64,000 bases of DNA from Acidobacteriota bacterium. GTDB lineage: Bacteria > Acidobacteriota > Terriglobia > Acidiferrales > UBA7541. The notes under the pieces are model-generated. The model searched no databases, had not been told where the DNA came from, and was given only the letters and a program-made list of their open reading frames with translations. A program made the position numbers and the translations under genes. Positions within the stretch are counted from its first letter, which is position 1, and each line of letters begins with the position of its first letter. The DNA lies in the NCBI GenBank assembly GCA_013289665.1, contig JABCZN010000002.1:248001-312000 (forward strand), written 5' to 3'. This document shows, piece after piece, positions 1 through 64,000 of this stretch.

Positions 1-217
1 AAGCCAGGCGGTTGGGGAGGAACTCCAACCTGAGAGAAACAATAGTCGGGAAGGAGCGGCCGCGCAAGCTTGTCGCGGAACGGTTTGCAGGGGAAGATAC
101 CGGGGTGGGCGGAGCCGGGCGTCGGGTGCCAGCCCATTTATTTGCATTCGTCACAAGTGAGAGTACACTTTCCGGCAAGACAATGAAGTCTAACCAGACC
201 CAATCCGGGGATACACG

Positions 218-1906
218 ATGAAGCCGCCTGGCCCGATTCCGCGCGCGATGTTGCCCGTCCTGTTTTCCGTTCTGGCTGGCGCGATGCTGTCGTTCGGACA
301 GACCAAGCCGGGTGAAGGAGCGCCGCAGGCTCCTGTCATTAAGGTGCGCACGGGATTGGTGCTGATACCGGCAGAGGTGACGGATGCCAAGGGAAACCGC
401 GTCACCGACATGAAGAAGGAAGATTTTGTGGTGTTGGAGAACGGAAAGAGGCAAGAGATCGCCCTGTTTGACCACATCACCACCAAGGCGGAGGTGATGA
501 AGCCGACGGCCATGCCGGCGGGTGTATTTACAAATACCGTGCAGCAAGGCGGGAACCGGGTCACCATCTTCGTGCTGGACCTGGTGAATTCAAAGATCGA
601 GGAGCAAAAGGAAGCACGCAAACAATTGCTGGATTTTTTGTCGAAGTCCCTGGACGAACAGGAACCGGTGTGCCTGATCGCGGTCAACGAAAAAGGCGCA
701 TGGCTGCTTCATGGGTTCACGACCGACCCAAAGGTGTTGCTGGAAGCGCTGAACAAGGTGAAGCAATCGCGGACGGAGATGGACGCCCCGGCGAGGAATC
801 CTGAAGAAGCGCTTTACCGGATGGTTCAAGGCGCGAATACCAAGAATGCGGGAGCGAACGCGGCGATGGAAGCGTCGCGACTGAACATCCTGGAGATGGA
901 AGGCACGTTTCAGGACGTTAGCGCAGGAGAACGGATCCGCTTGACGCTGTTGTCGATGCTGGAGATCGCGGACGCATTTAGAGGCATTCCAGGAAGAAAG
1001 TCGCTGATCTGGGCAACGGCCGGGTTTCCCTTTGACATGGGAGACGCGTCGGCGTTTGAAAAGAGTGGGCCGCTGCACAGCCTGGGACAACAGGGCCTGA
1101 GCCCGCTCTACGAGCAGACCTGGCGAACGCTCGAAGCGGCGAACATCGCTGTGTATCCGCTGGACGTGAGCGAACTGGTGAATCCGGGTTATGTGAGTGC
1201 GGGTATTGGAGTACCTATGCCCCGACACGTGATGCTGGGTACGCATATCGCCAATCTGGAGAATCTTGCAAATATGACCGGTGGAAAATTGTGCACTCGG
1301 GACATGGATGCGGCGAAATGCTTCAAGGAGGCGGCGAGCGATTCTTCGGATTACTACCTGCTGGGAATTTACGACAAGAGCGGTACCGAGAAACCGGGGT
1401 GGAGGAAGTTGAGCGTGCGGTCGATGCGTGGCGACGTGCAGATCCAGGCACGGAGCGGCTATTACCTCAACGCGACGGCTCACGACGCGCCGACAGACAC
1501 CAAACTGATGGAAATGGCGCTGTTTTCGCCGTTTCAGTATACGGGGCTGCCGATGAGCGTGCGGTTGATGGACCCGGCGGCGGGCAGTAATCCCGGAGTG
1601 AAAAAGGTGGGCTTTCTCTATTCCCTTCCGGCAGCCGCGGTGCGGATTGACGAAGAGATCGGAAACCAACTGAAACTGGAGTTCGGCGCGGTGGCCCGGG
1701 ACTCGACGGGAAAGATGGTGGGGAGCTTCACCAAGGTGGTCGAAGGAAAGATGAGCGAATCGCAAGCCAGACAGGTGCGCGAGAAAGGGATTCTGTTTAC
1801 GGGAACAATCGAGCTGGCGCCGGGAGACTATTCGCTGAGTTTTGCGGTGATGGACAAAGTGAACGAAAACACGGGGAGTGTGATGGCGCCGATGAAGGTG
1901 GAGTAG
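218..1906 (+). CDS. VWFA-related secreted protein (acidobacterial type)
   Basis: 562 aa. The N-terminus has a short basic stretch, a hydrophobic core and an FGQ cleavage-like site near residue 28, so export is likely. After a conserved segment containing VTDxxGxxVTDMxxEDF comes a von Willebrand A-like fold (about 110-370). Its metal-site motif is degenerate: VLDLVNSK stands where DxSxS is expected. The GRKSLIWATAGF strand and the YYLLGIY strand are hallmarks of the large VWFA-related family expanded in acidobacteria. The C-terminal third is a beta-rich tail. Function is not known for this family; adhesion or a cell-surface scaffold is the usual guess. It stands alone ahead of the SRP RNA gene. 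Family recognition is firm, role is not. Confidence 0.85.
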   Translation: MKPPGPIPRAMLPVLFSVLAGAMLSFGQTKPGEGAPQAPVIKVRTGLVLIPAEVTDAKGNRVTDMKKEDFVVLENGKRQEIALFDHITTKAEVMKPTAMPAGVFTNTVQQGGNRVTIFVLDLVNSKIEEQKEARKQLLDFLSKSLDEQEPVCLIAVNEKGAWLLHGFTTDPKVLLEALNKVKQSRTEMDAPARNPEEALYRMVQGANTKNAGANAAMEASRLNILEMEGTFQDVSAGERIRLTLLSMLEIADAFRGIPGRKSLIWATAGFPFDMGDASAFEKSGPLHSLGQQGLSPLYEQTWRTLEAANIAVYPLDVSELVNPGYVSAGIGVPMPRHVMLGTHIANLENLANMTGGKLCTRDMDAAKCFKEAASDSSDYYLLGIYDKSGTEKPGWRKLSVRSMRGDVQIQARSGYYLNATAHDAPTDTKLMEMALFSPFQYTGLPMSVRLMDPAAGSNPGVKKVGFLYSLPAAAVRIDEEIGNQLKLEFGAVARDSTGKMVGSFTKVVEGKMSESQARQVREKGILFTGTIELAPGDYSLSFAVMDKVNENTGSVMAPMKVE

Positions 1907-1982
1907 TGGTTCGACGTTCTGACGATCGGATGTGTGTGTTAGACTGGGATGGCATTCGCGAAATGCGTGAGTGTCGAATCGT

Positions 1983-2086
1983 GGAACTTCGGGCTTCGTG
2001 CAACGAGGTCCCGCGAACCCCGCCAGGCCCGGAAGGGAGCAACGGTACCGGGTAAGCCGAGTGTGCCGCGGAGACCCCGAAGTTCC
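1983..2086 (+). ncRNA. ffs: Signal recognition particle RNA, small bacterial (4.5S) type
   Basis: About 104 nt. The conserved SRP domain IV core is directly visible at about 2017-2048 (GCCAGGCCCGGAAGGGAGCA followed by ACGGTA), containing the GGAAGGGAGCA asymmetric/symmetric loops bound by Ffh. The ends GGAACTTCGGG (from 1983) and CCCGAAGTTCC (to 2086) pair to close a single long hairpin. It lies just upstream of dnaX, a gene order (ffs-dnaX-ybaB-recR) common in bacteria. The RNA forms the SRP with Ffh and targets nascent membrane proteins. Confidence 0.95.
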
Positions 2087-2516
2087 TCGATTTGATTTGA
2101 AGAAGGAATCAGATATCAGTAATCGGTAATCAGCCAGAGGCGAGCAGATCCTAGCGATCAGCGTGCGGTTGGTTGGCGGTTTTTCGGCGGTAAATTTCAC
2201 AAACAATTTGTTTGGAGTATTTGCAGTTCGGAGACCCATTTCTTTCCGGTTGCGTTGGGGTGTCGATCGGCGAGTTGCGCCAGCGAGTCTTGCCGGAAAA
2301 GTTGTGAGGCCAGTTCAAGTCTGGGAGGAAAGGATCACGTCCGAAAAACGGGAGCTGAGCTCCCGCACTCCAACGTGGTCCGCCCGTTTCTTCCTCTCAG
2401 GGCAAGCCTGAAGCTGGGCGTGCTGAGGAATTCTATGTTTTGACTTTTGCGGGGCGGGCGCTGAAAATGAAGCCACGATTTGCTGAAACGGCGAGGAGCT
2501 TGGCACCCAGACACTT
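2087..2516. other. Intergenic region between SRP RNA and dnaX
   Basis: No convincing gene is visible in these 430 bases. The first part is low in GC compared with the genes around it, including runs such as TCAGATATCAGTAATCGGTAATCAG. The only structured element I see is the palindromic repeat at 2344-2375. The dnaX promoter presumably lies here, but no promoter match is good enough to name. Confidence 0.6.
2344..2375. repeat. Palindromic intergenic repeat, family A copy 1
   Basis: Perfect palindrome CGGGAGCTGAGCTCCCG (2349-2365), preceded by an A run and followed by CACTCCAACG. Other copies at 9571, 12888 and 24924 share the A-rich lead, the CGGGAGC...GCTCCCG arms and the CACTC tail. The copy at 24924 also resembles this one further downstream (CAACGTGGTCCG versus CAAGGTTGGCCG), so the repeat unit is longer than the palindrome. 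Confidence 0.75.
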
Positions 2517-4307
2517 ATGACTTACCAGGTGATTGCGCGGAAGTGGCGGCCGCAGACGTTTGCCGATCTTGTGGGGCAGGAGCACGTGACCGAGACGCTC
2601 GGGAACGCGATCAAGAAGGATCGCGTGGCGCATGCGTATATTTTTTCCGGGGCGCGCGGCGTGGGGAAGACGACGGCGGCGCGGATTCTGGCTAAGGCGC
2701 TGAACTGCGTAGACGGGCCGACGGCGCAGCCTTGCGGGGTCTGCGATTCGTGCAAGGAGATTGCCGCGGGAAGTTCGCTGGATGTGATTGAGATTGACGC
2801 GGCGTCGAACCGCGGCATTGACCAGATTCGCGAGTTGCGGGAGATGGTGCGATACGCGCCGGCGGCTTCGCGGAGCAGAGTGGTGATTCTGGACGAAGCC
2901 CATATGCTGACGGGCGAGGCATCGAACGCGCTGCTGAAGACTTTGGAAGAGCCGCCGGAGCGGGTGATTTTTGTGATGGCGACGACACAGCCGGAGGATC
3001 TTGAGGATACGATCCGGTCGAGGTCTCAGCATTTTCATTTCCGGGCGTTGACGTTCAATGAGATTACCGACCGGCTGAAGTATATTGCGTCGCAGGAAAA
3101 TCTGAAAATTGATGATGGGGCGCTGGCGGTGATTGCGCGGATGGCGGAAGGCAGCATGCGGGATGCGCTTTCGCTGCTGGAGCAGGCACGGGCGTATTGC
3201 GGCGACGATATAAACGATCAGGCAGTGCGTGATTTGCTGGGCGTGGTGCCGGAAGATACGCTGAATGAACTGGTACAGGCGATTGCGGAGCAGTCCGCGG
3301 AACGGGCACTGGGGCTGGTGCACCGCTTCCAGAAAGAAGGGCGGAATCTGCAGCATTTCTGCCGCGAGGCGATCCGGCACATGCGCAATCTTCTGATCGC
3401 TCGAGTTTGCGGGGCGGATTCGGATTTGCTGGCGGCTACGCCGGATCAGCGGCCGGGACTGGCGAAGGCGGCGGCGCTTTTCAGTGAAGAAGATTTGACA
3501 AGATATTTTCAGATTTTGTTGCAGACGGATGATTCGCTGCGGCGGGCGATGGATCCGCGGGTGCATCTGGAGATGGGGTTGTTGCGCTTGGTGAATGCGG
3601 CGCGGTTGGCTCCGCTCGAGGAATTGTTGGCGGAGGCGAAGAGTGCGGGTGGTGGGAATTCGGGTGGCGGAACGACAGAGAGAAATTCGGGGATGAGTTC
3701 GGCGGCTTTGCCATCGCGATCGGCAGGGGCGGCAGTCGGTTCTTCGAGCGCGGCAAGCGTGATGGGACAAAAGGCGCCCGCCCCGGAAGGCGGCCACGAT
3801 AAAGGCCAGGAGCGGGCAGTGGCAAAACCCGAAGTACTTGCTGTCAGTGCATCGGGAGCGGCGGTGGCACCTGCACGGGAGATGAAAGAAAAAGCGGCTG
3901 AGGCTGTGGCGGCTGGGTTGGATACGGCGCAGGTGGCGGAGATCAAGGCGGGGATACAGGCGCAGCAGAAATTTATCGGGGAGTTGCTGGAGCATTCTTC
4001 GCGGTGGGAGTTGGAAGGAAGCGAATTGCGAATTTATTTTCCAGCGGAGAAGAGCACGTTCGCGGGATTGATTGAAGGGCGCGACACGCTGGAGAAAATA
4101 CGTAGCGTTTCGGGCAACGTACTAGGGCGAGCGGTGCGCGTATGTGCTAAGCTGGAAACAGGGGCGGCAAAGGGTGCGAGTGCATCGCGAGCCGCAGCCA
4201 GTACGCAGGAAATTCGCGCGCAGTTTGAAAATGACCCGATGGTGAAATCGATGTTGCAGCGATTCGGCGGGAGAATTTCCGAAGTTCGACGGCAAGGCGA
4301 AGAATAA
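2517..4307 (+). CDS. dnaX: DNA polymerase III subunit gamma/tau
   Basis: 596 aa clamp-loader ATPase. The start is MTYQVIARKWRPQTF, the standard DnaX N-terminus. Walker A GARGVGKTT and the zinc module (LNC...PCGVCDSC) follow; Walker B is VVILDEAHML; the SRC-box region is RSRSQHFHF near residue 165. The AAA+ and lid domains run to about residue 370. A low-complexity Gly/Ala/Ser linker (about 380-470) leads to a tau-like C-terminal domain of about 120 residues. I see no obvious slippery heptamer for a gamma frameshift. It precedes ybaB by 24 bases, so the two are probably cotranscribed. It loads the beta clamp and couples polymerase cores at the replication fork. Confidence 0.97.
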   Translation: MTYQVIARKWRPQTFADLVGQEHVTETLGNAIKKDRVAHAYIFSGARGVGKTTAARILAKALNCVDGPTAQPCGVCDSCKEIAAGSSLDVIEIDAASNRGIDQIRELREMVRYAPAASRSRVVILDEAHMLTGEASNALLKTLEEPPERVIFVMATTQPEDLEDTIRSRSQHFHFRALTFNEITDRLKYIASQENLKIDDGALAVIARMAEGSMRDALSLLEQARAYCGDDINDQAVRDLLGVVPEDTLNELVQAIAEQSAERALGLVHRFQKEGRNLQHFCREAIRHMRNLLIARVCGADSDLLAATPDQRPGLAKAAALFSEEDLTRYFQILLQTDDSLRRAMDPRVHLEMGLLRLVNAARLAPLEELLAEAKSAGGGNSGGGTTERNSGMSSAALPSRSAGAAVGSSSAASVMGQKAPAPEGGHDKGQERAVAKPEVLAVSASGAAVAPAREMKEKAAEAVAAGLDTAQVAEIKAGIQAQQKFIGELLEHSSRWELEGSELRIYFPAEKSTFAGLIEGRDTLEKIRSVSGNVLGRAVRVCAKLETGAAKGASASRAAASTQEIRAQFENDPMVKSMLQRFGGRISEVRRQGEE

Positions 4308-4331
4308 GCCACACGGCAAAGTGAGGCTGAC

Positions 4332-4664
4332 ATGAACATGGAAGTGAACGCCCTACAACAAATGCTTTCGCGGCTGCGGCAAGTGCAGGAGGATTTGCAA
4401 CGGCAGGTGAATTCGGTTGCTGTGGAGGCGTCGGCCGGCGGCGGCATGGTGACCGTGAAGATGAACGGTCAGAAGCAAGTGCTGGAAGTAAGAATCGAGC
4501 CGGAAGTGTTTGCAGGCAAGGATCAAGAGATGCTGCAGGACCTGGTGCGGGCGGCAGTGAATGAAGCGTCGCGACGCGTGGATGATGAGCTGGCGAACCA
4601 GATGAAGAGCCTGGCGGGCGGAATTCCCGGCATGGCGGGAATGAAGATTCCGGGATTGTTTTAG
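4332..4664 (+). CDS. ybaB: Nucleoid-associated protein, YbaB/EbfC family
   Basis: 110 aa, the family's usual size. It has an N-terminal helix (LQQMLSRLRQVQEDLQRQV), a central beta-sheet with the typical GGGMVTVKMNGQ segment, and the VRAAVNEASRRVDDEL helix, ending in a GIPGM...IPGLF tail as in orthologues. The family forms tweezer-like dimers that bind DNA. It follows dnaX by 24 bases, matching the widespread dnaX-ybaB-recR order, although recR is displaced about 4 kb downstream here. Confidence 0.95.
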   Translation: MNMEVNALQQMLSRLRQVQEDLQRQVNSVAVEASAGGGMVTVKMNGQKQVLEVRIEPEVFAGKDQEMLQDLVRAAVNEASRRVDDELANQMKSLAGGIPGMAGMKIPGLF

Positions 4665-4841
4665 GAATTTCAGAAGTTGTTCGTTGGAAACTGTCTAGGC
4701 TGTCTCCTCTCGGGGCGTTCAATCCGGTTTTTCCTTTCCGTCGCCACAACCAAACATCCTTTCCGGTCATCGACATATTCACTCACAAAAATCTGCTTTA
4801 ACCGAAACATCAGGTTCGACCTGCTCGGACTGCTCAATCGG

Positions 4842-7091
4842 CTAGGGGCGGAAATTGTCGACGAGCATGATGTAGACGAGGGGCTGGTCGAGCAGGCAGA
4901 TGACCATGGTGCCGCCGTCAGGGGAGATGCCGAGAGCGGGTGCGCCGTTGTCCGGCTCCTCGTGATCGACAGACCACGCTAAAGAGCTTGTTTTGGTTGC
5001 AAAAGAATAAAAGTAGAGGCCAGCTTTGCCGGGACTGGACACGTCGGGGACGTAGATTCCATCCGCGGTCACGGCAAAATATCCCCAACCACCGACCGGC
5101 GGCCCGTCGAAGAGTTTCGTTTCTTCCCCACCTTCAACGGGAACGCGCCAGAGTCCTGGAACATCGCGGCCCTTCGCATAATAGAGAAATTTTCCATCCG
5201 GAGAAGGAATGGCCGTGAAGCCTCCGTGGTGCGTGATTCGCGCAGATGAATTTCCTTCTGGAGTAATCCTCCAGACTTCCCAGGTGCCACCGCGATTGGA
5301 GGCGAAGTAGAGCCACTTGCCGTCCGGTGACCAACTGGCGACACCGTTTTCTGAATCTCCTTCTGTGACCTGGCGAGGCTGGCCGCCTTCGGCATTGATG
5401 ACGAAAACCTCGGAGTGACCTGCGGGACGCGAGTCGAACGAAATCCACTTGGAATCCGGGGACCAGCGGGGCGTTCCGGTTAGATTTTTTGCGAAGTGCG
5501 TCAATTGGATGGGGTTGGAGCCATCGGCATCCGCGCGCCAAATTTCGTGGTAGCCCGTGCGAGTGGATTGAAAGACGATGTGTTTGCCGTCGGGAGAATA
5601 CTGCGGGCCTTCCTCGAGACCCGTGGAGGAAATGAATTTTTCCAGAGGGCCAATGACTTTGTGATCGGGACTGAGCGAGGCTCGCCAAATAGAAGAAGAG
5701 TAGGTGACGCTGGTATAGGCGAGGCGATTCCCCTGCCGGCTGAGAGCAGGGCGCATGGCCCAGCCAGCACCGGCGATCGGAAGGCGTTGCGGAGTTCCGC
5801 CCTTGGCGGAAATGCGCCAGAGGCTGGTTTGTCCCCGCCGCGAAGAGGCGAAGATCAGCTTGTCGCTTTGCGGCGTCCAGGTGATGCCTTGAACATCCGC
5901 TTGGTCAAAAGTGATTTGGGTGGGGGTAATTTGCGCGGGAGAACCGCCGGAAACAGGAAGCACGAAAATCTCTCGAACGTCGAGAGTGTCCCGGACGAAG
6001 GCGAGCGATTTCCCGTCGGGAGAGAATGCGGGGGTGGTGTCCCCTAGGGTGCTGGGCGGAGGAGAGGTTACCGGATGAACCTGGAGGGTGTCGAGGGACA
6101 GAAGAAAGATTCGGGAGGCTTCGCTGGGCGACGGGCTATCGGAGAACGCCAGATATTTGCCGTCCATGGACCAATCGAGCGCGTCCACCTTGCGATAGGA
6201 GTTCACCTTATAAAGGCGACGTTCCGAGCCGCCGAGCGCGGCGGTGACATAAATGGCGAGATCCTTTTCTTTGTTATTGAAACGGAAAAATGCGATGTAG
6301 TGGCCATCGGGGGACCAGACCGGGGCAAATTCGAAGATACCCTCACCGGAGCTCGTAATCTGACGCGGGGAAGCGTCGGCGCCAATTTGCGAGACGTAAA
6401 TATGGGCGTAGCCGCGTTTTTCGCCGGCCCAGAGGAAGGCAACCTGGTTGCCGTCTGGAGAGAAGGCGGCGTCGCCTTCGCGGGGGAGACCGTTCAGGGG
6501 AGCGATGCGAATTTCGGAGGATTCGGCGGCGCCGCGGGAACGCGAGAAAAAATGCCAAGCCGCGAGGAGCCCGGCGCAGAGGAGGAGCATCGCGGAGGCT
6601 GCGACGTAGGTGGTCGGACGATATTTGGGTGGGGCGGCGGAGGGCGCGGGGGCGGAAATGACGGAGGATTCCGCTGTTAAGATTGCGGGCGTTGGAAAAG
6701 GAGTTGGCTTCTGAGGGGGCGAGACCGCGTGGAGGTGTGCGCGGGGAGCCGCGCTGGCGGAGACGGGAGCGATGAAACGATAGCCGCGTTTGGGAAGCGT
6801 TTCGATGAAGCGGGGGTTGTCGGCTTCGTCGGAGAGGGCGTCGCGGAGCTTGTTGATCGCGGTGTTCAGGCCGTGCTCAAAATCGACGAAGGTATCTTCG
6901 GGCCAGAGGCGTTTTTGGAGCTGCTCGCGGGTGACGACAAGGCCCGGGTGTTCAAGAAGAATGGCGAGGATCTGGAAGGGGCGATCCTGGATTTTGAGGC
7001 GGATGCCGGATTTGCGGAGTTCGCCGGAGAGCAAATCGGCTTCATAAGCGCCAAAGCGGATGACGGAGGGAAGCTGGGGCGAGGTGGTCAT
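4842..7091 (-). CDS. Winged-helix DNA-binding protein with TM segment and WD40/PD40 beta-propeller
   Basis: 749 aa from the ATG at 7091 (MTTSPQLPSV); a GGAG lies 14 bases upstream of it, and an ATG 42 bases further upstream is less likely. Residues about 10-105 form an OmpR/CadC-type winged helix (GAYEADLLSGELRKSG, TREQLQKRLWPEDTFVDFEHGLNTAINKLRDAL, RFIETLPKRGYRF). A Pro-rich linker leads to one hydrophobic segment near residue 180 (YVAASAMLLLCAGLLAAWHF). The remainder is a TolB-like propeller with repeated FSPDGxxxAF and WSPDGKW motifs. The layout is that of CadC-like one-component membrane regulators: cytoplasmic DNA binding, extracytoplasmic sensing. Such proteins are abundant in acidobacteria. 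The signal sensed is unknown. It is divergent from the gene at 7323, a possible target. Confidence 0.88.
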   Translation of the reverse strand: MTTSPQLPSVIRFGAYEADLLSGELRKSGIRLKIQDRPFQILAILLEHPGLVVTREQLQKRLWPEDTFVDFEHGLNTAINKLRDALSDEADNPRFIETLPKRGYRFIAPVSASAAPRAHLHAVSPPQKPTPFPTPAILTAESSVISAPAPSAAPPKYRPTTYVAASAMLLLCAGLLAAWHFFSRSRGAAESSEIRIAPLNGLPREGDAAFSPDGNQVAFLWAGEKRGYAHIYVSQIGADASPRQITSSGEGIFEFAPVWSPDGHYIAFFRFNNKEKDLAIYVTAALGGSERRLYKVNSYRKVDALDWSMDGKYLAFSDSPSPSEASRIFLLSLDTLQVHPVTSPPPSTLGDTTPAFSPDGKSLAFVRDTLDVREIFVLPVSGGSPAQITPTQITFDQADVQGITWTPQSDKLIFASSRRGQTSLWRISAKGGTPQRLPIAGAGWAMRPALSRQGNRLAYTSVTYSSSIWRASLSPDHKVIGPLEKFISSTGLEEGPQYSPDGKHIVFQSTRTGYHEIWRADADGSNPIQLTHFAKNLTGTPRWSPDSKWISFDSRPAGHSEVFVINAEGGQPRQVTEGDSENGVASWSPDGKWLYFASNRGGTWEVWRITPEGNSSARITHHGGFTAIPSPDGKFLYYAKGRDVPGLWRVPVEGGEETKLFDGPPVGGWGYFAVTADGIYVPDVSSPGKAGLYFYSFATKTSSLAWSVDHEEPDNGAPALGISPDGGTMVICLLDQPLVYIMLVDNFRP

Positions 7092-7322
7092 GGTCACACG
7101 AGTCTCCTGCGGGTATAGACGAAACTGTAGCACAAAAAGTTCGACCGGGCGGTATCAATCGGAGTTGAGAAGAGTTGTTAAGCCTTTGGTTTTCAGTGTT
7201 TTAGACGGTGAGATTCCTTTTTCCCGTGGCTTACCCGGCGTGCATTGTGGGGAGCAGTTGGTTCTGTGAAAGTGGGCACGTTCCCGGAAAACGGGAACCA
7301 ATTTCACACGAGGAGAACCGAG

Positions 7323-7757
7323 ATGAAGAATATTCTGAAGAACGTGCTGGTGGCGGGTTTGGTGATGGTGGGAAGCGGAGCCGGGGTTCGGGCGCAGCAG
7401 GCAGAGCGGGTGGTGACGTTTGAGGCGCCGTTTGCGTTTGAGGTGGAGCAGAGAAAGCTGCCTGCCGGAGAATACACGGTGCTGGTCGAGAGCGGTTGGT
7501 TGCAGATCCAGGGGAAAGATGGAAGTGCAGCGGCGCATGCATTGACGATGCCGGTCCTCAGCCGCGGGCAGAAGACGGTGGCCCATTCGCATGTGGTGTT
7601 CCACAACTATCAGGGACGTTATTTCCTGGCGGAGATCTGGGCGTCGGGACAAGAGAAAGGCCGGGAGTTGCTCGAAACGCGCGAAGAGCAGCAGTTGGCG
7701 AAGCGGCAGGAGATGGTAGCGGTGAACGTGCCTCTGCGCCAAGCCGGTGCGAAGTAG
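7323..7757 (+). CDS. Small exported protein, unknown function
   Basis: 144 aa from the ATG at 7323, chosen because GAGGAG sits 7-12 bases upstream and the reading then opens with a clear signal peptide (MKNILKNVLVAGLVMVGSG, cleavage after VRA-Q). The mature part resembles short acidobacterial exported proteins with a F-xAPFxFEV...LPAGEYTV core, followed by a beta-rich stretch (HVVFHNYQGRYFLAEIW) and a charged helical tail rich in Glu and Arg. No catalytic motif is visible. It is divergently transcribed from the winged-helix/propeller regulator at 4842, with 231 bases between the two starts. I cannot assign a role. Confidence 0.75.
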   Translation: MKNILKNVLVAGLVMVGSGAGVRAQQAERVVTFEAPFAFEVEQRKLPAGEYTVLVESGWLQIQGKDGSAAAHALTMPVLSRGQKTVAHSHVVFHNYQGRYFLAEIWASGQEKGRELLETREEQQLAKRQEMVAVNVPLRQAGAK

Positions 7758-7943
7758 GACGCGACGATGGAGTGGTCTGATGAGCGTCGGGAAGGGCGGG
7801 AGTCTGAAGAGTGGAGCAGATTCCCTCTTTTCTACCGGGAAGAGAGGATCCGGCGGCACGCTTTCAACGAGGACTGGTATCGGGTCAGTTTCTGGCGAGC
7901 GGGAATCAGGCGGGATCAGAAGGACTTCAGGTTCTAAACACTG

Positions 7944-8537
7944 TTATTCCCAGCGTGGCGAGGGGCGGTCGAAAGAAATGTGTTGAAGCGTATTCATCCC
8001 ATCGTCGAGGTTCCGTTCTGATGGCGTCGCAAAACTCCAACTGAGCCAGTAACTCTTGCGTTCCGCGCACACCATCGAGCTGTAGACCGTAATCCCATTG
8101 TGCACCCATTTGTAATCCGCTCTATAGAAATTGTTCTCCCCTGAAACGAATGAGGATGGTTCCCGGATGACTTCGGCGTTGGAATTTCTTACTTGTGCAC
8201 GAATGAACGCCGACAAGTATTCTTGCGTAGAAAGTCCAGGGCGGTTGTAGCTTCTGGGGTCAGCAACGACTGTGACCCGATTCAAGAGAGACTCCCCTGT
8301 ATCACGGTCTCCTATAAACAGGTAATATGCACCTGGCGGAAGAGCTGCGGGTGCCACCCTGCTCTTGTGCCATTCTCCCGGCAGCGCGTAGGTAAAGCCG
8401 AAGAAATCGTTTCTGTACGTGTTCTGGATAAAAGTGCCCTTATCCGCCCCTGGCGTGGTGTCGCTCTTGGTCGATTGTTGGCAGTTGACGAGAAATGTGG
8501 CGGCGCATAGCAGCACGAGTAAGGACAGTCTCTTCAT
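7944..8537 (-). CDS. Lipoprotein, unknown function
   Basis: 197 aa. The N-terminus MKRLSLLVLLCAATFLVNC is a lipoprotein signal with lipobox LVNC (Cys19), so the mature protein should be lipid-anchored in the envelope. Downstream is a single alpha/beta domain beginning NTYRNDFFGFTYALPGEW, a pattern seen in small periplasmic domains of the PsbP/MOG1-like kind, but I cannot confirm the family. No enzymatic residues stand out. It is transcribed away from recR. Confidence 0.7.
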   Translation of the reverse strand: MKRLSLLVLLCAATFLVNCQQSTKSDTTPGADKGTFIQNTYRNDFFGFTYALPGEWHKSRVAPAALPPGAYYLFIGDRDTGESLLNRVTVVADPRSYNRPGLSTQEYLSAFIRAQVRNSNAEVIREPSSFVSGENNFYRADYKWVHNGITVYSSMVCAERKSYWLSWSFATPSERNLDDGMNTLQHISFDRPSPRWE

Positions 8538-8693
8538 AGCCGTTCAGCTTACCAGAGTTGAACAAGTTTGGTGTCCGCCACAGCTCGCTCTGCAGTCAAC
8601 CATCTGACCGCTCAATGCCACGCTTGGATAACCCGAAGCTGATCCGATCGACGAAAATTTGCGGAGAAGAGCGGCTTGTGTTAATCAAGGAAC

Positions 8694-9293
8694 ATGCCTG
8701 ATTTTGCCGCGCCTGTCGAACGACTCATCGATGAGCTAAAACACCTGCCTGGGATTGGACAGAAGACCGCGCAGAGACTGGCTTTTTACCTGCTGCGGAT
8801 CCCGGCGGAGGATGCGCTGGGACTGGCGGACGCGATTCGCGACGCCAAAGAGAAGATCCGGACGTGCTCGGTTTGCCACAACATCACGGATTCTGATCCA
8901 TGCCTCTATTGCACCGGAGCGAACCGCAACAAGCGGACGATTTGCGTGGTGGAAGAACCGCACAATATCCTGGCGATTGAGAAGACGCGGATGTTCAGCG
9001 GCATGTATCACGTGCTGGGGGGGGCGCTGTCGCCGCTGCAGGGGCGCGGGCCGGATCAGCTGAATATCAAGAGCTTGATCGAGCGGTTGAAGGGCGGGGG
9101 CGTGGAGGAGATTATTGTTGCCACGAATCCGACGGCGGAGGGGGAGGCGACGGCGATTTATATTTCGAAGCTGCTGAAACCGCTGGGAGTGCGGGTGACG
9201 CGCATTGGGGTAGGGATTCCCGTGGGAGCGGATTTGGAGTATGCGGATGAGGTGACGATGTTGAAGGCGATGGAGGGGCGGAGGGAGTTGTAA
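8694..9293 (+). CDS. recR: Recombination protein RecR
   Basis: 199 aa, standard length. The helix-hairpin-helix at the N-terminus ([20 protein letters not shown]), the four-cysteine zinc finger ([16 protein letters not shown]), the Toprim domain beginning [14 protein letters not shown] and the Walker B-like C-terminal segment ([19 protein letters not shown]) are all present. RecR loads RecA with RecF/RecO at gapped DNA. Start at 8694 is supported by AAGGA 5-9 bases upstream. In most genomes it directly follows ybaB; here a 4-kb block with two minus-strand genes lies between, so it must have its own promoter. Confidence 0.97.
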
Positions 9294-9744
9294 AGAGGTT
9301 CGCAGGTTGAGGGAAGAAAGAAAGACCGGGAGATCCCTGGAGAGGTTTTCTGGGGATTTTTTTGTTGGGGGATTGCGTGTTGGACGGCATTTGAACAGGA
9401 AGCTTTATGGCCGATTTGAGGAACGGCCATTGCCGGGGGAGAAATGCCCTTCAGATGGCGACAGAAACGCCCATTCGGGAGAATGGTGTTCCCGGGAATG
9501 GCGGTCAGTCTCTGAAGGCGGCCGCTACCGGGTGGTTGGATTTGGATCCGGGAAGATTGCGTCAGGCCGTAAAAGCGGGAGTTTTGCTCCCGCACTCAAA
9601 AACGAGTGGGACTGGGGATCTAGTACGTACAGAATGATTGTCCTCTAGGCAGGGGGATCGAATCAGGATAGAGTTCAGGCCTGCGGTCGGATGTCCCCGC
9701 TAATCGCGGTGGTTCCGGATGGAACTGGAGCAGGAGGTGCTCAG
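9294..9744. other. Intergenic region, no gene seen
   Basis: About 450 bases without a supportable gene. Short open frames here lack recognisable starts or family features. The palindromic family A repeat at 9571-9597 is the only structured element I can name. The segment 9340-9370 is T/G-rich (TTTTCTGGGGATTTTTTTG) and could include the recR transcript end, but no proper stem precedes the T run. Confidence 0.55.
9571..9597. repeat. Palindromic intergenic repeat, family A copy 2
   Basis: AAAAGCGGGAGTTTTGCTCC followed by CGCACTC. Arms GCGGGAG and CTCCCGC pair around a short T-rich loop, and the CACTC tail is shared with the copies at 2344 and 24924. It is flanked by non-coding sequence on both sides. 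Confidence 0.75.
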
Positions 9745-10068
9745 ATGGCTGGACTTGAGCACTACATGACACAGTACGACCACGAGCATCATTCTGTTTG
9801 GAACAAGATATTGCACGGAATCGGAATTCCGCTGATTTTTGCGGGATTGATCCTGCTGGTGCTGCTACGGTGGCGCTGGGGTGTCGGATGTTTCCTGGGC
9901 GGATGGGTGCTGCTGTTGCTGGGCCACCGGATTGAGGGCAACAAGCCGGCATTTTTTCAAGGACCGGTGTATTTGCTGGTTGGGCCAATCTGGGTGGCGA
10001 AGGAAATTTGGGATAGCGTGACGGGTTCAGACAGCGAGCAGAATGCAGCCGAGCCGAAAAAGCCATAG
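9745..10068 (+). CDS. DUF962 / Mpo1-like integral membrane protein
   Basis: 107 aa from the ATG at 9745 (MAGLEHYMTQYDHEHHSVWN). The family signature is clear: HxxHxxxxNKxxHxxGIPL at the N-terminus, two to three hydrophobic segments, then GHRIEGNKPAFFQGPVYLLVGP. The yeast member Mpo1 (YGL010w) is an iron-dependent dioxygenase that alpha-oxidises 2-hydroxy fatty acids, with the conserved His residues as metal ligands; the same His are present here. Bacterial members are mostly uncharacterised, so activity is an inference. An upstream in-frame ATG at 9691 would add 18 residues without family similarity. Confidence 0.85.
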   Translation: MAGLEHYMTQYDHEHHSVWNKILHGIGIPLIFAGLILLVLLRWRWGVGCFLGGWVLLLLGHRIEGNKPAFFQGPVYLLVGPIWVAKEIWDSVTGSDSEQNAAEPKKP

Positions 10069-10109
10069 ATATCGGTAACTAGACGAGCGAAGAGAACGGT
10101 ACGGCGACC

Positions 10110-12779
10110 ATGCACGAAGAACCCGGCGGCCCTGAACTGACGGACGAAACAGGCGAAATGTCGATAGAGGGCGCAACAAACACAACCGAGGAATTGAGGA
10201 AGCGGCGAAGCACGCGCATCGTCCAGGCTGTGCCATTGATGGTGACAGGGGTCGACGCGCTGGGGCGGCCGTTTGCGGAGCGGACTTCGACGCTGATTAT
10301 CAATTGCCACGGGTGCCGATACCAATCGAAACATTACGTTCTGAAAAACATGTGGGTGAACCTGGAGGTTCCGCACCCGGAACAGGGCCATCCGCCGCGG
10401 CGGGTGCGCGGGAAGGTGGCTTGGATCCAGAGGCCGCGAACGGTCCGGCAACTGTTCCAGGTGGCGCTGGAGCTGGAGGCGCCGGGGAATGCCTGGGGGA
10501 TTGCGTTTCCTCCCGACGACTGGTTTGGGTTTCCGGAAGAAAACAAATTTGGTTCGAATCCCGCTTCGGCGATGGATTTGCCGCCGAGCATCGGGATGCC
10601 GGCAATGGGAGACACTCCGCTGCCGATCGTGGAGGCAGAACCGGGAGTGGCGACGCCGGATAATGTGCGTGTCTTCCCTGCCCCGGCGAGCGCGACGGAT
10701 GCGTCATTGCAACTGGCGCGGCAATTGGCGCGATTGCTGGCGGAGGCCAAGCAACAGATTCAGAGCGCAGCGAAAGAAGCGGCCACGCATGCAGTGGCAG
10801 CGGAACGGCGGCTGAGCGGCGAGGAGTGGGAACGGAAGTACACGGCTTATCGGGAAGATGTGGCGCGCGAAACGGCACAGGCCATCGGAACAATCCAGGA
10901 AGAGACCGAGGTGCGGGCGCGAACGGCGCAGGCGGCGGCTGCGGAATCTCTGAAAGAGGAGCTGCCGCGATGGCTGGCACCGCAACTGGAACAGCTTACC
11001 CATGAACTCATGGCGCACCTGGCGAGAGAAGGGGCACTGCAGCGGGATCAACACGAAAAGCAGCTGGCCGGCGCGCAAGATGCGCTGCAAGCGCTGTGCT
11101 CGCAGGCCGAGGAGGCGGCGGCAAAGTTGCGGACCCATGCCGAACAGGTGGAGTCCGAGGCCGCGGCGCGGGTGGAGGCGATAAGACAACAGGCGGAAGA
11201 AGCCGCAGGAGCGCAAAAAGAGTCGCTGGGCGCAGTGCTGACGGAGATTCAGGAGAAAGTGAGCGCTTCCTTTGCTGAGGCGCAGACGGTGATGCGCGAG
11301 CAGTTGGCGCAGGAGATGGGCTTTGCGGAGCAGCAGACGACGGTGGCGTTAGAGGAACACGCGAACCGGTTGCGCGAGGAGTTAAAGCAGGAAGGCGCGG
11401 CGCAAAGCGCGTCGGTGATGGGATCGCTGGGCGAGCACGCGAAGCAACTGGAAGAAGTGCTGGCGCGGGCGAATCAGGCGACGGAGCGCCTGGAGCAGTA
11501 CGCCGCGCGGATTGAAACCGTGCAGCAGGAAGCGATCAGCGGGTTCCAGGTGCAGCTCGGGGATCTCTTGAGCCAGCACCGGAATGATCTGCAGCGGCAG
11601 TCGGACACTTTGTTCGAGGAGGTTTACGCGCGCATTCGGGGCAGCTTTGAAGCGGCGAACAGCGAGGCGCTCGAAAAGTTCGAACAGCACGTGGAATCGA
11701 TGGTGCAGCCGCATATCACGCGGACGGAGGAGGCGGTGCACCGGTTGGCGGGAGGGCGCTCGCTGCTCGATGCGGCTCTGACGATGCAGCAGGATCGCAT
11801 CCGGAATTCGGCCGACGAGTCGTTTGCGGAATCGCTGGCGCGGTTTCGGGAGAACCTGGGAACGGTCGAGCAAGTGCTTAGCGAGTCGGCGCAGGGGATC
11901 ACCACGCGACACCTGGAGGAACTAGAAGGCAAAGCGGTGGACCTGAAGCACCACACGATGGAGGAGATGTTCAAGTCGGCGGAGTGGTATGAGAAGAAGG
12001 CGCAGACGCAACTGCAGAGTACGACGGAAAAGCTGACTGAGCAGGCGGGAGCGCAGTTGCGGGAGAAGGCCGGAGAGGTTTCGAGTTTGTTTGCCAGCGA
12101 GCTCAATCACGCCAGCCGGAGCTATGTGGAGCAGAGCCACCGGCAGATGGAAGAGTCGGTGCGGGAGTCGTTTGAGCGGATACGGATATTGTCGGCAGAA
12201 GCGGCAGATACGACTTCGGCGGCATTCACGGATGAGATCCAGCGGAACGGGCGGCAGGAGCTCGAAGGGTTCATGGAATTGATGCAGAAGACGGTGGAAG
12301 AGTCGCGGGAGCGCCTGGACGCGGCGCGGGAAGTGATGAACCACAAACTGACTGTGGAACAGGACGAGTTTCTGCGGCGATTCCAGGCGGGGATGGGGGA
12401 ATCCGTGGACCAGAAGCTTCGAGAATCAGAGGAGAAGGCGCGGGCGGAGTTTGAGGCGCTGTGGGAGTCCTGGAAGAGGATGACGGCGGAGCAACAGGCG
12501 GAAGTGCGCAGCGGGTTGCATAAGTTGGGCGACGAGGCTGTGGGGGAGTTTCGCGGACGGTTGGAGAATATTTCGAATTCGTGGATGGTGGCCACTGTGA
12601 CCACACTGAATCATCAATCGCGGGACGTGATTCGGCAGATTGCGGCGACGGCGGAGGAGAGGTTGCGGGAGGCGTCGGCGGAGGTGTTCGCGACGTTTGG
12701 AGAGACGCTGCGCGAGAAATTGCAGCAGATTGCGGCGGGGTTTGAGAAGGGGCGAGGGGCGAAGGCCGGAGGCGGGTAG
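10110..12779 (+). CDS. PilZ-like domain protein with very long coiled coil
   Basis: 889 aa with no signal peptide and no membrane segment. Residues about 30-140 look like a PilZ domain: RRSTRI matches the RxxxR motif, but the second c-di-GMP motif is NCHGCRY instead of (D/N)xSxxG, so ligand binding is uncertain. From about residue 185 to the end the protein is almost uninterrupted heptad-type helix, rich in Glu, Ala, Gln and Arg, with internally similar blocks, suggesting a filament- or apolipoprotein-like rod over 100 nm if fully extended. The name of such proteins in databases varies. A cytoplasmic scaffold or polarity factor responding to a second messenger is a guess. No operon partner is obvious. 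Confidence 0.75.
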   Translation: MHEEPGGPELTDETGEMSIEGATNTTEELRKRRSTRIVQAVPLMVTGVDALGRPFAERTSTLIINCHGCRYQSKHYVLKNMWVNLEVPHPEQGHPPRRVRGKVAWIQRPRTVRQLFQVALELEAPGNAWGIAFPPDDWFGFPEENKFGSNPASAMDLPPSIGMPAMGDTPLPIVEAEPGVATPDNVRVFPAPASATDASLQLARQLARLLAEAKQQIQSAAKEAATHAVAAERRLSGEEWERKYTAYREDVARETAQAIGTIQEETEVRARTAQAAAAESLKEELPRWLAPQLEQLTHELMAHLAREGALQRDQHEKQLAGAQDALQALCSQAEEAAAKLRTHAEQVESEAAARVEAIRQQAEEAAGAQKESLGAVLTEIQEKVSASFAEAQTVMREQLAQEMGFAEQQTTVALEEHANRLREELKQEGAAQSASVMGSLGEHAKQLEEVLARANQATERLEQYAARIETVQQEAISGFQVQLGDLLSQHRNDLQRQSDTLFEEVYARIRGSFEAANSEALEKFEQHVESMVQPHITRTEEAVHRLAGGRSLLDAALTMQQDRIRNSADESFAESLARFRENLGTVEQVLSESAQGITTRHLEELEGKAVDLKHHTMEEMFKSAEWYEKKAQTQLQSTTEKLTEQAGAQLREKAGEVSSLFASELNHASRSYVEQSHRQMEESVRESFERIRILSAEAADTTSAAFTDEIQRNGRQELEGFMELMQKTVEESRERLDAAREVMNHKLTVEQDEFLRRFQAGMGESVDQKLRESEEKARAEFEALWESWKRMTAEQQAEVRSGLHKLGDEAVGEFRGRLENISNSWMVATVTTLNHQSRDVIRQIAATAEERLREASAEVFATFGETLREKLQQIAAGFEKGRGAKAGGG

Positions 12780-12887
12780 GGCTGGGGCTCTCGGAGAAAA
12801 GCGACCAGGGATCGTGGATAACGGATACGAGCGAGCAGGAAGCATAAGCGGGTGGACGAGTTTTAGGTTTGTGATGCGGATTACCCC

Positions 12888-12916
12888 CGAAAAGCGGGAG
12901 CTTCGCTCCCTCACTC
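12888..12916. repeat. Palindromic intergenic repeat, family A copy 3
   Basis: CGAAAAGCGGGAGCTTCGCT followed by CCCTCACTC. The arms GCGGGAG and CTCCCTC differ from the perfect palindrome at one base, and the CACTC tail is retained. It lies between the PilZ/coiled-coil gene and the gene at 12985. Confidence 0.7.
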
Positions 12917-12984
12917 AGAACTAGGCGCGGCGACCCGCGCAACCACACGAAGCGGCGAGAACCTGTATAATTTGGGGATTGACC

Positions 12985-13665
12985 ATGGCCAACCGGGCGT
13001 ATCTGCGCGTGTGGACACGCGACTTTTCTGAACAGACGATGATCGCGGAATTTGCACGTTTTCTGACGACGGCACCGGTGTCGGAGCGGCCGAACGGATT
13101 CCAGATGCTGACGGTGCAACCGGTGGATTATACGATCCCCTCCGAGGTGGAGTGGGATTTGCGGGATGCCAAGTATGGGCCGGCGGAGATTGCGGCGCTG
13201 GCGATCCAGGATCTGAATGCGGACACCGCGTTTCTTGTGGACGCCAAATGGGGCTTGTGGAATTTCGACATTGAGACGTTGAAATGGGAGAACGAGCCGC
13301 AGCCGTTGACGCTGATTTGCCAGGGAACGGCGTTTGAAGACGGGGCGGGAGCCGTTGAGGGGCACTTCATCGCGGACCTGGGGTTCGAGCATTTGTTCAC
13401 CGGGCACGCGGGATTGCTGGCGCCCGGGGCGGCGTCGAATCCGTTTGCGAGTTCTGACCATCCGGTCGAGAAACGCTTTCGCGCGTGGATGGGAAGCGGG
13501 GAGAATCTGAAGCAATATCACCAGCGGACAAGAGAAAACATCCAAAAACTGTTTGGATGGGTGGAGGCCGTCGAGGCGGCGCTGCCAGTGGAGCGGAGCG
13601 TGCTTTGGAGCGAGGGCGAGGAAAATTTCGAGGCAAGGCTGGATGCAATTTTGGGACAGAGATAA
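12985..13665 (+). CDS. Conserved hypothetical protein
   Basis: 226 aa, starting MANRAYLRVWTRDFSE. It appears cytoplasmic: no signal peptide or membrane segment. The sequence is mixed alpha/beta with several Trp residues (DAKWGLWNFDIETLKW) and a C-terminal helix rich in Glu. I do not recognise the family and see no catalytic motif. A TATAAT hexamer at 12966-12971 stands 14 bases before the ATG, so if it is a -10 element the messenger would be leaderless or nearly so; TTG at 12979 is an alternative start in the same frame. Confidence 0.7.
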   Translation: MANRAYLRVWTRDFSEQTMIAEFARFLTTAPVSERPNGFQMLTVQPVDYTIPSEVEWDLRDAKYGPAEIAALAIQDLNADTAFLVDAKWGLWNFDIETLKWENEPQPLTLICQGTAFEDGAGAVEGHFIADLGFEHLFTGHAGLLAPGAASNPFASSDHPVEKRFRAWMGSGENLKQYHQRTRENIQKLFGWVEAVEAALPVERSVLWSEGEENFEARLDAILGQR

Positions 13666-13910
13666 GTGCTAAATCATCAGTTTTCAGTTTTGAGTAAAGA
13701 AGGAGTACTGCGGGGCTGTCGGAGATGGCGAGGTAGCGTTTGCTGAGTTGTAGGGCAAAACGGATGCGGCGAGTGCTAGCACACGGGACTGGCAGCCGCT
13801 AGAATTGGGTATCCCGGCCTGAACCGATCATGGGTGTAAGCCGCGGATTTTTCCGAGAAGGCTTTGATTACGCATCGGTTGAAGGCACGTCTACTCTAGA
13901 AAGGATCGGA

Positions 13911-14504
13911 ATGCATCGTCCCCTAATCCTTGTGATGGCGGCAAGCTTCGTGCTGTTTGGATGCGGTTCAGAAGGTGCGAAGACGACCGCGGAGACCGAG
14001 AAGAAAGCCGCGGAGCAGGCGGTTCCTGAAGAGATGCAGGATGCGGCGAAAGCACTTTTGGGAAGCGAGGCGCAGGTGCTGCAGTTTGGAGATTTGGCAA
14101 GGACCGGAAAGCAGGAAGTGCTGGTGGCAAACGTGGTGCCGAACACCCCGAAGAGCGTGATTGCCGGGACGGTAGTGACGCGGGCGGTAGTGGCGGAAAA
14201 GGAAGAAGACGGCCAGTGGGTGGAGCTGATGCGCGCCGACGAGCATCTGAAAAATGCCAAGGGCTTTCTCGGACAGACGCCGCTGGTGGCGGTGACCGGA
14301 TGGAAGCTGCAGTATGAGCAGAGCTCGGAAAAAGGGTTGACGATTTACTTCACGCCGATCAAGGCGGGAAGCAACGAGCGGACGCTGCCGATTGCGGTTG
14401 CGTGGAACCCGGCGACGAAGCGCTACCAATCGATGGACCTTTCCTACCAGCATTTCCTGAATGAAGCGCCTACGCTCGAAAACCCGAGGTCGATGCTGCG
14501 ATGA
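13911..14504 (+). CDS. Lipoprotein, unknown function
   Basis: 197 aa from the ATG at 13911, preceded by AAAGGAT. The N-terminus MHRPLILVMAASFVLFGC carries lipobox LFGC. An acidic/basic low-complexity linker (about 20-50) is followed by one beta-rich domain with no recognised catalytic motif. Its stop overlaps the start of the ABC exporter gene by four bases (ATGA at 14501), so the lipoprotein and the two exporter subunits are probably translationally coupled. That arrangement suggests an envelope accessory role for the exporter, but I have no direct evidence for it. Confidence 0.75.
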   Translation: MHRPLILVMAASFVLFGCGSEGAKTTAETEKKAAEQAVPEEMQDAAKALLGSEAQVLQFGDLARTGKQEVLVANVVPNTPKSVIAGTVVTRAVVAEKEEDGQWVELMRADEHLKNAKGFLGQTPLVAVTGWKLQYEQSSEKGLTIYFTPIKAGSNERTLPIAVAWNPATKRYQSMDLSYQHFLNEAPTLENPRSMLR

Positions 14505-16441
14505 GCACATCGGCGGCAGTGCTGCGCGCGGGGGGGCCGAGGAAGCCGGGGGTGTCGACCTGGGAGAATCTGCGCGGGCTGTGGCCGTACTTGGGAAGGT
14601 ATACGGGAACGATTGCGCTGGGGATGGTGGCGCTGGTGATCATGGGGCTGATCGGCGTGATTGTGCCGCTGGCGACGGGAATTATTACGGATACTGTTGC
14701 GGGGAGTGCGCGGCCGTTTGAGCAAGTGGCTCCCGGGGTCACCGCAGACATCGGAGCGCTCAATCGGCTGAGCAAACTGGTACCGCATTACCAGCCGAGC
14801 AGCCGGGGAACACTGGGTTTTTATTGCCTGGTGATTGTGGTGTGCATTGCGCTGAAGGGGCTGATGTCATTCCTGACGCGCTGGGTGCTGATCGGGGTTT
14901 CGCGGGATATTGAGTTTGATATCAGGAGCGACCTGCTGGACCGGCTGCTGGTGATGGAGCCGGAGTTTTACGTGCGCAACAGGACGGGCGAGCTGATGTC
15001 GCGCGCAACGAACGATTTGAATGCCGTGCGCATGGTGCTTGGCCCGGGGATCATGTACACGGGGACCACGGTCATTACGATGGTTCTCTCCATCTTCATT
15101 CTGACGATCATCTCCCCTTCTTTGACCCTATGGGTGCTGCTGCCGGTGCCGGTGGTGGCGTTTGCGGTGCGGCATTTCGGAAAAGTCATTCACGAGCTTT
15201 ACGAGAAGATTCAGGCTTCGCTGGCGACCTTGTCGGCAAAGGTGCAGGAGAATCTTTCGGGGGTGCGCGTCGTTCGTGCTTACGCGCAGGAGGAAGCCGA
15301 GGTTCGCGGGTTCGACGAGCCGAACCGCGAGTACGTGGCCAAGAACATGCAGCTGATCAAAACCTGGAGCATGTTCATGCCATCGCTGACGGCGCTGATC
15401 GGGACGACGTTTCTGATCGTGCTGTGGCAGGGCGGGTACCGTTATTTGCACGGACAGATGTCTTTGGGTGCGTTGATTACGTTCAACACGTATCTTGGGC
15501 TGCTGGTGTGGCCGATGATCGCGCTGGGCTGGGTGACGAATATTTTTCAGCGTGGCGCCGCGTCGATGGGACGGTTGAACTATATTTTGACGGCCAAACC
15601 GCAGATTGATGACCGGACGGCAAAGGTCAGCCCGGAGACGCGGATTGAGGGAACGATTGAATTCCGGAATCTGAAATTTACCTATCCAACCGCGGATCTG
15701 AACACCGGGAAGAACGGCGTGAATGGACATGGGGGCGAACCGAAGGCGGTCCTCGAGAATATTAACCTGACGATTCCGGCCGGTTCAACCGTGGCGATTG
15801 TCGGGCCGACGGGCAGCGGGAAAACCACATTGGCGGCGCTGATTGCGCGGCTTTGGGACGCGCCGGAAGGATCGATTCTGATTGATGGGCGGCCGATACG
15901 AGAATGGCCTGTCGAAAGCCTGCGACGGGCGATCGGCTATGTGCCGCAGGATACGTATCTCTTCACGGAGAGCCTCGGCGAAAATATTGCGTTTGGTTTG
16001 GAAAATTTCGAATTGCCGCAAGTGCGCGAGGCCGCGCAAATCGCGAACCTGGATAGCGACGTGCAGGACTTTGCGGGCCAGTACCAGACCATGGTGGGTG
16101 AGCGCGGAATCACGCTGTCTGGCGGCCAGAAACAGCGGACGGCGATTGCCCGGGCGGTGATCCGGGATCCGCGGATTCTGATTCTGGACGATTCCCTGTC
16201 CGCGGTGGACACGCAAACCGAGGAGAAGATTCTGGGGCAACTGCGCGGCGTGATGCGCGGGCGAACGACGATTCTGATCGCTCACCGGACTTCGACCGTG
16301 CGCGACGCCGACCAGATCGTGGTGATTAAAGACGGTGGGATTGTCGAGCGCGGCACCCACGATGATTTGCTGGCTCGCGGCGGATATTACGCGGATCTGT
16401 ACCAAAAGCAGCTGCTGGAAGAAGAGCTCGAACGGGCATGA
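14501..16441 (+). CDS. Heterodimeric ABC exporter, subunit with degenerate Walker B (MdlA-like)
   Basis: 646 aa: six-helix exporter transmembrane domain (about 25-350) followed by the nucleotide-binding domain. Walker A is GPTGSGKTT, Q-loop PQDTYLF, signature LSGGQKQR (canonical), H-loop IAHRTST. Walker B reads ILILDDSLSAVD, with Asp in place of the catalytic Glu. That substitution marks the non-hydrolysing site of heterodimeric exporters such as E. coli MdlA and Thermotoga TM287. The partner with complementary changes is encoded next, overlapping by four bases. Substrate unknown; lipid or peptide export is usual for the group, and the nearby lpxB makes a lipid worth considering. Confidence 0.92.
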   Translation: MSTSAAVLRAGGPRKPGVSTWENLRGLWPYLGRYTGTIALGMVALVIMGLIGVIVPLATGIITDTVAGSARPFEQVAPGVTADIGALNRLSKLVPHYQPSSRGTLGFYCLVIVVCIALKGLMSFLTRWVLIGVSRDIEFDIRSDLLDRLLVMEPEFYVRNRTGELMSRATNDLNAVRMVLGPGIMYTGTTVITMVLSIFILTIISPSLTLWVLLPVPVVAFAVRHFGKVIHELYEKIQASLATLSAKVQENLSGVRVVRAYAQEEAEVRGFDEPNREYVAKNMQLIKTWSMFMPSLTALIGTTFLIVLWQGGYRYLHGQMSLGALITFNTYLGLLVWPMIALGWVTNIFQRGAASMGRLNYILTAKPQIDDRTAKVSPETRIEGTIEFRNLKFTYPTADLNTGKNGVNGHGGEPKAVLENINLTIPAGSTVAIVGPTGSGKTTLAALIARLWDAPEGSILIDGRPIREWPVESLRRAIGYVPQDTYLFTESLGENIAFGLENFELPQVREAAQIANLDSDVQDFAGQYQTMVGERGITLSGGQKQRTAIARAVIRDPRILILDDSLSAVDTQTEEKILGQLRGVMRGRTTILIAHRTSTVRDADQIVVIKDGGIVERGTHDDLLARGGYYADLYQKQLLEEELERA

Positions 16442-18318
16442 GCAATATTCACGAAGAAGAGGCGCTGGGCAAGGCATATGATTCGCGCCTGATGAAGCGC
16501 CTGCTGGATTACATGCGGCCGTACAGGTGGCGTGTGATCATCGCGCTGGCACTGGTGGCGATTGTGACGCCGCTCGAACTGGCGCCGCCGCTGCTTTTCA
16601 AAAAGACAATTGACGATTACCTGGTACCGGGTTTCGGCGGGAAGTTGCCAATGGCCACAGCGTGGAACGGGGTGCTGCTGATCAGCCTGGCTTATCTTGG
16701 CGTGCTCGTATTCGACTTCCTGGCGCAATATATTCAGATCCGCATCATGCAGCGCGTGGGGCAGCAGACGATGTATGACATGCGGACCGAGATTTTCGGG
16801 CGGCTGCAGCGGCTGCCGATGAGCTATTTCGACCGGAATCCGGTTGGGCGGTTGATGACGCGTGTTACGACGGACGTGGACGCGTTGAATGATTTGTTCG
16901 CCGCCGGCGTCGTGACCATGATCAACGATTTTTTCCTGCTGGTGGTGATGGCGGGACTGCTGTTCAAAATCGATTGGCGGCTGGCGCTGGCTACGCTGGC
17001 AGTGCTGCCGGGAATTCTGGTAGTGACGCTGATCTTCCGGAAATACGTACGGGATGCCAACCGGAAGATACGGACGGCGATCGCGCGAATCAATTCGTTT
17101 TTGCAGGAATATATTTCCGGGATGGCGGTGGTGCAGCTCTTTAACCGCGAAAAGAAAGCGCGGCAAGAGTTTGCAAACCGAAACAAGGACAATATGCTGG
17201 CGTGGCGGGACGCCATTCTGGCCTATGCCGTGTTTTATCCGGCTGTGGAATTCCTGAGCTTTTCGACGATTGCGCTGATTTATTGGGCGGGCGGAAACCG
17301 AGTGCTGGGCGGCTCGCTGAAAATCGGGGTGCTGATTGCATTCACGATGTTTGCGCAGCGGTTTTTCCGGCCGATTCAGGATTTGAGCGAGAAATTTAAT
17401 ATTTTGCAGTCGGCGATGGCGGCTTCGGAACGGATTTTCAAGCTGCTGGATGAGCCGATCACGATTCAGTCGCGTGCGGATGCCAAACATATTACGTCGC
17501 CGCGCGGGGAGATTGAATTCCGGAATGTGTGGTTCAGCTATCGGGACGTGGAGCAGCCGGCGGAAGAGGACTGGGTGCTGCGTGATGTGTCGTTCCGCAT
17601 GCAATCGGGGCAGACATTTGCGATTGTGGGGCATACGGGAGCCGGGAAAACGACGCTGATTTCGCTGCTGCTTCGATTCTATGATATCCAGCGCGGGCAG
17701 ATTCTGCTGGATGGCGTGGACATCCGGCTGCTCGATTTGCAGGAATTGCGGAAACAGTTTGGGATTGTGCTGCAGGATCCATTTTTGTTCAGCGGAACGA
17801 TTGAATCGAACATCCGGCTGGGCACGCCGGGGATTACCCGGCGGGATGTGGAGAAGGCGCTCGAAGAGATTGGGCTGGGCGATTTCATTCGTTCGTTGCC
17901 GCAGGGCGTGGAGACGGAAGTGAACGAGCGCGGGTCGACACTGTCAGTCGGGCAGCGGCAGTTGATCAGTTTTGCGCGAGCGCTGGCGCATAATCCGCGG
18001 TTTTTGATTTTGGACGAGGCTACTTCGAGTGTGGATACAAAGACGGAGCTTTTGATTCGGGAGGCGCTGGATCGACTCTTGAGTGGGCGGACGGCGCTGG
18101 TGATTGCGCACCGGTTGAGCACGATTCAGCATGCGGACCGGATACTTGTGTTTCATAAAGGCCGGCTGCGGGAAGAGGGCGCGCATCAGGAGTTGTTGGC
18201 TTTGCGCGGGATTTACTACCGGTTATACCAGTTGCAATACAAGGAACAGGAACTGCACGAGGCGAATGGTGTTGCGGGAGCGGCGGTGTTGCCGGCGCCT
18301 ACGCCCGCGAGCGACTGA
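16438..18318 (+). CDS. Heterodimeric ABC exporter, catalytic subunit (MdlB-like)
   Basis: 626 aa, with the same TMD-NBD layout as its neighbour. Walker A GHTGAGKTT and Walker B FLILDEATSSVD (catalytic Glu present) form the active site together with the canonical LSGGQ of the 14501 subunit. Its own signature is LSVGQRQL, the altered form also found in E. coli MdlB, and it faces the degenerate Walker B of the partner. So each subunit carries exactly the deviation expected for one dead and one live ATP site. Translation is coupled by the ATGA overlap at 16438. The C-terminal tail after residue about 590 is low-complexity Ala/Pro. Confidence 0.93.
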   Translation: MSNIHEEEALGKAYDSRLMKRLLDYMRPYRWRVIIALALVAIVTPLELAPPLLFKKTIDDYLVPGFGGKLPMATAWNGVLLISLAYLGVLVFDFLAQYIQIRIMQRVGQQTMYDMRTEIFGRLQRLPMSYFDRNPVGRLMTRVTTDVDALNDLFAAGVVTMINDFFLLVVMAGLLFKIDWRLALATLAVLPGILVVTLIFRKYVRDANRKIRTAIARINSFLQEYISGMAVVQLFNREKKARQEFANRNKDNMLAWRDAILAYAVFYPAVEFLSFSTIALIYWAGGNRVLGGSLKIGVLIAFTMFAQRFFRPIQDLSEKFNILQSAMAASERIFKLLDEPITIQSRADAKHITSPRGEIEFRNVWFSYRDVEQPAEEDWVLRDVSFRMQSGQTFAIVGHTGAGKTTLISLLLRFYDIQRGQILLDGVDIRLLDLQELRKQFGIVLQDPFLFSGTIESNIRLGTPGITRRDVEKALEEIGLGDFIRSLPQGVETEVNERGSTLSVGQRQLISFARALAHNPRFLILDEATSSVDTKTELLIREALDRLLSGRTALVIAHRLSTIQHADRILVFHKGRLREEGAHQELLALRGIYYRLYQLQYKEQELHEANGVAGAAVLPAPTPASD

Positions 18319-18337
18319 GGTGAGTTTCTCTTGGCGC

Positions 18338-18432
18338 CTAAGCGAAGCGCCTACCTCCCTCCTCAGGCGGGCAGCCAGCAATGGATATGCCATGCCACAA
18401 AGGGGCGCAGGCAGGAGTGCCTGTGCCAAACT
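18338..18432. repeat. GC-rich palindromic intergenic repeats (family B fragment plus a second hairpin)
   Basis: Two adjacent elements fill the gap before lpxB. The first (AAGCGAAGCGCCTACCTCCC to GGCGGGCAGCC) resembles the family B copies at 50984 and 52083. The second is the hairpin GCGCAGGCAGGAGTGCCTGT (18407-18426), whose arms CAGGCA and TGCCTG are separated by GGAG. No gene is visible in this stretch. Confidence 0.6.
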
Positions 18433-18491
18433 GGAGAGGCCACAGAGCGAAATAAAAGTGGTCGCCGATTACTTGTGAGATATTCAGGCTG

Positions 18492-19640
18492 ATGCCCCCC
18501 ATCCAATTACTACTTTCCGCCGGCGAGGCTTCCGGCGACATGTATGCTGCGCACCTGGCGACGGCTCTGAAAGAGCGCCTGGACGTGGAGTTATTCGGCA
18601 TGGGCGGGCCGCAGATGCGGGCGGCGGGCGTGGAGATTGTCACGGACTATTCGGAAGTGGCGGTGGTGGGGATTACGGAGATTGTGAAGCACCTGCCTTC
18701 GCTGCTGCGGGCGATGGAGCGGCTAGTGGAGGCGGCTGAGAGGCGGCGACCGGCGCTGGCGATCCTGGTGGATTTTCCGGGATTTCATTTGCGGTTGGCG
18801 CGGAAGCTGAAACCCAGGGGGATTCGAAACGTTTATTACGTCTGCCCGCAATTCTGGGCTTGGCGGCCGTGGCGCGCGCGTCTGGTGCGGCGGCGGTTTC
18901 TGAAGGCGCTGTGCATCTTCCCGTTTGAGGAGAAATTTTTCTCGGACGCAGGTGTGCCGACAAAATTCATCGGGCATCCGCTGGTGGGGGCGGTCGAGGC
19001 GACGAAGGACCGCAAGGAGTTTTCGGAGGAGTTGGGACTGGACGCCAGCCGGTCGATTGTGACGCTTTTGCCAGGAAGCCGCACGGGAGAATTGGTGCAC
19101 CACCTGCCGGTCTTGCGGGAGGCCTGCGCGCTGATTAACGGCCGGGTTCCGGCGCAATTTGTAATTGCAGCGGCGCACGCCCAGGACGTGGAACATCTGA
19201 AAGCGGGCTGGCCGACGGGGATGGTGGTGCGCGTGGTGGAGGGGGCGACGTATAACGCGCTGGCGTCGGCAAACGCGGCGATTGTTTCGAGCGGGACGGC
19301 GACGGTGGAAGCCGCGTTGCTGAATGTGCCCATGGTCGTGATTTACCGGGTGTCACCGTTGACGGCGGCGCTGGCCAAGCCGCTGGTGCGGACGCCTTAT
19401 TTTGCGATGGTGAATTTGATCGCAGAAAGACGCGTGGTGCCGGAGTTGGTGCAGGGAGAGTTTAGGCCGGAGCGCGTGGCGCAGGAGACGTTGCAGCTTT
19501 TGCAGGAACCGAACGCGCGGGAGGCGCAGCGGCGGGGCCTCGAAGAGGTCCGGAAGCGGCTGGGCCCTCCGGGGGCGGTCGGGCGAGCGGCGGATGAGAT
19601 TCTAAGTTTGTTACAAGGGGCGGCTGGCAACGCTTTCTAG
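18492..19640 (+). CDS. lpxB: Lipid-A-disaccharide synthase
   Basis: 382 aa, the normal length. The family start SAGEASGDMYAAHL, the FGMGGPQMRAAG segment, VDFPGFHLRLA, the PQFWAWRPWRA motif, LLPGSRTGEL and the acceptor-site GTATVEAAL are all seen. LpxB joins UDP-2,3-diacyl-GlcN and lipid X (2,3-diacyl-GlcN-1-P) into the lipid A disaccharide at the inner face of the cytoplasmic membrane. Its presence shows that the organism makes an LPS-type outer membrane. It follows the ABC exporter genes by 173 bases that hold repeats, so it probably has its own promoter. Confidence 0.96.
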   Translation: MPPIQLLLSAGEASGDMYAAHLATALKERLDVELFGMGGPQMRAAGVEIVTDYSEVAVVGITEIVKHLPSLLRAMERLVEAAERRRPALAILVDFPGFHLRLARKLKPRGIRNVYYVCPQFWAWRPWRARLVRRRFLKALCIFPFEEKFFSDAGVPTKFIGHPLVGAVEATKDRKEFSEELGLDASRSIVTLLPGSRTGELVHHLPVLREACALINGRVPAQFVIAAAHAQDVEHLKAGWPTGMVVRVVEGATYNALASANAAIVSSGTATVEAALLNVPMVVIYRVSPLTAALAKPLVRTPYFAMVNLIAERRVVPELVQGEFRPERVAQETLQLLQEPNAREAQRRGLEEVRKRLGPPGAVGRAADEILSLLQGAAGNAF

Positions 19641-19702
19641 GGGATTGTTATCCTATATACATCAATCCATCGTCCCTAGGTGCAAGAACGGAAAGGAACT
19701 CG

Positions 19703-21865
19703 ATGACGCGGCGGGAAAATGTCAGGGGTGCGTGCTGGTTGGGTTTGGCATTTCTTGTTCTGACTTTCCTTTCTCCGCTGGCGGCGCAGGAATCGCGCGC
19801 GCCGAATTTTCTGGCTGAGAATTACGAACTTTCCGCTTATCTCGATACGGTAGGGCAAACGATCAATTCGATTGTGAAGGTGGAGTTTCGCGCGCTGGAT
19901 GTTTCGCAGATCGTGCGGGTGGAGCTGCATGAGAATCTGGAAGTGCGGGAAGTGAAGGGACCGGATGGAAAGGCGCTGTCGTTCCAGAGAGAGCCGGACA
20001 ATCCACTCTATCTTTCGGTGACCCTGCCCGCGCCAGTCGCGACGGGCAAGACAGTTTCGCTGACGTTTGCTTATGGCGGGTTGCTCGCGAATGAGGAGAA
20101 CAGTCCAGTGCCGAATCTGAAGGTGGCCTCGATCGGGAAAGAGTGGGCGTACCTGCTGTTGCCGGCACGGTGGTTTCCGCTGACGAATTATCCGGCAAAC
20201 CGGTATACGGGGACGTTCAAGCTGAATGTGCCGGATACGATGGCGGTGGCGGGAACGGGAAAGGCCGAGGCGGCGCAGCCGTTGGCCCCGCGGTCCGCGG
20301 CCGAGGCGAAACGGCTGATGTATACGTTTCATTGCGAGCGGCGAGAACCGAATGGGTCGTTCGTGGCGGGGCCACTGCAGCTGAGCCCGAAGCAGGCAGA
20401 AGGTATCAGCGTGGCGGTGTATGCACCGCGGGCGGATTCGGCGAAGGTGCAGGAATTCGCGAACGTGGTGGCGCACCAGGAGATTCTTTTTTCGGATATG
20501 TTCGGTGCGCTGCCGGATCCGGACATGACCGTGATTGAATTGCCGGACGGAACGCTGCGTGATTTTTCCGGCCCGGGCGTGGTGATGCTGAGCCACCGGC
20601 TGTGGGATCCAAAGTACAGCGACCGGACGTTGAGCCGGCTGGTGGCGACGCAGTGGTGGGGCAACCAGGTGTTGCCTATGAGCATGAGCGATGTGTGGAT
20701 CAGCGACGGGCTGGCTCGATATTCGGAAGAGCTTTATGCGGAGCAGAATTTCGGGAAGGAGGCGGGACTGCGGGCACTGGACGAATTTGCGGTTGGCGCA
20801 TTGATGTATGAGAACTCGGCACCGGTCGCACAGTCGGCGCGGTTGGCTCCTCATTCAAGCGAATACCGCTCGGTGGTGATGAACAAGGGCGCGATGCTGT
20901 TTCACATGCTCCGCGGGCAGATGGGGGATGTCGCGTTCAAGTCCCTGCTGCACGGGTTTTACACGAAGTACCAGGGAAAGACGGCGACGATGGCGGACTT
21001 TGAAAAAATGGCGATTGGTACGGCGAACGCCAACTTGAAGCCGGGCCAGGAGCCGCCGAACCTGCAGGGATATTTTGCGCAGTGGTTGAATTCGACGGGC
21101 GTGCCGGAGTTTTCAATGGAGGATGTGGTCTACCGGACGCGCAAGGGATTCCGTATTGTCGGAAAGATCAGACAGCCGCTGGATACGTTCAGCATGCCGG
21201 TGCAGTTGCGCATTGATACCGAGGGAAATCCGGAGATGAAGTTGATTTATGTTACCGGGACGGAGACGCAGTTCACCGAGGAGACGTTTGGACGGCCGAA
21301 GGCGGGTGGGATCCGGATTGATCCGAATAATCTAATTTTGAAGAGCACGCCGAATTTGCGGGCGCGGGCAGCGATAGCGCGCGGAGAAGAACTGGCCGAG
21401 GTAGGGAAATATTATGATGCTGTGCAGCAGTACCAGCGGGCGCTGAGCATCCAGCCGAGCCGATCGCTGGCGAATTTCCGGATGGGCGAAGCGTTCTTTT
21501 ATCAGAAGAATTATCAGGCGTCGGCGAACGCGTTTCGCGAAGCGCTGGCGACGGTGCCGGAACCTTCTGAGAAGTGGACGGAGGTTTGGAGCCACCTCTA
21601 TCTGGGGAAAATTTTCGACATTTTGGGACAGAGAGAACGGGCGCTCAATGAGTACAACAAGGCGCGGCAGACGAATGACAGTACGGGCGGAGCGCAGGAT
21701 GTGGTGGAGGCATTGATTAAGAAACCGTATACAGAGAGCGGGATGCCTACTCCGTCGCCTGCGGATGCAGCTACGCCTGTGGCGGCTCCGGCAAAAGGTA
21801 AGCAGGCGGATGTGCCGGCCCCGGCATCGGGGGAGAAGCCTACGTTGAAGAGGCCGAATCCGTAG
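19703..21865 (+). CDS. Exported M1-aminopeptidase-like protein lacking the zinc site, with C-terminal TPRs
   Basis: 720 aa with a signal peptide (GLAFLVLTFLSPLAAQ). The middle aligns by eye with the catalytic domain of M1 aminopeptidases: the stretch RLVATQWWGN...DVWISDGLARYSE (about 312-343) corresponds to HExxHQWWGN...WLNEGFAxYxE. The zinc ligands are gone: His, Glu and His are Arg312, Leu313 and Thr316, and the third ligand Glu is Asp335. The GAMEN exopeptidase motif is also not recognisable (SGPGVVML near 289-296). Residues about 555-650 form two or three TPR-like repeats, then a Pro/Ala tail. It is therefore probably a binding or scaffolding protein of the periplasm, not a peptidase. Frame and length are intact. 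Confidence 0.8.
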   Translation: MTRRENVRGACWLGLAFLVLTFLSPLAAQESRAPNFLAENYELSAYLDTVGQTINSIVKVEFRALDVSQIVRVELHENLEVREVKGPDGKALSFQREPDNPLYLSVTLPAPVATGKTVSLTFAYGGLLANEENSPVPNLKVASIGKEWAYLLLPARWFPLTNYPANRYTGTFKLNVPDTMAVAGTGKAEAAQPLAPRSAAEAKRLMYTFHCERREPNGSFVAGPLQLSPKQAEGISVAVYAPRADSAKVQEFANVVAHQEILFSDMFGALPDPDMTVIELPDGTLRDFSGPGVVMLSHRLWDPKYSDRTLSRLVATQWWGNQVLPMSMSDVWISDGLARYSEELYAEQNFGKEAGLRALDEFAVGALMYENSAPVAQSARLAPHSSEYRSVVMNKGAMLFHMLRGQMGDVAFKSLLHGFYTKYQGKTATMADFEKMAIGTANANLKPGQEPPNLQGYFAQWLNSTGVPEFSMEDVVYRTRKGFRIVGKIRQPLDTFSMPVQLRIDTEGNPEMKLIYVTGTETQFTEETFGRPKAGGIRIDPNNLILKSTPNLRARAAIARGEELAEVGKYYDAVQQYQRALSIQPSRSLANFRMGEAFFYQKNYQASANAFREALATVPEPSEKWTEVWSHLYLGKIFDILGQRERALNEYNKARQTNDSTGGAQDVVEALIKKPYTESGMPTPSPADAATPVAAPAKGKQADVPAPASGEKPTLKRPNP

Positions 21866-22136
21866 GGGAGTTGGGGGAACCCGTGCGTTTCAGGCGTTCC
21901 GGCGTGGCTGAAACAGCTTGCGAATAATTCCAAACAAACTTTCTTCAGGGGCTGAAGCCCATTCATCCTCGAAGTCTTGCGCCGGGGCCCGAGCCCCGGC
22001 CTGCCAAAGAAAACTTCCTCCTGGAAATTTGTGACGTTTTCTCCCAAAGCGCCCGCTCGAGAACGCGGCCGCTAGACGAGAAAAGGCGTCGCGTCCGCCC
22101 GGGCGGACGCGCCCCACATAGAAATCATCCCGTCGG
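21866..22136. repeat. Repeat-filled intergenic region (family B copy and GC hairpins)
   Basis: No gene is visible. From 21948 there are two short hairpins, GGGCTGAAGCCC and CCGGGGCCCGAGCCCCGG. At 22049-22076 lies a family B element (GCGCCCGCTCGAGAACGCGG followed by CCGCTAGA). At 22091-22110 is the perfect 20-base palindrome GCGTCCGCCCGGGCGGACGC. The region separates two convergent genes, so some of these stems may also end transcription, although no T run follows them. Confidence 0.65.
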
Positions 22137-22361
22137 CTAGAGTGGGTTGAGGGCGGTTAGTTGGGATTGGGGAACGTTTTTTTGTTGCAGGAGGACGTGG
22201 AAGCGTTCGCCGAGGCCCTCCGGGTAAATCAGGGTTTTTAGCTGGAAGCGGGCGCGGGTGCGGCCGATTTCATCCATGCCTTGGTCGTAGAGATCGGCGA
22301 AGTCGTTTCCCTTTCCTAGAGCTAGAAGAAACGCGGCGAGAAGGGCGGCGAGCGGGGTCAC
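22137..22361 (-). CDS. Small protein, GTG start, coupled to macro-domain gene
   Basis: 74 aa if it starts at the GTG at 22361 (GTG ACC CCG CTC), whose bases overlap the stop of the macro-domain gene (GTGA). It begins with a short hydrophobic run (LAALLAAFLLALG) followed by a charged segment and ends LTALNPL. I do not recognise the family. The overlap and the protein-like composition of the second half argue that it is real; no homologue can be named. Confidence 0.45.
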   Translation of the reverse strand: MTPLAALLAAFLLALGKGNDFADLYDQGMDEIGRTRARFQLKTLIYPEGLGERFHVLLQQKNVPQSQLTALNPL

Positions 22362-22909
22362 GCGGAGGCGGCTCCGGTGGAGTTTTCTTTTTGAAGAGCT
22401 TGCCAGGCGGATTGGAAGATATCGCGCGAGGGCGCATCGAACAGGACGAAGTAGATGGTTTCGAGCGAGGTTTCGCCTTTCAGGTGCTGCAGGGCTTCGG
22501 CGAGCATGATCTGGGCGCACTCATCCATCGGGAAGCCGGAGACGCCGGTACCTACGGCGGGAAAGGCGATGGATTTCAGATTGCGCTCAGCGGCTAGGCG
22601 GAGGGAGTGGGCGGTGGAGGTGCGGAGAGTTTTGGCAGTGGTGCGCATGCCGCCGAGGCTCATGCTGGCGGCGTGGATGACGTGGCGGGCTTTGAGCTTG
22701 CCGCCGCTGGTGATGGCGGCGTAACCGACGGGGATGCTGCCGATTTCGTCGCACTCGCGCTCGATCGATTCGCCACCTTTGCGGGCTATGGCGCCAGCTA
22801 CGCCTGCGCCGAGGATGAGGTCGTTGTTGGCGGCGTTGACGATGGCGTCGACGTCCATTTCGGTTAGGTCGCCCTGCTGGATTTGGATGCGGTCGGTTAG
22901 CGCGGTCAT
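22358..22909 (-). CDS. Macro-domain protein (ADP-ribose / O-acetyl-ADP-ribose binding)
   Basis: 183 aa, almost entirely one macro domain. The motifs IQIQQGDLTEMDVDAIVNAANN (start region), GAGVAGAIARKGG, VIHAAS and the phosphate-binding loop AFPAVGTGVSGFP are clear. Members of the MacroD/YmdB type remove O-acetyl or ADP-ribose groups; the Asn in NAANN and the GTGVxGF loop needed for this are present. It is first of a two-gene unit with the small gene at 22137. The role in acidobacteria is not established; NAD+-metabolite clearance or removal of ADP-ribose from proteins are the usual options. Confidence 0.9.
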   Translation of the reverse strand: MTALTDRIQIQQGDLTEMDVDAIVNAANNDLILGAGVAGAIARKGGESIERECDEIGSIPVGYAAITSGGKLKARHVIHAASMSLGGMRTTAKTLRTSTAHSLRLAAERNLKSIAFPAVGTGVSGFPMDECAQIMLAEALQHLKGETSLETIYFVLFDAPSRDIFQSAWQALQKENSTGAASA

Positions 22910-23058
22910 GGGGATAGTTTAAAACATTTGGGATGGGCAGTAGGAGGAGAAGAGGGGGACTTAAGGCAGAGGGCGCCAAGGTGTCGGCGCGCAGAGGTCA
23001 GAGAGGAGCGGAAGACAAGAGAGTGGCCCGGGGCCTGCCTATTGCGGGCTGGCCGCCT

Positions 23059-23937
23059 CTAGGTTTCAACTCGGGGATCTTTTCCGGCGGAGTAGTCGTG
23101 GACGCCGCGGCCGGATTTGCGGCCCAGGCGGCCTTCGAGGACGTATTGGCGGAGCAGGGGGCTGGGTTTGTATTTTTCGCCGAGGGTGGTGTGCAGGTAT
23201 TCGAGGATTTTCAGGCGGGCGTCGAGGCCGACCAGGTCGACCATTTCAAAGGGGCCCATCGGGTGATTGAGGCCGAGCTTCACGGCTTTATCAATGTCGG
23301 CGGCAGAGGCGATGCCTGCCTCAAGCATGGCGAAGGCTTCGTTGCCGATGAGCGCGTTGATGCGGGAGGTGATGAAGCCGGGGGCTTCGTTGACGATTAC
23401 GGTCTCCTTGCCCATGCGGGTGGCGACGGCGACGCAGGCGGCTGCCGTTTCGTCGGAGGTGTGCGGGGTGCGGATGATTTCGACGAGCTTCATTTTAGGA
23501 ACAGGGTTGAAGAAGTGCATGCCGATGCAGCGCTCGCGGTGGAGGACGATGTCGCTGAAATCACTGATGGCGAGCGAGGAGGTGTTGCTGGCGAAGATGG
23601 CGTTGGGTTTGGCGAATTTGTCGAAGATGGTGAAGAGTTCGAGTTTCATTTCGAGTTCTTCGGGGACGGCTTCGATGATTAGCTCGGCGTCGCGAATGGC
23701 TTCGTCCACGACTTGGGAGGTCGTGATGCGGGTGAGGGCGGCGTCGCGGGCGGAGCCGTCCAACTTGCCGCGACTGACGCCTTCGTCCAGGGATTCGCTG
23801 ATCCAGGTGATGGCTTTGGCGAGCATGGAGCCGGAGACGTCTTCCAGCACGGTGGTGTAGCCGCCGACGGCGGAGGCACAGGCGATGCCGCGGCCCATGG
23901 TACCGGCGCCGATGATGGCGATGGTTTGGATTTGCAT
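23059..23937 (-). CDS. 3-hydroxyacyl-CoA (3-hydroxybutyryl-CoA) dehydrogenase
   Basis: 292 aa from the ATG at 23937 (MQIQTIAIIGAGTMGRGIA), giving the glycine-rich NAD loop GAGTMGRG at the very N-terminus. ASNTSSLAIS, the catalytic His in GMHFFNPVPKMKLVEII, and the C-terminal dimerisation domain with NHPMGPFEMVDLVGLD are typical of the 280-290 aa Hbd/PaaH type. It oxidises (S)-3-hydroxyacyl-CoA with NAD+. It is the last gene of the minus-strand block 23059-29104 that also carries two crotonases, so beta-oxidation-like degradation is the likely context. Confidence 0.94.
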   Translation of the reverse strand: MQIQTIAIIGAGTMGRGIACASAVGGYTTVLEDVSGSMLAKAITWISESLDEGVSRGKLDGSARDAALTRITTSQVVDEAIRDAELIIEAVPEELEMKLELFTIFDKFAKPNAIFASNTSSLAISDFSDIVLHRERCIGMHFFNPVPKMKLVEIIRTPHTSDETAAACVAVATRMGKETVIVNEAPGFITSRINALIGNEAFAMLEAGIASAADIDKAVKLGLNHPMGPFEMVDLVGLDARLKILEYLHTTLGEKYKPSPLLRQYVLEGRLGRKSGRGVHDYSAGKDPRVET

Positions 23938-24034
23938 GCGAGAGTTCCTCCAAGGACGGTCCGGCTCAGAAGGCGGGGCCTGCAAGCTGGACCCGGGAGT
24001 TTGGTCTTGAGGCTTGCTAGAGAGGCCAACAAGA

Positions 24035-24397
24035 TTATGGCCTGGCGCCCAGGGCCAGGATGCGGTAGGCGGCTTCGTCGAAGCCGATGATAATTTGGGA
24101 CCCGCGGAGCAGCAATGGGCGGCGGATTAGGTTGGGGTTCTCGGACATTAGCATGATGGCCTCGGGACGGGTTGGCGATTTCTCGGCCATGTTGCGTTCG
24201 CGATAGAGATCGTTGCGCGTATTTAGGAATAGTTTGTGATCGCCGGTGCCGATGAGTTTGTCGAGTTCGGATTCAGAAAGCGGCGCTTTGTCTAAATCGC
24301 GGGAGTCGAAGTCGAGTTTTAGTTCGAGCAAGAGACCTCTCGCTTTGCGGCAGGTGGTTCAAGTGGGTTTCTGGTAGAAGATACATTTGGTCGTCAT
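24035..24397 (-). CDS. ArsC/Spx-family protein with in-frame UGA at the catalytic cysteine (putative selenoprotein)
   Basis: 120 codons from the ATG at 24397 (GGAG five bases upstream) to 24035. Read through, it begins MTTKCIFYQKPT, then UGA (24359-24361), then TTCRKARGLLLEL. In the ArsC/Spx thioredoxin-fold family this position is the catalytic Cys of a CxxC motif, so a UxxC motif would result. The rest matches the family: SESELDKLIG, KLFLNTRNDLYR and the NLIRRPLLL strand before the C-terminal IGFDE; 120 aa is the usual family length. Immediately 3' of UGA the transcript can form a short stem with a GGUC loop (24327-24344), as in bacterial SECIS elements. Without readthrough only a 12-residue peptide, or a 98-aa product from the TTG at 24331 lacking the active site, would form. 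A nonsense mutation or sequencing error is the alternative. Role: thiol/selenol redox enzyme or arsenate reductase-like; the substrate is unknown. Confidence 0.75.
24327..24344 (-). promoter_or_regulatory. Candidate bSECIS hairpin
   Basis: On the minus strand the bases A-GCGAGA-GGUC-UCUUGC-U form a seven-pair stem (one G-U pair) with a four-base GGUC loop. The first loop G is 22 bases after the last base of the UGA. Bacterial SECIS hairpins lie inside the coding region just after the UGA and carry a G among the first loop bases; the E. coli fdhF loop also contains GGUC. Identification is from visual pairing only. Confidence 0.6.
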
Positions 24398-24501
24398 CTG
24401 GCTCCGGTCGTATTTAAACATTAGGCGTAAATTTGAAGTTAGAGGCAGCCGCCACAAGAGCTCAAAGTCGTACCCTGGGGAGGCAGCTCAGAATGATATC
24501 C

Positions 24502-24825
24502 CTAATACCGGGGGACTTTGGGATCGATTTCGAGCGACCAGCGATCGATGCCGCCTGCGAGGGATTTGGCGGTGGCGATGCCCTGCTGGCGAAGCCAGTT
24601 GACTACGTCCAGGCTGCGCATGCCGTGGTGGCAGTAGCAGATGACGGGTTCGTCGGTGTCGAGCTTTTGCAAATTGGATGGAATTGAGCCCATGGGAATG
24701 AGGACGGCGCCTTCGATGCGGCATTGGGCGTTTTCCCAGGGTTCGCGGACGTCGACGAGGACGAATTTTTCGCCCCTGTCGAAGCGTTGTTTGAGTTCGA
24801 CTGCTGAAATTTCCAGATCGTTCAT
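24502..24825 (-). CDS. Rhodanese-like domain protein
   Basis: 107 aa from the ATG at 24825 (MNDLEISAVELKQRFD). It is a single rhodanese domain: KFVLVDVREPWE at the first CH2-like motif, and the active-site loop CYCHHGMRS containing the catalytic Cys followed by LRQQGI and LAGGIDRW. Single-domain rhodaneses move sulfane sulfur to thiols, and some pass it to molybdopterin or thiamine synthesis or to selenide handling. It directly precedes the UGA-containing ArsC-like gene, which makes sulfur/selenium chemistry a tempting link, but that is inference only. Confidence 0.92.
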   Translation of the reverse strand: MNDLEISAVELKQRFDRGEKFVLVDVREPWENAQCRIEGAVLIPMGSIPSNLQKLDTDEPVICYCHHGMRSLDVVNWLRQQGIATAKSLAGGIDRWSLEIDPKVPRY

Positions 24826-24923
24826 TCGATTCCTCAGAAAAGGCCGGCGGGCTTGGCCGAGTTGAGGCGCGGCACGGCCGATTCCCTTTTGTCTCAAGAG
24901 TTCTTTCCCGGGGCTTACTCCGC

Positions 24924-24950
24924 AAAAGCGGAAGCTGCGCTTCCGCACTC
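24924..24950. repeat. Palindromic intergenic repeat, family A copy 4
   Basis: AAAAGCGGAAGCTGCGCTTC followed by CGCACTC. The arms GCGGAAGC and GCTTCCGC are perfect, with compensatory changes relative to the GGGAGC/GCTCCC arms of the other copies, which shows that pairing is conserved. The following CCAAGG and GGCCGTCCGC resemble the sequence after copy 1. Confidence 0.75.
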
Positions 24951-25021
24951 CAAGGTTGGCCGTCCGCTGCGGCGGATGGCGACAACATTAGAATACCTCA
25001 TTCATTACTTCTTCTGCCTGA

Positions 25022-26140
25022 TTACTGGATGGAGCCTTTGGGGGAGATCCATTGCTTTTCGATGGACTGGATCTCGCTGACGAGTTGCAGGTCTTCTGGT
25101 TGCGGGAGCATCTCCTTGAGGTGCTCGGCATAGTTTCGATCGGCAAGCAGTTCACCGTGGACGCTGTAGGGTTTGCGGGCGTGTTCGCCGATGAAGCGGT
25201 TGAACTTGAAGTCGGGGACGTAGAGTTGCGGCTGGCCGACGGGGACGTTTTTGTTGATCATTTCGACGAGCTTGATGCATTCCTGGTAGTAGAGTTCGCG
25301 GCTGTGCTCGTTCATGCGCTCGAGATTGACAGCGGCTTTGGCGGTGGGCTCATCGTAACGGGCTTTCAGGCCCCAGACGTAGAACCAGTGGGCGGAGCTC
25401 GAGCGATCGACGCCAAACAGGTCGAGGCTGACGGGAATCCACTTGTTGATGTATTTCTGAATGACCTGCGTGGGGACGACGCCGGCTTTGACGATGCGCT
25501 TGATGCCGTCCTGGCCGGTACCTAAATGGAAGGATTCTTCCTTGAGCATGGGAATCATGGATTGGGCGAGCGGGGCGAAGCCGGAATAGCTGAGCATGGT
25601 GAGCTGGTACTTGCCGTCGCGATCGACGAAATCGGTGTAGACGAAGAAGTCGAGCCAGTTGTTGACGTCCTGATTGAAAGCGCCGAGTAGGCGTTTCTGG
25701 TCGAAGGCGCGGCGTTCGAGCATTTTCTGGGCTTCGACGCGGCCGCTGTAGCCGAAGTGATTCATCAGGAGATGGCACATCTGCCATCCATGGCGCATTT
25801 CTTCGGTGACAACGCGGCAGAGCGACTGGCGGTCGTGCTCGCTGGGCGAGGTTTCAAAGAGCCGGCGCTGCTGCTCGACGGAAGCAAATTCGGTGTCGCC
25901 CTGATAGACGATCAAATTGAGCAGGGCGTCGCGCATGCGCTGGTCGGGGATGCTGACAACTTTTTCCCACTTGGGACGTCCCTTATAGGCGCCGAATTCG
26001 ATTTCGTTGGAGCGGGTGGGGCCGAACTTGGCTTCAAATTTGTAGTCGGTGATTTCGGGATAGTCCACACCGATGTCTTTTTGCCAGACACGGAAGAGGT
26101 CGACCCAATCGTCGAAAGTGGAAAGACGTGTTGCCGGCAT
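25022..26140 (-). CDS. BoxB-like / phenylacetate-type di-iron oxygenase component
   Basis: 372 aa. It resembles BoxB, the oxygenase subunit of benzoyl-CoA 2,3-epoxidase, over most of its length: QGDTEFASVEQQRRL, the ligand motifs TEEMRHGWQ and LKEESFHLG (ExxH types), LERRAFDQKRLLGAFN, the FFVYTDFVDRDGKYQL segment and SGFAPLAQSM. It is about 100 residues shorter than BoxB, mainly at the N-terminus. The reductase partner BoxA and lyase BoxC are not in the window. With two crotonases upstream and a hydroxyacyl-CoA dehydrogenase downstream on the same strand, it probably attacks an aromatic or other acyl-CoA. The exact substrate cannot be told from sequence. Confidence 0.8.
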   Translation of the reverse strand: MPATRLSTFDDWVDLFRVWQKDIGVDYPEITDYKFEAKFGPTRSNEIEFGAYKGRPKWEKVVSIPDQRMRDALLNLIVYQGDTEFASVEQQRRLFETSPSEHDRQSLCRVVTEEMRHGWQMCHLLMNHFGYSGRVEAQKMLERRAFDQKRLLGAFNQDVNNWLDFFVYTDFVDRDGKYQLTMLSYSGFAPLAQSMIPMLKEESFHLGTGQDGIKRIVKAGVVPTQVIQKYINKWIPVSLDLFGVDRSSSAHWFYVWGLKARYDEPTAKAAVNLERMNEHSRELYYQECIKLVEMINKNVPVGQPQLYVPDFKFNRFIGEHARKPYSVHGELLADRNYAEHLKEMLPQPEDLQLVSEIQSIEKQWISPKGSIQ

Positions 26141-26185
26141 GAGGGAAGTCTCCTTTGATCAAAACCCTGGGCAGTCGAGAAAAAT

Positions 26186-27001
26186 CTAACTTCCTTGAAA
26201 CTTGGGCTGGCGCTTTTCCATGAAGGCGCGGATGCCTTCGAGGCAATCGTGCGAATGGAAACATTTGAGTTGGGCCTGGACTTCGCGCTCGAGCGCCTCC
26301 ATGAGCGCGTCTTTGTCGCGACCGAAGATGGATTGCTTGACGGTGCGGATGGCTAGCTGCGGCCCTTCGGCGATTTTCCTGGCGAAGGCGGTGACGGCGG
26401 CTTCGAACTGGTCTGCGGGGAAAAGGTGGTTGAGAATGCCCAGACGATGCGCGGATTGCGCATCAATCATCTCGCCCAGATAGAACATTTCGGCGGCGAC
26501 AGACGGGCCGACGAGTTGGGGCAGGAAGTAGGTGCCGCCGTAATCGGGGAACAAGCCGACCTTGGCAAAATTCTGGCCGAAGACGGCGCCATCTACGGCG
26601 AGGCGGATGTCGCAGGCGAGCGCGAGATTCATGCCGGCGCCGGCGGCTGGGCCATTGACAGCGGCGATCACGGGCTGCGGCATGGTGCGGATGTTCAGAA
26701 CCGCCTGCATGCCGGAGCGGAGGATGGGAGCGAGTTCGGTAGAATCGCCGCGTTCACGGCCCTTGCCGATGGCTCCCAGATCACCCCCGGCACAAAACGC
26801 GCGGCCTGCGCCAGTGAGTACAACTACGTGGATCGAAGAATCGCTGGCGACGCGGATGAGGGCTTCGTTGAGAGCGGTGGTTAGCTCGTTATTGAGGGCG
26901 TTGAGGCGGTCGGGGCGGTTCATCACCAGAGTGATGATGGAACCGCGGCGGGTCTCCTCGAGCACGGGCGAGCTGGAAGCGGTTTGTGGAGCTTGACTCA
27001 T
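26186..27001 (-). CDS. Crotonase-family enoyl-CoA hydratase/isomerase (PaaG-like)
   Basis: 271 aa. The oxyanion-hole segments are GAGRAFCAGGDL and AVNGPAAGAGMNLALACD. Of the two hydratase Glu residues, the first is replaced (FGQNFAKVGLFPDYGGT has no Glu where PExxxG is usual), while Asp of PDYGG is in the position used by isomerases such as PaaG. So a shift or ring-opening isomerase is more likely than a hydratase. It lies 45 bases before the BoxB-like gene and is probably cotranscribed with it. The last residues GIRAFMEKRQPKFQG are typical of the family. Confidence 0.88.
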   Translation of the reverse strand: MSQAPQTASSSPVLEETRRGSIITLVMNRPDRLNALNNELTTALNEALIRVASDSSIHVVVLTGAGRAFCAGGDLGAIGKGRERGDSTELAPILRSGMQAVLNIRTMPQPVIAAVNGPAAGAGMNLALACDIRLAVDGAVFGQNFAKVGLFPDYGGTYFLPQLVGPSVAAEMFYLGEMIDAQSAHRLGILNHLFPADQFEAAVTAFARKIAEGPQLAIRTVKQSIFGRDKDALMEALEREVQAQLKCFHSHDCLEGIRAFMEKRQPKFQGS

Positions 27002-27026
27002 GTTGCCTCCTTCTGTCGAGGCCCGT

Positions 27027-27557
27027 TTAGTGGGGCTGTGTGTCGCGCGATTTTTCGGTGCGCTTCACGAGATCGGCCAGCTTGCGAAAATGTTTCAGGC
27101 GGTCGCTGCGACTGCGAACGATTTCGCCGATGGTGGTGGGCAGAACGTACACATGCGCGCCGTAGAGAAGTTCTTTTTGGATGCCGTAATTGCATTTGCG
27201 CTGCGCGAACTGCTCGAAGGGGAGCTTGCCGTTGAAGGCGATCACGCGCGGGAGATATTCCTCGAGTTTCCGGGAGAGCACGAAGCGGCCTTCAGCGAAA
27301 TCCTCGCGCTTCAGTTCTTCGATGGTTTTCGTGGGCCGCTTGACGAGATCGGTGAGGCCGATGCCGAACTCGATAATGCGGCGGTCGTCCGGGTAGTCGA
27401 ACGGTTCGGGAACGACGCCGCTGTCATAGAGCAGCGGCCAGAACGGATTGCCGCGGCCGGCGTAATAGTGGCCGGCGCGAACCGATGACTCCGTCGGGTT
27501 GCAACCCACAATCACAAGCTTCATTCCTTTGCGTAGATAGTCTGGGAGGGTTTTCAT
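27027..27557 (-). CDS. Mug/TDG-type uracil-DNA glycosylase family protein
   Basis: 176 aa. The N-terminal motif KLVIVGCNPTESSVRAGHYYA matches motif 1 of Mug (GINPG with catalytic Asn); GNPFWPLLYDSG, GIGLTDLVKRPT and VIAFNGKLPFEQF follow as in Mug. The second active-site motif, NPSGLS in E. coli Mug, reads PTTIGEIVRS here, so specificity may differ. The enzyme would remove uracil or thymine mismatched with guanine. It is embedded between two crotonase genes (gaps of 25 and 32 bases), probably as a passenger of that operon. Confidence 0.85.
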   Translation of the reverse strand: MKTLPDYLRKGMKLVIVGCNPTESSVRAGHYYAGRGNPFWPLLYDSGVVPEPFDYPDDRRIIEFGIGLTDLVKRPTKTIEELKREDFAEGRFVLSRKLEEYLPRVIAFNGKLPFEQFAQRKCNYGIQKELLYGAHVYVLPTTIGEIVRSRSDRLKHFRKLADLVKRTEKSRDTQPH

Positions 27558-27589
27558 TCGAGTGGCACTTTCCTGGATGCCCTATGAGT

Positions 27590-28399
27590 TTACTTCCCTT
27601 TGAAATTGGCGGCACGCTTTTCGACGTAAGCGGCAAGACCCTCCTTGGCGTCTTCGCTGGTGAACAGGAGCTGCTGGAGTTCGCGTTCGAGGCCGAGAGC
27701 TTCGGCGAAGGGGATTTCCATGCCGGTGACGACGGAACGCTTGATGCGGCCGACGGCACGGGAAGCCTTGTTGGGCGGGCAGAATTGGCGGGCGTAGGCG
27801 AGGACGTCGTCCCAGAATGAATCCTTTTCATAGAGATAGTTGATGAGGCCCATCTCGAGGGCTTCTTCGAAACTGAAGGTGCGGCCGGTGGCCATGAGTT
27901 CGAGCGAGCGCGAACGGCCAATGGCGCGAGCAAAGCGCTGGGTGCCGCCGGTGCCGGGCAGGACGCCCAGGTTTACTTCTGGCAGGCCGATTTTGCCGCC
28001 TTCTTTCTTGGCGATGCGAATGTCGCAGGCGAGGGCGATTTCAAGGCCTCCGCCGACGGTGTGGCCGTTCAGCGCGGCGATGACCAGTTTGGGCGTTTGC
28101 TCGAGGCGGCTGAGCGTTTCGTTGGCGTGCAGGCAGAAATAGTATTTGAACTGTGGATCGGCCTTGGTGAGCATGGGAATGCTGGCCCCGGCGGAAAAGA
28201 ATTTTTCGCCCGCGCCGCGGATGACGATGACGTGGGCGCTCTCGTCCATGCGAGCCTTGAGGATGGCCGCATCGAGCTGCAACATCATGTCGTATGTGTA
28301 GGTATTGGCGGGGGCGTCGTCCAGTTCGAAAATGGCGATGCCGTCTTCGATGCGGTATTTTACGAGTTCCCTGGTGGCGATGCTGGTGGTGGTGGCCAT
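27590..28399 (-). CDS. Enoyl-CoA hydratase (crotonase family)
   Basis: 269 aa from the ATG at 28399 (MATTTSIATRELVKY); the ATG 21 bases upstream adds only MKGRKII. Oxyanion-hole motifs GAGEKFFSAGASIP and ALNGHTVGGGLEIALACD, and both catalytic Glu positions (LPEVNLGVLPGTGGTQR and SLELMATG) are present, so true hydratase activity is plausible, unlike the paralogue at 26186. Addition of water to trans-2-enoyl-CoA would feed the dehydrogenase at 23059. It is the first enzyme gene after the TetR regulator. Confidence 0.9.
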   Translation of the reverse strand: MATTTSIATRELVKYRIEDGIAIFELDDAPANTYTYDMMLQLDAAILKARMDESAHVIVIRGAGEKFFSAGASIPMLTKADPQFKYYFCLHANETLSRLEQTPKLVIAALNGHTVGGGLEIALACDIRIAKKEGGKIGLPEVNLGVLPGTGGTQRFARAIGRSRSLELMATGRTFSFEEALEMGLINYLYEKDSFWDDVLAYARQFCPPNKASRAVGRIKRSVVTGMEIPFAEALGLERELQQLLFTSEDAKEGLAAYVEKRAANFKGK

Positions 28400-28450
28400 G
28401 ATTATCTTTCGTCCCTTCATCTTGAAAATCTGGAACTTCTTGAAAATTCC

Positions 28451-29104
28451 CTAACGCGGGTCTCCTGCAGTGATTCCCTCTCTAAACATGTGCTTCGGCT
28501 CCGGGCCTGAAGGGAGCACGCCATGAAGGAATAGGCCGACTATGGCCGCGGTCAGTTCGGCGGCGTCCGGATCAACGCCTGGCTTATGCCACTTGTAGGT
28601 CCAATTCATCATGCCGAACAGGCTGAGGACCGCGATACGGGGGTGGATCTGAGGCGCGAGGCCTTCGGCGGCGATGGAATCGAAGATTTCGCGGGCCAGG
28701 GCGTAATAGCGGCGCTTGATGGCTTGCACCTTTTCGCCGTAGGGGTCGCCCAAGGCGTCTTCCTCGTGGGAGAGAACCTTCATTTCGTTGGGGTGGGAGA
28801 GGAAATACTCGATGTGGTTGAGGACCAGCAGGCGAAGGCGCTCGGGCGGTTCATGCACACCGCGGAGGCGCAACCTGAGACTTTCGAGTACAAATGTAAA
28901 GGTTGTATTTTGAATGAGATAAAGGAGATGCTGCTTGTTCTCAAAGTAGTAGTAGAGGCCCGCGAGGGAGACACCAGTAGCGCGGCTGATATCGCGCATG
29001 GAGGCCCCAGCAAAGCCCCGCTGGGCAAAAACCTGGGAGGCGGTGCGGAGGATGTGCTGGAGCTTGGCTTCAGAGTCTCGTGGGATGGGAATGGAGGAAA
29101 CCAT
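28451..29104 (-). CDS. TetR-family transcriptional regulator
   Basis: 217 aa from the ATG at 29104 (MVSSIPIPRDSEAKLQHIL). The helix-turn-helix is AGASMRDISRATGVSLAGLYYYFENKQHLLYLI, a standard TetR domain at residues about 15-62. The C-terminal ligand domain ends with PKHMFREGI. It heads the minus-strand catabolic block and an inverted repeat lies 8-23 bases upstream of its start, so autorepression and control of the downstream crotonase/BoxB-like genes by an acyl-CoA ligand is likely, as for FadR/PaaR-type TetR proteins. Confidence 0.88.
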   Translation of the reverse strand: MVSSIPIPRDSEAKLQHILRTASQVFAQRGFAGASMRDISRATGVSLAGLYYYFENKQHLLYLIQNTTFTFVLESLRLRLRGVHEPPERLRLLVLNHIEYFLSHPNEMKVLSHEEDALGDPYGEKVQAIKRRYYALAREIFDSIAAEGLAPQIHPRIAVLSLFGMMNWTYKWHKPGVDPDAAELTAAIVGLFLHGVLPSGPEPKHMFREGITAGDPR

Positions 29105-29111
29105 AGGCGTC

Positions 29112-29127
29112 TCGAACGTTCGTTCGA
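29112..29127. promoter_or_regulatory. Inverted repeat, candidate TetR operator
   Basis: TCGAACGTTCGTTCGA: perfect six-base arms TCGAAC and GTTCGA with a four-base spacer, containing the ten-base palindrome CGAACGTTCG. It sits 8-23 bases upstream of the TetR gene start, where an autoregulatory operator would be expected. Not experimentally supported. Confidence 0.5.
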
Positions 29128-29179
29128 CAAATGTAAATCCTGGGACTTGGCGTGTCAAGGGTGGATTTCGTCCCTGCTC

Positions 29180-31096
29180 TCAGGAATGTTTCGCGGCGTT
29201 TTTGAGCGTGGCCTTCAGATCGAGATTGGAGACGAGCCGATGGAGGTAGTTTGGATGGAGGCCGAGGAGTTTGGCGGCCTGGGTGAAGCTGCCTTGGGAC
29301 TGTTCAAGGGCGGTAAGGATGAGCCGTTTTTTGACCTCACGAACTGCGTCGTGGAAATTGGCGGCGGATTCGGAAACGGGCAGCGCGCGATCCCTGAGAG
29401 CGTCCGGGAGATCCTCGGGAAGAATGAAATCGGAATTGCCGATGACGACGGCGCGCTCGATGGCGTTCTCAAGTTCGCGGATATTTCCAGGCCAATCGTA
29501 CTGGGCGAGGCAGGCGCGGGCGGCGGGTGAGAGTCCGCGGACCTTGCGGTTGGAACGCGCCGAGTAACGAGAGACAAACTGGTCCGTGAGCAAGGGGATG
29601 TCCTCGGGATGTTCACGGAGGGCGGGCATAGTGAGGGAGACGACGTTGAGGCGATAGAAGAGGTCCAGGCGGAATTTTTCCTCGGCGACGGCTCTCTGGA
29701 GATCCTTATTCGTCGCGGCGATGAAGCGGACGTTCAGCTTGATCGAAGAGGTGCCACCGAGGCGGACGAATTCGCGTTCCTGGAGGACGCGAAGGAGTTT
29801 TGCCTGAAGCGTGGGAGGAAGCTCCGCTACTTCATCGAGAAAAACCGTTCCGCCTTCCGCGACTTCGAGGAGGCCTTTCTTTTGCGAAACGGCGCTGGTG
29901 AAGGCCCCCCGCTCGTGGCCGAAGAGTTCGCTTTCAAGGAGCGTTTCGGTGAGGGCGGCGCAATTGAGCGCGACAAAAGGGTGTGATTTGCGCGGGCTGT
30001 TGAGGTGGATGGCGCGGGAAGCGAGCTCCTTGCCGGTGCCGCTTTCGCCGAGAATCAGGACGGTCGAATCGGAAGGCGCGACGCGTTCGATGAACTGATA
30101 GACCTGGCACATGCGCGGGCCGCGGCCAATCATGTCGTGCTGAAGCTGTACTTCGGCGCGCAGGCGCTGGTTTTCGCTGCCCAGGCGTTCGAACTGGCGG
30201 GCGTTTTCGATGGCGACGGAGGCGAGCCCGGCGATGGCGGAAAGCAATTGCAGGTCGTCGCTCGAGAAACGCGTGGCGGGATTGCGTGTGTCGAGGTAGA
30301 TCAGGCCCAGCGATTGCGTGGGAATCGCGAGCGGAACGCAGAGAAGAGAGAGGCCGGGAGCCGGTGACGCGCCGCCTGGAGCTGATGCCGGATCTCGCGG
30401 CGATGCGCAGTCCAGAACGGCGATGCGTTCTTCGATCACGCGCTGAGCGAGGATGCGGCTGAGATGCACGGGATGATCGGGGCCGGCAGCGCGGTCCCAG
30501 GCGATCGGAGCGGAGAATTCGCCGGTGCTGGGGTCGACGAGGAGAATGGCGCCGCGCTCGGCAGGGATTACGTCGAAGAGCATGGCGAGGAGCTGCCATT
30601 GCAGAGAGTCAATGTCGCGCATGGAGCCGAGGGCGGAGCTGATCTTGAGAAGAGTGGAGAGAGTGCGCGCGAGGCGGACCGCCGGAGGAAGAGCGGCAAG
30701 AGATTCAGGGTGCATGTAGAGAAGATCTTCTGGCTTGAGTTGCTGGGCGGAGAGGCTGAACTCGACTTGCTCGTCAAGTTCAACGGGTCTGCTTTCCGCG
30801 GCTGCGGTGGCTTCCAGAAGAAACAGGAAGGAAGAATCACCGATCGAGATCTGGTCGCCGAAAGCAAGAATACGTTCGGAGACGGGAATGCCATTGACGA
30901 AAGTACCGGCGGGAGAATCGAGGTCACGCAGGGTGAAAGAGCCGGAAACTTCGGTGATCAAACAATGATGCGGAGCGACGGCGGGGTCTTCGAGGCGGAC
31001 GGCATTCGACGGATCGCTGCCGATCGAGAGAGGGGCGGCGACGGAGAAACCCGTGTTTTTCCAGGGGCCACTGATGACGTTGAGTCTTGGAGGCAC
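29180..31096 (-). CDS. FHA-GAF sigma-54-dependent transcriptional activator
   Basis: 638 aa with four modules. FHA domain (about 20-95: [37 protein letters not shown]), GAF domain (about 145-300), AAA+ domain (about 315-555) and a Fis-type helix-turn-helix (about 590-632: [22 protein letters not shown]). The AAA+ part has Walker A GESGTGKE, the sigma-54 loop GAFTSA (a common variant of GAFTGA), Walker [10 protein letters not shown] and the arginine finger region [19 protein letters not shown] implies control by a phospho-Thr protein. The divergent gene at 31590 has a -24/-12 promoter and is a plausible target. Confidence 0.95.
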
Positions 31097-31190
31097 GTTT
31101 TCGGGCTCGGGCGGCTGGTACGCGCTCGCCTATCGGCTGAGGGCGGGTATTGTAGCTCGGAGACCTTCGATAATCCACACCCAGTGAGGC

Positions 31191-31227
31191 TATCTGAACA
31201 GTTAGGGTGACTATCGGAACTGTTAGT
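31191..31227. promoter_or_regulatory. Tandem 16-bp repeats, candidate enhancer/activator sites
   Basis: CTATCTGAACAGTTAG (31191-31206) and CTATCGGAACTGTTAG (31212-31227) agree at 14 of 16 positions and start 21 bases apart, two helical turns. Each has the small palindrome AAC-N-GTT. They lie about 300 bases upstream of the -24/-12 promoter at 31526, a normal distance for sigma-54 activator sites, and 95-131 bases upstream of the activator gene itself. Confidence 0.5.
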
Positions 31228-31525
31228 GAACCGCTGACGGAATGGCCATGGCTGGTGAGGCTTTGGACTCATCTCCGGTAAGCCTTTACCCAGCAATATC
31301 TTAGCAGATAGCAAGAGTGTTTGGGCTTCTGCCGGGAAGTCTGTAAGACCGGAAATCGAGCCTCAAGCAGTGACGGGGAATCGCGCTTCGGATAGACACC
31401 CGAGCACGGAAGAGTTTGGCCGGGAAGAATACCGCGCGGCACGAAGAACTATTTTCGATGCTATATCGTTGAAACCTCTCGAGATGGAGGAAGGTGACGT
31501 GCGGCAGCAGGGAACAGCGACGGGA

Positions 31526-31541
31526 TGGCCACCACCTTGCA
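31526..31541 (+). promoter_or_regulatory. Sigma-54 (-24/-12) promoter candidate
   Basis: TGGCCACCACCTTGCA matches the consensus TGGCACG-N4-TTGC(A/T) with the obligatory GG and GC dinucleotides and correct 10-base spacing between them. A transcript would begin near 31552, leaving a leader of about 38 bases to the ATG at 31590. Confidence 0.65.
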
Positions 31542-31589
31542 TTCCCAGAGGAGCGTCGGACAGTTAGGAAAAAAAAACTGAGGTGGAAA

Positions 31590-32021
31590 ATGAACTTCAC
31601 AAGCAACAGCAAGTGGCAACTGGTTCTGGCAACACTGGGAGTTGCACTCTTTCTCGCGAGCACGGTTCGCGCACAGGAAATCGATAACGCCTATTTTGCA
31701 TCTCCGGAAACTTCGGTCGGAAGCAATTTTAATACGCCGACGGCCGCAGCGGCAGTTCAAGCAGTGAACAACGCGCAGGTTGAATATGCGGCGGTTTCTG
31801 AAGCTTCGATCTTCCCTGCAAACCAGCAGGAAGAAGCCAGCGTGGGCAGCCTGCCGCGCGCGCTTGGATCACTGATAGCGCTCGGCGTGCTGCTGATCGC
31901 GTGCGGCATCCTCTGGAAGAACGCCGGCAATCGGCGGAATGACACCCTCAAGACTCACAACTCGTTATCCATGCGGAAGAACGCACTCCCCAACCGCAAA
32001 GCCCAGGCCCTGCACTCGTAA
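31590..32021 (+). CDS. Small exported protein with C-terminal TM segment, unknown function
   Basis: 143 aa from the ATG at 31590, preceded by AGGTGG. The N-terminus (SKWQLVLATLGVALFLASTVRAQ) is a signal peptide. The mature part is short and rich in Ala, Asn, Val and Ser, then a hydrophobic helix (ALGSLIALGVLLIACGILW, about 92-110) and a basic tail, so the topology is probably periplasmic domain with a membrane anchor. I do not recognise a family. It is followed by a strong hairpin and is probably monocistronic under the sigma-54 promoter, hence a likely target of the divergent activator. Confidence 0.75.
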   Translation: MNFTSNSKWQLVLATLGVALFLASTVRAQEIDNAYFASPETSVGSNFNTPTAAAAVQAVNNAQVEYAAVSEASIFPANQQEEASVGSLPRALGSLIALGVLLIACGILWKNAGNRRNDTLKTHNSLSMRKNALPNRKAQALHS

Positions 32022-32033
32022 GTGCGCATGGAG

Positions 32034-32077
32034 CCTCATTCCGGGAGCCCGACGAACGCCCCGCTCCCGGAATGAGG
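32034..32077. terminator. Strong hairpin, probable bidirectional transcription end
   Basis: CCTCATTCCGGGAGC (32034-32048) pairs perfectly over 15 bases with GCTCCCGGAATGAGG (32063-32077). It lies between two convergent genes. Only a weak T run (AAGTTTTCC) follows on the plus strand, so it is not a textbook rho-independent terminator. Confidence 0.7.
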
Positions 32078-32113
32078 CGTAAGTTTTCCTCCCGCCTCGA
32101 TTCCCTCCCGCGG

Positions 32114-33088
32114 TTATTCACCTGAAGAAAAAAGCGGCAGTTCCCGGCCGAGATTTTTTTGTCGGGCTAGCGAGTAGACCTTTTCGGCCACGGCGAGATC
32201 CCACGAAGCTATGCCGTTGGACTTGAAGAGGGTGATCTGCCGTTCGGAGGTGCGGCCGGGGACTTTGTCGGCGACAAGCTGGTCGAGTTCGTCGACGGTG
32301 TCCCATTTCTCGGGTTGCTGCTCGAATGGGATGATCAGGTCGCCGGCTTCCTGTTTGGACTGCTCGATGGAATCGACGAAGATGACCGCGGCTCGGCGGA
32401 TGGCAGTGTCGTCGAGTTCGCGTTTGTGGGCGTGATTCGCGCCGATGGCGTTGACGTGCGCGCCTTCGGCAATGTCGTGGCCGTCGAGGACGGGCTTGGC
32501 GGAGGTGGTGGCGGTGTTGACGATGTCGGCGCCGCGAACCGCTTCAGCAGCGGAAGAAGCGGCCTCGACCGGGATGCCCAGGCGGCGGGACATTTCAGCA
32601 CAGAAATTCGCGCGGCGCTCGGGGTCGCGGCCATAAACGCGGACGAGGTCGAGTTTTCGCGCGGCGGCCACGGCCTCGAGCTGGGTTTTTGCCTGGCCGC
32701 CGGTGCCAAGGATGGCCGCGGTCCGCGCATTCTGGCGGGCGAGATATTTGGTGGCGACGCCGGAAGCGGCGCCGGTGCGCTGCTGGCCCATAAAGTCGGC
32801 TTCAATCAGGGCGAGGAGGGCGCCGGTCGAGATTTCATAAAGCGGAACGAGGAAGCGGAGAACGCCTTTCACGTAGGTGTACTGCTTCATGGCGATGAAA
32901 CCGGATTCGGTGTCCATAGCAGCCATGTAGTGAAAGAATCCGCCACCGGCGGGGAGTTCGAAACGGCGTCGCGGGTGCAGGATTACCTGGCCGGCGGCTT
33001 GTTTGCGGGAGATTCTCTCGACGGCATCCATGGCCATGGGTATGGTGAGAAGCTGGCGGACGTCGGCTTCGTTGATGTGGATAGTCAC
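32114..33088 (-). CDS. Ornithine cyclodeaminase / mu-crystallin family protein
   Basis: 324 aa. The NAD-binding loop is AAILGTGGQAKTQLEAV near residue 130 and the substrate region includes PRRRFELP, MKQYTYVKG and GQQRTGAASGVATKYLA, all family features. DIVNTATTSAKPVLDG and NAIGANHAHKRELDD complete the Rossmann domain. Members include ornithine cyclodeaminase, alanine dehydrogenase (archaeal) and imine reductases, and the substrate cannot be fixed by eye. It overlaps the upstream minus-strand gene by four bases (ATGA at 33085), so it is co-translated with an exported protein of unknown role. Confidence 0.88.
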   Translation of the reverse strand: MTIHINEADVRQLLTIPMAMDAVERISRKQAAGQVILHPRRRFELPAGGGFFHYMAAMDTESGFIAMKQYTYVKGVLRFLVPLYEISTGALLALIEADFMGQQRTGAASGVATKYLARQNARTAAILGTGGQAKTQLEAVAAARKLDLVRVYGRDPERRANFCAEMSRRLGIPVEAASSAAEAVRGADIVNTATTSAKPVLDGHDIAEGAHVNAIGANHAHKRELDDTAIRRAAVIFVDSIEQSKQEAGDLIIPFEQQPEKWDTVDELDQLVADKVPGRTSERQITLFKSNGIASWDLAVAEKVYSLARQKNLGRELPLFSSGE

Positions 33089-33969
33089 GGTTTGGGTCCG
33101 GGGGCGGCGGGCGGCGGTTGAGCGGGATGAAATTCGACGAGGGCGAGGCTGGTTCTGGCGACGGTGCCGTGGTGATGGTACTGGTAGCTGATGATGCCGA
33201 TGCCGGGGGAGATTTCCATTTTGGTATCGTCGGGATTGGTGCTGTATTCAAGGAGGAAGACCTCGGCGGACCGCGGAGGCAGCCCCCTGATTTCAACGAG
33301 TTTCTTCGTTTCCTGGGCGGCTACGACCCAGCAGTATTGAGCGTCGTCGCGGCGGAGGCATTCTGGATCGCCGAACTTCATGCCCGGCTTGAGCGGCCAG
33401 CGAAAGAGGAGATTGTCGCCGGAGAGGAGCTTGTCGAGCGAGGCGGCGTCTTTTTCGAGTTTCGCGTAATCGAAATCCGGGGGCAGCGAATCAAGGAAGA
33501 CTTCGTGGCGCTTTGTTTCGATCAGAAGCCAGGGCATGGGGCCTACGTCGCCGGTGGCCCAATCAAGATCACGGGGGAAGCCGGAGAGGATGGCGATTGT
33601 GAACTCGGGCTTCTCGATGACTTTTTGAACCGTCATTTTGACGGTGACCTCCGCCTGGGCTTCTTTTTCCGTCTGCTGGTCGGACCAAGTGACGGTACCC
33701 CGATAGAGCCACCAGGTGCCGGGCGTAAAGGGAAAGAAGCGATCCGACAGCGGGTCGGGATTTACCTTGGCCGGTGATTCTGACGTTGAGGTTGTTCGGG
33801 CATCTCGAGCAAACTCGCCAGAGTCCAAAAACCGGACCTTGTCGGATGCCCTCAGAATGACAGGATTTTCGGCGGCGACAGGCGGAATACTCAACACTGC
33901 GACGAGAGCAAGGATCAGACTGAGTCCGGCGATTTCGGATGGTGCGGGGGATTTCTTTTGGGAGCGCAT
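33085..33969 (-). CDS. Exported protein, unknown function
   Basis: 294 aa. A signal peptide (EIAGLSLILALVAVLSIPPVAAE) is followed by one beta-rich domain with FFPFTPGTWWLYRGTVTW near residue 80, a start pattern found in many acidobacterial exported proteins of unknown role, and a C-terminal YHHHGTVARTSLALVEF strand with a Pro-rich tail. No catalytic residues stand out. It sits between an SH3-like protein (two bases away) and the ornithine cyclodeaminase-family gene (overlap), all on the same strand, so the three form one transcription unit. Confidence 0.75.
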   Translation of the reverse strand: MRSQKKSPAPSEIAGLSLILALVAVLSIPPVAAENPVILRASDKVRFLDSGEFARDARTTSTSESPAKVNPDPLSDRFFPFTPGTWWLYRGTVTWSDQQTEKEAQAEVTVKMTVQKVIEKPEFTIAILSGFPRDLDWATGDVGPMPWLLIETKRHEVFLDSLPPDFDYAKLEKDAASLDKLLSGDNLLFRWPLKPGMKFGDPECLRRDDAQYCWVVAAQETKKLVEIRGLPPRSAEVFLLEYSTNPDDTKMEISPGIGIISYQYHHHGTVARTSLALVEFHPAQPPPAAPGPKP

Positions 33970-33971
33970 GA

Positions 33972-35042
33972 TTATTTCTTGGACGGCGCTGGTTGGGGCT
34001 TGGCTTTTTCGGATTTGGAGAGGGTCGGAGGATTTTCGTCCTTGATGCGGCGGACGACGGTCTGGATCAGGCGGTAGCGGCGAGCTTCTCTTTCGCCGAA
34101 GAGGTGGAAGCGGAATTCAGGCTGGCCTTTGGGGTCGGTTTCGACGCGGATGGGAAAGGCACCGCAGAGGTTGTTGTCTATAAATGCGGTTTCATAGCGG
34201 GTTTTGCGGGTATTCCAGGTATAGACCCGCAGGGTGGTGAAGTCACAGGGCAGGCCTTCGGGACCGCGTGTGCCGGCGAGGAGGTATTGCGGGTGGTTGC
34301 CTTCGCCATCGGTGACGCGATTTAGCTCGAACCAGGCTAGCGGGCGGAGATTGGCGGATTCGGTGCCTTCGCGCACGGCGTCGGGCAGGTCGAGAGAGAC
34401 AAACCGCGCGACGACCCATCCGGCGATGGGAATCGTCTGATCGCCGGGCTGCGTGGTGTTGGTGATGGCAGAATTGCGCACCACGCCTTCTCCCGGCGGA
34501 CGTGTGGCGATACCGCGGATGAGGAACCAGTCTTCTTTCTTGCTTTCGGCGGGCTCGCCGCCGGTCTCCTTTTCGTCGGAGACCTGCACCCAGTCGGCGG
34601 TGGCGCGGCCGACAATTTCTACAGGCGCGTTGCGGGAGAACTGATAGAGACGCGGCTCGTTGCGGCCGGGTTGAACGCGCAGGTTGGTGGGAACCTTGGT
34701 GCGGCCGCGGGCCTGAATGGGGATGGCGGAAGCTTGCTGGAGGAGTTTGGCGCTGCGTTGCCAGAGTTGCGGGTCCATGAGATACCGGCCGTCCACCCAG
34801 CCGACAACGCCCGAGGCCGTGCGAACCTTCACGTTTTCGTTGTGGCGGGCGAGGACGTCCACGTGGTCGCCGTAGAGAAGCACGCCAAGCTGCTCGCGAA
34901 CCTGGGCGATGCTGCTCCAGAGCGTGACGCTGCGCTCGCTGACGTAGGCATCACTGAGCGATTCGTGCTTGGGTCGAAAAATCCAGGCCAGCAGCGCCAC
35001 CACGCAGAGCAGCGGCACGGCGACCAGTAGCTTGCGTTTCAT
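33972..35042 (-). CDS. Membrane-anchored SH3-like domain protein
   Basis: 356 aa. One N-terminal hydrophobic segment (LLVAVPLLCVVALLAWIF) is an uncleaved anchor or signal. Two bacterial SH3-type regions are visible: residues about 35-92 (VREQLGVLLYGDHVDVLARHNENVKVRTASGVVGWVDGRYL pattern) and about 115-160. The C-terminal half is an uncharacterised beta domain containing TRGPEGLPCDF. SH3b domains usually bind peptidoglycan, so an envelope role is reasonable. First gene of the 35042-32114 unit. Confidence 0.8.
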   Translation of the reverse strand: MKRKLLVAVPLLCVVALLAWIFRPKHESLSDAYVSERSVTLWSSIAQVREQLGVLLYGDHVDVLARHNENVKVRTASGVVGWVDGRYLMDPQLWQRSAKLLQQASAIPIQARGRTKVPTNLRVQPGRNEPRLYQFSRNAPVEIVGRATADWVQVSDEKETGGEPAESKKEDWFLIRGIATRPPGEGVVRNSAITNTTQPGDQTIPIAGWVVARFVSLDLPDAVREGTESANLRPLAWFELNRVTDGEGNHPQYLLAGTRGPEGLPCDFTTLRVYTWNTRKTRYETAFIDNNLCGAFPIRVETDPKGQPEFRFHLFGEREARRYRLIQTVVRRIKDENPPTLSKSEKAKPQPAPSKK

Positions 35043-35165
35043 GACTCCTCAAGAGTGATCCTGAAGATTGTACCTGAAACGAAGGCGTGGCCGAGGTGAC
35101 ACATGGCAGAGGAGAACCGGTAGAATCAACGGCGCGGGTTGTGTATGGTGGGCCCGGGGGGAGCG

Positions 35166-35606
35166 ATGAGATTCCTGAATGCGTTGCAGCCGGTGGGGCT
35201 GGCAATTCTACGGGTCGCGCTGGCATTGATTTTTGTTTACCACGGGTATCCGAAGCTGGTGCGGGCCGATGCGGGGATGCGGGAGTTTTTTATGCAGCAC
35301 GGATTCCCCGGTTATTTTGTGGGGCTGGCGGGAATCCTCGAATGTATTGGCGGGGGGCTGCTGTTGATCGGGTTGTTCACGCGCCCGGCGGCGTTGCTGC
35401 TGGCTGCGGAAATGGGAATTGCGATCTGGAGGGTGAAGATGGTGCACGGAGTTTTTGCTGTGAATGAGTATCAGTTTGAGTTGGCGCTGGCGGCGGGGTG
35501 CGTGGCGTTGGCTACCGTGGGGGCGGGGAGCTTGTCGGTGGATCATGTGATGTTCGGAGAAGGTGGAGGGGCGAAGCGGAGAGTGCCGAAGGGCAGCAGG
35601 GATTAG
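35166..35606 (+). CDS. DoxX family membrane protein
   Basis: 146 aa from the ATG at 35166 with GGGGGGAG just upstream. It has four hydrophobic segments. The first includes ILRVALALIFVYHGYPKL, the second GYFVGLAGILECIGGGLLLIGLFTRPAALLL, matching DoxX/DUF4345-like small membrane proteins (compare the thiosulfate:quinone oxidoreductase small subunit DoxD and mycobacterial MSMEG DoxX). The family is often tied to redox or oxidative-stress membrane complexes, but no partner gene is adjacent here. Confidence 0.87.
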   Translation: MRFLNALQPVGLAILRVALALIFVYHGYPKLVRADAGMREFFMQHGFPGYFVGLAGILECIGGGLLLIGLFTRPAALLLAAEMGIAIWRVKMVHGVFAVNEYQFELALAAGCVALATVGAGSLSVDHVMFGEGGGAKRRVPKGSRD

Positions 35607-35693
35607 CGGGGACTGAATCCGCGCGAGGAGAGAGAGACGGCGGCGTTTTTTGGAATTTGAAGAGAGCACTCCAGAAAAAAGCCGACGCCACCG

Positions 35694-36032
35694 CTAGACT
35701 TGGGCGGGGGAGCCGGGCACGGTCAGCGCGGGCGAGGCCGGGGCCAGGGGCAGGGCGATCCAGAGGATGAGGTAGAGCAGGCCGCCGGTGCCGGCGCAGA
35801 AGACAGCCAGCAGCCAGACGATGCGGACGAGTGTGGGATCGAGGTCGAAATAGTCAGCGACGCCCGCGCAGACGCCACCCAGTTTTTTGTCGCGACTGGA
35901 GCGCATGAGGCGCTTGGGTGGGGCTGCAAAGCCACTGGCGGACGCCGCGGCCTGGCCCGTTAGCTGGGCGCCGCAGTTGTAGCAGAACTTTGAGCCTTCG
36001 ACGACTTCCTTTTGGCATTTCGGGCAGAGCAT
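35694..36032 (-). CDS. PspC-domain protein with N-terminal zinc ribbon
   Basis: 112 aa. Residues 1-24 form a zinc ribbon ([21 protein letters not shown]: two CxxC pairs). Residues about 42-100 are a PspC domain: [32 protein letters not shown] then a transmembrane helix [16 protein letters not shown]. PspC proteins sense envelope stress together with PspA in enterobacteria; short stand-alone forms with zinc ribbons are frequent elsewhere and uncharacterised. No other psp gene is in the window. Confidence 0.9.
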
Positions 36033-36145
36033 GGTTCACCCCCACAGAGCGACATCCGACGGCATTCTAAACAAAGATACGGAAGATGGGGAAGGAAAGT
36101 TTCAGCGAAGGAGCGGCCCGGCTCTTCGGGCGGCTAGGGTTAGGT

Positions 36146-36183
36146 CTCTGGCGCCCGCCTCGGGAGGCGGCCGCCAGAGAAGC
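36146..36183. repeat. GC-rich palindromic intergenic repeat, family B copy
   Basis: TCTCTGGCGCCCGCCTCGGG then AGGCGGCCGCCAGAGAAG. The outer arms TCTCTGGCG and CGCCAGAGA pair, and the inner GCCCGCC/GGCGGCC also pair, giving one long hairpin. The core GCGCCCGCC...GGCGGCCGC is shared with copies at 39964, 52083 and 22049. Confidence 0.7.
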
Positions 36184-36248
36184 AGGAATAACCGAAGAGG
36201 GAGGGCGAGCTCCTCCCCTAGAAGACCCGGTCGTGGTTGGAATGCGCT

Positions 36249-38405
36249 TCAGTACTCGAGAAGCTTATTTACAGCGGCGGTGATGTCGTCGGTTTGGGGG
36301 AGGATGGCGTCTTCGAGTTTGGGATGATAGCCGCAGAAAGTGTCGGTGGCGGCTACGCGCTTTACCGGGGCGTCGAGTTCTTCGAAGAGTTCTTCGGCGA
36401 TGCGGGCGGCGATTTCGGCGCCGTAGCCCCAGCTCATCATGTCTTCGTAGGCCACGATGACGCGATGTGTTTTCTGAACGGAGACGGCGATCGCTTCCCA
36501 GTCGTAGGGCGAGAGCGAGCGCAGATCGATAATTTCGACCGACACGCCGGAGCGTTCGAGAGCGGCGGCGGCCACTTCGGCGCGGCGGACGACGGCGCCG
36601 TAGGTGATGATGCTGACTTGGGAGCCTTCTTTGACCAGGCGTGCTTTGCCGAAGGGAACCGTGTAATCGGGGCCGGGATATTCGGAGCGGTTGTAAGGCT
36701 GACGGTAGAGATGCTTGTGCTCGAGGAACATGACCGGGTCGTCCGAGCGGATGGCGGTGCGCAGGAGGCCGGCGACGTCGAGCGCGGTCGATGGCATCAC
36801 CACGCGCAATCCAGGGCAGTGCGTGAAGATCGATTCGCCGCTCTGGCTGTGATAAACGGCGCCGCCGGTGAGATAACCGCCGATGGCCACGCGAAGGACG
36901 ACGGGGCTTTTGAACCTGCCGTCGGAGCGCCAGCGCATGACGCAGAGCTCATCGCGGATCTGCATCATGGCGGGCCAGATGTAATCGAAGAACTGAATTT
37001 CAGCGACGGGCTTCATGCCACGGGTGGCCATGCCGATCGCTCGGCCGACGATGCTGGCTTCGGCAAGGGGCGTATTGAAGACGCGGTCGGCCCCGTATTT
37101 GCGCTGCAGACCCGCAGTGGCTTTGAAAACGCCGCCCTTCCCTTTTACGTCGCGGAGATTTTCCTCGCGGCTGGCGTCGGCGACGTCTTCGCCAAAGACC
37201 GTGATACGTTCGTCACGAGCCATTTCGTCTTGCAGGGTGGCGGCGACCATTTCGACCATGGTCTTTGGGCCACCGTGGAATTTGGGCTCGGCGGCGAAGA
37301 CCGGCGAGGTGGGATCAATGTCCGGCGAATAAACATTTTCGTAGACGGAGGAAGCTTCCGGCGGCGCGGCGGCCAGGGCCTGATCGCCGGCTTCGCGAAC
37401 TTCACGGTCGACTTCGGCTTCGAGGGCTTCGATCTCTTTCTGATCCATCAGGCCTTCGCGGATCAGAAAAAGTGAGAACTTGGAGAGCGGGTCGCGCCGG
37501 GCCTCGCCTTCGCGTTCTTCGTGGGTCTTGTAGAGCTTTTCGTCGTCGGAAAGCGAGTGCGAATAAGGGCGGGTCACATGCGCGTGGACGAGCGCAGGGC
37601 CGCGGCGTTCGCGGACGTAGCGAATGGCTTCCTTCAAGACGGCGTAGCTTTCGAGCGGGTCGGTGCCATCACATTCAGCGACGTGCAGGTTGGGAAAGCT
37701 CCGGACGAGTCTCGAAATGCTGCCGCCGGCGGTTTGCACTTCCACTGGGACGGAGATGGCATAGCCGTTGTCTTCGACGAGATAGAAGAGCGGGAGCTTC
37801 TTGGCGCAGGCGGCGTTGAGCGATTCCCAGAATTCGCCTTCGCTGGTGGCACCGTCGCCGGACGAGACGTAGACGATCTCTTCGGGATCGTGATCGAGGG
37901 ATTCGCCGAGGGGAGCCTTTTGCGCCTGGGCCAGGGCCTTCAGATGATGGCCGTAATAAAGAGAGGCTTCGGCTGCGCCCACTGCCTGGACGAATTGGGT
38001 GCCGGTACAAGAGGACTTGCTGACGATATTGAATTTCTGGTGGCCCCAGTGGGAAGGCATCTGGCGGCCACCGGAGCTGGGGTCGTCCTTGGCGCCCACG
38101 GCCTGAAGAAGGGTTTCCAGCGGGGTGACGCCCAGCGCGAGGCAGAGAGCGCGGTCGCGATAATAAGGGTAGATCCAATCCACGCCGGGACGAAGAAGTA
38201 AGCCGGCCACGGTGGTAACCGCCTCGTGGCCGGCGCTGGAGATTTGAAAATATATCTTATTCTGACGTTTGAGCTGAATTTCACGGTCGTCGAGGCGGCG
38301 GGAAAGATACATCGTGCGATAAATGCGAATGAGAGTTTCGCGATCGAGTCCCTGATGCCGGGGGGTTTCCAACTTTGCTACTTTGACACGCGTTTGTACC
38401 GCCAT
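36249..38405 (-). CDS. Fused alpha-beta E1 component of a 2-oxoacid dehydrogenase
   Basis: 718 aa. The N-terminal half is an E1 alpha subunit: thiamine-diphosphate motif region [25 protein letters not shown] with the GDG...N pattern, and QISSAGHEA and PYYRDRAL earlier. The C-terminal half from about residue 385 is an E1 beta subunit beginning [28 protein letters not shown], with [15 protein letters not shown] and LEHKHLYR. Such fusions (BkdA-BkdB or PdhA-PdhB type) serve branched-chain 2-oxoacid or pyruvate dehydrogenase complexes. The E2 and E3 genes are not in the window, so substrate is open; the sequence reads more like the branched-chain type. Start at 38405, MAVQTRVKV. Confidence 0.93.
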
Positions 38406-38632
38406 TCAGTCTGCCTCGCGTTGGAATGGGGATGGGCGTCTACGGAATTCAATTATACCGGAGCCTGGGTTGGAGTGCACACTGGAACCTGCGCGGGGTT
38501 GTGTAAAACGAGGTACTCAATCGGTGTCGAGGGGCGGGCCGTATCGCCCTGTCGCACCCGCCTTCTCAGTCCGGTTCTTGGGCCCCGGATGCGGTTGCGG
38601 TGCGGGCGCATTTGGGCACCAGGTCGCCCGCC

Positions 38633-39046
38633 TTAGTTCAGATCCTCGAATTGCTTCTCGGTGTCGGCAAATTGGGCGTCGCCGGGTTTGAGGACTCTTG
38701 GAGAGGCCGCGAGGAAGGGCTCTTCGGTGGGGATGCGATCCACCCAGCGTTGCTCGGAGAGTTTTTCGTGGTTGGAGAATCCGAGGCGCAGGAGAAGTTT
38801 GACGGTTTCGCTCGATTTGGGGGCTTCTGGTCCGTCCTTGGCTTTGCCTTTGCTTTTGGCTTTGGATTTTTCGGATTTCGTAGCTACGGGCTCCTCGACA
38901 GGCTCGCCGTCGGTGGCCCGTTCGAATTTGTAGAGCAGTTTTTTGTCCAGGCGAAAGGCTTGTTTCCAGACTTCCAGTTTATGGCGGGCGAGCTGGGCCT
39001 TTTCTTCGTCCCTGCCAAAGTCGAATTGCATGTAAATGTGGGGCAT
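38633..39046 (-). CDS. Conserved hypothetical protein, charged linker
   Basis: 137 aa from the ATG at 39046 (MPHIYMQFDFGRDEEKAQLARHKLEVWKQAF). The first 50 residues are a compact helical segment, followed by a Lys/Ser/Glu-rich low-complexity stretch (about 60-78) and a second helical segment with LLLRLGFSNHEKLSEQRWVDRIP. No membrane segment or known motif. I do not recognise a family, but the composition is protein-like and the start has GGTCAC-type leader only; the start is therefore tentative. Confidence 0.65.
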   Translation of the reverse strand: MPHIYMQFDFGRDEEKAQLARHKLEVWKQAFRLDKKLLYKFERATDGEPVEEPVATKSEKSKAKSKGKAKDGPEAPKSSETVKLLLRLGFSNHEKLSEQRWVDRIPTEEPFLAASPRVLKPGDAQFADTEKQFEDLN

Positions 39047-39485
39047 GGATTTAGTTTGTGACCTGAGTGGCCGGGTGTCAAGACGGAGCGGAGCCAGGCA
39101 CCCGTTTCGCTTCCGCTTGCCTGAGACCTGCCGGGAGCTAGAGAACTTCATTTGGATCAGAAGCTTCCCAGTGCAGGAAATCCGGGAGCAGACGTCCTGA
39201 AACCGCGCTTGTCACCGGTTCGTCCCGGCTTCTCGGACAGGCACATATCCCCAAAAAGGTCCATGATTGCCTGAATTTTCTCCCCAACAGTCACACCAGG
39301 GCAGCAACCCTTGATTCGCGCAAGAACGGTCGACTGCGCCTTCGACGGTTATGAGAGAGGAGCAAGCGTTTGTAACGTGGATTTAAGTCGCTGGGCTGTG
39401 GTCAATGCCAGAGCGAATTCGATTGGGCTATCACTATTTAAATTTACTCGGGCTAACGCGTGAGGTATCCTTGCGGTTCGAGAAA
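39047..39485. other. Intergenic region, no gene recognised
   Basis: About 440 bases. A 63-codon stretch open on the minus strand (about 39150-39340) contains KGCCPGVTVGEKIQAI and MDLFGDMCLSEK but has no convincing start and no known family; it may be a remnant. An AT-richer segment at 39420-39450 with the palindrome ATTTAAAT is a possible promoter region for the gene at 39486. Confidence 0.4.
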
Positions 39486-39929
39486 ATGAAGAGAATGCGC
39501 CGCGATTCCGATGCTCCGGGAAGAAAGCTCCGGGCATGTGTGTGTTTGGTGGCAGTGATGTTGCTGTGGGCGCCGGCCTGGCTTCCGGCGTTGCAGGCCG
39601 CGGGAATGACTTGCTGCGATGGGGCGATGTGTCCGCTGCATGGTCATGCGCCGAAGAAGAGTTCGGGTGATGCCAATGCGGCGAAGGATGCGCCGATGGC
39701 TGGTTGCGAGCATAATGGGCGCAAGGCGGCGTTGGATTGCACGATGGCATCTTGCCATCCCTCGGATCCGGCCGTGACCGGGGCGATTGTTTTTGTGCTG
39801 CCGAATATTGTGGAGATTTCTGTTCCGCTACTCACTGGTCCTCCGGCGCCCACCTTGGCTTGGTCGGCGAGTTCTTTAATTTTTGATCTGGTTTCCCCTC
39901 CTCCGCGAACCTTACTGCTGAGCCTGTAG
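39486..39929 (+). CDS. Cys/His-rich exported protein, possibly copper-related
   Basis: 147 aa from the ATG at 39486 (MKRMRRDSDAPGRKLRACVC). A hydrophobic segment (CLVAVMLLWAPAWLPALQA) acts as signal or anchor. The following part is rich in metal ligands: MTCCDGAMCPLHGH, MAGCEHNGRK, CTMASCHP, with Cys, His and Met close together, a composition typical of copper-handling proteins. A second hydrophobic stretch near the C-terminus (TGAIVFVLPNIVEISVPLL) follows. The genes after it encode a TonB receptor and a CusF-SCO1 lipoprotein, which supports a copper link. The family is not one I can name. Confidence 0.7.
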   Translation: MKRMRRDSDAPGRKLRACVCLVAVMLLWAPAWLPALQAAGMTCCDGAMCPLHGHAPKKSSGDANAAKDAPMAGCEHNGRKAALDCTMASCHPSDPAVTGAIVFVLPNIVEISVPLLTGPPAPTLAWSASSLIFDLVSPPPRTLLLSL

Positions 39930-39963
39930 AAATCCCGCAACATTCCCTTTTAAGCCTGTAAAA

Positions 39964-40080
39964 GCGCCCGCCAGAGAAGGCGGCCGCTACAAATACAGGA
40001 AAACACCTAAAAACGGACGGTCCCCCACGGCGGACGGTCCCTACAAAAGGCAAGAGTGGCCAGCGGAAGGTGGCCGCTAC
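39964..40080. repeat. Cluster of GC-rich palindromic repeats (two family B units and intervening copies)
   Basis: GCGCCCGCCAGAGAAGGCGG then CCGCTAC (39964-39990) and GTGGCCAGCGGAAGGTGGCC then GCTAC (40056-40080) are two family B hairpins ending in the shared GGCCGCTAC. Between them ACGGACGGTCCCCCACGGCG and GACGGTCCCTACAAA form two tandem ACGGTCCC units with the same CTACAAA tail. The cluster sits just upstream of the TonB receptor gene. Confidence 0.7.
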
Positions 40081-40108
40081 TTTAGGCCTTTTCATGGAGA
40101 AGAATACA

Positions 40109-42352
40109 ATGGTTCGACGGACTTCATTTTTGGCGGGACTGCTGTTGTTGTGCGCAGGAGTGTTGCTGGCTACGGCCGTTGCTACGGTGCGGGGGATTGT
40201 GCATGACTCGCAGCACCGGCCGATTGCGGATGCGGAGGTGGTGTTGAAGGCGGAACATTCAGAGTTCACGCAGACGACGCGCACCAGCGGCGAAGGCGAA
40301 TTTCATTTTGATTCCGTGCCGATTGGCGAATATCGCATTACGGTGAGCAAAGCCGATTTCGGGCCGCAGGAAGAAAAACTGACCGTGCTCTCCGGAACCG
40401 CTCCGATTTTGCATATCGAATTGAAAGTGGCGAAGCAGGCGCAGACGGTGACGGTGACCTCGGAAGCGCCGCCGGCGCAGGAGGAGTCCGTGACGCCCGT
40501 GACGCTGGTGACGCGCGAGGAGATTGCAGGGACACCGGGAGCGGGGCAATCGAACAGCCTGGCGATGATCACCGATTATGTGCCGGGCGCTTACTACACG
40601 CACGACCAACTGCACGTACGCGGCGGGCACCAGGTGAGCTGGCTGATCGACGGCGTCTCCATCCCGAACACGAATATCGCGAGCAATCTGGGGCCGCAAA
40701 TCGATCCGAAAGATATCGACATGCTGGAAGTGCAGCGCGGCAGCTATTCGGCCGACTATGGAGACCGCACCTACGGCGTTTTCAACGTGGCGCCGCGCAG
40801 CGGGTTTGAGCGCAACAACGAAGCCGAGTTGATACTGACTGCGGGCAATTTCTACCAGACCAACGACCAGCTGAATTTCGGCGGGCACACCAACCGATTG
40901 GCCTACTACGCGAGCGTGAACGGTAACCGTAGCGATCTGGGATTGCAAACGCCGACCTCCGCCGTGATTCACGATCAGGCGAACGGCTACGGCGGATTCG
41001 GTTCGCTGACCTACAACGTGGATGCACAGAATCAATTGCGGCTGGTGGCCCAACTGCGGCAGGATTTCTACCAGGTACCGTTCGATCCGAACGATCCAAA
41101 CACGCAGGGGCAGTTCTTAAGCGACTCAAACAAGGAGCGGGACGGGTTTGTGCTGTTTTCCTGGGTGTGCACGTTCAGTCCCGGGCTGGTGCTGACGGTC
41201 TCGCCCTTCTATCACTACAACAACGTCAGCTACGGGAGCAGCCCGGCGGACTTCCCAAGTTCGGCGACGGAGACGCTGTCCTCAAATTATGAAGGCGGGC
41301 AGGCGAATTTGTCGTGGATTCGAAAGCGCAACAACCTGCGGGCCGGCGTTTTCGGCTTTGCGGAGCAGTCGAGCCAGTTGTTTGATCTGCTGTGCAAAGA
41401 CACGACACAATGCACCGGCTTGAAAACTCCCGTGACCACGAGCCCCGAGGGCGGCCTGGCCGCCGCTTATGTTGAGGACCAGGTCAAGCTGACCTCGTGG
41501 CTTTCAGTGGATGGCGGCATCCGGCAAACCCATTATTCCGCGGAGGTGGTGGAGAACGCCAGCAGCCCGCGCGTTGGCGCTTCGTTGCGGATTCCCAAGC
41601 TGAACTGGGTGTTCCGCGCGTTTTACGGGCACTTTTACCAGGCGCCGCCGCTCTCGACAGTTTCCGGCCCATTGCTGGACGCCGCGAGCAGTCAGAATCT
41701 GACATTCATTCCGCTGCACGGGGAACGCGACGAAGAGCATCAGTATGGCGTCACCATTCCTTTGTGGGGCTGGACGATAGACGCGGACACTTTTCTGACC
41801 CGCGCAAAAAACTTTTTCGACCACAACAACTTCAACAACTCCAATCTGTTCTTTCCCATCACCATTCAGGGCGCCCGCATCAACGGCTGGGAACTGACGT
41901 TGAGGTCGCCGCAAATTCGCAAGCGCGGGCAGGTCTACCTGACCTATTCGAACCAGATCGCGCTCTCGTTCGGCTGCATCACGGGAGGATTGATTGGTCC
42001 ATGCTCCGTTCCACCGCCGGGATTCGGTCTGCTCGACCACGACCAGCGCAACACGCTGCACATTGGCGGGCAATGGGCGTTCCCGTGGAGAAGCTACGCT
42101 TCCACCGACGTGTATTACGGGTCTGGGTTCACGAATGGGAATGCAAGCCTGCCGGGCGATCACCTCGAGCAGCACACCACGTTTGACATGACGCTCGGCA
42201 AGGATTTTGGGGAGCGAGTATCGCTTTCTGTGACGGGATTAAACGTAGGCAACCGGCGCGTGCTGTTGGACAACAGCTTCACGTTCGGCGGGACGCATTT
42301 CAACAATCCGCGCGAGATTTTTGTGCAGATGCGCTATCGTTTTCACTACTGA
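40109..42352 (+). CDS. TonB-dependent receptor with N-terminal carboxypeptidase-like domain
   Basis: 747 aa from the ATG at 40109 (MVRRTSFLAGLLLLCAG); GGAG lies nine bases upstream, which favours it over the ATG at 40094. A signal peptide is followed by a carboxypeptidase regulatory-like domain (about 30-110: VRGIVHDSQHRPIADAEVVLK, GEFHFDSVPIGEYRI), then a plug domain (about 150-260: DYVPGAYYTHDQLHVRGGHQVSWLIDGVSIPNT, LEVQRGSYSADYGDRTYGVFNV), and a 22-strand-type barrel ending with aromatic FHY, as outer-membrane barrels do. It imports a ligand with TonB energy. Substrate unknown; neighbours suggest copper or a copper chelate. Confidence 0.92.
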   Translation: MVRRTSFLAGLLLLCAGVLLATAVATVRGIVHDSQHRPIADAEVVLKAEHSEFTQTTRTSGEGEFHFDSVPIGEYRITVSKADFGPQEEKLTVLSGTAPILHIELKVAKQAQTVTVTSEAPPAQEESVTPVTLVTREEIAGTPGAGQSNSLAMITDYVPGAYYTHDQLHVRGGHQVSWLIDGVSIPNTNIASNLGPQIDPKDIDMLEVQRGSYSADYGDRTYGVFNVAPRSGFERNNEAELILTAGNFYQTNDQLNFGGHTNRLAYYASVNGNRSDLGLQTPTSAVIHDQANGYGGFGSLTYNVDAQNQLRLVAQLRQDFYQVPFDPNDPNTQGQFLSDSNKERDGFVLFSWVCTFSPGLVLTVSPFYHYNNVSYGSSPADFPSSATETLSSNYEGGQANLSWIRKRNNLRAGVFGFAEQSSQLFDLLCKDTTQCTGLKTPVTTSPEGGLAAAYVEDQVKLTSWLSVDGGIRQTHYSAEVVENASSPRVGASLRIPKLNWVFRAFYGHFYQAPPLSTVSGPLLDAASSQNLTFIPLHGERDEEHQYGVTIPLWGWTIDADTFLTRAKNFFDHNNFNNSNLFFPITIQGARINGWELTLRSPQIRKRGQVYLTYSNQIALSFGCITGGLIGPCSVPPPGFGLLDHDQRNTLHIGGQWAFPWRSYASTDVYYGSGFTNGNASLPGDHLEQHTTFDMTLGKDFGERVSLSVTGLNVGNRRVLLDNSFTFGGTHFNNPREIFVQMRYRFHY

Positions 42353-42359
42353 GGAGAGG

Positions 42360-43217
42360 ATGAAACAAATATTGACCATTGTCGCGCTGATTTGTGCAAG
42401 CATTGCCGCCGGCTGCCAGTCCGCGCCCGAAAAGCACTACCCGATCCAGGGGGAAGTGATCTCCATGGATGCCGGAAAGAAACTGATTACCGTGAAGCAT
42501 GGCGATATCCCGGGATTGATGCCGGCAATGACCATGACATATCAAGTGGCGGAGGCAAAGCAGATCCGTGGCCTAGAGCCCGGGGATAAGATAACGGCCG
42601 ACCTGGTAGTCTCTGAAGACAAGGGCCGGCTGGAGAGGATTGTTCTGGTCGGCAAGGGAGATGGAAAAACTTCCCAAGGCACGACGCAACGCGTTCCTGA
42701 GAAAGGCGACGCGGTGCCCGACTTTGCGCTTGTCGATCAGGACGGAAAAATCATTCACTTCAGCGACTACCACGGCAAGGTTCTGCTGGTGACCTTCATC
42801 TACACGCGATGCCCGCTCCCGGACTTTTGCCCGCGGATGAATGATAATTTTCGGGCGGTGCAAAAGTTGCTTCAAGAGGTTCCGCACGCGACGGAGCGCG
42901 CGGAATTCCTGAGCGTCAGCTTCGATCCGGAGCACGACACGCCGACGGTGCTGAAGCACTACGCTTCGCTGTACAAGAAGCGCGCGCCGGGCGAGAAGCA
43001 GTTTGATTGGCAATTTGCCGTGCCCGCAGCGAGGGATTTGCCGGAGTTGGCGCAATTCTTCGGGTTCGTGTATCAACCCGAACAAGCGCAGATTGTGCAT
43101 TCGCTGAGCACCACGGTGATTGCCCCCGACGGCAAAGTCGCGAAGTGGTACTCGGACAACGACTGGACCCCGGCCGATGCGGCGCAGGCGATTGGTTTAC
43201 TGCTCCCCCAATCTTGA
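42360..43217 (+). CDS. Lipoprotein with CusF-like and SCO1/SenC domains
   Basis: 285 aa from the ATG at 42360, eight bases after the receptor stop, with GAGGAGAGG overlapping. Lipobox IAAGC (Cys19). Residues about 30-105 form a CusF-like copper-binding domain (IQGEVISMDAGKKLITVKHGDIPGLMPAMTMTYQV: Met-rich face). Residues about 120-285 are a thioredoxin-fold SCO domain: VPDFALVDQDGKIIHFSDYHGKVLLVTFIYTRCP then the copper cysteines. The usual CxxxC spacing is CxxxxxC here (CPLPDFC); the third ligand His is in IVHSLSTTVI. SCO proteins deliver copper to cytochrome oxidase CuA or buffer redox. Fusion to CusF couples binding and delivery. Confidence 0.9.
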   Translation: MKQILTIVALICASIAAGCQSAPEKHYPIQGEVISMDAGKKLITVKHGDIPGLMPAMTMTYQVAEAKQIRGLEPGDKITADLVVSEDKGRLERIVLVGKGDGKTSQGTTQRVPEKGDAVPDFALVDQDGKIIHFSDYHGKVLLVTFIYTRCPLPDFCPRMNDNFRAVQKLLQEVPHATERAEFLSVSFDPEHDTPTVLKHYASLYKKRAPGEKQFDWQFAVPAARDLPELAQFFGFVYQPEQAQIVHSLSTTVIAPDGKVAKWYSDNDWTPADAAQAIGLLLPQS

Positions 43218-43933
43218 TGAGAGTCGTCGAGGAAACTGAAAATCTATTCCGCATAACCCGCTTCGGGATGATCAATTGCTTCCTGGTGCGCGAGGCCGAC
43301 GGTTTCACTCTGGTCGACACAGGGCTGCGGGGTTCCGCTGGAGCGATCCTTGGTACAGCAAAGTGCTGGGGTGCTTCCATCCGACGAATCGTCTTGACAC
43401 ACGCCCACATCGATCATATCGGCTCGCTTGACAGTCTGATGGCCGCGTTGCCATCCGCCGAACTCGCCGTCGGCAAGCGGGAAAGTCGTCTGCTCAGGAA
43501 AGACTTGACCTTGGATGAAGGCGAGAAAGGCAAGACGCTTTCCGGTTTCACGGGTGCGCAGGCGCGCCCCGGCAGATTTCTGGAAGAAGGCGACCGCATC
43601 GGTTCACTCAAGGCGGTGGCGTCCCCCGGACACACGCCGGGACACATGGCGTATCTGGATGTCCGTGACAACGCACTAATCGCCGGAGATGCGATCACAA
43701 CGCAGACCGGCATGGTCGTTGCCGGCGTCCTTAAACCCTTGTTCCCATTCCCTGCCCTGTTTTCGTGGAACGCCGCTCTCTCTCTGAAGAGCGCCCTAAA
43801 ACTGCGGCGGCTGAATCCAAGCATTCTTGCCGTGGGACATGGCCCGACAATCGTGTCGCCAGCAGACGAAATGGATTTGGCCATAGAAGAGGCTTTTCGT
43901 CAGCACCCCGAAGCAAAGGAGAAGGCCGACTAG
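43217..43933 (+). CDS. Metallo-beta-lactamase-fold hydrolase
   Basis: 238 aa; its ATG at 43217 shares a base with the TGA of the SCO gene (TGATG), so translation is coupled. The zinc motif HAHIDHIG, then GHTPGHM, the Asp in LIAGDAI and the C-terminal GHGP His complete the MBL fold. Typical roles are thioesterase, glyoxalase II-like or lactonase reactions; there is no residue set that singles one out. It ends the 39486-43933 unit and precedes the fluoride riboswitch, which belongs to the next unit. Confidence 0.9.
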   Translation: MRVVEETENLFRITRFGMINCFLVREADGFTLVDTGLRGSAGAILGTAKCWGASIRRIVLTHAHIDHIGSLDSLMAALPSAELAVGKRESRLLRKDLTLDEGEKGKTLSGFTGAQARPGRFLEEGDRIGSLKAVASPGHTPGHMAYLDVRDNALIAGDAITTQTGMVVAGVLKPLFPFPALFSWNAALSLKSALKLRRLNPSILAVGHGPTIVSPADEMDLAIEEAFRQHPEAKEKAD

Positions 43934-43945
43934 AACTAGAATAAG

Positions 43946-43975
43946 TTGCGCGGGATTCGGGCCGCAGGATAGACT
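43946..43975 (+). promoter_or_regulatory. Candidate promoter of the fluoride-responsive unit
   Basis: TTGCGC (43946-43951) and TAGACT (43970-43975) are separated by 18 bases; a start near 43983 would put the riboswitch at the 5' end of the transcript. Match to consensus is moderate. Confidence 0.4.
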
Positions 43976-43987
43976 TTCGTTGATTTC

Positions 43988-44074
43988 ACGGCGATGGAGT
44001 TCGCCATAACCGCCCGGGCGGAATGCGCCGTGGCTAATGACTCCTGGCTGCCAGGCGGCACCAGGAGTTTTTTC
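43988..44074 (+). promoter_or_regulatory. Fluoride riboswitch (crcB RNA)
   Basis: The aptamer consensus is visible: GGCGATGGAGTTCGCC (43990-44005), ATAACCGCC, a variable hairpin CCGGG-type stem, then GGCTAATGACTCCTGG (44032-44047). This is the conserved crcB-motif order and spacing, and a crcB gene follows. The last aptamer bases ACTCCTGG (44040-44047) also form the 5' arm of a terminator (44040-44073), so fluoride binding would compete with termination and allow expression of crcB. An on-switch by this mechanism is known for the class. Confidence 0.93.
44040..44073 (+). terminator. Rho-independent terminator serving as riboswitch expression platform
   Basis: ACTCCTGG (44040-44047) pairs with CCAGGAGT (44061-44068), followed by a T run (44068-44073). 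The loop CTGCCAGGCGGCA can itself pair. The 5' arm is shared with the aptamer. Confidence 0.85.
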
Positions 44075-44109
44075 TTCAGTGCGGCGGGAGCAGCCGGATC
44101 GGAGACACT

Positions 44110-44481
44110 TTGCGTTTATTGCTGATTGGGGCTTTCGGGGCGATTGGAACGCTGGCGAGGTACGGGCTACAGGGGCTTGTCCAGGTGAAGATGGGGAGCA
44201 CGTTTCCTTATGGAACGCTGCTGATCAATCTGACGGGGTGCTTTTTTCTTGGATTGATCGGACAGCTGCTGCTGAATCGCGTGATTGTGCCGCCGGAATG
44301 GCGGATGGCCATCGCCGTGGGATTTTTCGGCGGGTACACCACGTTTTCGAGCTTCGGGTGGGAGACGGCGAAGATGCTGGAGGCGGGAGAGTGGCTGTGG
44401 GCTACGACGTACGTCGGATCGAGCGTGGCGTTTGGGTTGCTGCTTTCGGTGGCGGGGATCCGGTTGGCGAATCGGTTTTAG
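44110..44481 (+). CDS. crcB: Fluoride ion channel CrcB/Fluc
   Basis: 123 aa starting at TTG 44110 (read as MRLLLIGAFGAIGTLARYGLQ) with GGAG six to nine bases upstream. The family motifs GAxxRYG, PYGTLLINLTGCFFLGLIGQ and GFFGGYTTFSSFGWET, with the Na+-site and Phe-box residues, are all present, in four transmembrane helices. Dual-topology dimers pass fluoride out of the cytoplasm. The fluoride riboswitch upstream fixes the assignment. DUF190 and MFS genes follow at 9-base and 8-base gaps. Confidence 0.97.
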   Translation: MRLLLIGAFGAIGTLARYGLQGLVQVKMGSTFPYGTLLINLTGCFFLGLIGQLLLNRVIVPPEWRMAIAVGFFGGYTTFSSFGWETAKMLEAGEWLWATTYVGSSVAFGLLLSVAGIRLANRF

Positions 44482-44490
44482 GAGCGGGCC

Positions 44491-44838
44491 ATGACGCACC
44501 AGAAATTTGAGGGCGAGCGGACGCTGATGCGGATTCATATCGGCGAATCGGATAAATGGCACGGCAAGCCGCTGCATGAGGCGATTGTCGAACTATTGCG
44601 GAAGGACGGGATTTCTGGGGTGACCGTGCTGCGCGGGGTGGCTGGTTACGGGTCTTCGAGCGTGTATCACACTGACAAGCTGCTGCGGTTGTCGCAGGAC
44701 TTGCCGATTATTCTCGAGGTTATCGAGACAGAGGAGCGGATTGATCAGATGCTGCCGCGGCTGGACGAGATGGTGGACGGCGGGCTGATTACGCTTGAAA
44801 AAGTGCGGGTCATTCTTTACCGGCCCGCGAAGAGATAG
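44491..44838 (+). CDS. DUF190 family protein
   Basis: 115 aa, cytoplasmic. The family pattern GERTLMRIHIGESDKWHGKPLHEAIVELLRKDGISGVTVLRGVAGYGSSSVYHT is clear; it is a ferredoxin-like PII-type fold. DUF190 genes are regularly next to crcB, often under fluoride riboswitches, and are thought to regulate or assist fluoride export, but the mechanism is not known. Nine bases separate it from crcB and the start is preceded by GGAGCGGGCC. Confidence 0.93.
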   Translation: MTHQKFEGERTLMRIHIGESDKWHGKPLHEAIVELLRKDGISGVTVLRGVAGYGSSSVYHTDKLLRLSQDLPIILEVIETEERIDQMLPRLDEMVDGGLITLEKVRVILYRPAKR

Positions 44839-44846
44839 GCGGCGCA

Positions 44847-46064
44847 GTGGCCGACGTCAACTCCCAGGGAACTTCAGATCGGCAGTCTTCCCCCGGTTGG
44901 TTGAACCGTACCGTGCTGGGCGTGGGCGTGACCAGTTTGTTCAGCGACTGGAGCCACGAAATTGCCACCGCGATTCTGCCCGCGTTTCTGGCAACGATTG
45001 GCGCAGGCCCCGCTTGGCTGGGCGCGATTGAGGGAATTTCCGACGGGCTTTCGAGTTTTGCAAAACTGAGCTCCGGTCATTATACGGACCAACTGAAGAA
45101 ACGGAAGCCGCTGGCGGTGTTTGGCTATGCGTTCACCGCGCTGGCGACGGCTTCCTTTGCGTTTGCGACGCATGCCTACCACGTCTTGCTTGGGCGTGCC
45201 GCGGCGTGGCTTGGGCGCGGCGTGCGTTCGCCCGTGAAGAAGGCGCTGCTGGCGGCGGACGTCGCACCAGGAGCGTATGGCCGGGCTTTCGGCCTGGAAC
45301 GGCTGATGGACACCGTCGGCGCCATTGCTGGGCCGCTGACGGCGTTGTGGCTGCTGAAGGTGACGAATCACAATTATCGGGCGGTATTTTTGTGGACGTT
45401 ACTGCCTGGGATGATCGCAGTGCTGAGTTTCTGGCTGCTGGTGCGGGAACGGCCATTTGAGGCCAGAACGAAAGTGACGTTCTTGGCGGGGCTTCGCAGC
45501 TTGCCGCGGAATTTCCGGGAGTTCCTGCTGGGAGTCGGCGTCTTCGGCTCGGGTGACTTTTCCCACACGCTCTTGATTTTGTACGCGTCGAGGATGCTTG
45601 CTCCGACGCAGGGCGCGGCGCGCGCAGCCAGTCTAGCGGTGGGGCTCTACACCCTGCACAATGTTTTCTATGCTGGTTCGGCGTATCTGAGCGGATGGAT
45701 CAGCGACATCGTGCCGCACCGGAAGGCCATTCTGACCGCAGGCTACGCGCTGGCGGGCGTGACGGCCATTTTTCTTACGACTACACCTGCTTCCGTGTGG
45801 CTTCTGGGCGGACTGTTTGTGCTGGCGGGAATCTACGTGGGGACCGAAGAGGCGCTCGAAGATTCTCTGGCCGCCGAACTAATCCTCAAAGAGCAGCACG
45901 GGATGGCGTTCGGAACGCTTGCGGCGGTGAATGCCGTGGGAGATTTTGTGTCAAGCATGGTGGTCGGGTTTCTGTGGTCCGCCGTGTCCGTGAGGGCGGC
46001 GTTTTCTTTTTCTGCGGTCTTATTCTTCGTTGGAGCGATCCTGATTTTTCGGCTGCGAAAGTAG
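44847..46064 (+). CDS. MFS transporter
   Basis: 405 aa, about twelve hydrophobic segments with the MFS pattern GISDGLSSFAKLSSGHYTDQLKKRKP (motif A-like loop between helices 2 and 3) and a related loop SGWISDIVPHRK between helices 8 and 9. It begins eight bases after the DUF190 gene and is probably in the same fluoride-controlled transcript; if so, it may export fluoride-related or general toxic anions, though this is inference. Its 3' end overlaps the convergent gene at 46020 by 45 bases. Confidence 0.85.
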   Translation: MADVNSQGTSDRQSSPGWLNRTVLGVGVTSLFSDWSHEIATAILPAFLATIGAGPAWLGAIEGISDGLSSFAKLSSGHYTDQLKKRKPLAVFGYAFTALATASFAFATHAYHVLLGRAAAWLGRGVRSPVKKALLAADVAPGAYGRAFGLERLMDTVGAIAGPLTALWLLKVTNHNYRAVFLWTLLPGMIAVLSFWLLVRERPFEARTKVTFLAGLRSLPRNFREFLLGVGVFGSGDFSHTLLILYASRMLAPTQGAARAASLAVGLYTLHNVFYAGSAYLSGWISDIVPHRKAILTAGYALAGVTAIFLTTTPASVWLLGGLFVLAGIYVGTEEALEDSLAAELILKEQHGMAFGTLAAVNAVGDFVSSMVVGFLWSAVSVRAAFSFSAVLFFVGAILIFRLRK

Positions 46065-46874
46065 TTCCCCGCGCAGGGATTGTGGTTCCGCCGCGGCTTC
46101 CCGCTTGGAAGCTTGCATCCGGCGGATCACTTCCGCTTGAAGATACTTGCGAAGATTTTCGGGAACGATGCCCGGAGCGGCAAGTTCGCGCAGGTCCACG
46201 ACCGTCAATTGGGGCAGATAACTGAGCACAATCGCAAGAGGGGTGGAGGAGTTGCGCACGAGGGCCAGACGCACGTTGTATTGCTGCGACCATTTCGGAT
46301 GATTGGCGAGGGTGAGGACGACGACTTGCGGCAGACCGTCGCGCCAGAGAACTTTCAGGACTTGCGCCTCAGAAAGGCGGGGATTGTTCAGGGCGATCTC
46401 CAGAACCTGCGCATGTCCGGTGGCGACGAGTGCGCCCACCACGCGAGCCGGGCCGCGACGCGCCAAGGCGATTCTCTGTCCCAGCGGCAATTGCGGAAGG
46501 CGGGCGATAATGTATTCCTCCGCGTGAAGTCTGAGCTCGGCGGCGGCCACGGGCGACAAGGAAAACTGCACGAGGTCCATAAGATAGAGATCTCGCAACA
46601 GACGGAGCACGGCGAGGCGAGGCGTGCCCGGATGGAAAACCAGGGCGCGCTTCACAGCGTAACTTTTCAGAAATGTTTTGCGCCCCGCAATGTTTTCGAT
46701 GATGTCGGCAGGCAGGTCTTTTCGGGAGAGCAGGAGCGCCAGGAGCGTTTCGTCGAGGGCGGGATTTTCAAGGAGGGCAAACAAGACTTCCGGCGACGGG
46801 TGGTAGAGGAGCGATTTCAGTTCCTCCCCGACGGCGAGGCGGGCGCGGGCGCGTTGCTGTTCGAGCGCGGTCAA
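46020..46874 (-). CDS. Helical-repeat (HEAT-like) protein, unknown function
   Basis: 284 aa. No signal peptide or membrane segment. The sequence is a succession of helix pairs with recurring patterns such as LLYHPSPEVLFALLENPALDETLLALLLSRKDLP, ALVFHPGTPRLAVLRLL, ALNNPRLSEAQVLKVL and LANHPKWSQQYNVRLALVRNSSTPLAIVL, resembling leucine-rich variant/HEAT-type solenoids and DUF2336-like proteins. A protein-binding scaffold is likely. It starts 10 bases after the amino-sugar kinase stop on the same strand, so the two form an operon. The coding 3' ends of this gene and the MFS gene overlap, one on each strand. Confidence 0.75.
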   Translation of the reverse strand: MTALEQQRARARLAVGEELKSLLYHPSPEVLFALLENPALDETLLALLLSRKDLPADIIENIAGRKTFLKSYAVKRALVFHPGTPRLAVLRLLRDLYLMDLVQFSLSPVAAAELRLHAEEYIIARLPQLPLGQRIALARRGPARVVGALVATGHAQVLEIALNNPRLSEAQVLKVLWRDGLPQVVVLTLANHPKWSQQYNVRLALVRNSSTPLAIVLSYLPQLTVVDLRELAAPGIVPENLRKYLQAEVIRRMQASKREAAAEPQSLRGELLSQPKNQDRSNEE

Positions 46875-46884
46875 ATACGTTTCC

Positions 46885-47802
46885 TCACACAGGCTGCAGA
46901 AGCCGCAGCGCCAGATGCGCCGCCGCTTCCGCGGGACTCAATTGCAAGGCGCTGAACTGTGCGAGCGGTACGGCCCTCTCTAGGCACGTGTCCAGACGCT
47001 CGTCGAAGTAAGCACCCCGGCCCAGCATCCCGCCAGTTCTTGCTAGCCGGAATTTCTGTGATTGTAGCTGAAGGCGATCGGCAAGATCGCTGACAAGTTC
47101 GGCGAGGGCCACGGCACAATCGTCAAGCAACGACCGGGCCTTGACATCACCTGCTTCCGCCGCCTGCAGCACCATGGGAAACAAGCGCGGGAAGACTTCG
47201 TCCGGAGCGGCATAAACGCGGGATTGCAGTTCCGGCCAGGCGGCTGTCCCGATTTCTGAAAGGATTTTTTTGCCCATCGGGGTGTCTGCACCGGTTCGCT
47301 CGAAGTGACGCACGGCATCCAGCACGGCACGCTGGCCGACATGGTAGGCGCTGCCTTCGTCTCCGAGCAGATAGCCGTGACCACCGACGCGCCCGGTGCG
47401 TCCCTGTGTGTCACGGCCGACGGCGGCAGATCCGGTGCCGGCAATCAAAACGATGGCAGCGCCGCCGCCTATGGCCTCGAGAGTCAGATCTATGTCCGTA
47501 CAAACGCGCACCAGCTTGCCGGGAAATTCTTCTTCAAGAAGCATCCTCATTTTTCGCCCGGACTCCGGATAAGCGGTTCCGGCGAGTCCTGCGCACAGCG
47601 AGACGACGGCGTCAGCTGATATCTTCGCGGCCAGAATTGCCAGCCGCGTGGCTTCGCAGACCGCCGCTAACGCGCCGCCGAATCCCACGCGCATCGGATT
47701 GGATGGCCCGCCACGGCTGGAAGTGACCACCTGGCACGATTCATCCATTAAGACGCACTCCGTCTTTGTGCCGCCGCCATCGAGACCCAAAACATAGCGC
47801 AT
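46885..47802 (-). CDS. BadF/BadG-type N-acetylglucosamine (or MurNAc) kinase
   Basis: 305 aa from the ATG at 47802 (MRYVLGLDGGGTKTECVL), giving the actin-fold phosphate-1 motif DGGGTKT at the N-terminus. The adenosine/phosphate-2 motifs are LIAGTGSAAVGRD (about 130-145) and GGMLGRGAYF, and GGHGYLLGDEGSAYHVG is the NAGK/MurK segment. Members of this group phosphorylate GlcNAc, MurNAc or GlcN at C6 (clostridial MurK takes both MurNAc and GlcNAc). Product would be GlcNAc-6-P or MurNAc-6-P, the latter being the substrate of MurQ encoded at 59275. It is divergent from the SSS transporter. Confidence 0.88.
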   Translation of the reverse strand: MRYVLGLDGGGTKTECVLMDESCQVVTSSRGGPSNPMRVGFGGALAAVCEATRLAILAAKISADAVVSLCAGLAGTAYPESGRKMRMLLEEEFPGKLVRVCTDIDLTLEAIGGGAAIVLIAGTGSAAVGRDTQGRTGRVGGHGYLLGDEGSAYHVGQRAVLDAVRHFERTGADTPMGKKILSEIGTAAWPELQSRVYAAPDEVFPRLFPMVLQAAEAGDVKARSLLDDCAVALAELVSDLADRLQLQSQKFRLARTGGMLGRGAYFDERLDTCLERAVPLAQFSALQLSPAEAAAHLALRLLQPV

Positions 47803-47975
47803 GGAAAAAGCATACGCGAGCCGGGGCGGTTTTGGGACAGCGATGGCGGAGACGGTGCTGAAACCGTCCGGGCGGCTTGTGTGGCGCGGATTGCTTTCTT
47901 GACGCACTGGGGCACAGCCACTATTCTCGTCACACTTCGCGGTGCCGCGCGGCGGGCAGCGGAGTCCGAAAACGC

Positions 47976-49415
47976 ATGCACATTCATCTCCTGGACCTGG
48001 CGATCGTCATAGTTTATTTGTTGGGCGTGACAGCGCTGGGCGTTTACTTCCGCGGAAAGCAGCGGGACGTCCACGACTATTTTCTGGGCGGGCGCACCGC
48101 GCCGTGGTGGGCGCTGGCGTTTTCGATTGTGGCCACAGAGACTTCCACGCTCACAATTATCGGGACGCCGGCACTCGCTTACGCCGGTAACATGACTTTT
48201 CTACAGTGGGTATTCGGTTATCTTGTGGGGCGATACCTGATCAGCTTATTTTTTCTCCCGGGATACTTCCGCGGGGATTTTCTCACCGCTTACGCGGTGA
48301 TCGAAAAACGCTTCGGGCAACGTATGCGAACCGTGGCGGCGGTGACGTTTTTGACGACGCGCACGCTGGCCGAAGGGGTGAGGGTGGCGGCGATTGCCCT
48401 GGTGGTGAGCGTTGCGCTGGGCACTTCGCAGCGGTTAGCGGTGTTCATCGTGATCGCGCTGACGGTGCTGTATACGTTCGAAGGCGGGATGAAGGCAGTG
48501 ATCTGGACGGACGTGGCCCAGTTCCTGCTTTATCTCCTGGGCAGCGTGGTGACATTCGGCGTGCTGCTGCATCGGATTCCGGGGGGGTGGAATGAAGTTA
48601 CGCAGGCGGCTGCTGCGAATGGCCACAAGCTTCAGGTTTTCAATTTCACCTGGAATCTGGCGACGATATACACGTTCTGGTCGGGAGTGATCGGCGGGGC
48701 GTTTTTTACGATGGCGAGCCACGGCACGGATCAAACCATCGTGCAGCGGCTGCTGGCGGCCAGGAACCAGCGGGATAGCCGGAGGGCACTGCTGGCCAGC
48801 GGGTTCATCGTGCTTTTTCAATTCTCGCTTTTCCTGCTGGTGGGAGTTTTACTTTTTGTGTTTGCGCAGCATTGGCCGTTGCTGGGGCCAGGGGATCGCG
48901 CGGACAGCATCCTGCCGCATTTCTTGATTCGCGAGATGCCTACCGGGCTAGTGGGATTGCTGTTGGCTTCGATATTGGCGATTGCGATGTCGAATGCCAG
49001 CGGCTCGCTGAATTCGCTGGCCGCGTCGAGCGTGTTGGACTTTGCGACGCTGAGCGGACGAAAAGCGGATCCAGCGGCGTTTCTGAGATTGTCCCGGCGA
49101 ATGACACTGATGTGGGGCGGCTTGCTGATTTTATTTGGTTTGCTTCCCTGGGGACATTTGCTGGAGGCGGGACTGAGAGTCGCGTCGCTTCCCTTCGGCA
49201 GCCTGCTGGGCCTGTTTCTGCTGGGAACTTTCGATTCGCGCGCGAATGCCACGGGATCGCTGGTCGGGATGTTTGGCGGGTTGGCTAGCGTGCTGTTGGT
49301 ACTGGGTTACACGAAGATTGCATTCACCTGGTACGTGCTGATCGGATCATGCGTGACCTTTGCCCTGGGGGCGCTGGTCACCCGGGTATTTGCGCAACGG
49401 GCCGCGACTTCCTGA
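47976..49415 (+). CDS. Sodium:solute symporter (SSS family)
   Basis: 479 aa from the ATG at 47976 (MHIHLLDLAIVIVYLLGVTALG), the usual SSS N-terminus. Thirteen or so hydrophobic segments are visible, with the family motif WWALAFSIVATETSTLTIIGTPALAYA around helices 2-3, GGMKAVIWTDVAQFLLYLLG and ASHGTDQTIVQRLLAARN. SSS members move sugars, amino acids or sialic acid with Na+. Its position between the amino-sugar kinase and a wall-recycling cluster makes MurNAc or GlcNAc uptake a reasonable guess, but the substrate cannot be read from sequence. Confidence 0.87.
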   Translation: MHIHLLDLAIVIVYLLGVTALGVYFRGKQRDVHDYFLGGRTAPWWALAFSIVATETSTLTIIGTPALAYAGNMTFLQWVFGYLVGRYLISLFFLPGYFRGDFLTAYAVIEKRFGQRMRTVAAVTFLTTRTLAEGVRVAAIALVVSVALGTSQRLAVFIVIALTVLYTFEGGMKAVIWTDVAQFLLYLLGSVVTFGVLLHRIPGGWNEVTQAAAANGHKLQVFNFTWNLATIYTFWSGVIGGAFFTMASHGTDQTIVQRLLAARNQRDSRRALLASGFIVLFQFSLFLLVGVLLFVFAQHWPLLGPGDRADSILPHFLIREMPTGLVGLLLASILAIAMSNASGSLNSLAASSVLDFATLSGRKADPAAFLRLSRRMTLMWGGLLILFGLLPWGHLLEAGLRVASLPFGSLLGLFLLGTFDSRANATGSLVGMFGGLASVLLVLGYTKIAFTWYVLIGSCVTFALGALVTRVFAQRAATS

Positions 49416-49472
49416 CGGTCGTGGCACGCTGGTTGGGCTACACTCTTTCACCAAACGCGGCTTCGGGGGACT

Positions 49473-50888
49473 ATGAGCGAAAAGCGGTTGGAACTTGTGC
49501 GCGGCCTGGGGGCATGGGCTTCCATGGCGATCGTGGTGGGCACCATGATCGGCACGGGGATTTTCCTGAAACCGGCGGAAATGGCGCGCGAGGGCCGCAG
49601 CGTCTCCATCGTGTTTGCGGCGTGGATTGTGGGAGCGATCCTTTCGCTGTTCGGAGCGCTTTCGTTTGCGGAGTTGGGAGCGGCGATTCCGGAGGCCGGC
49701 GGAGAATACGCTTACCTGCGGCGCGGGTTTGGCCCCGCGTGGGGATTTCTTTTCGGGTGGATGCATTCCATCGTGGGGCGGCCGTCGTCCGCGTCTTCGA
49801 TTGCGGCGGGGATGATGCGGTTCATGGGATTTTTTATTCCGGCGGTGGCCGCACCGATTTTCACCCTACATATCGCGATTCCGGGACTGACCGGGTGGCT
49901 AAAGCCCTACGATTTTGTTTTTACGTGGGCGCAACCGCTGGGCGTGCTCTGGTTGGTGCTGATGACGGGCGTGAATTATCTGGGCGTGCGGCTGGGCGGC
50001 GGGGTGCAGGTGTTTCTGACGGCGATCAAACTCTTCAGTGTATTGATGGTGATCGGGGTTGCGTTCGCGCTTCCGGCGTCTGGCGCTCATATGCCGGGAC
50101 CGATGTGGCCGGTTGCCGGAAGCACAGGGTTGCTCGGCGCATTTTTGGCGGCGCTGGCGGCGGCGCTTTGGGCATACGACGGTTGGGAAGATTTGAATTT
50201 GGTGGGATCGGAAGTGGAAAATCCGCAGCGGAACATTCCGCGGGCGCTGGTTGGCGGCGTATCGCTGGTGGCGATCATTTATCTGCTGTTCAGCGCGGCT
50301 TGCTTGAGGGTGCTGCCGTTTGAAAGTGTGGCGAGCTCGGCGCATGTGGCATCGGATGTGGTGGCGCGTGTGGTCGGGCACGGGGCCGCCGCGTGGGTGA
50401 CGCTGGCGATGGTGATTTCGGCGTTGGGCTCGATGAACTCGTCGGTGCTGAGCGGGGCGCGGGTGCCGTATGCGATGGCGCGCGACGGAATTTTTTTCAG
50501 GATTGCGGATGGGATTCATCCGAAGTACCGGACGCCTGGGCGCGCGCTGATTTTTCAGTGCGTGCTGGCGAGCCTGATGGCGCTGACCGGCACGTTTGAG
50601 GAGCTTACGAATTTGTTTATTTTCGCCGGGTGGATTTTTTACGGACTTGCGGTCGTGGCGCTTTTCCGGATGCGTCGGACGGAGCCTGATATGCCTCGGC
50701 CCTATCGGTGTTGGGGATATCCGTGGGTGCCGGGATTGTTTGTGCTGGGGGCGCTGGCGCTGACATTCAATATCTGGTTGCAGCGGCCGGGTAGGTCTTC
50801 GGTTGGGTTGCTGCTGATTTTGGCGGGGTTGCCGTTTTATCGGTATTGGCAGAGGGCGGGGCGGAAATCGGAGGTGGGACTGGGTTGA
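49473..50888 (+). CDS. APC-family amino acid permease
   Basis: 471 aa with about twelve hydrophobic segments. The N-terminal helix ASMAIVVGTMIGTGIFLKPAEMA contains the broken-helix motif G(S/T)xIG of LeuT-fold amino-acid transporters, and the SFAELGAAIPEAGGEYAYLRRGFGP stretch is typical of the LAT/YgjI-like group. SALGSMNSSVLSGARVPYAMARDGI follows. Substrate unknown; uptake or exchange of amino acids, possibly from recycled wall peptides, would fit the surroundings. The C-terminal tail is basic. Confidence 0.88.
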   Translation: MSEKRLELVRGLGAWASMAIVVGTMIGTGIFLKPAEMAREGRSVSIVFAAWIVGAILSLFGALSFAELGAAIPEAGGEYAYLRRGFGPAWGFLFGWMHSIVGRPSSASSIAAGMMRFMGFFIPAVAAPIFTLHIAIPGLTGWLKPYDFVFTWAQPLGVLWLVLMTGVNYLGVRLGGGVQVFLTAIKLFSVLMVIGVAFALPASGAHMPGPMWPVAGSTGLLGAFLAALAAALWAYDGWEDLNLVGSEVENPQRNIPRALVGGVSLVAIIYLLFSAACLRVLPFESVASSAHVASDVVARVVGHGAAAWVTLAMVISALGSMNSSVLSGARVPYAMARDGIFFRIADGIHPKYRTPGRALIFQCVLASLMALTGTFEELTNLFIFAGWIFYGLAVVALFRMRRTEPDMPRPYRCWGYPWVPGLFVLGALALTFNIWLQRPGRSSVGLLLILAGLPFYRYWQRAGRKSEVGLG

Positions 50889-50983
50889 AACGAACGCTAC
50901 GTTGCATAATGACCGGAGAGAAGCCATTTGAACAACGCTTCGATGGATTGGCCGATCTTGAAATCGGCTACATCAGAGGCAAG

Positions 50984-51033
50984 AGCGGACCGCCCGCCTC
51001 CCTCCTGCGGCGGGCAGGCGGAAGGCCGCCGCT
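50984..51033. repeat. GC-rich palindromic intergenic repeat, family B copy
   Basis: AGCGGACCGCCCGCCTCCCT through GGCGGGCAGGCGGAAGGCCG then CCGCT. Arms AGCGG...GGCCG/CCGCT and the inner CCGCCCGCC...GGCGGGCAGGCGG pair, giving a long hairpin. It resembles the copies at 36146 and 18338. Confidence 0.65.
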
Positions 51034-51076
51034 CCAAAGGTAAGGGGGGCACTTGAAACTAGCCGCTTCGGGATGG

Positions 51077-52036
51077 TTAGAAGGTGGGGGTGCCGGCGGC
51101 TGCGGCGCGGTTGCGCGCTGCCGCTGCTGGCACGGATAACATTCCCAGTATAGCTTTCACGGGGACTTCGATTTGCGGATGGAGGGCCTTGGCCATGGAT
51201 TCGATGCCCGTGACGAGGCGACCGGCTGGGCGGGAGACGTGGCCGTTGGCGTCGAGGGCGAAGACGCGGCCATCGCGCACGGCCGGAATCGCGTACCACT
51301 CGTCGGGGAACGCCAGGGACAGATATTCATCGCGGGCTTGATCCGCGACGTAGCCGCAGGGAGCGATGAAGATGACTTCCGGGGCTGCATCCACGATTTC
51401 CCGAAGGCTGACGCGGCGAGAAGGAGTTCTTATTTTGCCCAGAACGTCGACGCCGCCTGCATGCTCCACCATTTCCGGAACCCAGTGGCCGCCGACATAA
51501 AACGGTTGCAGCCATTCGAGCACGGCGACTCTAGGCTGCTCAGACTGCGAGGCGAGCTGCGCTTTCAGGCGGCCGAGGCGTTCGCCGATGTGGGTGACGA
51601 GTTCCTGAGCACGCTCGCGGCGTCCGGTGGCTTCGCCAATCCACAAAATGTCGCGCCAGACGTCGCCGAGGTCGTGCGGATCGAGGCTGATGATTTCCGG
51701 TTGCTTGGAGATAGTGGCAAGTGCGGCACCGAGTTCTTCGGGTGTGGCCGCGCAGACGTGGCAGAGGTCTTGCGTGAAAATCAGGTCGGGAGCGAGTGCT
51801 TCGAGGCGATCGCGATTCACGGCGTAGATGGATTCGCCGCGCTCCACATGCTCGCGGACCAGGCGATCGGTTTCCGCGGGGGTGGCTTCTTTCGGGAGGC
51901 GGGAGGAAACGACCGGGGTTTTTGTTTTTGCGCGGAGGGGAAAATCGCATTCGTGGCTGACGCCGACGATTTCTTCATCCAGGCCTAGAGCGAACAATAT
52001 CTCCGTGGCGGAGGGCAGTAAGGAAACGATACGCAT
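51077..52036 (-). CDS. BtuF-like cobalamin/iron-siderophore binding protein (no signal peptide)
   Basis: 319 aa, starting MRIVSLLPSATEILFALGL. It has the periplasmic-binding fold of the BtuF/FecB type (PF01497-like): two lobes with VVSSRLPKEATP and PRVAVLEWLQPFYVGGHWVPEMVEHAGG. The motif FTQDLCHVCA is characteristic of a cytoplasmic-looking BtuF-like subgroup. There is no signal peptide or lipobox, unlike ordinary BtuF, so a periplasmic job is doubtful unless exported by another route. No permease or ATPase gene is adjacent. The C-terminal end AAARNRAAAAGTPTF is low complexity. Confidence 0.8.
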   Translation of the reverse strand: MRIVSLLPSATEILFALGLDEEIVGVSHECDFPLRAKTKTPVVSSRLPKEATPAETDRLVREHVERGESIYAVNRDRLEALAPDLIFTQDLCHVCAATPEELGAALATISKQPEIISLDPHDLGDVWRDILWIGEATGRRERAQELVTHIGERLGRLKAQLASQSEQPRVAVLEWLQPFYVGGHWVPEMVEHAGGVDVLGKIRTPSRRVSLREIVDAAPEVIFIAPCGYVADQARDEYLSLAFPDEWYAIPAVRDGRVFALDANGHVSRPAGRLVTGIESMAKALHPQIEVPVKAILGMLSVPAAAARNRAAAAGTPTF

Positions 52037-52082
52037 AAGCTGACTTTAGCATAGTTCAACATGGCGGGGTGTTCACGAAGGG

Positions 52083-52110
52083 CGAAGCGCCCGCCCGAGA
52101 AGGCGGCCCT
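52083..52110. repeat. GC-rich palindromic intergenic repeat, family B copy
   Basis: CGAAGCGCCCGCCCGAGAAG then GCGGCCCT. It carries the GCGCCCGCC-(N)GAGAA-GGCGGCC core that is shared with 39964 and 22049, with the two G/C arms able to pair around GAGAA. Confidence 0.65.
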
Positions 52111-52145
52111 AGAAATGCCAGAGGGACGCGAGCGGCGCAGAGAGC

Positions 52146-53402
52146 TTACTGGTAGAGGAAATAGCGGCGGCGGACCGCGTCATAAGCGGCAAGGTCTTTG
52201 GCCCAATTAAGGATGATTTCGCTGACAGCTGTGCCGGCCTGGAGTTGCTGGATGGTGGAATCGTTGCCGAGGAGAAAGAGGATTTTGGTTAGATCGAAAT
52301 TGTCGGGATATTTTTTGTAGAGAGCGGCAGCAACTTCGAGGCCTGTGCGCATGGAACGAAGCGCGGCACGGTCGGTTACGCGGACGCCGACGCCGCCGCA
52401 GTGCTGGCCGGCGTAGAGGCCGCTGACGGGAATGAACGGCTGATTGACGAAGTGGACGCCGGGAAGATTTTTTGCGTTGAGTAGTTCGGCGACTTCTTCG
52501 CCGTTGATCCAGGGAGCGCCGAATTCTTCAAAAGGCGCTTCTGTCCCCCGGCCGACCGAGACGCCTGCATTCTGAAGGATTTCGAGGCCGGGATAGAACA
52601 GCGAGCCTTTCAGAGTGCGCAGGTTCGGCGAGGGCGGAATCCATTTCCGTCCGGTGCTTTCAAAAAAATAGTTGCGATGCCAGTTTTTCATCGGAATCAC
52701 GTGGAGTTGGGCGTTGATGTGGTTTTCCGCGTTGAAAAACTGGGCGAGTTCGCCGATGGTGAGGGCGTAGCGGACGGGGAGCGGGTAATAGGCGACGAAG
52801 GCGGTTTTTTCGGCGTCGAGCATGGGGCCTTCGATGATGTCGCCGTTCAACGGGTTCGGGCGGTCGAGCACGAAGAACGCGATATTGCGCTTCGCGGCTT
52901 CTTCCATGCAGTAGGCCATCGTGGTGGTGTAAGTGTAGAAGCGGACGCCAGCGTCCTGGACGTCGAACACGAGAGCGTCTATGCCCTGCAGCATTTCGTC
53001 GGTGGGGCGCAGATGGTCGCCGTAAAGGCTAAAGATGGGCAGTCCGGTCGAAGCGTCTTTGGAGGATGGAAGCTTTTCGTCGGAGTGGCCGGCGATGCCG
53101 TGTTCCGGGCTGAAGAGGGCTACGACTTGCACTCCGGGGGCGTGGGCGAGAACGTTGATCGTGGTGCGCTCCTGATAGTCGAGACCGGTGTGATTGGTGA
53201 TTAATCCGATGTGCTTGCCGCGCAGGGGGGCGAATTTTTCCGCTTCCAGGACGTCGAGCCCGGTCTGGACGCGGCCGGCGCGGCTTCTGCTCCTGGCTGG
53301 TTTGGCGTGGGTCTGAGCCGAAATTGCAGCGCCTGATGAGAGAGCAAGCACGGAACAAATGGCGGAAAGCGCAAATCGAGAAACTCGGGAGCGATGTTTC
53401 AT
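52146..53402 (-). CDS. namZ: NamZ-type exo-beta-N-acetylmuramidase (DUF1343)
   Basis: 418 aa from the ATG at 53402 (MKHRSRVSRFALSAICSVLAL), which gives a clean signal peptide; the upstream in-frame ATG at 53444 adds 14 residues. DUF1343 features are plain: GKHIGLITNHTG, LFSPEHGIAG, DVQDAGVRFYTYTTTM, FFVLDRPNPLNG, and the APWINGEE and VNQPFIPVSGLYAGQHCGGVGV segments. NamZ of Bacillus subtilis removes MurNAc from the non-reducing end of MurNAc-GlcNAc chains. It is divergent from the NagZ-AmiE-type fusion, reproducing the namZ-nagZ-amiE gene linkage of Bacillus, and the two probably act one after the other outside the cytoplasm. Confidence 0.93.
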   Translation of the reverse strand: MKHRSRVSRFALSAICSVLALSSGAAISAQTHAKPARSRSRAGRVQTGLDVLEAEKFAPLRGKHIGLITNHTGLDYQERTTINVLAHAPGVQVVALFSPEHGIAGHSDEKLPSSKDASTGLPIFSLYGDHLRPTDEMLQGIDALVFDVQDAGVRFYTYTTTMAYCMEEAAKRNIAFFVLDRPNPLNGDIIEGPMLDAEKTAFVAYYPLPVRYALTIGELAQFFNAENHINAQLHVIPMKNWHRNYFFESTGRKWIPPSPNLRTLKGSLFYPGLEILQNAGVSVGRGTEAPFEEFGAPWINGEEVAELLNAKNLPGVHFVNQPFIPVSGLYAGQHCGGVGVRVTDRAALRSMRTGLEVAAALYKKYPDNFDLTKILFLLGNDSTIQQLQAGTAVSEIILNWAKDLAAYDAVRRRYFLYQ

Positions 53403-53509
53403 ATGTCCCAATGATATTCTGGAACGGGAGTTCCGCACCTTCATTGTGAGCGGGTAGTGCGCGTGCTATATACAGTCAAGGCATGGGGCACGGCAGGGAT
53501 TTCTCCAAT

Positions 53510-56494
53510 ATGAGCAGGCGAAGCGCCCGGTTGATGCTATTGCCCCTGATTCTTTTATCCTTTATGACACCGAAAGCTCGCAGTCAATCGCGCAGTGGAA
53601 AGTCTCGGAAAACCGCAGCTTCAAAGAGCGCGGCGAAACAAAACCCCACGCAGGCCGCTGCGAACTCCAAATCTTCATCCGAAGACGCCAGCAAGTGGGT
53701 GGAATCGACGCTGAAGGAGATGAGCGTTGAGGAAAAAGTCGGGCAGCTTCTTTTTACCACGTATCACGGCAGCTTTACGGCGACGGACTCCGCGGCTTAT
53801 GCGCAGATGATGCACGACGTGGAAGATTTGCACGTCGGCGGCTTCATCAATGTGACGCAAGGTTCACCGCTGGGTTTTCTGAAGAGCCAGGCGTATCCCT
53901 CGGCGGTGCTGAGCAACCAGTTGCAGGCGAAGTCCAGGCTGCCGCTGCTGATCGGTGCGGATTTCGAACGCGGCACGGCGATGCGGGTGGACGAAGGGAC
54001 ATCATTTCCGACGGCGATGGCAGTGGCGGCGGCTGGAAATCCGAAAGACGCTTATACGATGGGAAAGATCACCGCGCTGGAGGCGCGCGCTGCGGGCATC
54101 CGGTGGATTTACGCGCCGGACGCGGACGTGAACAGCAATCCGGGAAATCCAATTATCAACACGCGGTCATTTGGCGAAAATCCGGAAAGAGTGTCGGAGT
54201 TTGTGACCGAATTTATCCGCGGCGTGCAACAGAACGGTGGACTGGCGACCGCGAAGCATTTCCCCGGGCATGGCGACACCACGGCGGACTCGCACATTGA
54301 TTTGCCGGTGGTGACGGCGGATCGCGCGCGACTTGAAAATCTGGAGTTTGTGCCGTTTCGCGCGGCGATTGCAGCGGGCGTGGGCAGTATCATGACCGGG
54401 CATCTGAGTGTTCCGGCGCTGGAGCCGGACCCGGATACGCCGGCGACGCTTTCGTCGCGAGTGTTGACGGATTTGTTGCGCAAGCAGCTTGGATTTCAGG
54501 GTCTGGTGGTCACCGACGCGATGGACATGGGTGGGATTACAGTCCGATATGCGCCGGGTGATGCGGCGGTGCGCGCTTTTCTTGCCGGCGCGGACGCGTT
54601 GCTGATGCCGCCGGTGCCCGATGCGGCTTATGAAGCGCTGCTGGCGGCCACGCATTCCGGGCAGATTTCGCAGGAGCGGCTTGACGCTTCGGTGCGGCGA
54701 ATCCTGGAAGCGAAAGCGCACCTCGACTTGCAGAAGAACCGGCTGGTGGATGTCGCCGCCCTGAATGAAAAATTCGGCCTCGTGGCTTGGCAGGCGGAGT
54801 CGCAGGAAATTTCCGACCGGGGGATCACGCTGTTGCGCGACACGCCGCTTCGCCTGCCGCTGGACGGAACGAAACCGTCGCGGGCGTTGCTGGTTTGCCT
54901 ATACGCCGACCCGGAACCGTATCCGGGAGAAGATTTGGAGCGTGAGCTGCGCAGGCGGTTTGATTCCGTGGTGACGCTGCGCGCGGACACGAAATTCGCG
55001 AAGGCGGGAAATTTGAAGCTACCCGGCCCGGATTCCTACGACGTCGCTATTCTGGCGCTGTTTGTGCGGGTCAGCGATCGCAAGGGCGATGTGGATGTGC
55101 CGGCCGATCAATTCCCCCTGATCCAACAGATTTACAAAACTGGAAAGCCCGTGATTTCCGTCGGCCTTGGAAGCCCTTACTTGATCGAGCGGTTTCCCCA
55201 GGCGGAGACGTGGCTTTCGGTGTTCGGGATCGCGGACGTAGCGCAGATTTCCGTGGCGCGGGCTTTGTTTGGGGAAATTCCGATTCGCGGGCGCTTGCCG
55301 GTGACGATTCCAGGCGTTGACTTGAAGGCTGGCTACGGAATGCAGGTGCCAGCCAATCCTATGACATTGCAGCCAATGGATGTGCGCGGAGAGTCGTTGT
55401 TGAAGCCGGCTTTTGACGTGGTGGAGAAGGCCATTGCCGACAAGGCGTTTCCCGGCGCGACGCTGGCCGTCGGCTTTCGCGGCAAGTTAAGCGTGCACGC
55501 GGTTGGCAAACAGAAATACGATGCAAAGTCGCCCGCGGTGAGTGCGGACACGATGTACGACATCGCTTCACTCACAAAAGTGGTGGTGACGACGACGCTC
55601 GTGGAAAAGCTGGTGGAGGGCGACTTCCCTTCTCCGCTGAATCTGGATGCGCCGATCGAGCGCTATTTGCCGGAATGGCCGAAAGGGCCACAGCCGGAGT
55701 GGCGCCACAAAGTGACCGTACGCAATTTAATGACCCACACTTCGGGGCTTCCTCCGTTTAAGGAATACTGGCGCACTTCAACGAGCAAGCAGGAGACGCT
55801 GGCGAGAATTATTGCCGAGCCACTGGAATATGAGCCGGGAACGAAGGTCGTGTACTCCGACCTGGGAATTATTTTGATGGCGGAGATTATTCAGCGGCTG
55901 ACCGGGAAGCCGCTCGATGTGCTGGCGAATGAGAATATTTTTGGGCCGCTGGGGATGAACCATTCGATGTACAACCCTCCGAAGGCGATTTGGCCGGAAA
56001 TTGCGCCGACGGAATTCGACAGCCAGTTGCGTCATAGGATGCTGCAAGGAGAAGTCCACGACGAAAATGCGTTTGCCATCGGCGGCGTTTCCGGGCACGC
56101 GGGCGTTTTCAGCACCTCGGGCGACTTGGCGGTATTCTGCCAGATGCTGCTAAATGGCGGAGTATACGCGCACCACCGGATTCTGAGGCGCGCAACGATC
56201 GCGGAATTTACGTCGCCGCAACCGTTGGCCCAAAACACGCGCACTCTAGGCTGGGTGGTGCCGACGGAAGGCAGCTCGAGCGGGCACTATTTCTCTTCGC
56301 ACAGCTACGGGCATACGGGCTTCACCGGAACAACGATCTGGATCGACCCGGACCGGCAGCTTTTCGTGGTGCTGCTGACGAATCGCGTGCACCCGACACG
56401 CGAGAACCACAAAATCGCGGAACTGCGGCCTGCGGTCCACGACGCCATCATGAAATCCCTGGGCCTTGCCACTGAAGCCGTCCCCGCGAGATAG
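53510..56494 (+). CDS. NagZ-type beta-N-acetylglucosaminidase fused to serine beta-lactamase-fold (AmiE-like) hydrolase
   Basis: 994 aa from the ATG at 53510 (MSRRSARLMLLPLILL), giving a signal peptide; an ATG at 53483 adds nine residues. After a Ser/Lys-rich linker comes the GH3 NagZ domain (about 55-390): KHFPGHGDTTADSHIDLP holds the NagZ His/Asp dyad and VTDAMDMG the nucleophile Asp (about residue 336). A GH3 C-terminal Rossmann-like domain spans about 430-610. The last 370 residues are a class C beta-lactamase-fold hydrolase: ASLTKV (Ser-xx-Lys, near 687), YSDLG (Tyr-x-Asp in place of YxN, near 782) and GHTGFTG. In Bacillus, NagZ and AmiE (a MurNAc-L-Ala amidase of this fold) are separate proteins. 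The fusion would release GlcNAc and remove peptides from MurNAc in one polypeptide. Confidence 0.92.
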   Translation: MSRRSARLMLLPLILLSFMTPKARSQSRSGKSRKTAASKSAAKQNPTQAAANSKSSSEDASKWVESTLKEMSVEEKVGQLLFTTYHGSFTATDSAAYAQMMHDVEDLHVGGFINVTQGSPLGFLKSQAYPSAVLSNQLQAKSRLPLLIGADFERGTAMRVDEGTSFPTAMAVAAAGNPKDAYTMGKITALEARAAGIRWIYAPDADVNSNPGNPIINTRSFGENPERVSEFVTEFIRGVQQNGGLATAKHFPGHGDTTADSHIDLPVVTADRARLENLEFVPFRAAIAAGVGSIMTGHLSVPALEPDPDTPATLSSRVLTDLLRKQLGFQGLVVTDAMDMGGITVRYAPGDAAVRAFLAGADALLMPPVPDAAYEALLAATHSGQISQERLDASVRRILEAKAHLDLQKNRLVDVAALNEKFGLVAWQAESQEISDRGITLLRDTPLRLPLDGTKPSRALLVCLYADPEPYPGEDLERELRRRFDSVVTLRADTKFAKAGNLKLPGPDSYDVAILALFVRVSDRKGDVDVPADQFPLIQQIYKTGKPVISVGLGSPYLIERFPQAETWLSVFGIADVAQISVARALFGEIPIRGRLPVTIPGVDLKAGYGMQVPANPMTLQPMDVRGESLLKPAFDVVEKAIADKAFPGATLAVGFRGKLSVHAVGKQKYDAKSPAVSADTMYDIASLTKVVVTTTLVEKLVEGDFPSPLNLDAPIERYLPEWPKGPQPEWRHKVTVRNLMTHTSGLPPFKEYWRTSTSKQETLARIIAEPLEYEPGTKVVYSDLGIILMAEIIQRLTGKPLDVLANENIFGPLGMNHSMYNPPKAIWPEIAPTEFDSQLRHRMLQGEVHDENAFAIGGVSGHAGVFSTSGDLAVFCQMLLNGGVYAHHRILRRATIAEFTSPQPLAQNTRTLGWVVPTEGSSSGHYFSSHSYGHTGFTGTTIWIDPDRQLFVVLLTNRVHPTRENHKIAELRPAVHDAIMKSLGLATEAVPAR

Positions 56495-56499
56495 CCGCG

Positions 56500-56900
56500 C
56501 TAGTGCACAGGAGGATCCGCTGCTGTAGCGGCGCGATTCGCGGTAGTGAACCGCTCAACCCCGGACTCGTCCATAAAGAAACTACGTTCACCTTCTTGAT
56601 ACTTTTGCGGACGAGTGACAACAAAGTAGCGCTCTACGCGGCCCTGAGAGCTTGGCCCGGCTGTCCATAAAATGAATTCGTATCCTGATTTGGTTCCACT
56701 GGCCAGAACCAAATCAATTAGAGACCCGCTGGAATCATTGCCGAGTTCCTCCAGGCTTGTAGCGAAGCCCTATCTGGATGTTCTCTGGCATATTCGATCT
56801 GAGCCAGGAAGATGGTGCGAAGCGGATCCGACGCTCGGGTGTCAAGATGCCCCTTTCTCCAAAGGACTGCCCCAACAATTAGAATCCCCAAAGGACACAC
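56500..56900 (-). pseudogene. Frameshifted acidobacterial pilin-like protein
   Basis: Two adjacent minus-strand reading frames make one protein of a type common in acidobacteria. The N-terminal piece (GTG at 56900) reads CPLGILIVGAVLWRKGH then RASDPLRTIFLAQIEYAREHPD; the second begins GFATSLEELGNDSSG and continues SLIDLVLASGTKSGYEFILW and FFMDESGVERFTT to the stop at 56500. These match the pilin-like pattern (LRTxxxAxxxYAxxxPxxGFxxSLxxLG, LASGTKSGYxF, FFxDxSGVxR). The join needs a one-base change near 56770 (GATAGGGCTTC). The start is uncertain: no ATG or RBS is convincing. Either a genuine pseudogene or a sequence error. Confidence 0.5.
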
Positions 56901-56931
56901 AGAACGCCACCTGAAGAGGCCATTTTTCGCT

Positions 56932-57660
56932 TCACGCAAACTCCTTTTCCACCTGCCGCAAATCCTCGATCCTCCCCAAGTCTCGCCAATAGCAGTCATC
57001 CGCGCGAAACGCCATAATTTTTTCGCCCTCTTTCGCGAGACGAAGATACGTTGGGATAATCGAGAAGACGCCTTCCTCGCTGATCTTTGCAAGGAGTCGC
57101 GGGGAGATGGCATGAATGCCGGAAAATGCGTGGGCCTGCAAGTTCGGCGTGTCGCGAACAAATTCAGGGTCCTGACCACTAACCCACCGCCCACAAAGCT
57201 CGCCCTCCGGACTAAACAGCAATTGCCGCGAGCTTTCACGCTCCTGCGTCACCAATGTTGCGAGCGCAGGATGTTCCGAGTGAAATTTCATCAACTGCTG
57301 CAGATCAATGTTGCTGACGACATCTACATTGTGAAGAAGGAACGGTTCATCCAGGCGGTTGGGTTCCTGGAGAAAGAACCACGCGGCTTTTTTCAGTCCG
57401 CCGCCGGTGTCGAGCAGAAGTTCCTCGCGGGAAAATTCGATCTGCAGGCCAAAATTGTTGTTGGCTTTCAGATATTGGATCACCAGGTCGGCAAAGTGGT
57501 GCACGTTGATGATGACATCGCGCACGCCGAATGAAGCGAGACGCGTGAGTGTCAGTTCCAGCAGCGTGCGGCCGCGGATTTCCACGAGCGCCTTGGGGCG
57601 GTCATTCGTAAGTGGGCGCAGGCGCGTACCAAGGCCCGCGGCGAGAACCATGGCCCTCAT
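56932..57660 (-). CDS. murU: MurU-type N-acetylmuramate-1-phosphate uridylyltransferase
   Basis: 242 aa. The nucleotidyltransferase signature is LAAGLGTRLRPLTNDRPKALVEI; the metal-binding and sugar-binding segments LLHNVDVVSNIDL and LLDTGGGLKKA are those of the MurU/RmlA-like group, and the C-terminus (DDCYWRDLGRIEDL) matches MurU. Product would be UDP-MurNAc from MurNAc-1-P and UTP. The start overlaps the stop of the amgK-rapZ fusion gene by four bases (57657-57660), the amgK-murU pairing of pseudomonads, which firmly supports the function. Confidence 0.9.
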   Translation of the reverse strand: MRAMVLAAGLGTRLRPLTNDRPKALVEIRGRTLLELTLTRLASFGVRDVIINVHHFADLVIQYLKANNNFGLQIEFSREELLLDTGGGLKKAAWFFLQEPNRLDEPFLLHNVDVVSNIDLQQLMKFHSEHPALATLVTQERESSRQLLFSPEGELCGRWVSGQDPEFVRDTPNLQAHAFSGIHAISPRLLAKISEEGVFSIIPTYLRLAKEGEKIMAFRADDCYWRDLGRIEDLRQVEKEFA

Positions 57661-59096
57661 CGGCCGATCTTCTCCATCTCCAGGTGCCGCACCTCCACCT
57701 CGATGCCGCTCTGGCCGCGCAGTCGTTTCGCCAGGTGTTCTGCGAGAAAAACCGAGCGGTGCTGCCCGCCGGTGCAGCCGAACGAGACCATTAGGTTCTT
57801 GAAACCGCGCTGCTGGTAGCTGGCAACGCTGGCTTCGATGAGCGAAATCGCGCTGGCAAGATACTGATGCACTCCTTCCTGCTGGTTCAAATAGTCAATC
57901 ACAGGTGCATCTTTGCCCGTCAGTTGCTTGAAGCGCTCTTCCCTGCCGGGATTCGGCAAGCCGCGGGCATCGAAAATATATCCGCCGCCGTTCCCGGTGT
58001 CGTCCTTGGGTAGATCGTGGTGGAACGAGAAACTGAAAATGCGCACGACGAGCTTTTGCGATTGCGGGTGCGAGGCGGGCGTAAGGCGCTGGAGCTTTTC
58101 GGATGCCAGCATGTTTTGAAACGCGCTCATGAGGGTCGGAAGCTCAATGGGTAACTTCGCATGATGCAGCAGCCAGCGAATGTTTTTCAGGGCATAGGGC
58201 ACGCTTTGCAGAAAGTGCGGTTTGCGTTCGTAGAAGCCGCGGAAACCATAGGCGCCAAGGGCTTGCATGATCCGGACATAGACGAAGGCGTAGTAGTAGC
58301 TTAGAAATGCGTCGCGATCGAGCTTGATATGCGTTCTAAGCGCGTCGAGGTAATCGTTCAGGAGTTGCTGGCGGAGATCCGGCGGCAAATCCGCTTTGGC
58401 GTCAAAGAGCAGCGAGGCAATGTCGTATTGCAACGCGCCCTTTCGGCCGCCCTGATAGTCCACAAAATATGGCTGCGCTCCGCGCAACATGATATTTCGC
58501 GATTGAAAATCGCGATAGAGGAAATAATCGCCGGGGGCAGCCAGAAGAAGGTCCGTGAGGCGGTCAAAGTCATCTTCAAGATCCTGTTCATTAAAGTGGA
58601 TCGCGGCCAGGCGAAGGAAATAATATTTGAAATAGTTAAGGTCCCAGTCGATGGATTGGCGGTCGAATCTCCCGCGTGGGTAGCAAACGGAGTAATCCAG
58701 GTCGCGGCCAGCTTCAATTTGAAAGCGAGGCAACTCCGCGACGACCTTGCGGTAATACTCCACCACCGGTGCAGCGATGGATTCACCCGACCGATTCACA
58801 GAAAGGAAATCAAAGAGAGTCGTGTCGCCAAGATCCTCCTCAAGGTACGCCCCGCGGTCCAGATCCTCTTCGTAGATTTCGGGCACCGGGAGGCCGTGGC
58901 GGCGGAAGTGCCGCGAGAAGGCCAGGAATGCGGCATTCTCCTCACGCACCCCGTACAAAACGCCGATCGCAGACTGATTCCCCCGGAAAAAGCGGATGAT
59001 TTTGCGTCCGGAACCGCCGAGGTCTCCCTGAAGCGGCTGGATGCGCTCCGGGGCGGTGTGGAAATGCTTTTCAAACAGTTTGTTCAGAACGTCCAT
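57657..59096 (-). CDS. amgK: AmgK-type amino-sugar kinase fused to RapZ C-terminal domain
   Basis: 479 aa. Residues about 1-335 are an aminoglycoside-phosphotransferase-fold kinase of the AmgK group: catalytic loop YRDFQSRNIM (Asp196, Asn201), metal Asp in FVDYQGG (Asp213) and LEEDLGDTTLF. AmgK phosphorylates MurNAc and GlcNAc at C1. Residues about 349-476 are a second domain that is the C-terminal domain of RapZ (YvcJ/YhbJ family): IFSFSF, YIFDARGLPNPG, LTGKDAPVIDYL and the loop GCTGGQHRSVFLAEHLA. The RapZ P-loop ATPase N-domain is missing. In E. coli this C-domain binds glucosamine-6-phosphate and the GlmZ RNA. Here its fusion to a cell-wall salvage kinase suggests metabolite-controlled activity. 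It is the first gene of a two-gene unit with murU. Confidence 0.93.
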   Translation of the reverse strand: MDVLNKLFEKHFHTAPERIQPLQGDLGGSGRKIIRFFRGNQSAIGVLYGVREENAAFLAFSRHFRRHGLPVPEIYEEDLDRGAYLEEDLGDTTLFDFLSVNRSGESIAAPVVEYYRKVVAELPRFQIEAGRDLDYSVCYPRGRFDRQSIDWDLNYFKYYFLRLAAIHFNEQDLEDDFDRLTDLLLAAPGDYFLYRDFQSRNIMLRGAQPYFVDYQGGRKGALQYDIASLLFDAKADLPPDLRQQLLNDYLDALRTHIKLDRDAFLSYYYAFVYVRIMQALGAYGFRGFYERKPHFLQSVPYALKNIRWLLHHAKLPIELPTLMSAFQNMLASEKLQRLTPASHPQSQKLVVRIFSFSFHHDLPKDDTGNGGGYIFDARGLPNPGREERFKQLTGKDAPVIDYLNQQEGVHQYLASAISLIEASVASYQQRGFKNLMVSFGCTGGQHRSVFLAEHLAKRLRGQSGIEVEVRHLEMEKIGR

Positions 59097-59274
59097 GAAA
59101 TAGGTTCCAGCTCAATCGGATTTACAAGCGAAACAAGACAAGCTCTTTTCTATCATAGCTGTTCGCCGCGGCACGCATACAATTGGGGGAGCGTTGCTGT
59201 TCCTGTTGATAGGGAAAACGAAACTTACGCGCGTCCCTTTACGTGGAGGTAGGAGGCCCCGTTATACTTTAGAA

Positions 59275-60192
59275 ATGCCCTCACCCAAGGTGGCGCGGAA
59301 CCCTCGCTTGCGGCGGATTACGGAAGAACGGAATGCGGCGTCGAAAGACCTCGACCGGATGAGCTCGCTGGAAATTATCGGGCTGATGAACCGCGAAGAC
59401 CGGAAGGTTGTGCCCGCGGTAGGGCGCGCCGTTCCGGTGATTGCGCGGGCGGTGGATGAAATTGTGAAACGGATGAAATCCGGCGGACGATTGATTTACG
59501 TAGGAGCAGGATCGAGCGGCAGGATCGGGGTTTTGGATGCTTCGGAATGCCCGCCGACGTTTGGCGTGTCGGCCGATCTGGTGCGCGGCGTGATTGCCGG
59601 CGGGAAAAAAGCTCTGACGCGATCGGTGGAGGGCGCGGAGGACCGGCCGGGAGACGCGGCGCGCGATTTGAAGAAGATTCGCCTGACTAAACTTGATTCG
59701 GTCGTGGGGATTGCGGCCAGCGGGACGACACCGTACGTGCTTGGCGGGATTAGTTATGCAAAGCGTCGCGGCGCTCTGACCATCGGAGTAGCCGTGAATC
59801 GCCGCTCGCTTTTGGCAAAATCGGCAGCGATTGCGATCACGCCCGAAGTGGGGCCGGAAATTCTAGCCGGGTCCACCCGGTTGAAGGCTGGCACGTCGCA
59901 AAAAATGGTTCTGAACATGCTCTCTACCGCAGTGATGGTTCGCCTCGGCCATGCATACGACAACCTGATGATCGACGTCGGCGAGGCAAATGAGAAGCTT
60001 AGAGAGCGCGCCAAATGGATTTTGAAACAGGCCAGCGACAGAGACGTGTCCGCGGTTACACGGGCATTGCGTCAAAGCGGACACGATCTTCGTTTAGCGC
60101 TGATTATGTTGAAACGCGGACTGTCCGCAAAGCGAGCTCGCAGACTCCTGTTGCAATCCCGCGGGAACTTGCGGAGAGCATTGGGAGAGTAG
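59275..60192 (+). CDS. murQ: N-acetylmuramic acid 6-phosphate etherase
   Basis: 305 aa from the ATG at 59275 (MPSPKVARNPRLRRITEERN). SIS-type etherase with all family motifs: TEERNAASKDLDRMSSLEIIGLMNREDRKVV pattern, GGRLIYVGAGSSGRIGVLDASECPPTFG, GAED, GIAASGTTPYVLGG, GPEILAGSTRLKAGTSQKMVLNMLST and a NEKLRERAKWIL helix. Its active-site Glu (about 77 in the ASECPPTF run) and Glu in GAED are retained. Cleaves MurNAc-6-P into GlcNAc-6-P and D-lactate. murA follows after 29 bases. The N-terminal start is tentative: a GGAGG lies about 30 bases upstream, too far for an SD. Confidence 0.95.
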   Translation: MPSPKVARNPRLRRITEERNAASKDLDRMSSLEIIGLMNREDRKVVPAVGRAVPVIARAVDEIVKRMKSGGRLIYVGAGSSGRIGVLDASECPPTFGVSADLVRGVIAGGKKALTRSVEGAEDRPGDAARDLKKIRLTKLDSVVGIAASGTTPYVLGGISYAKRRGALTIGVAVNRRSLLAKSAAIAITPEVGPEILAGSTRLKAGTSQKMVLNMLSTAVMVRLGHAYDNLMIDVGEANEKLRERAKWILKQASDRDVSAVTRALRQSGHDLRLALIMLKRGLSAKRARRLLLQSRGNLRRALGE

Positions 60193-60221
60193 CCGAGCCA
60201 CTGGTTTCGGCAGATTTCGAA

Positions 60222-61505
60222 ATGGATAAATTCAAGATACGCGGCGGAAAGCGGCTGCATGGCACGGTAAGAATCAGCGGGGCAAAGAACTCCGCACTGC
60301 CGGCAATGGCGGCGGCACTGCTGACCTCCGAGCCGGTGACGCTGCACAACATTCCCAAGGTGCGCGACATCATCACGATGAGCAAGCTGCTGGCGTTCAT
60401 GTCGGCGAGAGTTTCCGCGCATGAGATTCCCGCCGAAAGCTATACCATCGAAACGAAATCGATGAACGATGCGGTTGCGCCGTATGAATTAGTGAAGACG
60501 ATGCGGGCTTCGATTCTGACACTGGGGCCGGCGATTGCGCGCTCCGGCGTGGCGCATGTTTCGCTGCCCGGCGGCTGCGCGATTGGCGCTCGGCCGGTGG
60601 ACTTGCATCTTGCGGCACTGGAAAAAATGGGCGCACGGATCGCCACGGAGCACGGCTATATCCAGGCCAGCGTGCCGAATGGCGGCCGGTTGAAGGGCGC
60701 GCACATCGTGTTTGAAAAAATCACGGTGACGGGAACGGAAAATATCCTGATGGCCGCGACCCTGGCGGAAGGCGAGACGATTCTCGAAAACGCCGCCCGC
60801 GAACCCGAAATCACCGACCTGATTCACCTGTTGCGAAAAATGGGCGCGGTGATCCATGGTGAAGATACGTCCACGCTGCGCGTACGGGGCGTGGAGAAAC
60901 TGCATGGCGCGACGCATTCGGTGATTCCCGATCGCATCGAGGCTGGGACGTTTCTGATTGCCGGCGCCATCACGGACGGAGAACTTACCATCACCGATTG
61001 CAACCCGGGGCACTTGGGCGCGTTGCTGGCAAAGCTGGGGACTGACGGTGTTAGCGTCGAACGGCTGGAACCGTCCACTTTGCGCGTTCACGCTGCAAAG
61101 CGGCTGGTAGGCTCCGATGTGACTACGGAAGAGTACCCCGGGTTTGCGACCGATATACAGGCACAATACATGGCGCTCGCGACGCAAGCCGAAGGCACGT
61201 CGGTGATCACCGAAACCATATTTGAAAACCGTTTTCTGCACGCCAGCGAAATGATGCGCATGGGTGCCAACATTTCCATTGATGGCCGCCGCGCCGTGGT
61301 CCACGGGCCCGCGAAGCTCTCCGGTACCACCGTGCAGGCTTCGGACCTGCGAGCCAGCGCCGGACTGGTCCTCGCCGCTTTGGTGGCGGAGGGCGAAACC
61401 CTCATCGAACGCGTCTATCACATTGATCGAGGCTACGAGGCCATCGTCGAAAAGCTTCAGGCCCTGGGTGCGGACATCGAGCGCCTTCATGCGACTGGGT
61501 CATAG
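60222..61505 (+). CDS. murA: UDP-N-acetylglucosamine 1-carboxyvinyltransferase
   Basis: 427 aa from the ATG at 60222 ([23 protein letters not shown]). The SGAKNSALP start, the fosfomycin-target Cys in [38 protein letters not shown] and the C-terminal [19 protein letters not shown] all match. The catalytic Cys is present, so fosfomycin sensitivity at this enzyme is expected. It transfers enolpyruvate from PEP to UDP-GlcNAc, the first committed step of peptidoglycan synthesis. Position right after murQ links recycling and synthesis. Confidence 0.97.
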
Positions 61506-61515
61506 CGTTTGAGAA

Positions 61516-62058
61516 ATGGCTCATGGGGCAAAAGTGGGATTGACTCTGCTGAGAATTCAACTTAGTCTCGCCGCGTGTCTGGCTTACGCTCAAAACCCCG
61601 TAACACATGTAGTAGCGTTCCCGGTCCATTGGCGCGCTACCTCGCCAAACGGACGATTTGCACTAATCAACGTTGACAGCGACGTGGAACCCTATCACAC
61701 AATGTTCCTTGAAGATCGTAGGCTAAAAGCCCGACGAGAAATCCTGAAATACGAAACGCGGCCCCGAGGTGCTCTGGAATCCTGACGGAAAGTCTTCCGC
61801 TTTCTCGGATTTTGCAGGCAGTGACTATTCCGTTTGCACCATCGTAAGCGTGAACGAAAGACAGAGGCGATACCAGTTTTGGAAAACCTACTCAACAGGG
61901 TGTCCGCTCCCGAACGTGACAACATCAAGCGCAACGATCATCTATCCATTGCGGGCATCCGCTGGATTGACACCAAAACCTCACTTGTCAAAATCTGGCG
62001 ACACGACAGCGACAAGCGAAAGGGATTTGAACGCTTCTATCGATACAGCCTCCCTTAA
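61516..62058 (+). pseudogene. Frameshifted exported protein of unknown function
   Basis: Three segments in two reading frames look like one protein. Frame 1 (61516 on): a signal peptide (LTLLRIQLSLAACLAYAQ) and PNGRFALINVDSDVEPYHTMF. Frame 2 (about 61769-61860): LWNPDGKSSAFSDFAGSDYSVCTIVSVNE, a propeller-like WNPDGKSxAFSD motif. Frame 1 again (about 61850-62058): RKTEAIPVLENLLNRVSAPE and SLVKIWRHDSDKRKGFERFY to the stop. Two compensating one-base shifts are needed. It follows murA closely. Either a decaying gene or two sequence errors; the reads would decide. The family is not one I can name. Confidence 0.45.
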
Positions 62059-62211
62059 CGGCCCTCCCAGATTGCGGGACTGCCCGATTTTATATGCGGC
62101 GACTGCTCCGGCAAAATTTCGGGAACTCTGCTACAATCCCGCAGTGCTTTTTGGTTGGCTGAGCACGCGTGTATGCGGCTTTGCCGAAGAACCATAACCG
62201 GAGGGACCACC

Positions 62212-62877
62212 ATGCGGAACACGGAACTTCTAGACAGGATTGATGCGGCGATTACCGAGAAGAATCTGTTGAAGCATCCCTTTTACCAGGACTGGCAGTC
62301 GGGCAAATTGAGCCGGGAGGCGCTGCAGCTTTATGCGGCGCAGTATTACCGCCATGTTGAGGCTTTCCCTAAGCACTTGCGGGTGCTGGCGGCGCGCACC
62401 GAGGGGCCGGTCCGCGACATCGTTCTTGAGAATCTGGCGGAGGAAGAGAACCCCGCGCATCCGCATCCGAAAATGTGGCGCGAGTTTGCCGCCGCGCTGG
62501 GCGTGGGCGAAGACGATATTACCTGCTGCCCTGCCCTGCCGGGGACGCAGGCGGTGGTTGAAACATTCCGCGAGATCGTCGGGGACCGGCCGGTGGCGGA
62601 GGCGGTTGCGGCGCTCTACGCTTACGAAGCGCAGGTTCCGGAGATCGCTACTACCAAGATTGAGGGGTTGAAGAAGTTTTATGGGGTGAAGTCCCCGGAG
62701 GGGCTGGCTTATTTCGAAGTGCATGAGGAGGCCGACAAGGCGCACCGGGAGGCCTGGCGCGGTTGGCTGGCGGAACATGCCCAGGGCAGCGAAGAGGAGA
62801 TTCTGGCGACGACGAACGAGGCGCTGGATGCGCTTTGGGGGGCGTTGGACGCGGTGCATTGCGCGCCCGCGCATTAA
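62212..62877 (+). CDS. CADD-family protein (putative para-aminobenzoate synthase)
   Basis: 221 aa from the ATG at 62212 with GGAGGG eight or so bases upstream. It is a PqqC/TenA-like helical bundle that matches chlamydial CADD closely: HPFYQDWQSGKLSREALQLYAAQYYRHVEAFP, LAEEEN, MWREFAAALGV, VAALYAYEAQVPEIATTKIEGL, and the metal ligands in FEVHEEADKAHREAW. CADD makes p-aminobenzoate, the folate precursor, by a self-sacrificing oxygenase reaction with Tyr residues of its own chain; those Tyr (HPFY, AAQYY, YAYE) and the Lys of TTKIEGL are present. Whether this gene replaces PabA/B/C here cannot be known from the window. Confidence 0.9.
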   Translation: MRNTELLDRIDAAITEKNLLKHPFYQDWQSGKLSREALQLYAAQYYRHVEAFPKHLRVLAARTEGPVRDIVLENLAEEENPAHPHPKMWREFAAALGVGEDDITCCPALPGTQAVVETFREIVGDRPVAEAVAALYAYEAQVPEIATTKIEGLKKFYGVKSPEGLAYFEVHEEADKAHREAWRGWLAEHAQGSEEEILATTNEALDALWGALDAVHCAPAH

Positions 62878-62908
62878 GACGCAAAGGCGCCGCTGCGCAG
62901 AGATATGC

Positions 62909-62936
62909 GAGGCCACTTGAAAGTGGCCGCTACAAA
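62909..62936. repeat. Palindromic repeat, family B-like tail
   Basis: GAGGCCACTTGAAAGTGGCC then GCTACAAA. Arms GGCCACTT and AAGTGGCC pair around GA, and the GGCCGCTACAAA tail is the same as in the copies at 39964 and 40056. It lies between the CADD gene and its terminator. Confidence 0.7.
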
Positions 62937-62967
62937 AAAAGCTCCCGGTTCTTGCCGGGGGCTTTTT
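62935..62967. terminator. Rho-independent terminator (bidirectional)
   Basis: AAAAAAGCTCCCGGTTCTTG then CCGGGGGCTTTTT: arms AGCTCCCGG and CCGGGGGCT with a TTCTTG loop, one G-T mismatch, and A and T runs on both sides. It can end the CADD transcript and the pnp transcript coming from the other side. Confidence 0.85.
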
Positions 62968-63042
62968 AATTTTGAATTTGGTTGACCTTAATTTCGATCA
63001 CTCGGGCAGGTCGGTTTTCTCTGCACATTGGTGCAAAAATTG

Positions 63043-63212
63043 TCATCCTGAGGGGCGCATTGTATGCGCACCGGAGGATCTCAACCAATAGCCTGTCGAA
63101 GGTCAGTGGTTGAGGTCCTTCGGCTGCCTCCGATTTTTGGAGTCCGGTGATTGCAGTCCGTAACCTAGATTCCACCGGAGTCCCCGAACCTTATCGGATA
63201 GCCTCAGGATGA
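63043..63212. repeat. MITE-like element with 11-bp terminal inverted repeats
   Basis: TCATCCTGAGG (63043-63053) and its exact complement CCTCAGGATGA (63202-63212) bound about 170 bases with no gene. Inside is another inverted repeat, CTCAACCA (63081) and TGGTTGAG (63105). Sequences starting TCATCCTGAG are widespread as intergenic repeats in acidobacteria and other phyla. No transposase is present, so any movement would need one elsewhere. Confidence 0.6.
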
Positions 63213-63228
63213 GGCGGATCAGTTTTCC

Positions 63229-64000
63229 TTAGTTACCTTCGCCGCCACCGCTGGCTGCGGCGGCCGGCGTTGGCGTGCTGCCACCATCTTTTTTGGCCTG
63301 TTTTTCGCGGGCTTCCTTGATGAGGGCTTTACGGGAGAGGCGAATCTTGTTGCCTTCGATTGCCAGGACCTTTACCAGAACCTGGTCGCCTAATTTCAGC
63401 TCATCGCGAACGTCGCGGATGCGATGTTCGGAAATTTCACTGATGTGCAGCAAACCATCGGTGCCGGGGAAGAGTTCGACGAAAGCACCGAATTCCGCGA
63501 GGCGAACGACCTTGCCGAGATACGTTTTGCCGATTTCGGCGCTGGCGGTAACGTCGCGCACCATCTGCAGCGCCTGATCGCCTCCTGCGCCGCTGGTGGA
63601 GAAGATGTGCACTGTTCCGTCTTCGAGGACGTCGATCTTCACGCCCGTCTGCTCGATGATGGACCGAATCTTCTTGCCGCCCGGACCGATAAGGTCGCGG
63701 ATCTTGTCCGTGGGGATGCTCAACTTGTACAAGCGCGGAGCGTACAGCGAAATATTTTCGCGGTGAGCGCTGAGCGTCTTTTCCATGATGTCGAGAATTT
63801 CCAGCCGGGCTTTCTTCGCTTGAGCCAGAGCTTCGCGCATCATCCCGATGCTGATGCTGGTCACCTTGATGTCCATTTGCAGGGCGGTGATGCCTTCGCG
63901 CGTGCCGGCAACTTTGAAGTCCATGTCGCCGTAGTGATCTTCGGCACCAGCGATGTCCGTGAGGATGGAATAGTTGCCGCCGTCCACGACAAGGCCCATG
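63229..64000 (-). CDS. pnp: Polynucleotide phosphorylase (3' part, gene runs off the window)
   Basis: The last 256 residues and stop codon are seen; the 5' end is beyond position 64000. This is the second RNase PH core's end (DIAGAEDHYGDMDFKVAGTREGITALQMDIKV, the active-site loop with catalytic Asp), followed by a KH domain (IPTDKIRDLIGPGGKKIRSIIEQTGVKIDV) and an S1 domain (IGKTYLGKVVRLAEFGAFVELFPGTDGLLHISEI). It degrades RNA 3' to 5' with phosphate in the degradosome. The C-terminal tail is Gly/Ala/Ser-rich, unusual in having no acidic stretch. Confidence 0.96.
   Translation of the reverse strand, partial: MGLVVDGGNYSILTDIAGAEDHYGDMDFKVAGTREGITALQMDIKVTSISIGMMREALAQAKKARLEILDIMEKTLSAHRENISLYAPRLYKLSIPTDKIRDLIGPGGKKIRSIIEQTGVKIDVLEDGTVHIFSTSGAGGDQALQMVRDVTASAEIGKTYLGKVVRLAEFGAFVELFPGTDGLLHISEISEHRIRDVRDELKLGDQVLVKVLAIEGNKIRLSRKALIKEAREKQAKKDGGSTPTPAAAASGGGEGN

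Follow-up and report, generated by a model that had tools for sequence, protein, structure and literature searches.

Selenocysteine (Sec) in place of the catalytic cysteine (Cys) of ArsC-like proteins has been described before. UxxS selenoproteins of this type were reported from the Sargasso Sea as 'Arsenate reductase 1' (PMC1088965), ArsC-like selenoproteins from bacterial genomes, Desulfotalea and others (PMC1794560), and UxxC proteins designated 'Arsenate reductase 2' and assigned to cd03032 (ArsC_Spx) from the Global Ocean Sampling metagenome in 2008 (PMC2398784). Reviews list the UxxC family NF041106 as 'ArsC family (seleno)protein' (PMC9312934, PMC13188914). An older survey, in the portion consulted, credits Acidobacteriota with four selenoproteins of three families, which are not named there. 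The literature searched yielded no Spx-type selenoprotein, and the portions examined make no link between Sec-containing ArsC-like proteins and Acidobacteriota.

The gene that we report here comes from a soil-type Acidobacteriota genome and lies on the minus strand of the window, i.e. the whole stretch of 64,000 nucleotides analysed (Table 1). Like the ArsC-like and 'Arsenate reductase 1' selenoproteins, its product has Sec where COG1393/PF03960 proteins carry the catalytic Cys, although those selenoproteins come from other phyla and the marine family has UxxS rather than UxxC. With 'Arsenate reductase 2' it has in common the superfamily, the Spx-like branch and Sec as the first residue of UxxC; that group, however, stems from marine reads and was compared by its published table description. 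NF041106 is likewise ArsC-like and UxxC, yet the window protein and its relatives score far lower (31.1 bits for the window protein with this model, ArsC_rel_Se_1, against a cut-off of 85; best E-value 2.5e-10 among 35 relatives), which argues for another subfamily. Judging from these scores, the Acidobacteriota-centred subfamily is missed by the NCBIfam selenoprotein models. Since the portions of the literature examined name no such protein in Acidobacteriota, we class the group as an addition to the Sec-containing ArsC-like proteins already known, among which it possibly forms a separate subfamily.

An in-frame TGA at the position of the active-site cysteine

On the minus strand, the ATG opens MTTKCIFYQKPT, continues with TGA and then with TTCRKARGLLLELKLDFDSRDLDK and so forth, ending in TAA. 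With the TGA read through, the product matches Pfam ArsC (PF03960, residues 8-112, E 5e-18) with 65.5 bits against a gathering score of 24, which places it in the superfamily, and residues 13-16 read U13-T-T-C16. The first-pass annotation had called an ArsC/Spx-family gene whose in-frame UGA supplies the U of UxxC, and its coordinates, ATG, Shine-Dalgarno sequence and motif all proved correct on the sequence and the PF03960 match. Its expectation that a conventional call would end up with 98 residues and no active site was borne out as well: the standard code yields a 98-residue frame starting with TTG, so that current automatic annotation would presumably give a truncated protein lacking the active site.

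Table 1. Coordinates of the gene, its elements, its neighbours and the sel genes of the same genome
Feature	Position	Strand	Details
ArsC/Spx-like selenoprotein gene	24035..24397	-	120 residues, Sec at residue 13, stop included; start ATG 24395-24397, stop 24035-24037
Shine-Dalgarno-like GGAG	24402..24405	-	4 nt before ATG; from sequence
In-frame TGA, codon 13, U of UxxC	24359..24361	-	TGA/Cys exchange in homologues
TGC, Cys16, second residue of UxxC pair	24350..24352	-	invariant in alignments
SECIS-type hairpin GCGAGA-GGUC-UCUUGC (GCGAGAGGUCUCUUGC)	24328..24343	-	apical G-U at 24335-24336
Rhodanese-domain protein, upstream partner	24502..24825	-	PF00581; ATG 24823-24825; open frame to 24948
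BoxB-like benzoyl-CoA epoxidase relative	25022-26140	-	228.6 bits, under BoxB cut-off 499
selA	G000:C6:52925-54289 (window's genome)		554 bits
tRNA-Sec (selC), anticodon UCA	G000:C2:138148-138242 (window's contig)		62.6 bits

The same TTG-started frame is what would be left if the TGA were a real stop, the locus then being a pseudogene or the source of a 98-residue protein initiated downstream. The codon 13 data speak against this. Across 154 homologous loci (fetched homologues together with phylum-wide and GTDB loci; some genomes contribute through two collections, and the distinct proteins number 73 Sec and 41 Cys) the codon is TGA in 98, TGC in 44, TGT in 12 and nothing else, and so the check for Cys homologues facing the UGA, proposed in the first-pass annotation, came out with 98 TGA against 56 TGC or TGT. 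A homologue is present in 68 of the 89 genomes of the organism's taxonomic family, most same-genus matches contain exactly one interior TGA, and members are mainly Acidobacteriota (subdivisions 2 and 3, Bryobacterales, Acidiferrales) alongside a few records from Myxococcota and Armatimonadota. Because it is common to dozens of independent assemblies, the TGA is not a read error. With the same codon being TGA in dozens of independent genomes that retain 50-73% protein identity on both sides, with the replaced codon being exactly that of the active-site Cys and with a hairpin under selection behind it (see below), the real-stop reading stands refuted by comparison and we give it next to no credence.

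In the protein tree, 11 Sec/Cys changes are needed and at least 8 of them are forced by well-supported branches. Three Cys-coding genes (L179, L211, L215) group with two Sec genes and retain SECIS-like codons, the full 8-pair stem persisting in L179; these are probable relics of a Sec-to-Cys change. Three other loci (L090, L094 and L095 from G074, G078 and G079) are Sec forms within an otherwise Cys clade, their SECIS differing in sequence and register, and this clade is a candidate for a recent Cys-to-Sec gain; a tree uniting the Cys rows was not rejected here (p-AU 0.44). Candidates for amber or ochre Sec (TAG, TAA in G065, G077 and G068) were dismissed: their codon 13 is Cys and the stops are located elsewhere.

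A conserved hairpin and the machinery for Sec insertion

As one would look for in a selenoprotein gene, a SECIS-type hairpin with an apical GU lies just downstream of the UGA. It begins 15 nt past this codon and, with the T of TGA numbered 0, occupies positions 18-33. Stems of 6 or more pairs that enclose the GU loop occur in 89% of the 72 distinct Sec rows versus 15% of Cys rows, and in 5.6% of synonymous-codon shuffles. Stems average 7.2 pairs in these 72 Sec rows; for Cys rows the mean is 3.1, and synonymous shuffles give 3.2. The apical GU at positions 25-26 is kept in 67/72 distinct Sec rows versus 4/41 Cys rows. Across the Sec forms, pairs 22-29 and 24-27 both show compensatory exchange from G-C to A-U, and in other clades the hairpin adopts the registers i+j = 52, 53 and 54, which code for different amino acids and retain the apical GU. 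Codons GCA AGA GGT CTC TTG are near-frozen in 27 main-set Sec loci whereas they vary freely in Cys homologues, the near-fixation of AGA GGT CTC TTG being limited to Sec forms of the main clade. Among the few exceptions is L124 (from G130), a remote homologue that has TGA for Sec yet lacks a discernible hairpin at the expected site. So the stem with its apical GGUC loop, which the first-pass annotation had likened to bacterial SECIS elements, is conserved in position and co-varies, and most Cys forms lack it.

A search for sel genes had been recommended at the same time, with lack of selB or selC as the outcome that would count against Sec. It was answered in part: selA and selC are present in the window's genome, the latter even on the window's contig, while the assembly, 77% complete, yielded neither selB nor selD. 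Those weak matches to the SelB profile that were inspected in this genome (L001-L003) turned out by sequence reading to be IF-2, CysN and LepA, and a weak selD match to be PurM. In five sister genomes, selB adjoins pyrF, which is also missing from the 77%-complete assembly, and selB and selD share one contig in several relatives (68 kb apart in G030); because of this, a missing block would account for the absence of both genes. For selB in particular, the lost pyrF together with the completeness of 77% would explain the absence by an assembly gap. Consistent with this, SelB scores over the cut-off in nearly all 35 other same-genus genomes (G032 falls just below with 231.8 bits) and SelD in 33 of the 35. 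Within the family, SelB exceeds the cut-off in 39 of 41 genomes having a TGA-interrupted match, a count taken from listings in which the position of the TGA at codon 13 was read only for fetched loci. In G081-G084 and G086, SelA and SelB are absent and the gene is without TGA, codon 13 being read as Cys in four of the five.

From the failure to find selB in the window's assembly and from work on allo-tRNAs, in which unusual suppressor-type tRNAs have reportedly been described in Acidobacteria, one may envisage a suppressor tRNA or an allo-tRNA that places Cys, Trp or Ser at the UGA where we expect Sec. With selA and a canonical tRNA-Sec(UCA) in place, selB and selD present in relatives and a hairpin that would then serve no purpose, such decoding seems highly improbable to us. 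Instead, the Sec/Cys exchange, the conserved hairpin and the presence of selA and selC bear out the putative Sec-containing ArsC/Spx-like protein of the first-pass annotation, and as far as sequence comparison can tell, the gene at 24035-24397 on the minus strand almost certainly encodes a genuine selenoprotein with Sec at UGA codon 13. There, tRNA-Sec(UCA) would insert Sec under the direction of the downstream hairpin, presumably with SelB, as judged from the relatives, acting as the carrier.

Several features of sel genes in related genomes deserve mention on their own. At L086:253-4759 (G065:C113), where the sequence was read from end to end, the genes form a compact and divergent cassette in the order selC-selD-selA-selB, all on the same strand. 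Similar cassettes occur at L091 (G085:C20), G080:C233 and G061:C228, while the sel genes of other family members are scattered; the cassette was possibly acquired horizontally. Many same-genus genomes carry an in-frame TGA within selD (e.g. L136 and L137 from G029:C56 and G030:C46), and SelD itself is probably a selenoprotein in these. In G009:C465 and in G027:C2, two full-length tRNA-Sec genes lie close together.

Fold, neighbourhood and putative function

Best Foldseek matches of the AlphaFold model of the window protein (pLDDT 91.7) are Spx and ArsC-family structures, which assigns it the ArsC fold; Spx in complex with the alpha subunit of RNA polymerase scores highest. Among family models, TIGR01617 (Spx/MgsR) ranks first. 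Spx from Bacillus and Staphylococcus has the same fold (TM 0.79, 28% identity) and a CxxC where our protein has UxxC, so it could be argued that we are looking at an Spx-type transcription regulator with a Sec redox switch and not at a reductase. However, the window protein has Sec for the first Cys and scores below the cut-offs (69.5 bits with TIGR01617, which demands 75.05), and the gene is linked to a rhodanese rather than to regulators. Spx requires Gly52 for binding to the RNA polymerase alpha-CTD, but the window protein has His55 at this position and relatives usually have Tyr or His there; since Gly52 is not conserved, a role as an Spx-type regulator seems quite unlikely.

Residues invariant among 35 relatives include Sec/Cys13, Cys16, Arg17, Arg61, Asn62, Arg66, Arg93 and Pro94, and Arg61 aligns with a conserved Arg of the ArsC/Spx group. 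Together with the predicted ArsC fold, Arg61, Arg93 and Pro94 would suit a selenium-dependent arsenate reductase, but the arsC model TIGR00014 gives 32.8 bits against a cut-off of 106, classical ArsC operates with a single catalytic Cys in contrast to the UxxC seen here, and reading through the recurrent neighbour clusters revealed no arsenic-resistance gene. We therefore regard arsenate reduction as unlikely.

What does recur nearby is the rhodanese. The first-pass annotation had the gene directly following one and, indeed, a PF00581 protein sits immediately upstream on the same strand, an arrangement found in 36/67 Sec loci and 9/28 Cys loci with enough sequence (gap of 2-258 nt, measured by local match) and missing from roughly half of those with Sec. 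The wider surroundings in the window are acyl-CoA genes, namely a BoxB-related oxygenase, two enoyl-CoA hydratases and a 3-hydroxyacyl-CoA dehydrogenase. The BoxB-like protein beside the hydratases has 372 residues and is shorter than the 471-position BoxB model.

To our minds, the Sec-containing ArsC/Spx-like protein is probably a reductase with a presumed electron donor. As a thioredoxin-fold member of the ArsC/Spx superfamily it would employ U13/C16 as redox pair: the selenolate may attack an oxidised sulfur or oxyanion held near Arg61/Arg93, with Cys16 resolving the intermediate. Conservation of the upstream rhodanese suggests sulfane sulfur or persulfide (or a selenium analogue) as substrate, and we tentatively put forward persulfide as one possibility. 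Doubtful as it still is, the broader scenario is one where rhodanese and seleno-ArsC/Spx make up a selenium-dependent pair for reducing sulfane sulfur (persulfide), widespread in Acidobacteriota, in a family that went through repeated Sec/Cys swaps, one or more of them a fresh Cys-to-Sec gain (G074/G078/G079) and others reversions marked by relic SECIS elements.

Our data add a phylum-wide selenoprotein subfamily, truncated by annotation, to the biology of soil and sediment bacteria and may connect selenium to a rhodanese partner. Moreover, the unusually clear Sec/Cys switches and SECIS variants, with several registers and relics, may lend themselves to tests of how Sec is gained and lost.

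Follow-up and report, generated by a model that had tools for sequence, protein, structure and literature searches.

Why does a putative kinase of cell-wall recycling carry the C-terminal domain of RapZ? RapZ is known chiefly as an enterobacterial RNA adaptor, but conservation of its C-terminal domain reaches well past the small RNAs served there. The question is raised by one gene in a stretch of 64,000 nucleotides of acidobacterial DNA (the window), for which a fusion of an amino-sugar kinase of the AmgK type to this domain had been predicted from the sequence. The individual parts are known, but neither the architecture shared across phyla nor the subfamily of RapZ C-terminal domains described below was found in the open-licence PMC literature that we searched. 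Among the papers listed by searches of this literature on RapZ/YvcJ, MurU, recycling and GlcN-6-P, no report of the fusion was seen, none of the papers searched treated AmgK and RapZ together, the RapZ C-terminal domain by name led to a single publication, on the E. coli structure, and COG1660 and COG3178 appeared jointly just as a co-listing in a table of a genome paper. The accessible text of two publications on Tannerella AmgK/MurU and of work on the Caulobacter pathway leaves RapZ unmentioned.

A genuine fusion found in four phyla

The fused gene was found exactly where it had been predicted (Table 1), with Pfam matches to APH (PF01636, residues 51-253, E 9e-11) and to the RapZ C-terminal domain (PF22740, residues 350-474, E 3.4e-34, 118.1 bits, cut-off 27), the latter bearing out the assignment of residues 349-476 to the RapZ profile. 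PF22740 was likewise matched in all 49 aligned fusion members. Because just the C-terminal half of the NCBIfam RapZ model was matched (positions 145-277 of 278, 111 bits, cut-off 244), the P-loop ATPase half of RapZ is, judged from the sequence, absent from the fusion, as had also been proposed. Among solved structures, the fusion sequence matched E. coli RapZ (5o5s, E 2.9e-19) and the APH-type protein 3csv. The predicted structure of the full-length protein had a mean pLDDT of 90.8 but a pTM of 0.70, indicating that the domains are well defined and that their mutual placement is not. Modelled alone (pLDDT 93.7, pTM 0.90), the C-terminal domain could be superimposed on the E. coli RapZ-CTD over 125 residues (Z 20.4, 1.7 Å, 36% identity), in line with what the original prediction had expected of such a comparison; the next-best fold after RapZ, among the matches listed, was phosphofructokinase (Z 6.8).

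Table 1. Position of the fused gene, its parts and motifs, and neighboring peptidoglycan genes in the window
Feature	Position	Strand	Basis or remark
NamZ exo-N-acetylmuramidase	52146..53444	(-)	PF07075, PF20732
NagZ-type GH3 fused to beta-lactamase-fold/PBP4B-like serine hydrolase domain, 1003 aa	53483..56494	(+)	PF00933, PF00144
MurU-like nucleotidyltransferase	56932..57660	(-)	best NCBIfam model MurU, 131.9 bits, cut-off 250; overlaps fusion
Fused kinase-RapZ-C gene, 479 aa	57657..59096	(-)	ATG start, single uninterrupted frame
AmgK-like APH-fold kinase part, residues 1-333	58098..59096	(-)	PF01636; fold match 3csv
YRDFQSRN motif, presumed catalytic loop, residues 194-201	58494..58517	(-)	R195, D196, Q198, R200, N201 invariant (49 fusions aligned)
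DYQGG motif, residues 213-217	58446..58460	(-)	D213, Q215, G216, G217 invariant (49 fusions aligned)
RapZ C-terminal-type domain, residues 349-476	57669..58052	(-)	PF22740; Z 20.4 to 5o5q
Five-residue Gly-rich insertion, residues 366-370 in alignment	57987..58001	(-)	92/92 fused or stand-alone, 0/51 canonical RapZ
NPGR motif, residues 382-385, replacing NPHW (E. coli H190, W191)	57942..57953	(-)	alignment
GCTGGQHRS loop, residues 440-448, C-X5-R-S	57753..57779	(-)	C, T, G, G, H, R, S invariant in 143/143
MurQ etherase	59275..60192	(+)	TIGR00274, 384.6 bits, cut-off 302
MurA open frame	60015..61505	(+)	PF00275

The original prediction had allowed for a joining artefact of the assembly. Since relatives were found at 72 loci in many independent assemblies, such an artefact is excluded and the gene in the window is a genuine fusion; Occallatibacter savannae AB23 and Terracidiphilus gabretensis S55 are two isolates whose assemblies are among these. 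The survey of its spread that had been suggested placed the fusion in Acidobacteriota, Elusimicrobiota, Calditrichota and Bacteroidota, and 67 full-length fusions, the window's own among them, could be aligned. A scan of GTDB genomes with a single sequence gave the 72 relatives (by record title, among others, 54 in Acidobacteriota, 9 in Elusimicrobia, 3 in Calditrichota, 4 in Bacteroidales) and is skewed to close relatives because its patterns came from the window sequence. Within the order to which the window's genome belongs, PF22740 was present in 89 of 95 genomes, 44 of which had two matches, as a rule a RapZ and a fusion, and two matches were found in 32 of the 36 genomes of its genus. 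A sample of 119 Acidobacteriota genomes contained, among the matches listed, a full-length fusion in the window's genome and two others; kinases and RapZ were separate in other families of this sample. Among 198 Bacteroidota genomes, 24 had PF22740, in 20 frames of 478-524 aa and 4 frames of 134-149 aa, and no PF22740 frame of canonical RapZ length was detected in this set.

Of 26 genomes with the fusion, 19 also encode canonical RapZ (9/9 Acidobacteriota, 10/10 Elusimicrobia-type), so that the fusion is no simple stand-in for RapZ there; the window's genome has its separate RapZ gene at L112:1495-2388 (-). In the other seven of these 26 genomes (3/3 Calditrichota, 4/4 Bacteroidales), canonical RapZ was not found, and a partial replacement of RapZ by the fusion is possible.

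A separate branch of RapZ-type C-terminal domains

For a closer comparison, we used 143 distinct C-terminal domains, 88 of them fused, 4 stand-alone and 51 from canonical RapZ of Acidobacteriota and Elusimicrobia-type genomes, with the partial fusions L051, L058, L069 and L074, which had stood among 39 non-fused rows of a preceding alignment, excluded from the clean counts. The GCTGGxHRS loop singled out by the original prediction is present, and C247, T248, G249, G250, H252, R253 and S254 (E. coli numbering) are the same in all 143 domains, as are D182, R184 and N188. T248, G249, H252 and R253, which belong to the sulfate/malonate pocket, are thus retained throughout, and 28 columns of the 135-residue domain are invariant across the four phyla. 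From the alignment, the residues identical in all domains could represent an active site just as well as a sensor.

The fused and stand-alone domains differ from RapZ at several positions. They have seven residues in the segment bounded by the D176 and Y179 positions of E. coli RapZ, where all 51 RapZ sequences have two. At the H190 position, Gly was found in 87 of 88 fused and all four stand-alone domains, compared with H in 36, Y in 7, N in 6 and F in 2 of the RapZ sequences. The neighboring W191 position is R, K or Q in 92/92 fused and stand-alone domains and aromatic in 51/51 RapZ. In the E. coli protein, W191 touches the ATPase half according to the available part of the structural report, which also describes YVFD as the strand of the CTD-CTD dimer (PMC5737377). 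Replacement of W191 may therefore be a consequence of the loss of the ATPase half, while the dimer strand is retained as [FY][VI]FD in most fused domains.

The residues of E. coli RapZ that contact RNA are given as K170, R184, K194, R196, R211, R238 and K251 in the accessible portion of PMC9841335. In fused domains, R238 is F or W in 88/88, K251 is Q in 80/88 and the K270 position is mostly hydrophobic; R184 is always retained, and the R196 position has K or R in 74 of 88. Compared with E. coli RapZ, the domain in the window has F at R238, Q at K251, I at K270 and R282, G at K283 and H190, and R at W191, which agrees with the earlier suggestion that a basic RNA-binding patch is lacking. A tree calculated from 34 of the 88 fused, all four stand-alone and 26 of the 51 RapZ domains plus E. 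coli RapZ, with the insertion columns included, separated fused and stand-alone domains from RapZ with an SH-aLRT support of 99. By these sequence criteria, the fused domain is its own branch of RapZ C-terminal domains and a distinct subfamily.

The kinase half and its coupling to the module

Pfam, alignment and predicted structure agree in assigning APH-fold motifs and an APH fold to the kinase part, and its best structural match was the uncharacterized 3csv. From the APH fold, we take YRDFQSRN to be the catalytic loop and the Asp of DYQGG to be the metal-binding position. NCBIfam AmgK models matched the fusion weakly, with 53.3 bits (cut-off 500) and 45 bits (cut-off 550), thresholds that a genuine AmgK from outside the lineage of the models may fail as well. 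The stop codon of the fusion and the start codon of the MurU-like gene overlap in ATGA (57657-57660). Of 100 fused ORFs collected, 90 were distinct. In 77 of these, a MurU-like gene on the same strand is no more than 100 nt away, and in 54 the two genes overlap by 4 bases. In 4 others it was farther off, 3 ran up to the end of the DNA, and near 6 none was found, four of these with only about 1.5 kb in view. Given the weak AmgK scores and the MurU-like partner, the kinase half is probably an amino-sugar kinase for cell-wall recycling that would phosphorylate MurNAc and/or GlcNAc at C1. The predicted MurNAc/GlcNAc kinase thus stands as AmgK-like and partnered with a MurU-like gene, on weaker grounds than had been claimed.

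In the window, the gene lies in a cluster comprising NamZ, the NagZ fusion, the MurU-like gene, the kinase fusion, MurQ and MurA (52146-61505). In L003 and L004, too, the fusion is flanked by this gene set, which is missing from most other loci, so that the context past the MurU-like gene lends little support to the choice of substrate. The MurA frame overlaps MurQ at 60015-60192; translation of MurA probably begins at an internal Met (MDKFKIRGG). AnmK is also encoded in the window's genome.

In the 198 Bacteroidota genomes, a profile of the fused kinases gave two peaks: 25 genomes reached at least 239 bits, and another 42 did not exceed 142 bits. Each of the 24 genomes with RapZ-C had a kinase of the high-scoring clade, 24 of the 25 genomes with this clade had RapZ-C, and profile searches detected RapZ-C in none of the 42 genomes of the low-scoring peak. 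The module is a separate gene in four Bacteroidota genomes and adjoins the kinase in three of them (L174, L176, L177), with the order kinase, RapZ-C, MurU-like in L174 and L177. In the genome G418, the stand-alone RapZ-C (L175:7435-7836) and the kinase (L248:6214-7191) are on different contigs, and a MurU-like gene was not seen next to either. Another genome, G247, encodes a 330-residue kinase of the fused clade followed by a MurU-like gene (L247:6090-7801), and a RapZ-C match was found nowhere in this genome. The module is therefore not strictly required and the kinase can work alone, which makes G247 a natural test of the need for the module.

In a kinase tree, calculated by a quick method and with long branches flagged by the program, fused and split kinases formed one branch (SH-aLRT 97, 49 rows) that was separate from the 22 unfused acidobacterial kinases. 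L174 grouped with a fused kinase (97), and L176/L177 were nested among fused ones (94); the rows L062, L063 and L065, labelled unfused, are cut by contig ends, and L162 equals L174. The simplest reading of this sequence tree is one old fusion followed by at least two later splits.

Possible functions of the module

We favor, with moderate confidence based on sequences and models, a two-domain protein of wall-sugar salvage in which the C-terminal domain binds an amino-sugar phosphate and gates the kinase in cis. Judged from family and operon, the kinase half would make an amino-sugar 1-phosphate (MurNAc-1-P and/or GlcNAc-1-P), which the translationally coupled MurU-like enzyme would convert to the UDP-sugar. 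Once the amino-sugar phosphate is bound by the invariant CTGGxHRS loop, kinase activity would change, and salvage would thereby track the pools of wall precursors. The domains and their fold, the retained pocket residues and dimer strand, the lost RNA contacts, the coupling to the MurU-like gene, the co-occurrence with the kinase, the split modules beside kinases of the fused clade and the coexistence with canonical RapZ support this reading, whereas the exchange of His190 for Gly, the existence of G247, the unsettled placement of the domains, the active-site look of the fully conserved residues, the weak AmgK scores and the seven fusion genomes without canonical RapZ count against it. As the pairing of kinase and RapZ-C is common to four phyla, the domain probably controls, or perhaps works alongside, the recycling step.

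According to the accessible parts of the respective publications, the RapZ-CTD of E. coli binds GlcN-6-P by itself (PMC7073468), and the exchanges H190A, G249W and R253A abolish RapZ activity (PMC9841335). Feedback by GlcN-6-P, as the original prediction had it, is plausible in kind, but is not supported as written in view of the Gly at position 190 and the Gly-rich insertion. With one pocket residue exchanged and a loop added, it is unlikely that the ligand is plain GlcN-6-P in the binding mode of E. coli RapZ; the intact CTGGxHRS loop, combined with these two changes, favors altered specificity. Our guess is a MurNAc- or GlcNAc-phosphate or a product of the pathway.

Alternatively, the C-terminal domain could itself be an enzyme, with Cys441 of the C-X5-R-S loop as nucleophile acting on a sugar phosphate such as MurNAc-6-P from AnmK. 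Release of the free sugar, its phosphorylation at C1 by the kinase half and the MurU-like reaction would then be three successive steps that replace the HAD phosphatase MupP. We consider this explanation unlikely. A C-X5-R-S/T phosphate loop after a strand and before a helix is the motif of Cys-phosphatases of the PTP type; C-X5-R-S occurs in all 143 domains, and in the domain model GCTGGQHRS follows strand 90-97 and precedes helix 103-115, as in the PTP-type motif. Hints of chemistry come from the consulted portion of PMC9841335, in which C247A and C247S abolish the function of E. coli RapZ, the authors suggest a catalytic -SH and a CTD crystal with GlcN-6-P contained density of a likely chemically transformed product. 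The same C247 mutants also fail to bind RNA (PMC9841335), a loss that requires no catalysis. The position of the single-domain gene between kinase and MurU-like gene in L174 and L177 would suit an enzyme. However, the matches listed by Foldseek and VIA-align comprised RapZ, then phosphofructokinase, polynucleotide kinase and others, but did not include a PTP-type phosphatase, and a Pfam search with aligned members gave RapZ_C and noise alone.

Gaps in the recycling pathway count in favor of the enzymatic explanation: AnmK is present in 41 of 50 genomes with the module, and of the 27 Bacteroidota module genomes, 10 have AnmK but lack MurQ, 8 of these 10 without a MupP-model match at E<=1e-15. 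The module is, however, kept in the nine genomes without AnmK, all 10 Acidobacteriota module genomes encode MurQ and HAD phosphatases are plentiful. MurQ was called at 268 bits or more, matches of about 45 bits or less being other SIS-domain proteins, and the MurQ of G222 consists of two pieces at contig ends. Within Bacteroidota, the MupP model was matched at E<=1e-15 in 13/27 module genomes versus 42/42 genomes with unfused AmgK, a contrast that is confounded by lineage and from both groups of which G247, having neither module nor MupP match, was left out. The model (NF009696) is not decisive, since nothing exceeded its cut-off in the 50 module genomes or in 65 further genomes (43 Bacteroidota, 22 Acidobacteriota) and no control passes, Caulobacter included. 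Ten HAD proteins from module genomes had phosphoglycolate-phosphatase or PpaX as top models; for ten from genomes with unfused AmgK, phosphoglycolate-phosphatase models ranked first, often with MupP closer behind. Complementarity with MupP was accordingly dropped as proof of a phosphatase role and kept as a hint. In its strongest form, the enzymatic explanation would hold that RapZ-type C-terminal domains carry a Cys-nucleophile site, that the fused one is a MurNAc-6-P (or GlcNAc-6-P) phosphatase feeding the C1-kinase in a MupP-independent route from MurNAc-6-P to UDP-MurNAc, and that E. coli RapZ is a moonlighting relative; this we regard as doubtful.

An architectural role, in which the domain merely dimerizes the kinase or holds it to the MurU-like enzyme so that the sugar 1-phosphate is channeled, and phosphate binding by the loop is incidental, would fit the mostly retained dimer strand and the translational coupling, but strict conservation in pocket and loop exceeds the needs of a dimerizer and makes this role improbable. 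It is very improbable that the fused domain binds RNA and regulates an mRNA, as E. coli RapZ does with GlmZ/glmS: the shared fold and the invariant R184 would allow it, but R238, K251, K270 and H190 are replaced in most or all fused domains and the ATPase half is gone. For a joining artefact or chance similarity, nothing was found in favor, and the Pfam E-value, the Z-score and 72 loci elsewhere reduce its probability to a negligible level.

A RapZ-C subfamily that is tied to one kinase clade in four phyla and lacks the ATPase half and most RNA contacts offers a simple test between binding, control of the attached enzyme and Cys chemistry. If the module gates or performs a salvage step, it would connect the pools of wall precursors with peptidoglycan recycling, which is the basis of intrinsic fosfomycin resistance in Pseudomonas according to the title of PMC5371407.

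Among known systems, E. coli RapZ shares with the fusion the fold of the C-terminal domain, the CTGGxHRS pocket loop and the dimer strand. Unlike RapZ, the fusion has a kinase in place of the P-loop ATPase half, the Gly-rich insertion, G and R at the positions of H190 and W191 and few of the RNA contacts. MupP, the MurNAc-6-P phosphatase of the same pathway, has a HAD fold and is not known to be related in sequence to the C-terminal domain of the fusion; the two would possibly share a step if this domain were catalytic. GlmR/YvcJ of B. subtilis, described in the available part of PMC7525490 as a RapZ homologue controlling amino-sugar flux, differs in that the proteins are separate and a kinase fusion is absent. 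AmgK, the MurNAc/GlcNAc anomeric kinase of Pseudomonas and Caulobacter, resembles the fusion as an APH-fold kinase adjoining a MurU-like gene; the fusion is distinguished from it by scores far below the AmgK cut-offs, by its additional C-terminal domain and by its separate branch from unfused acidobacterial kinases.
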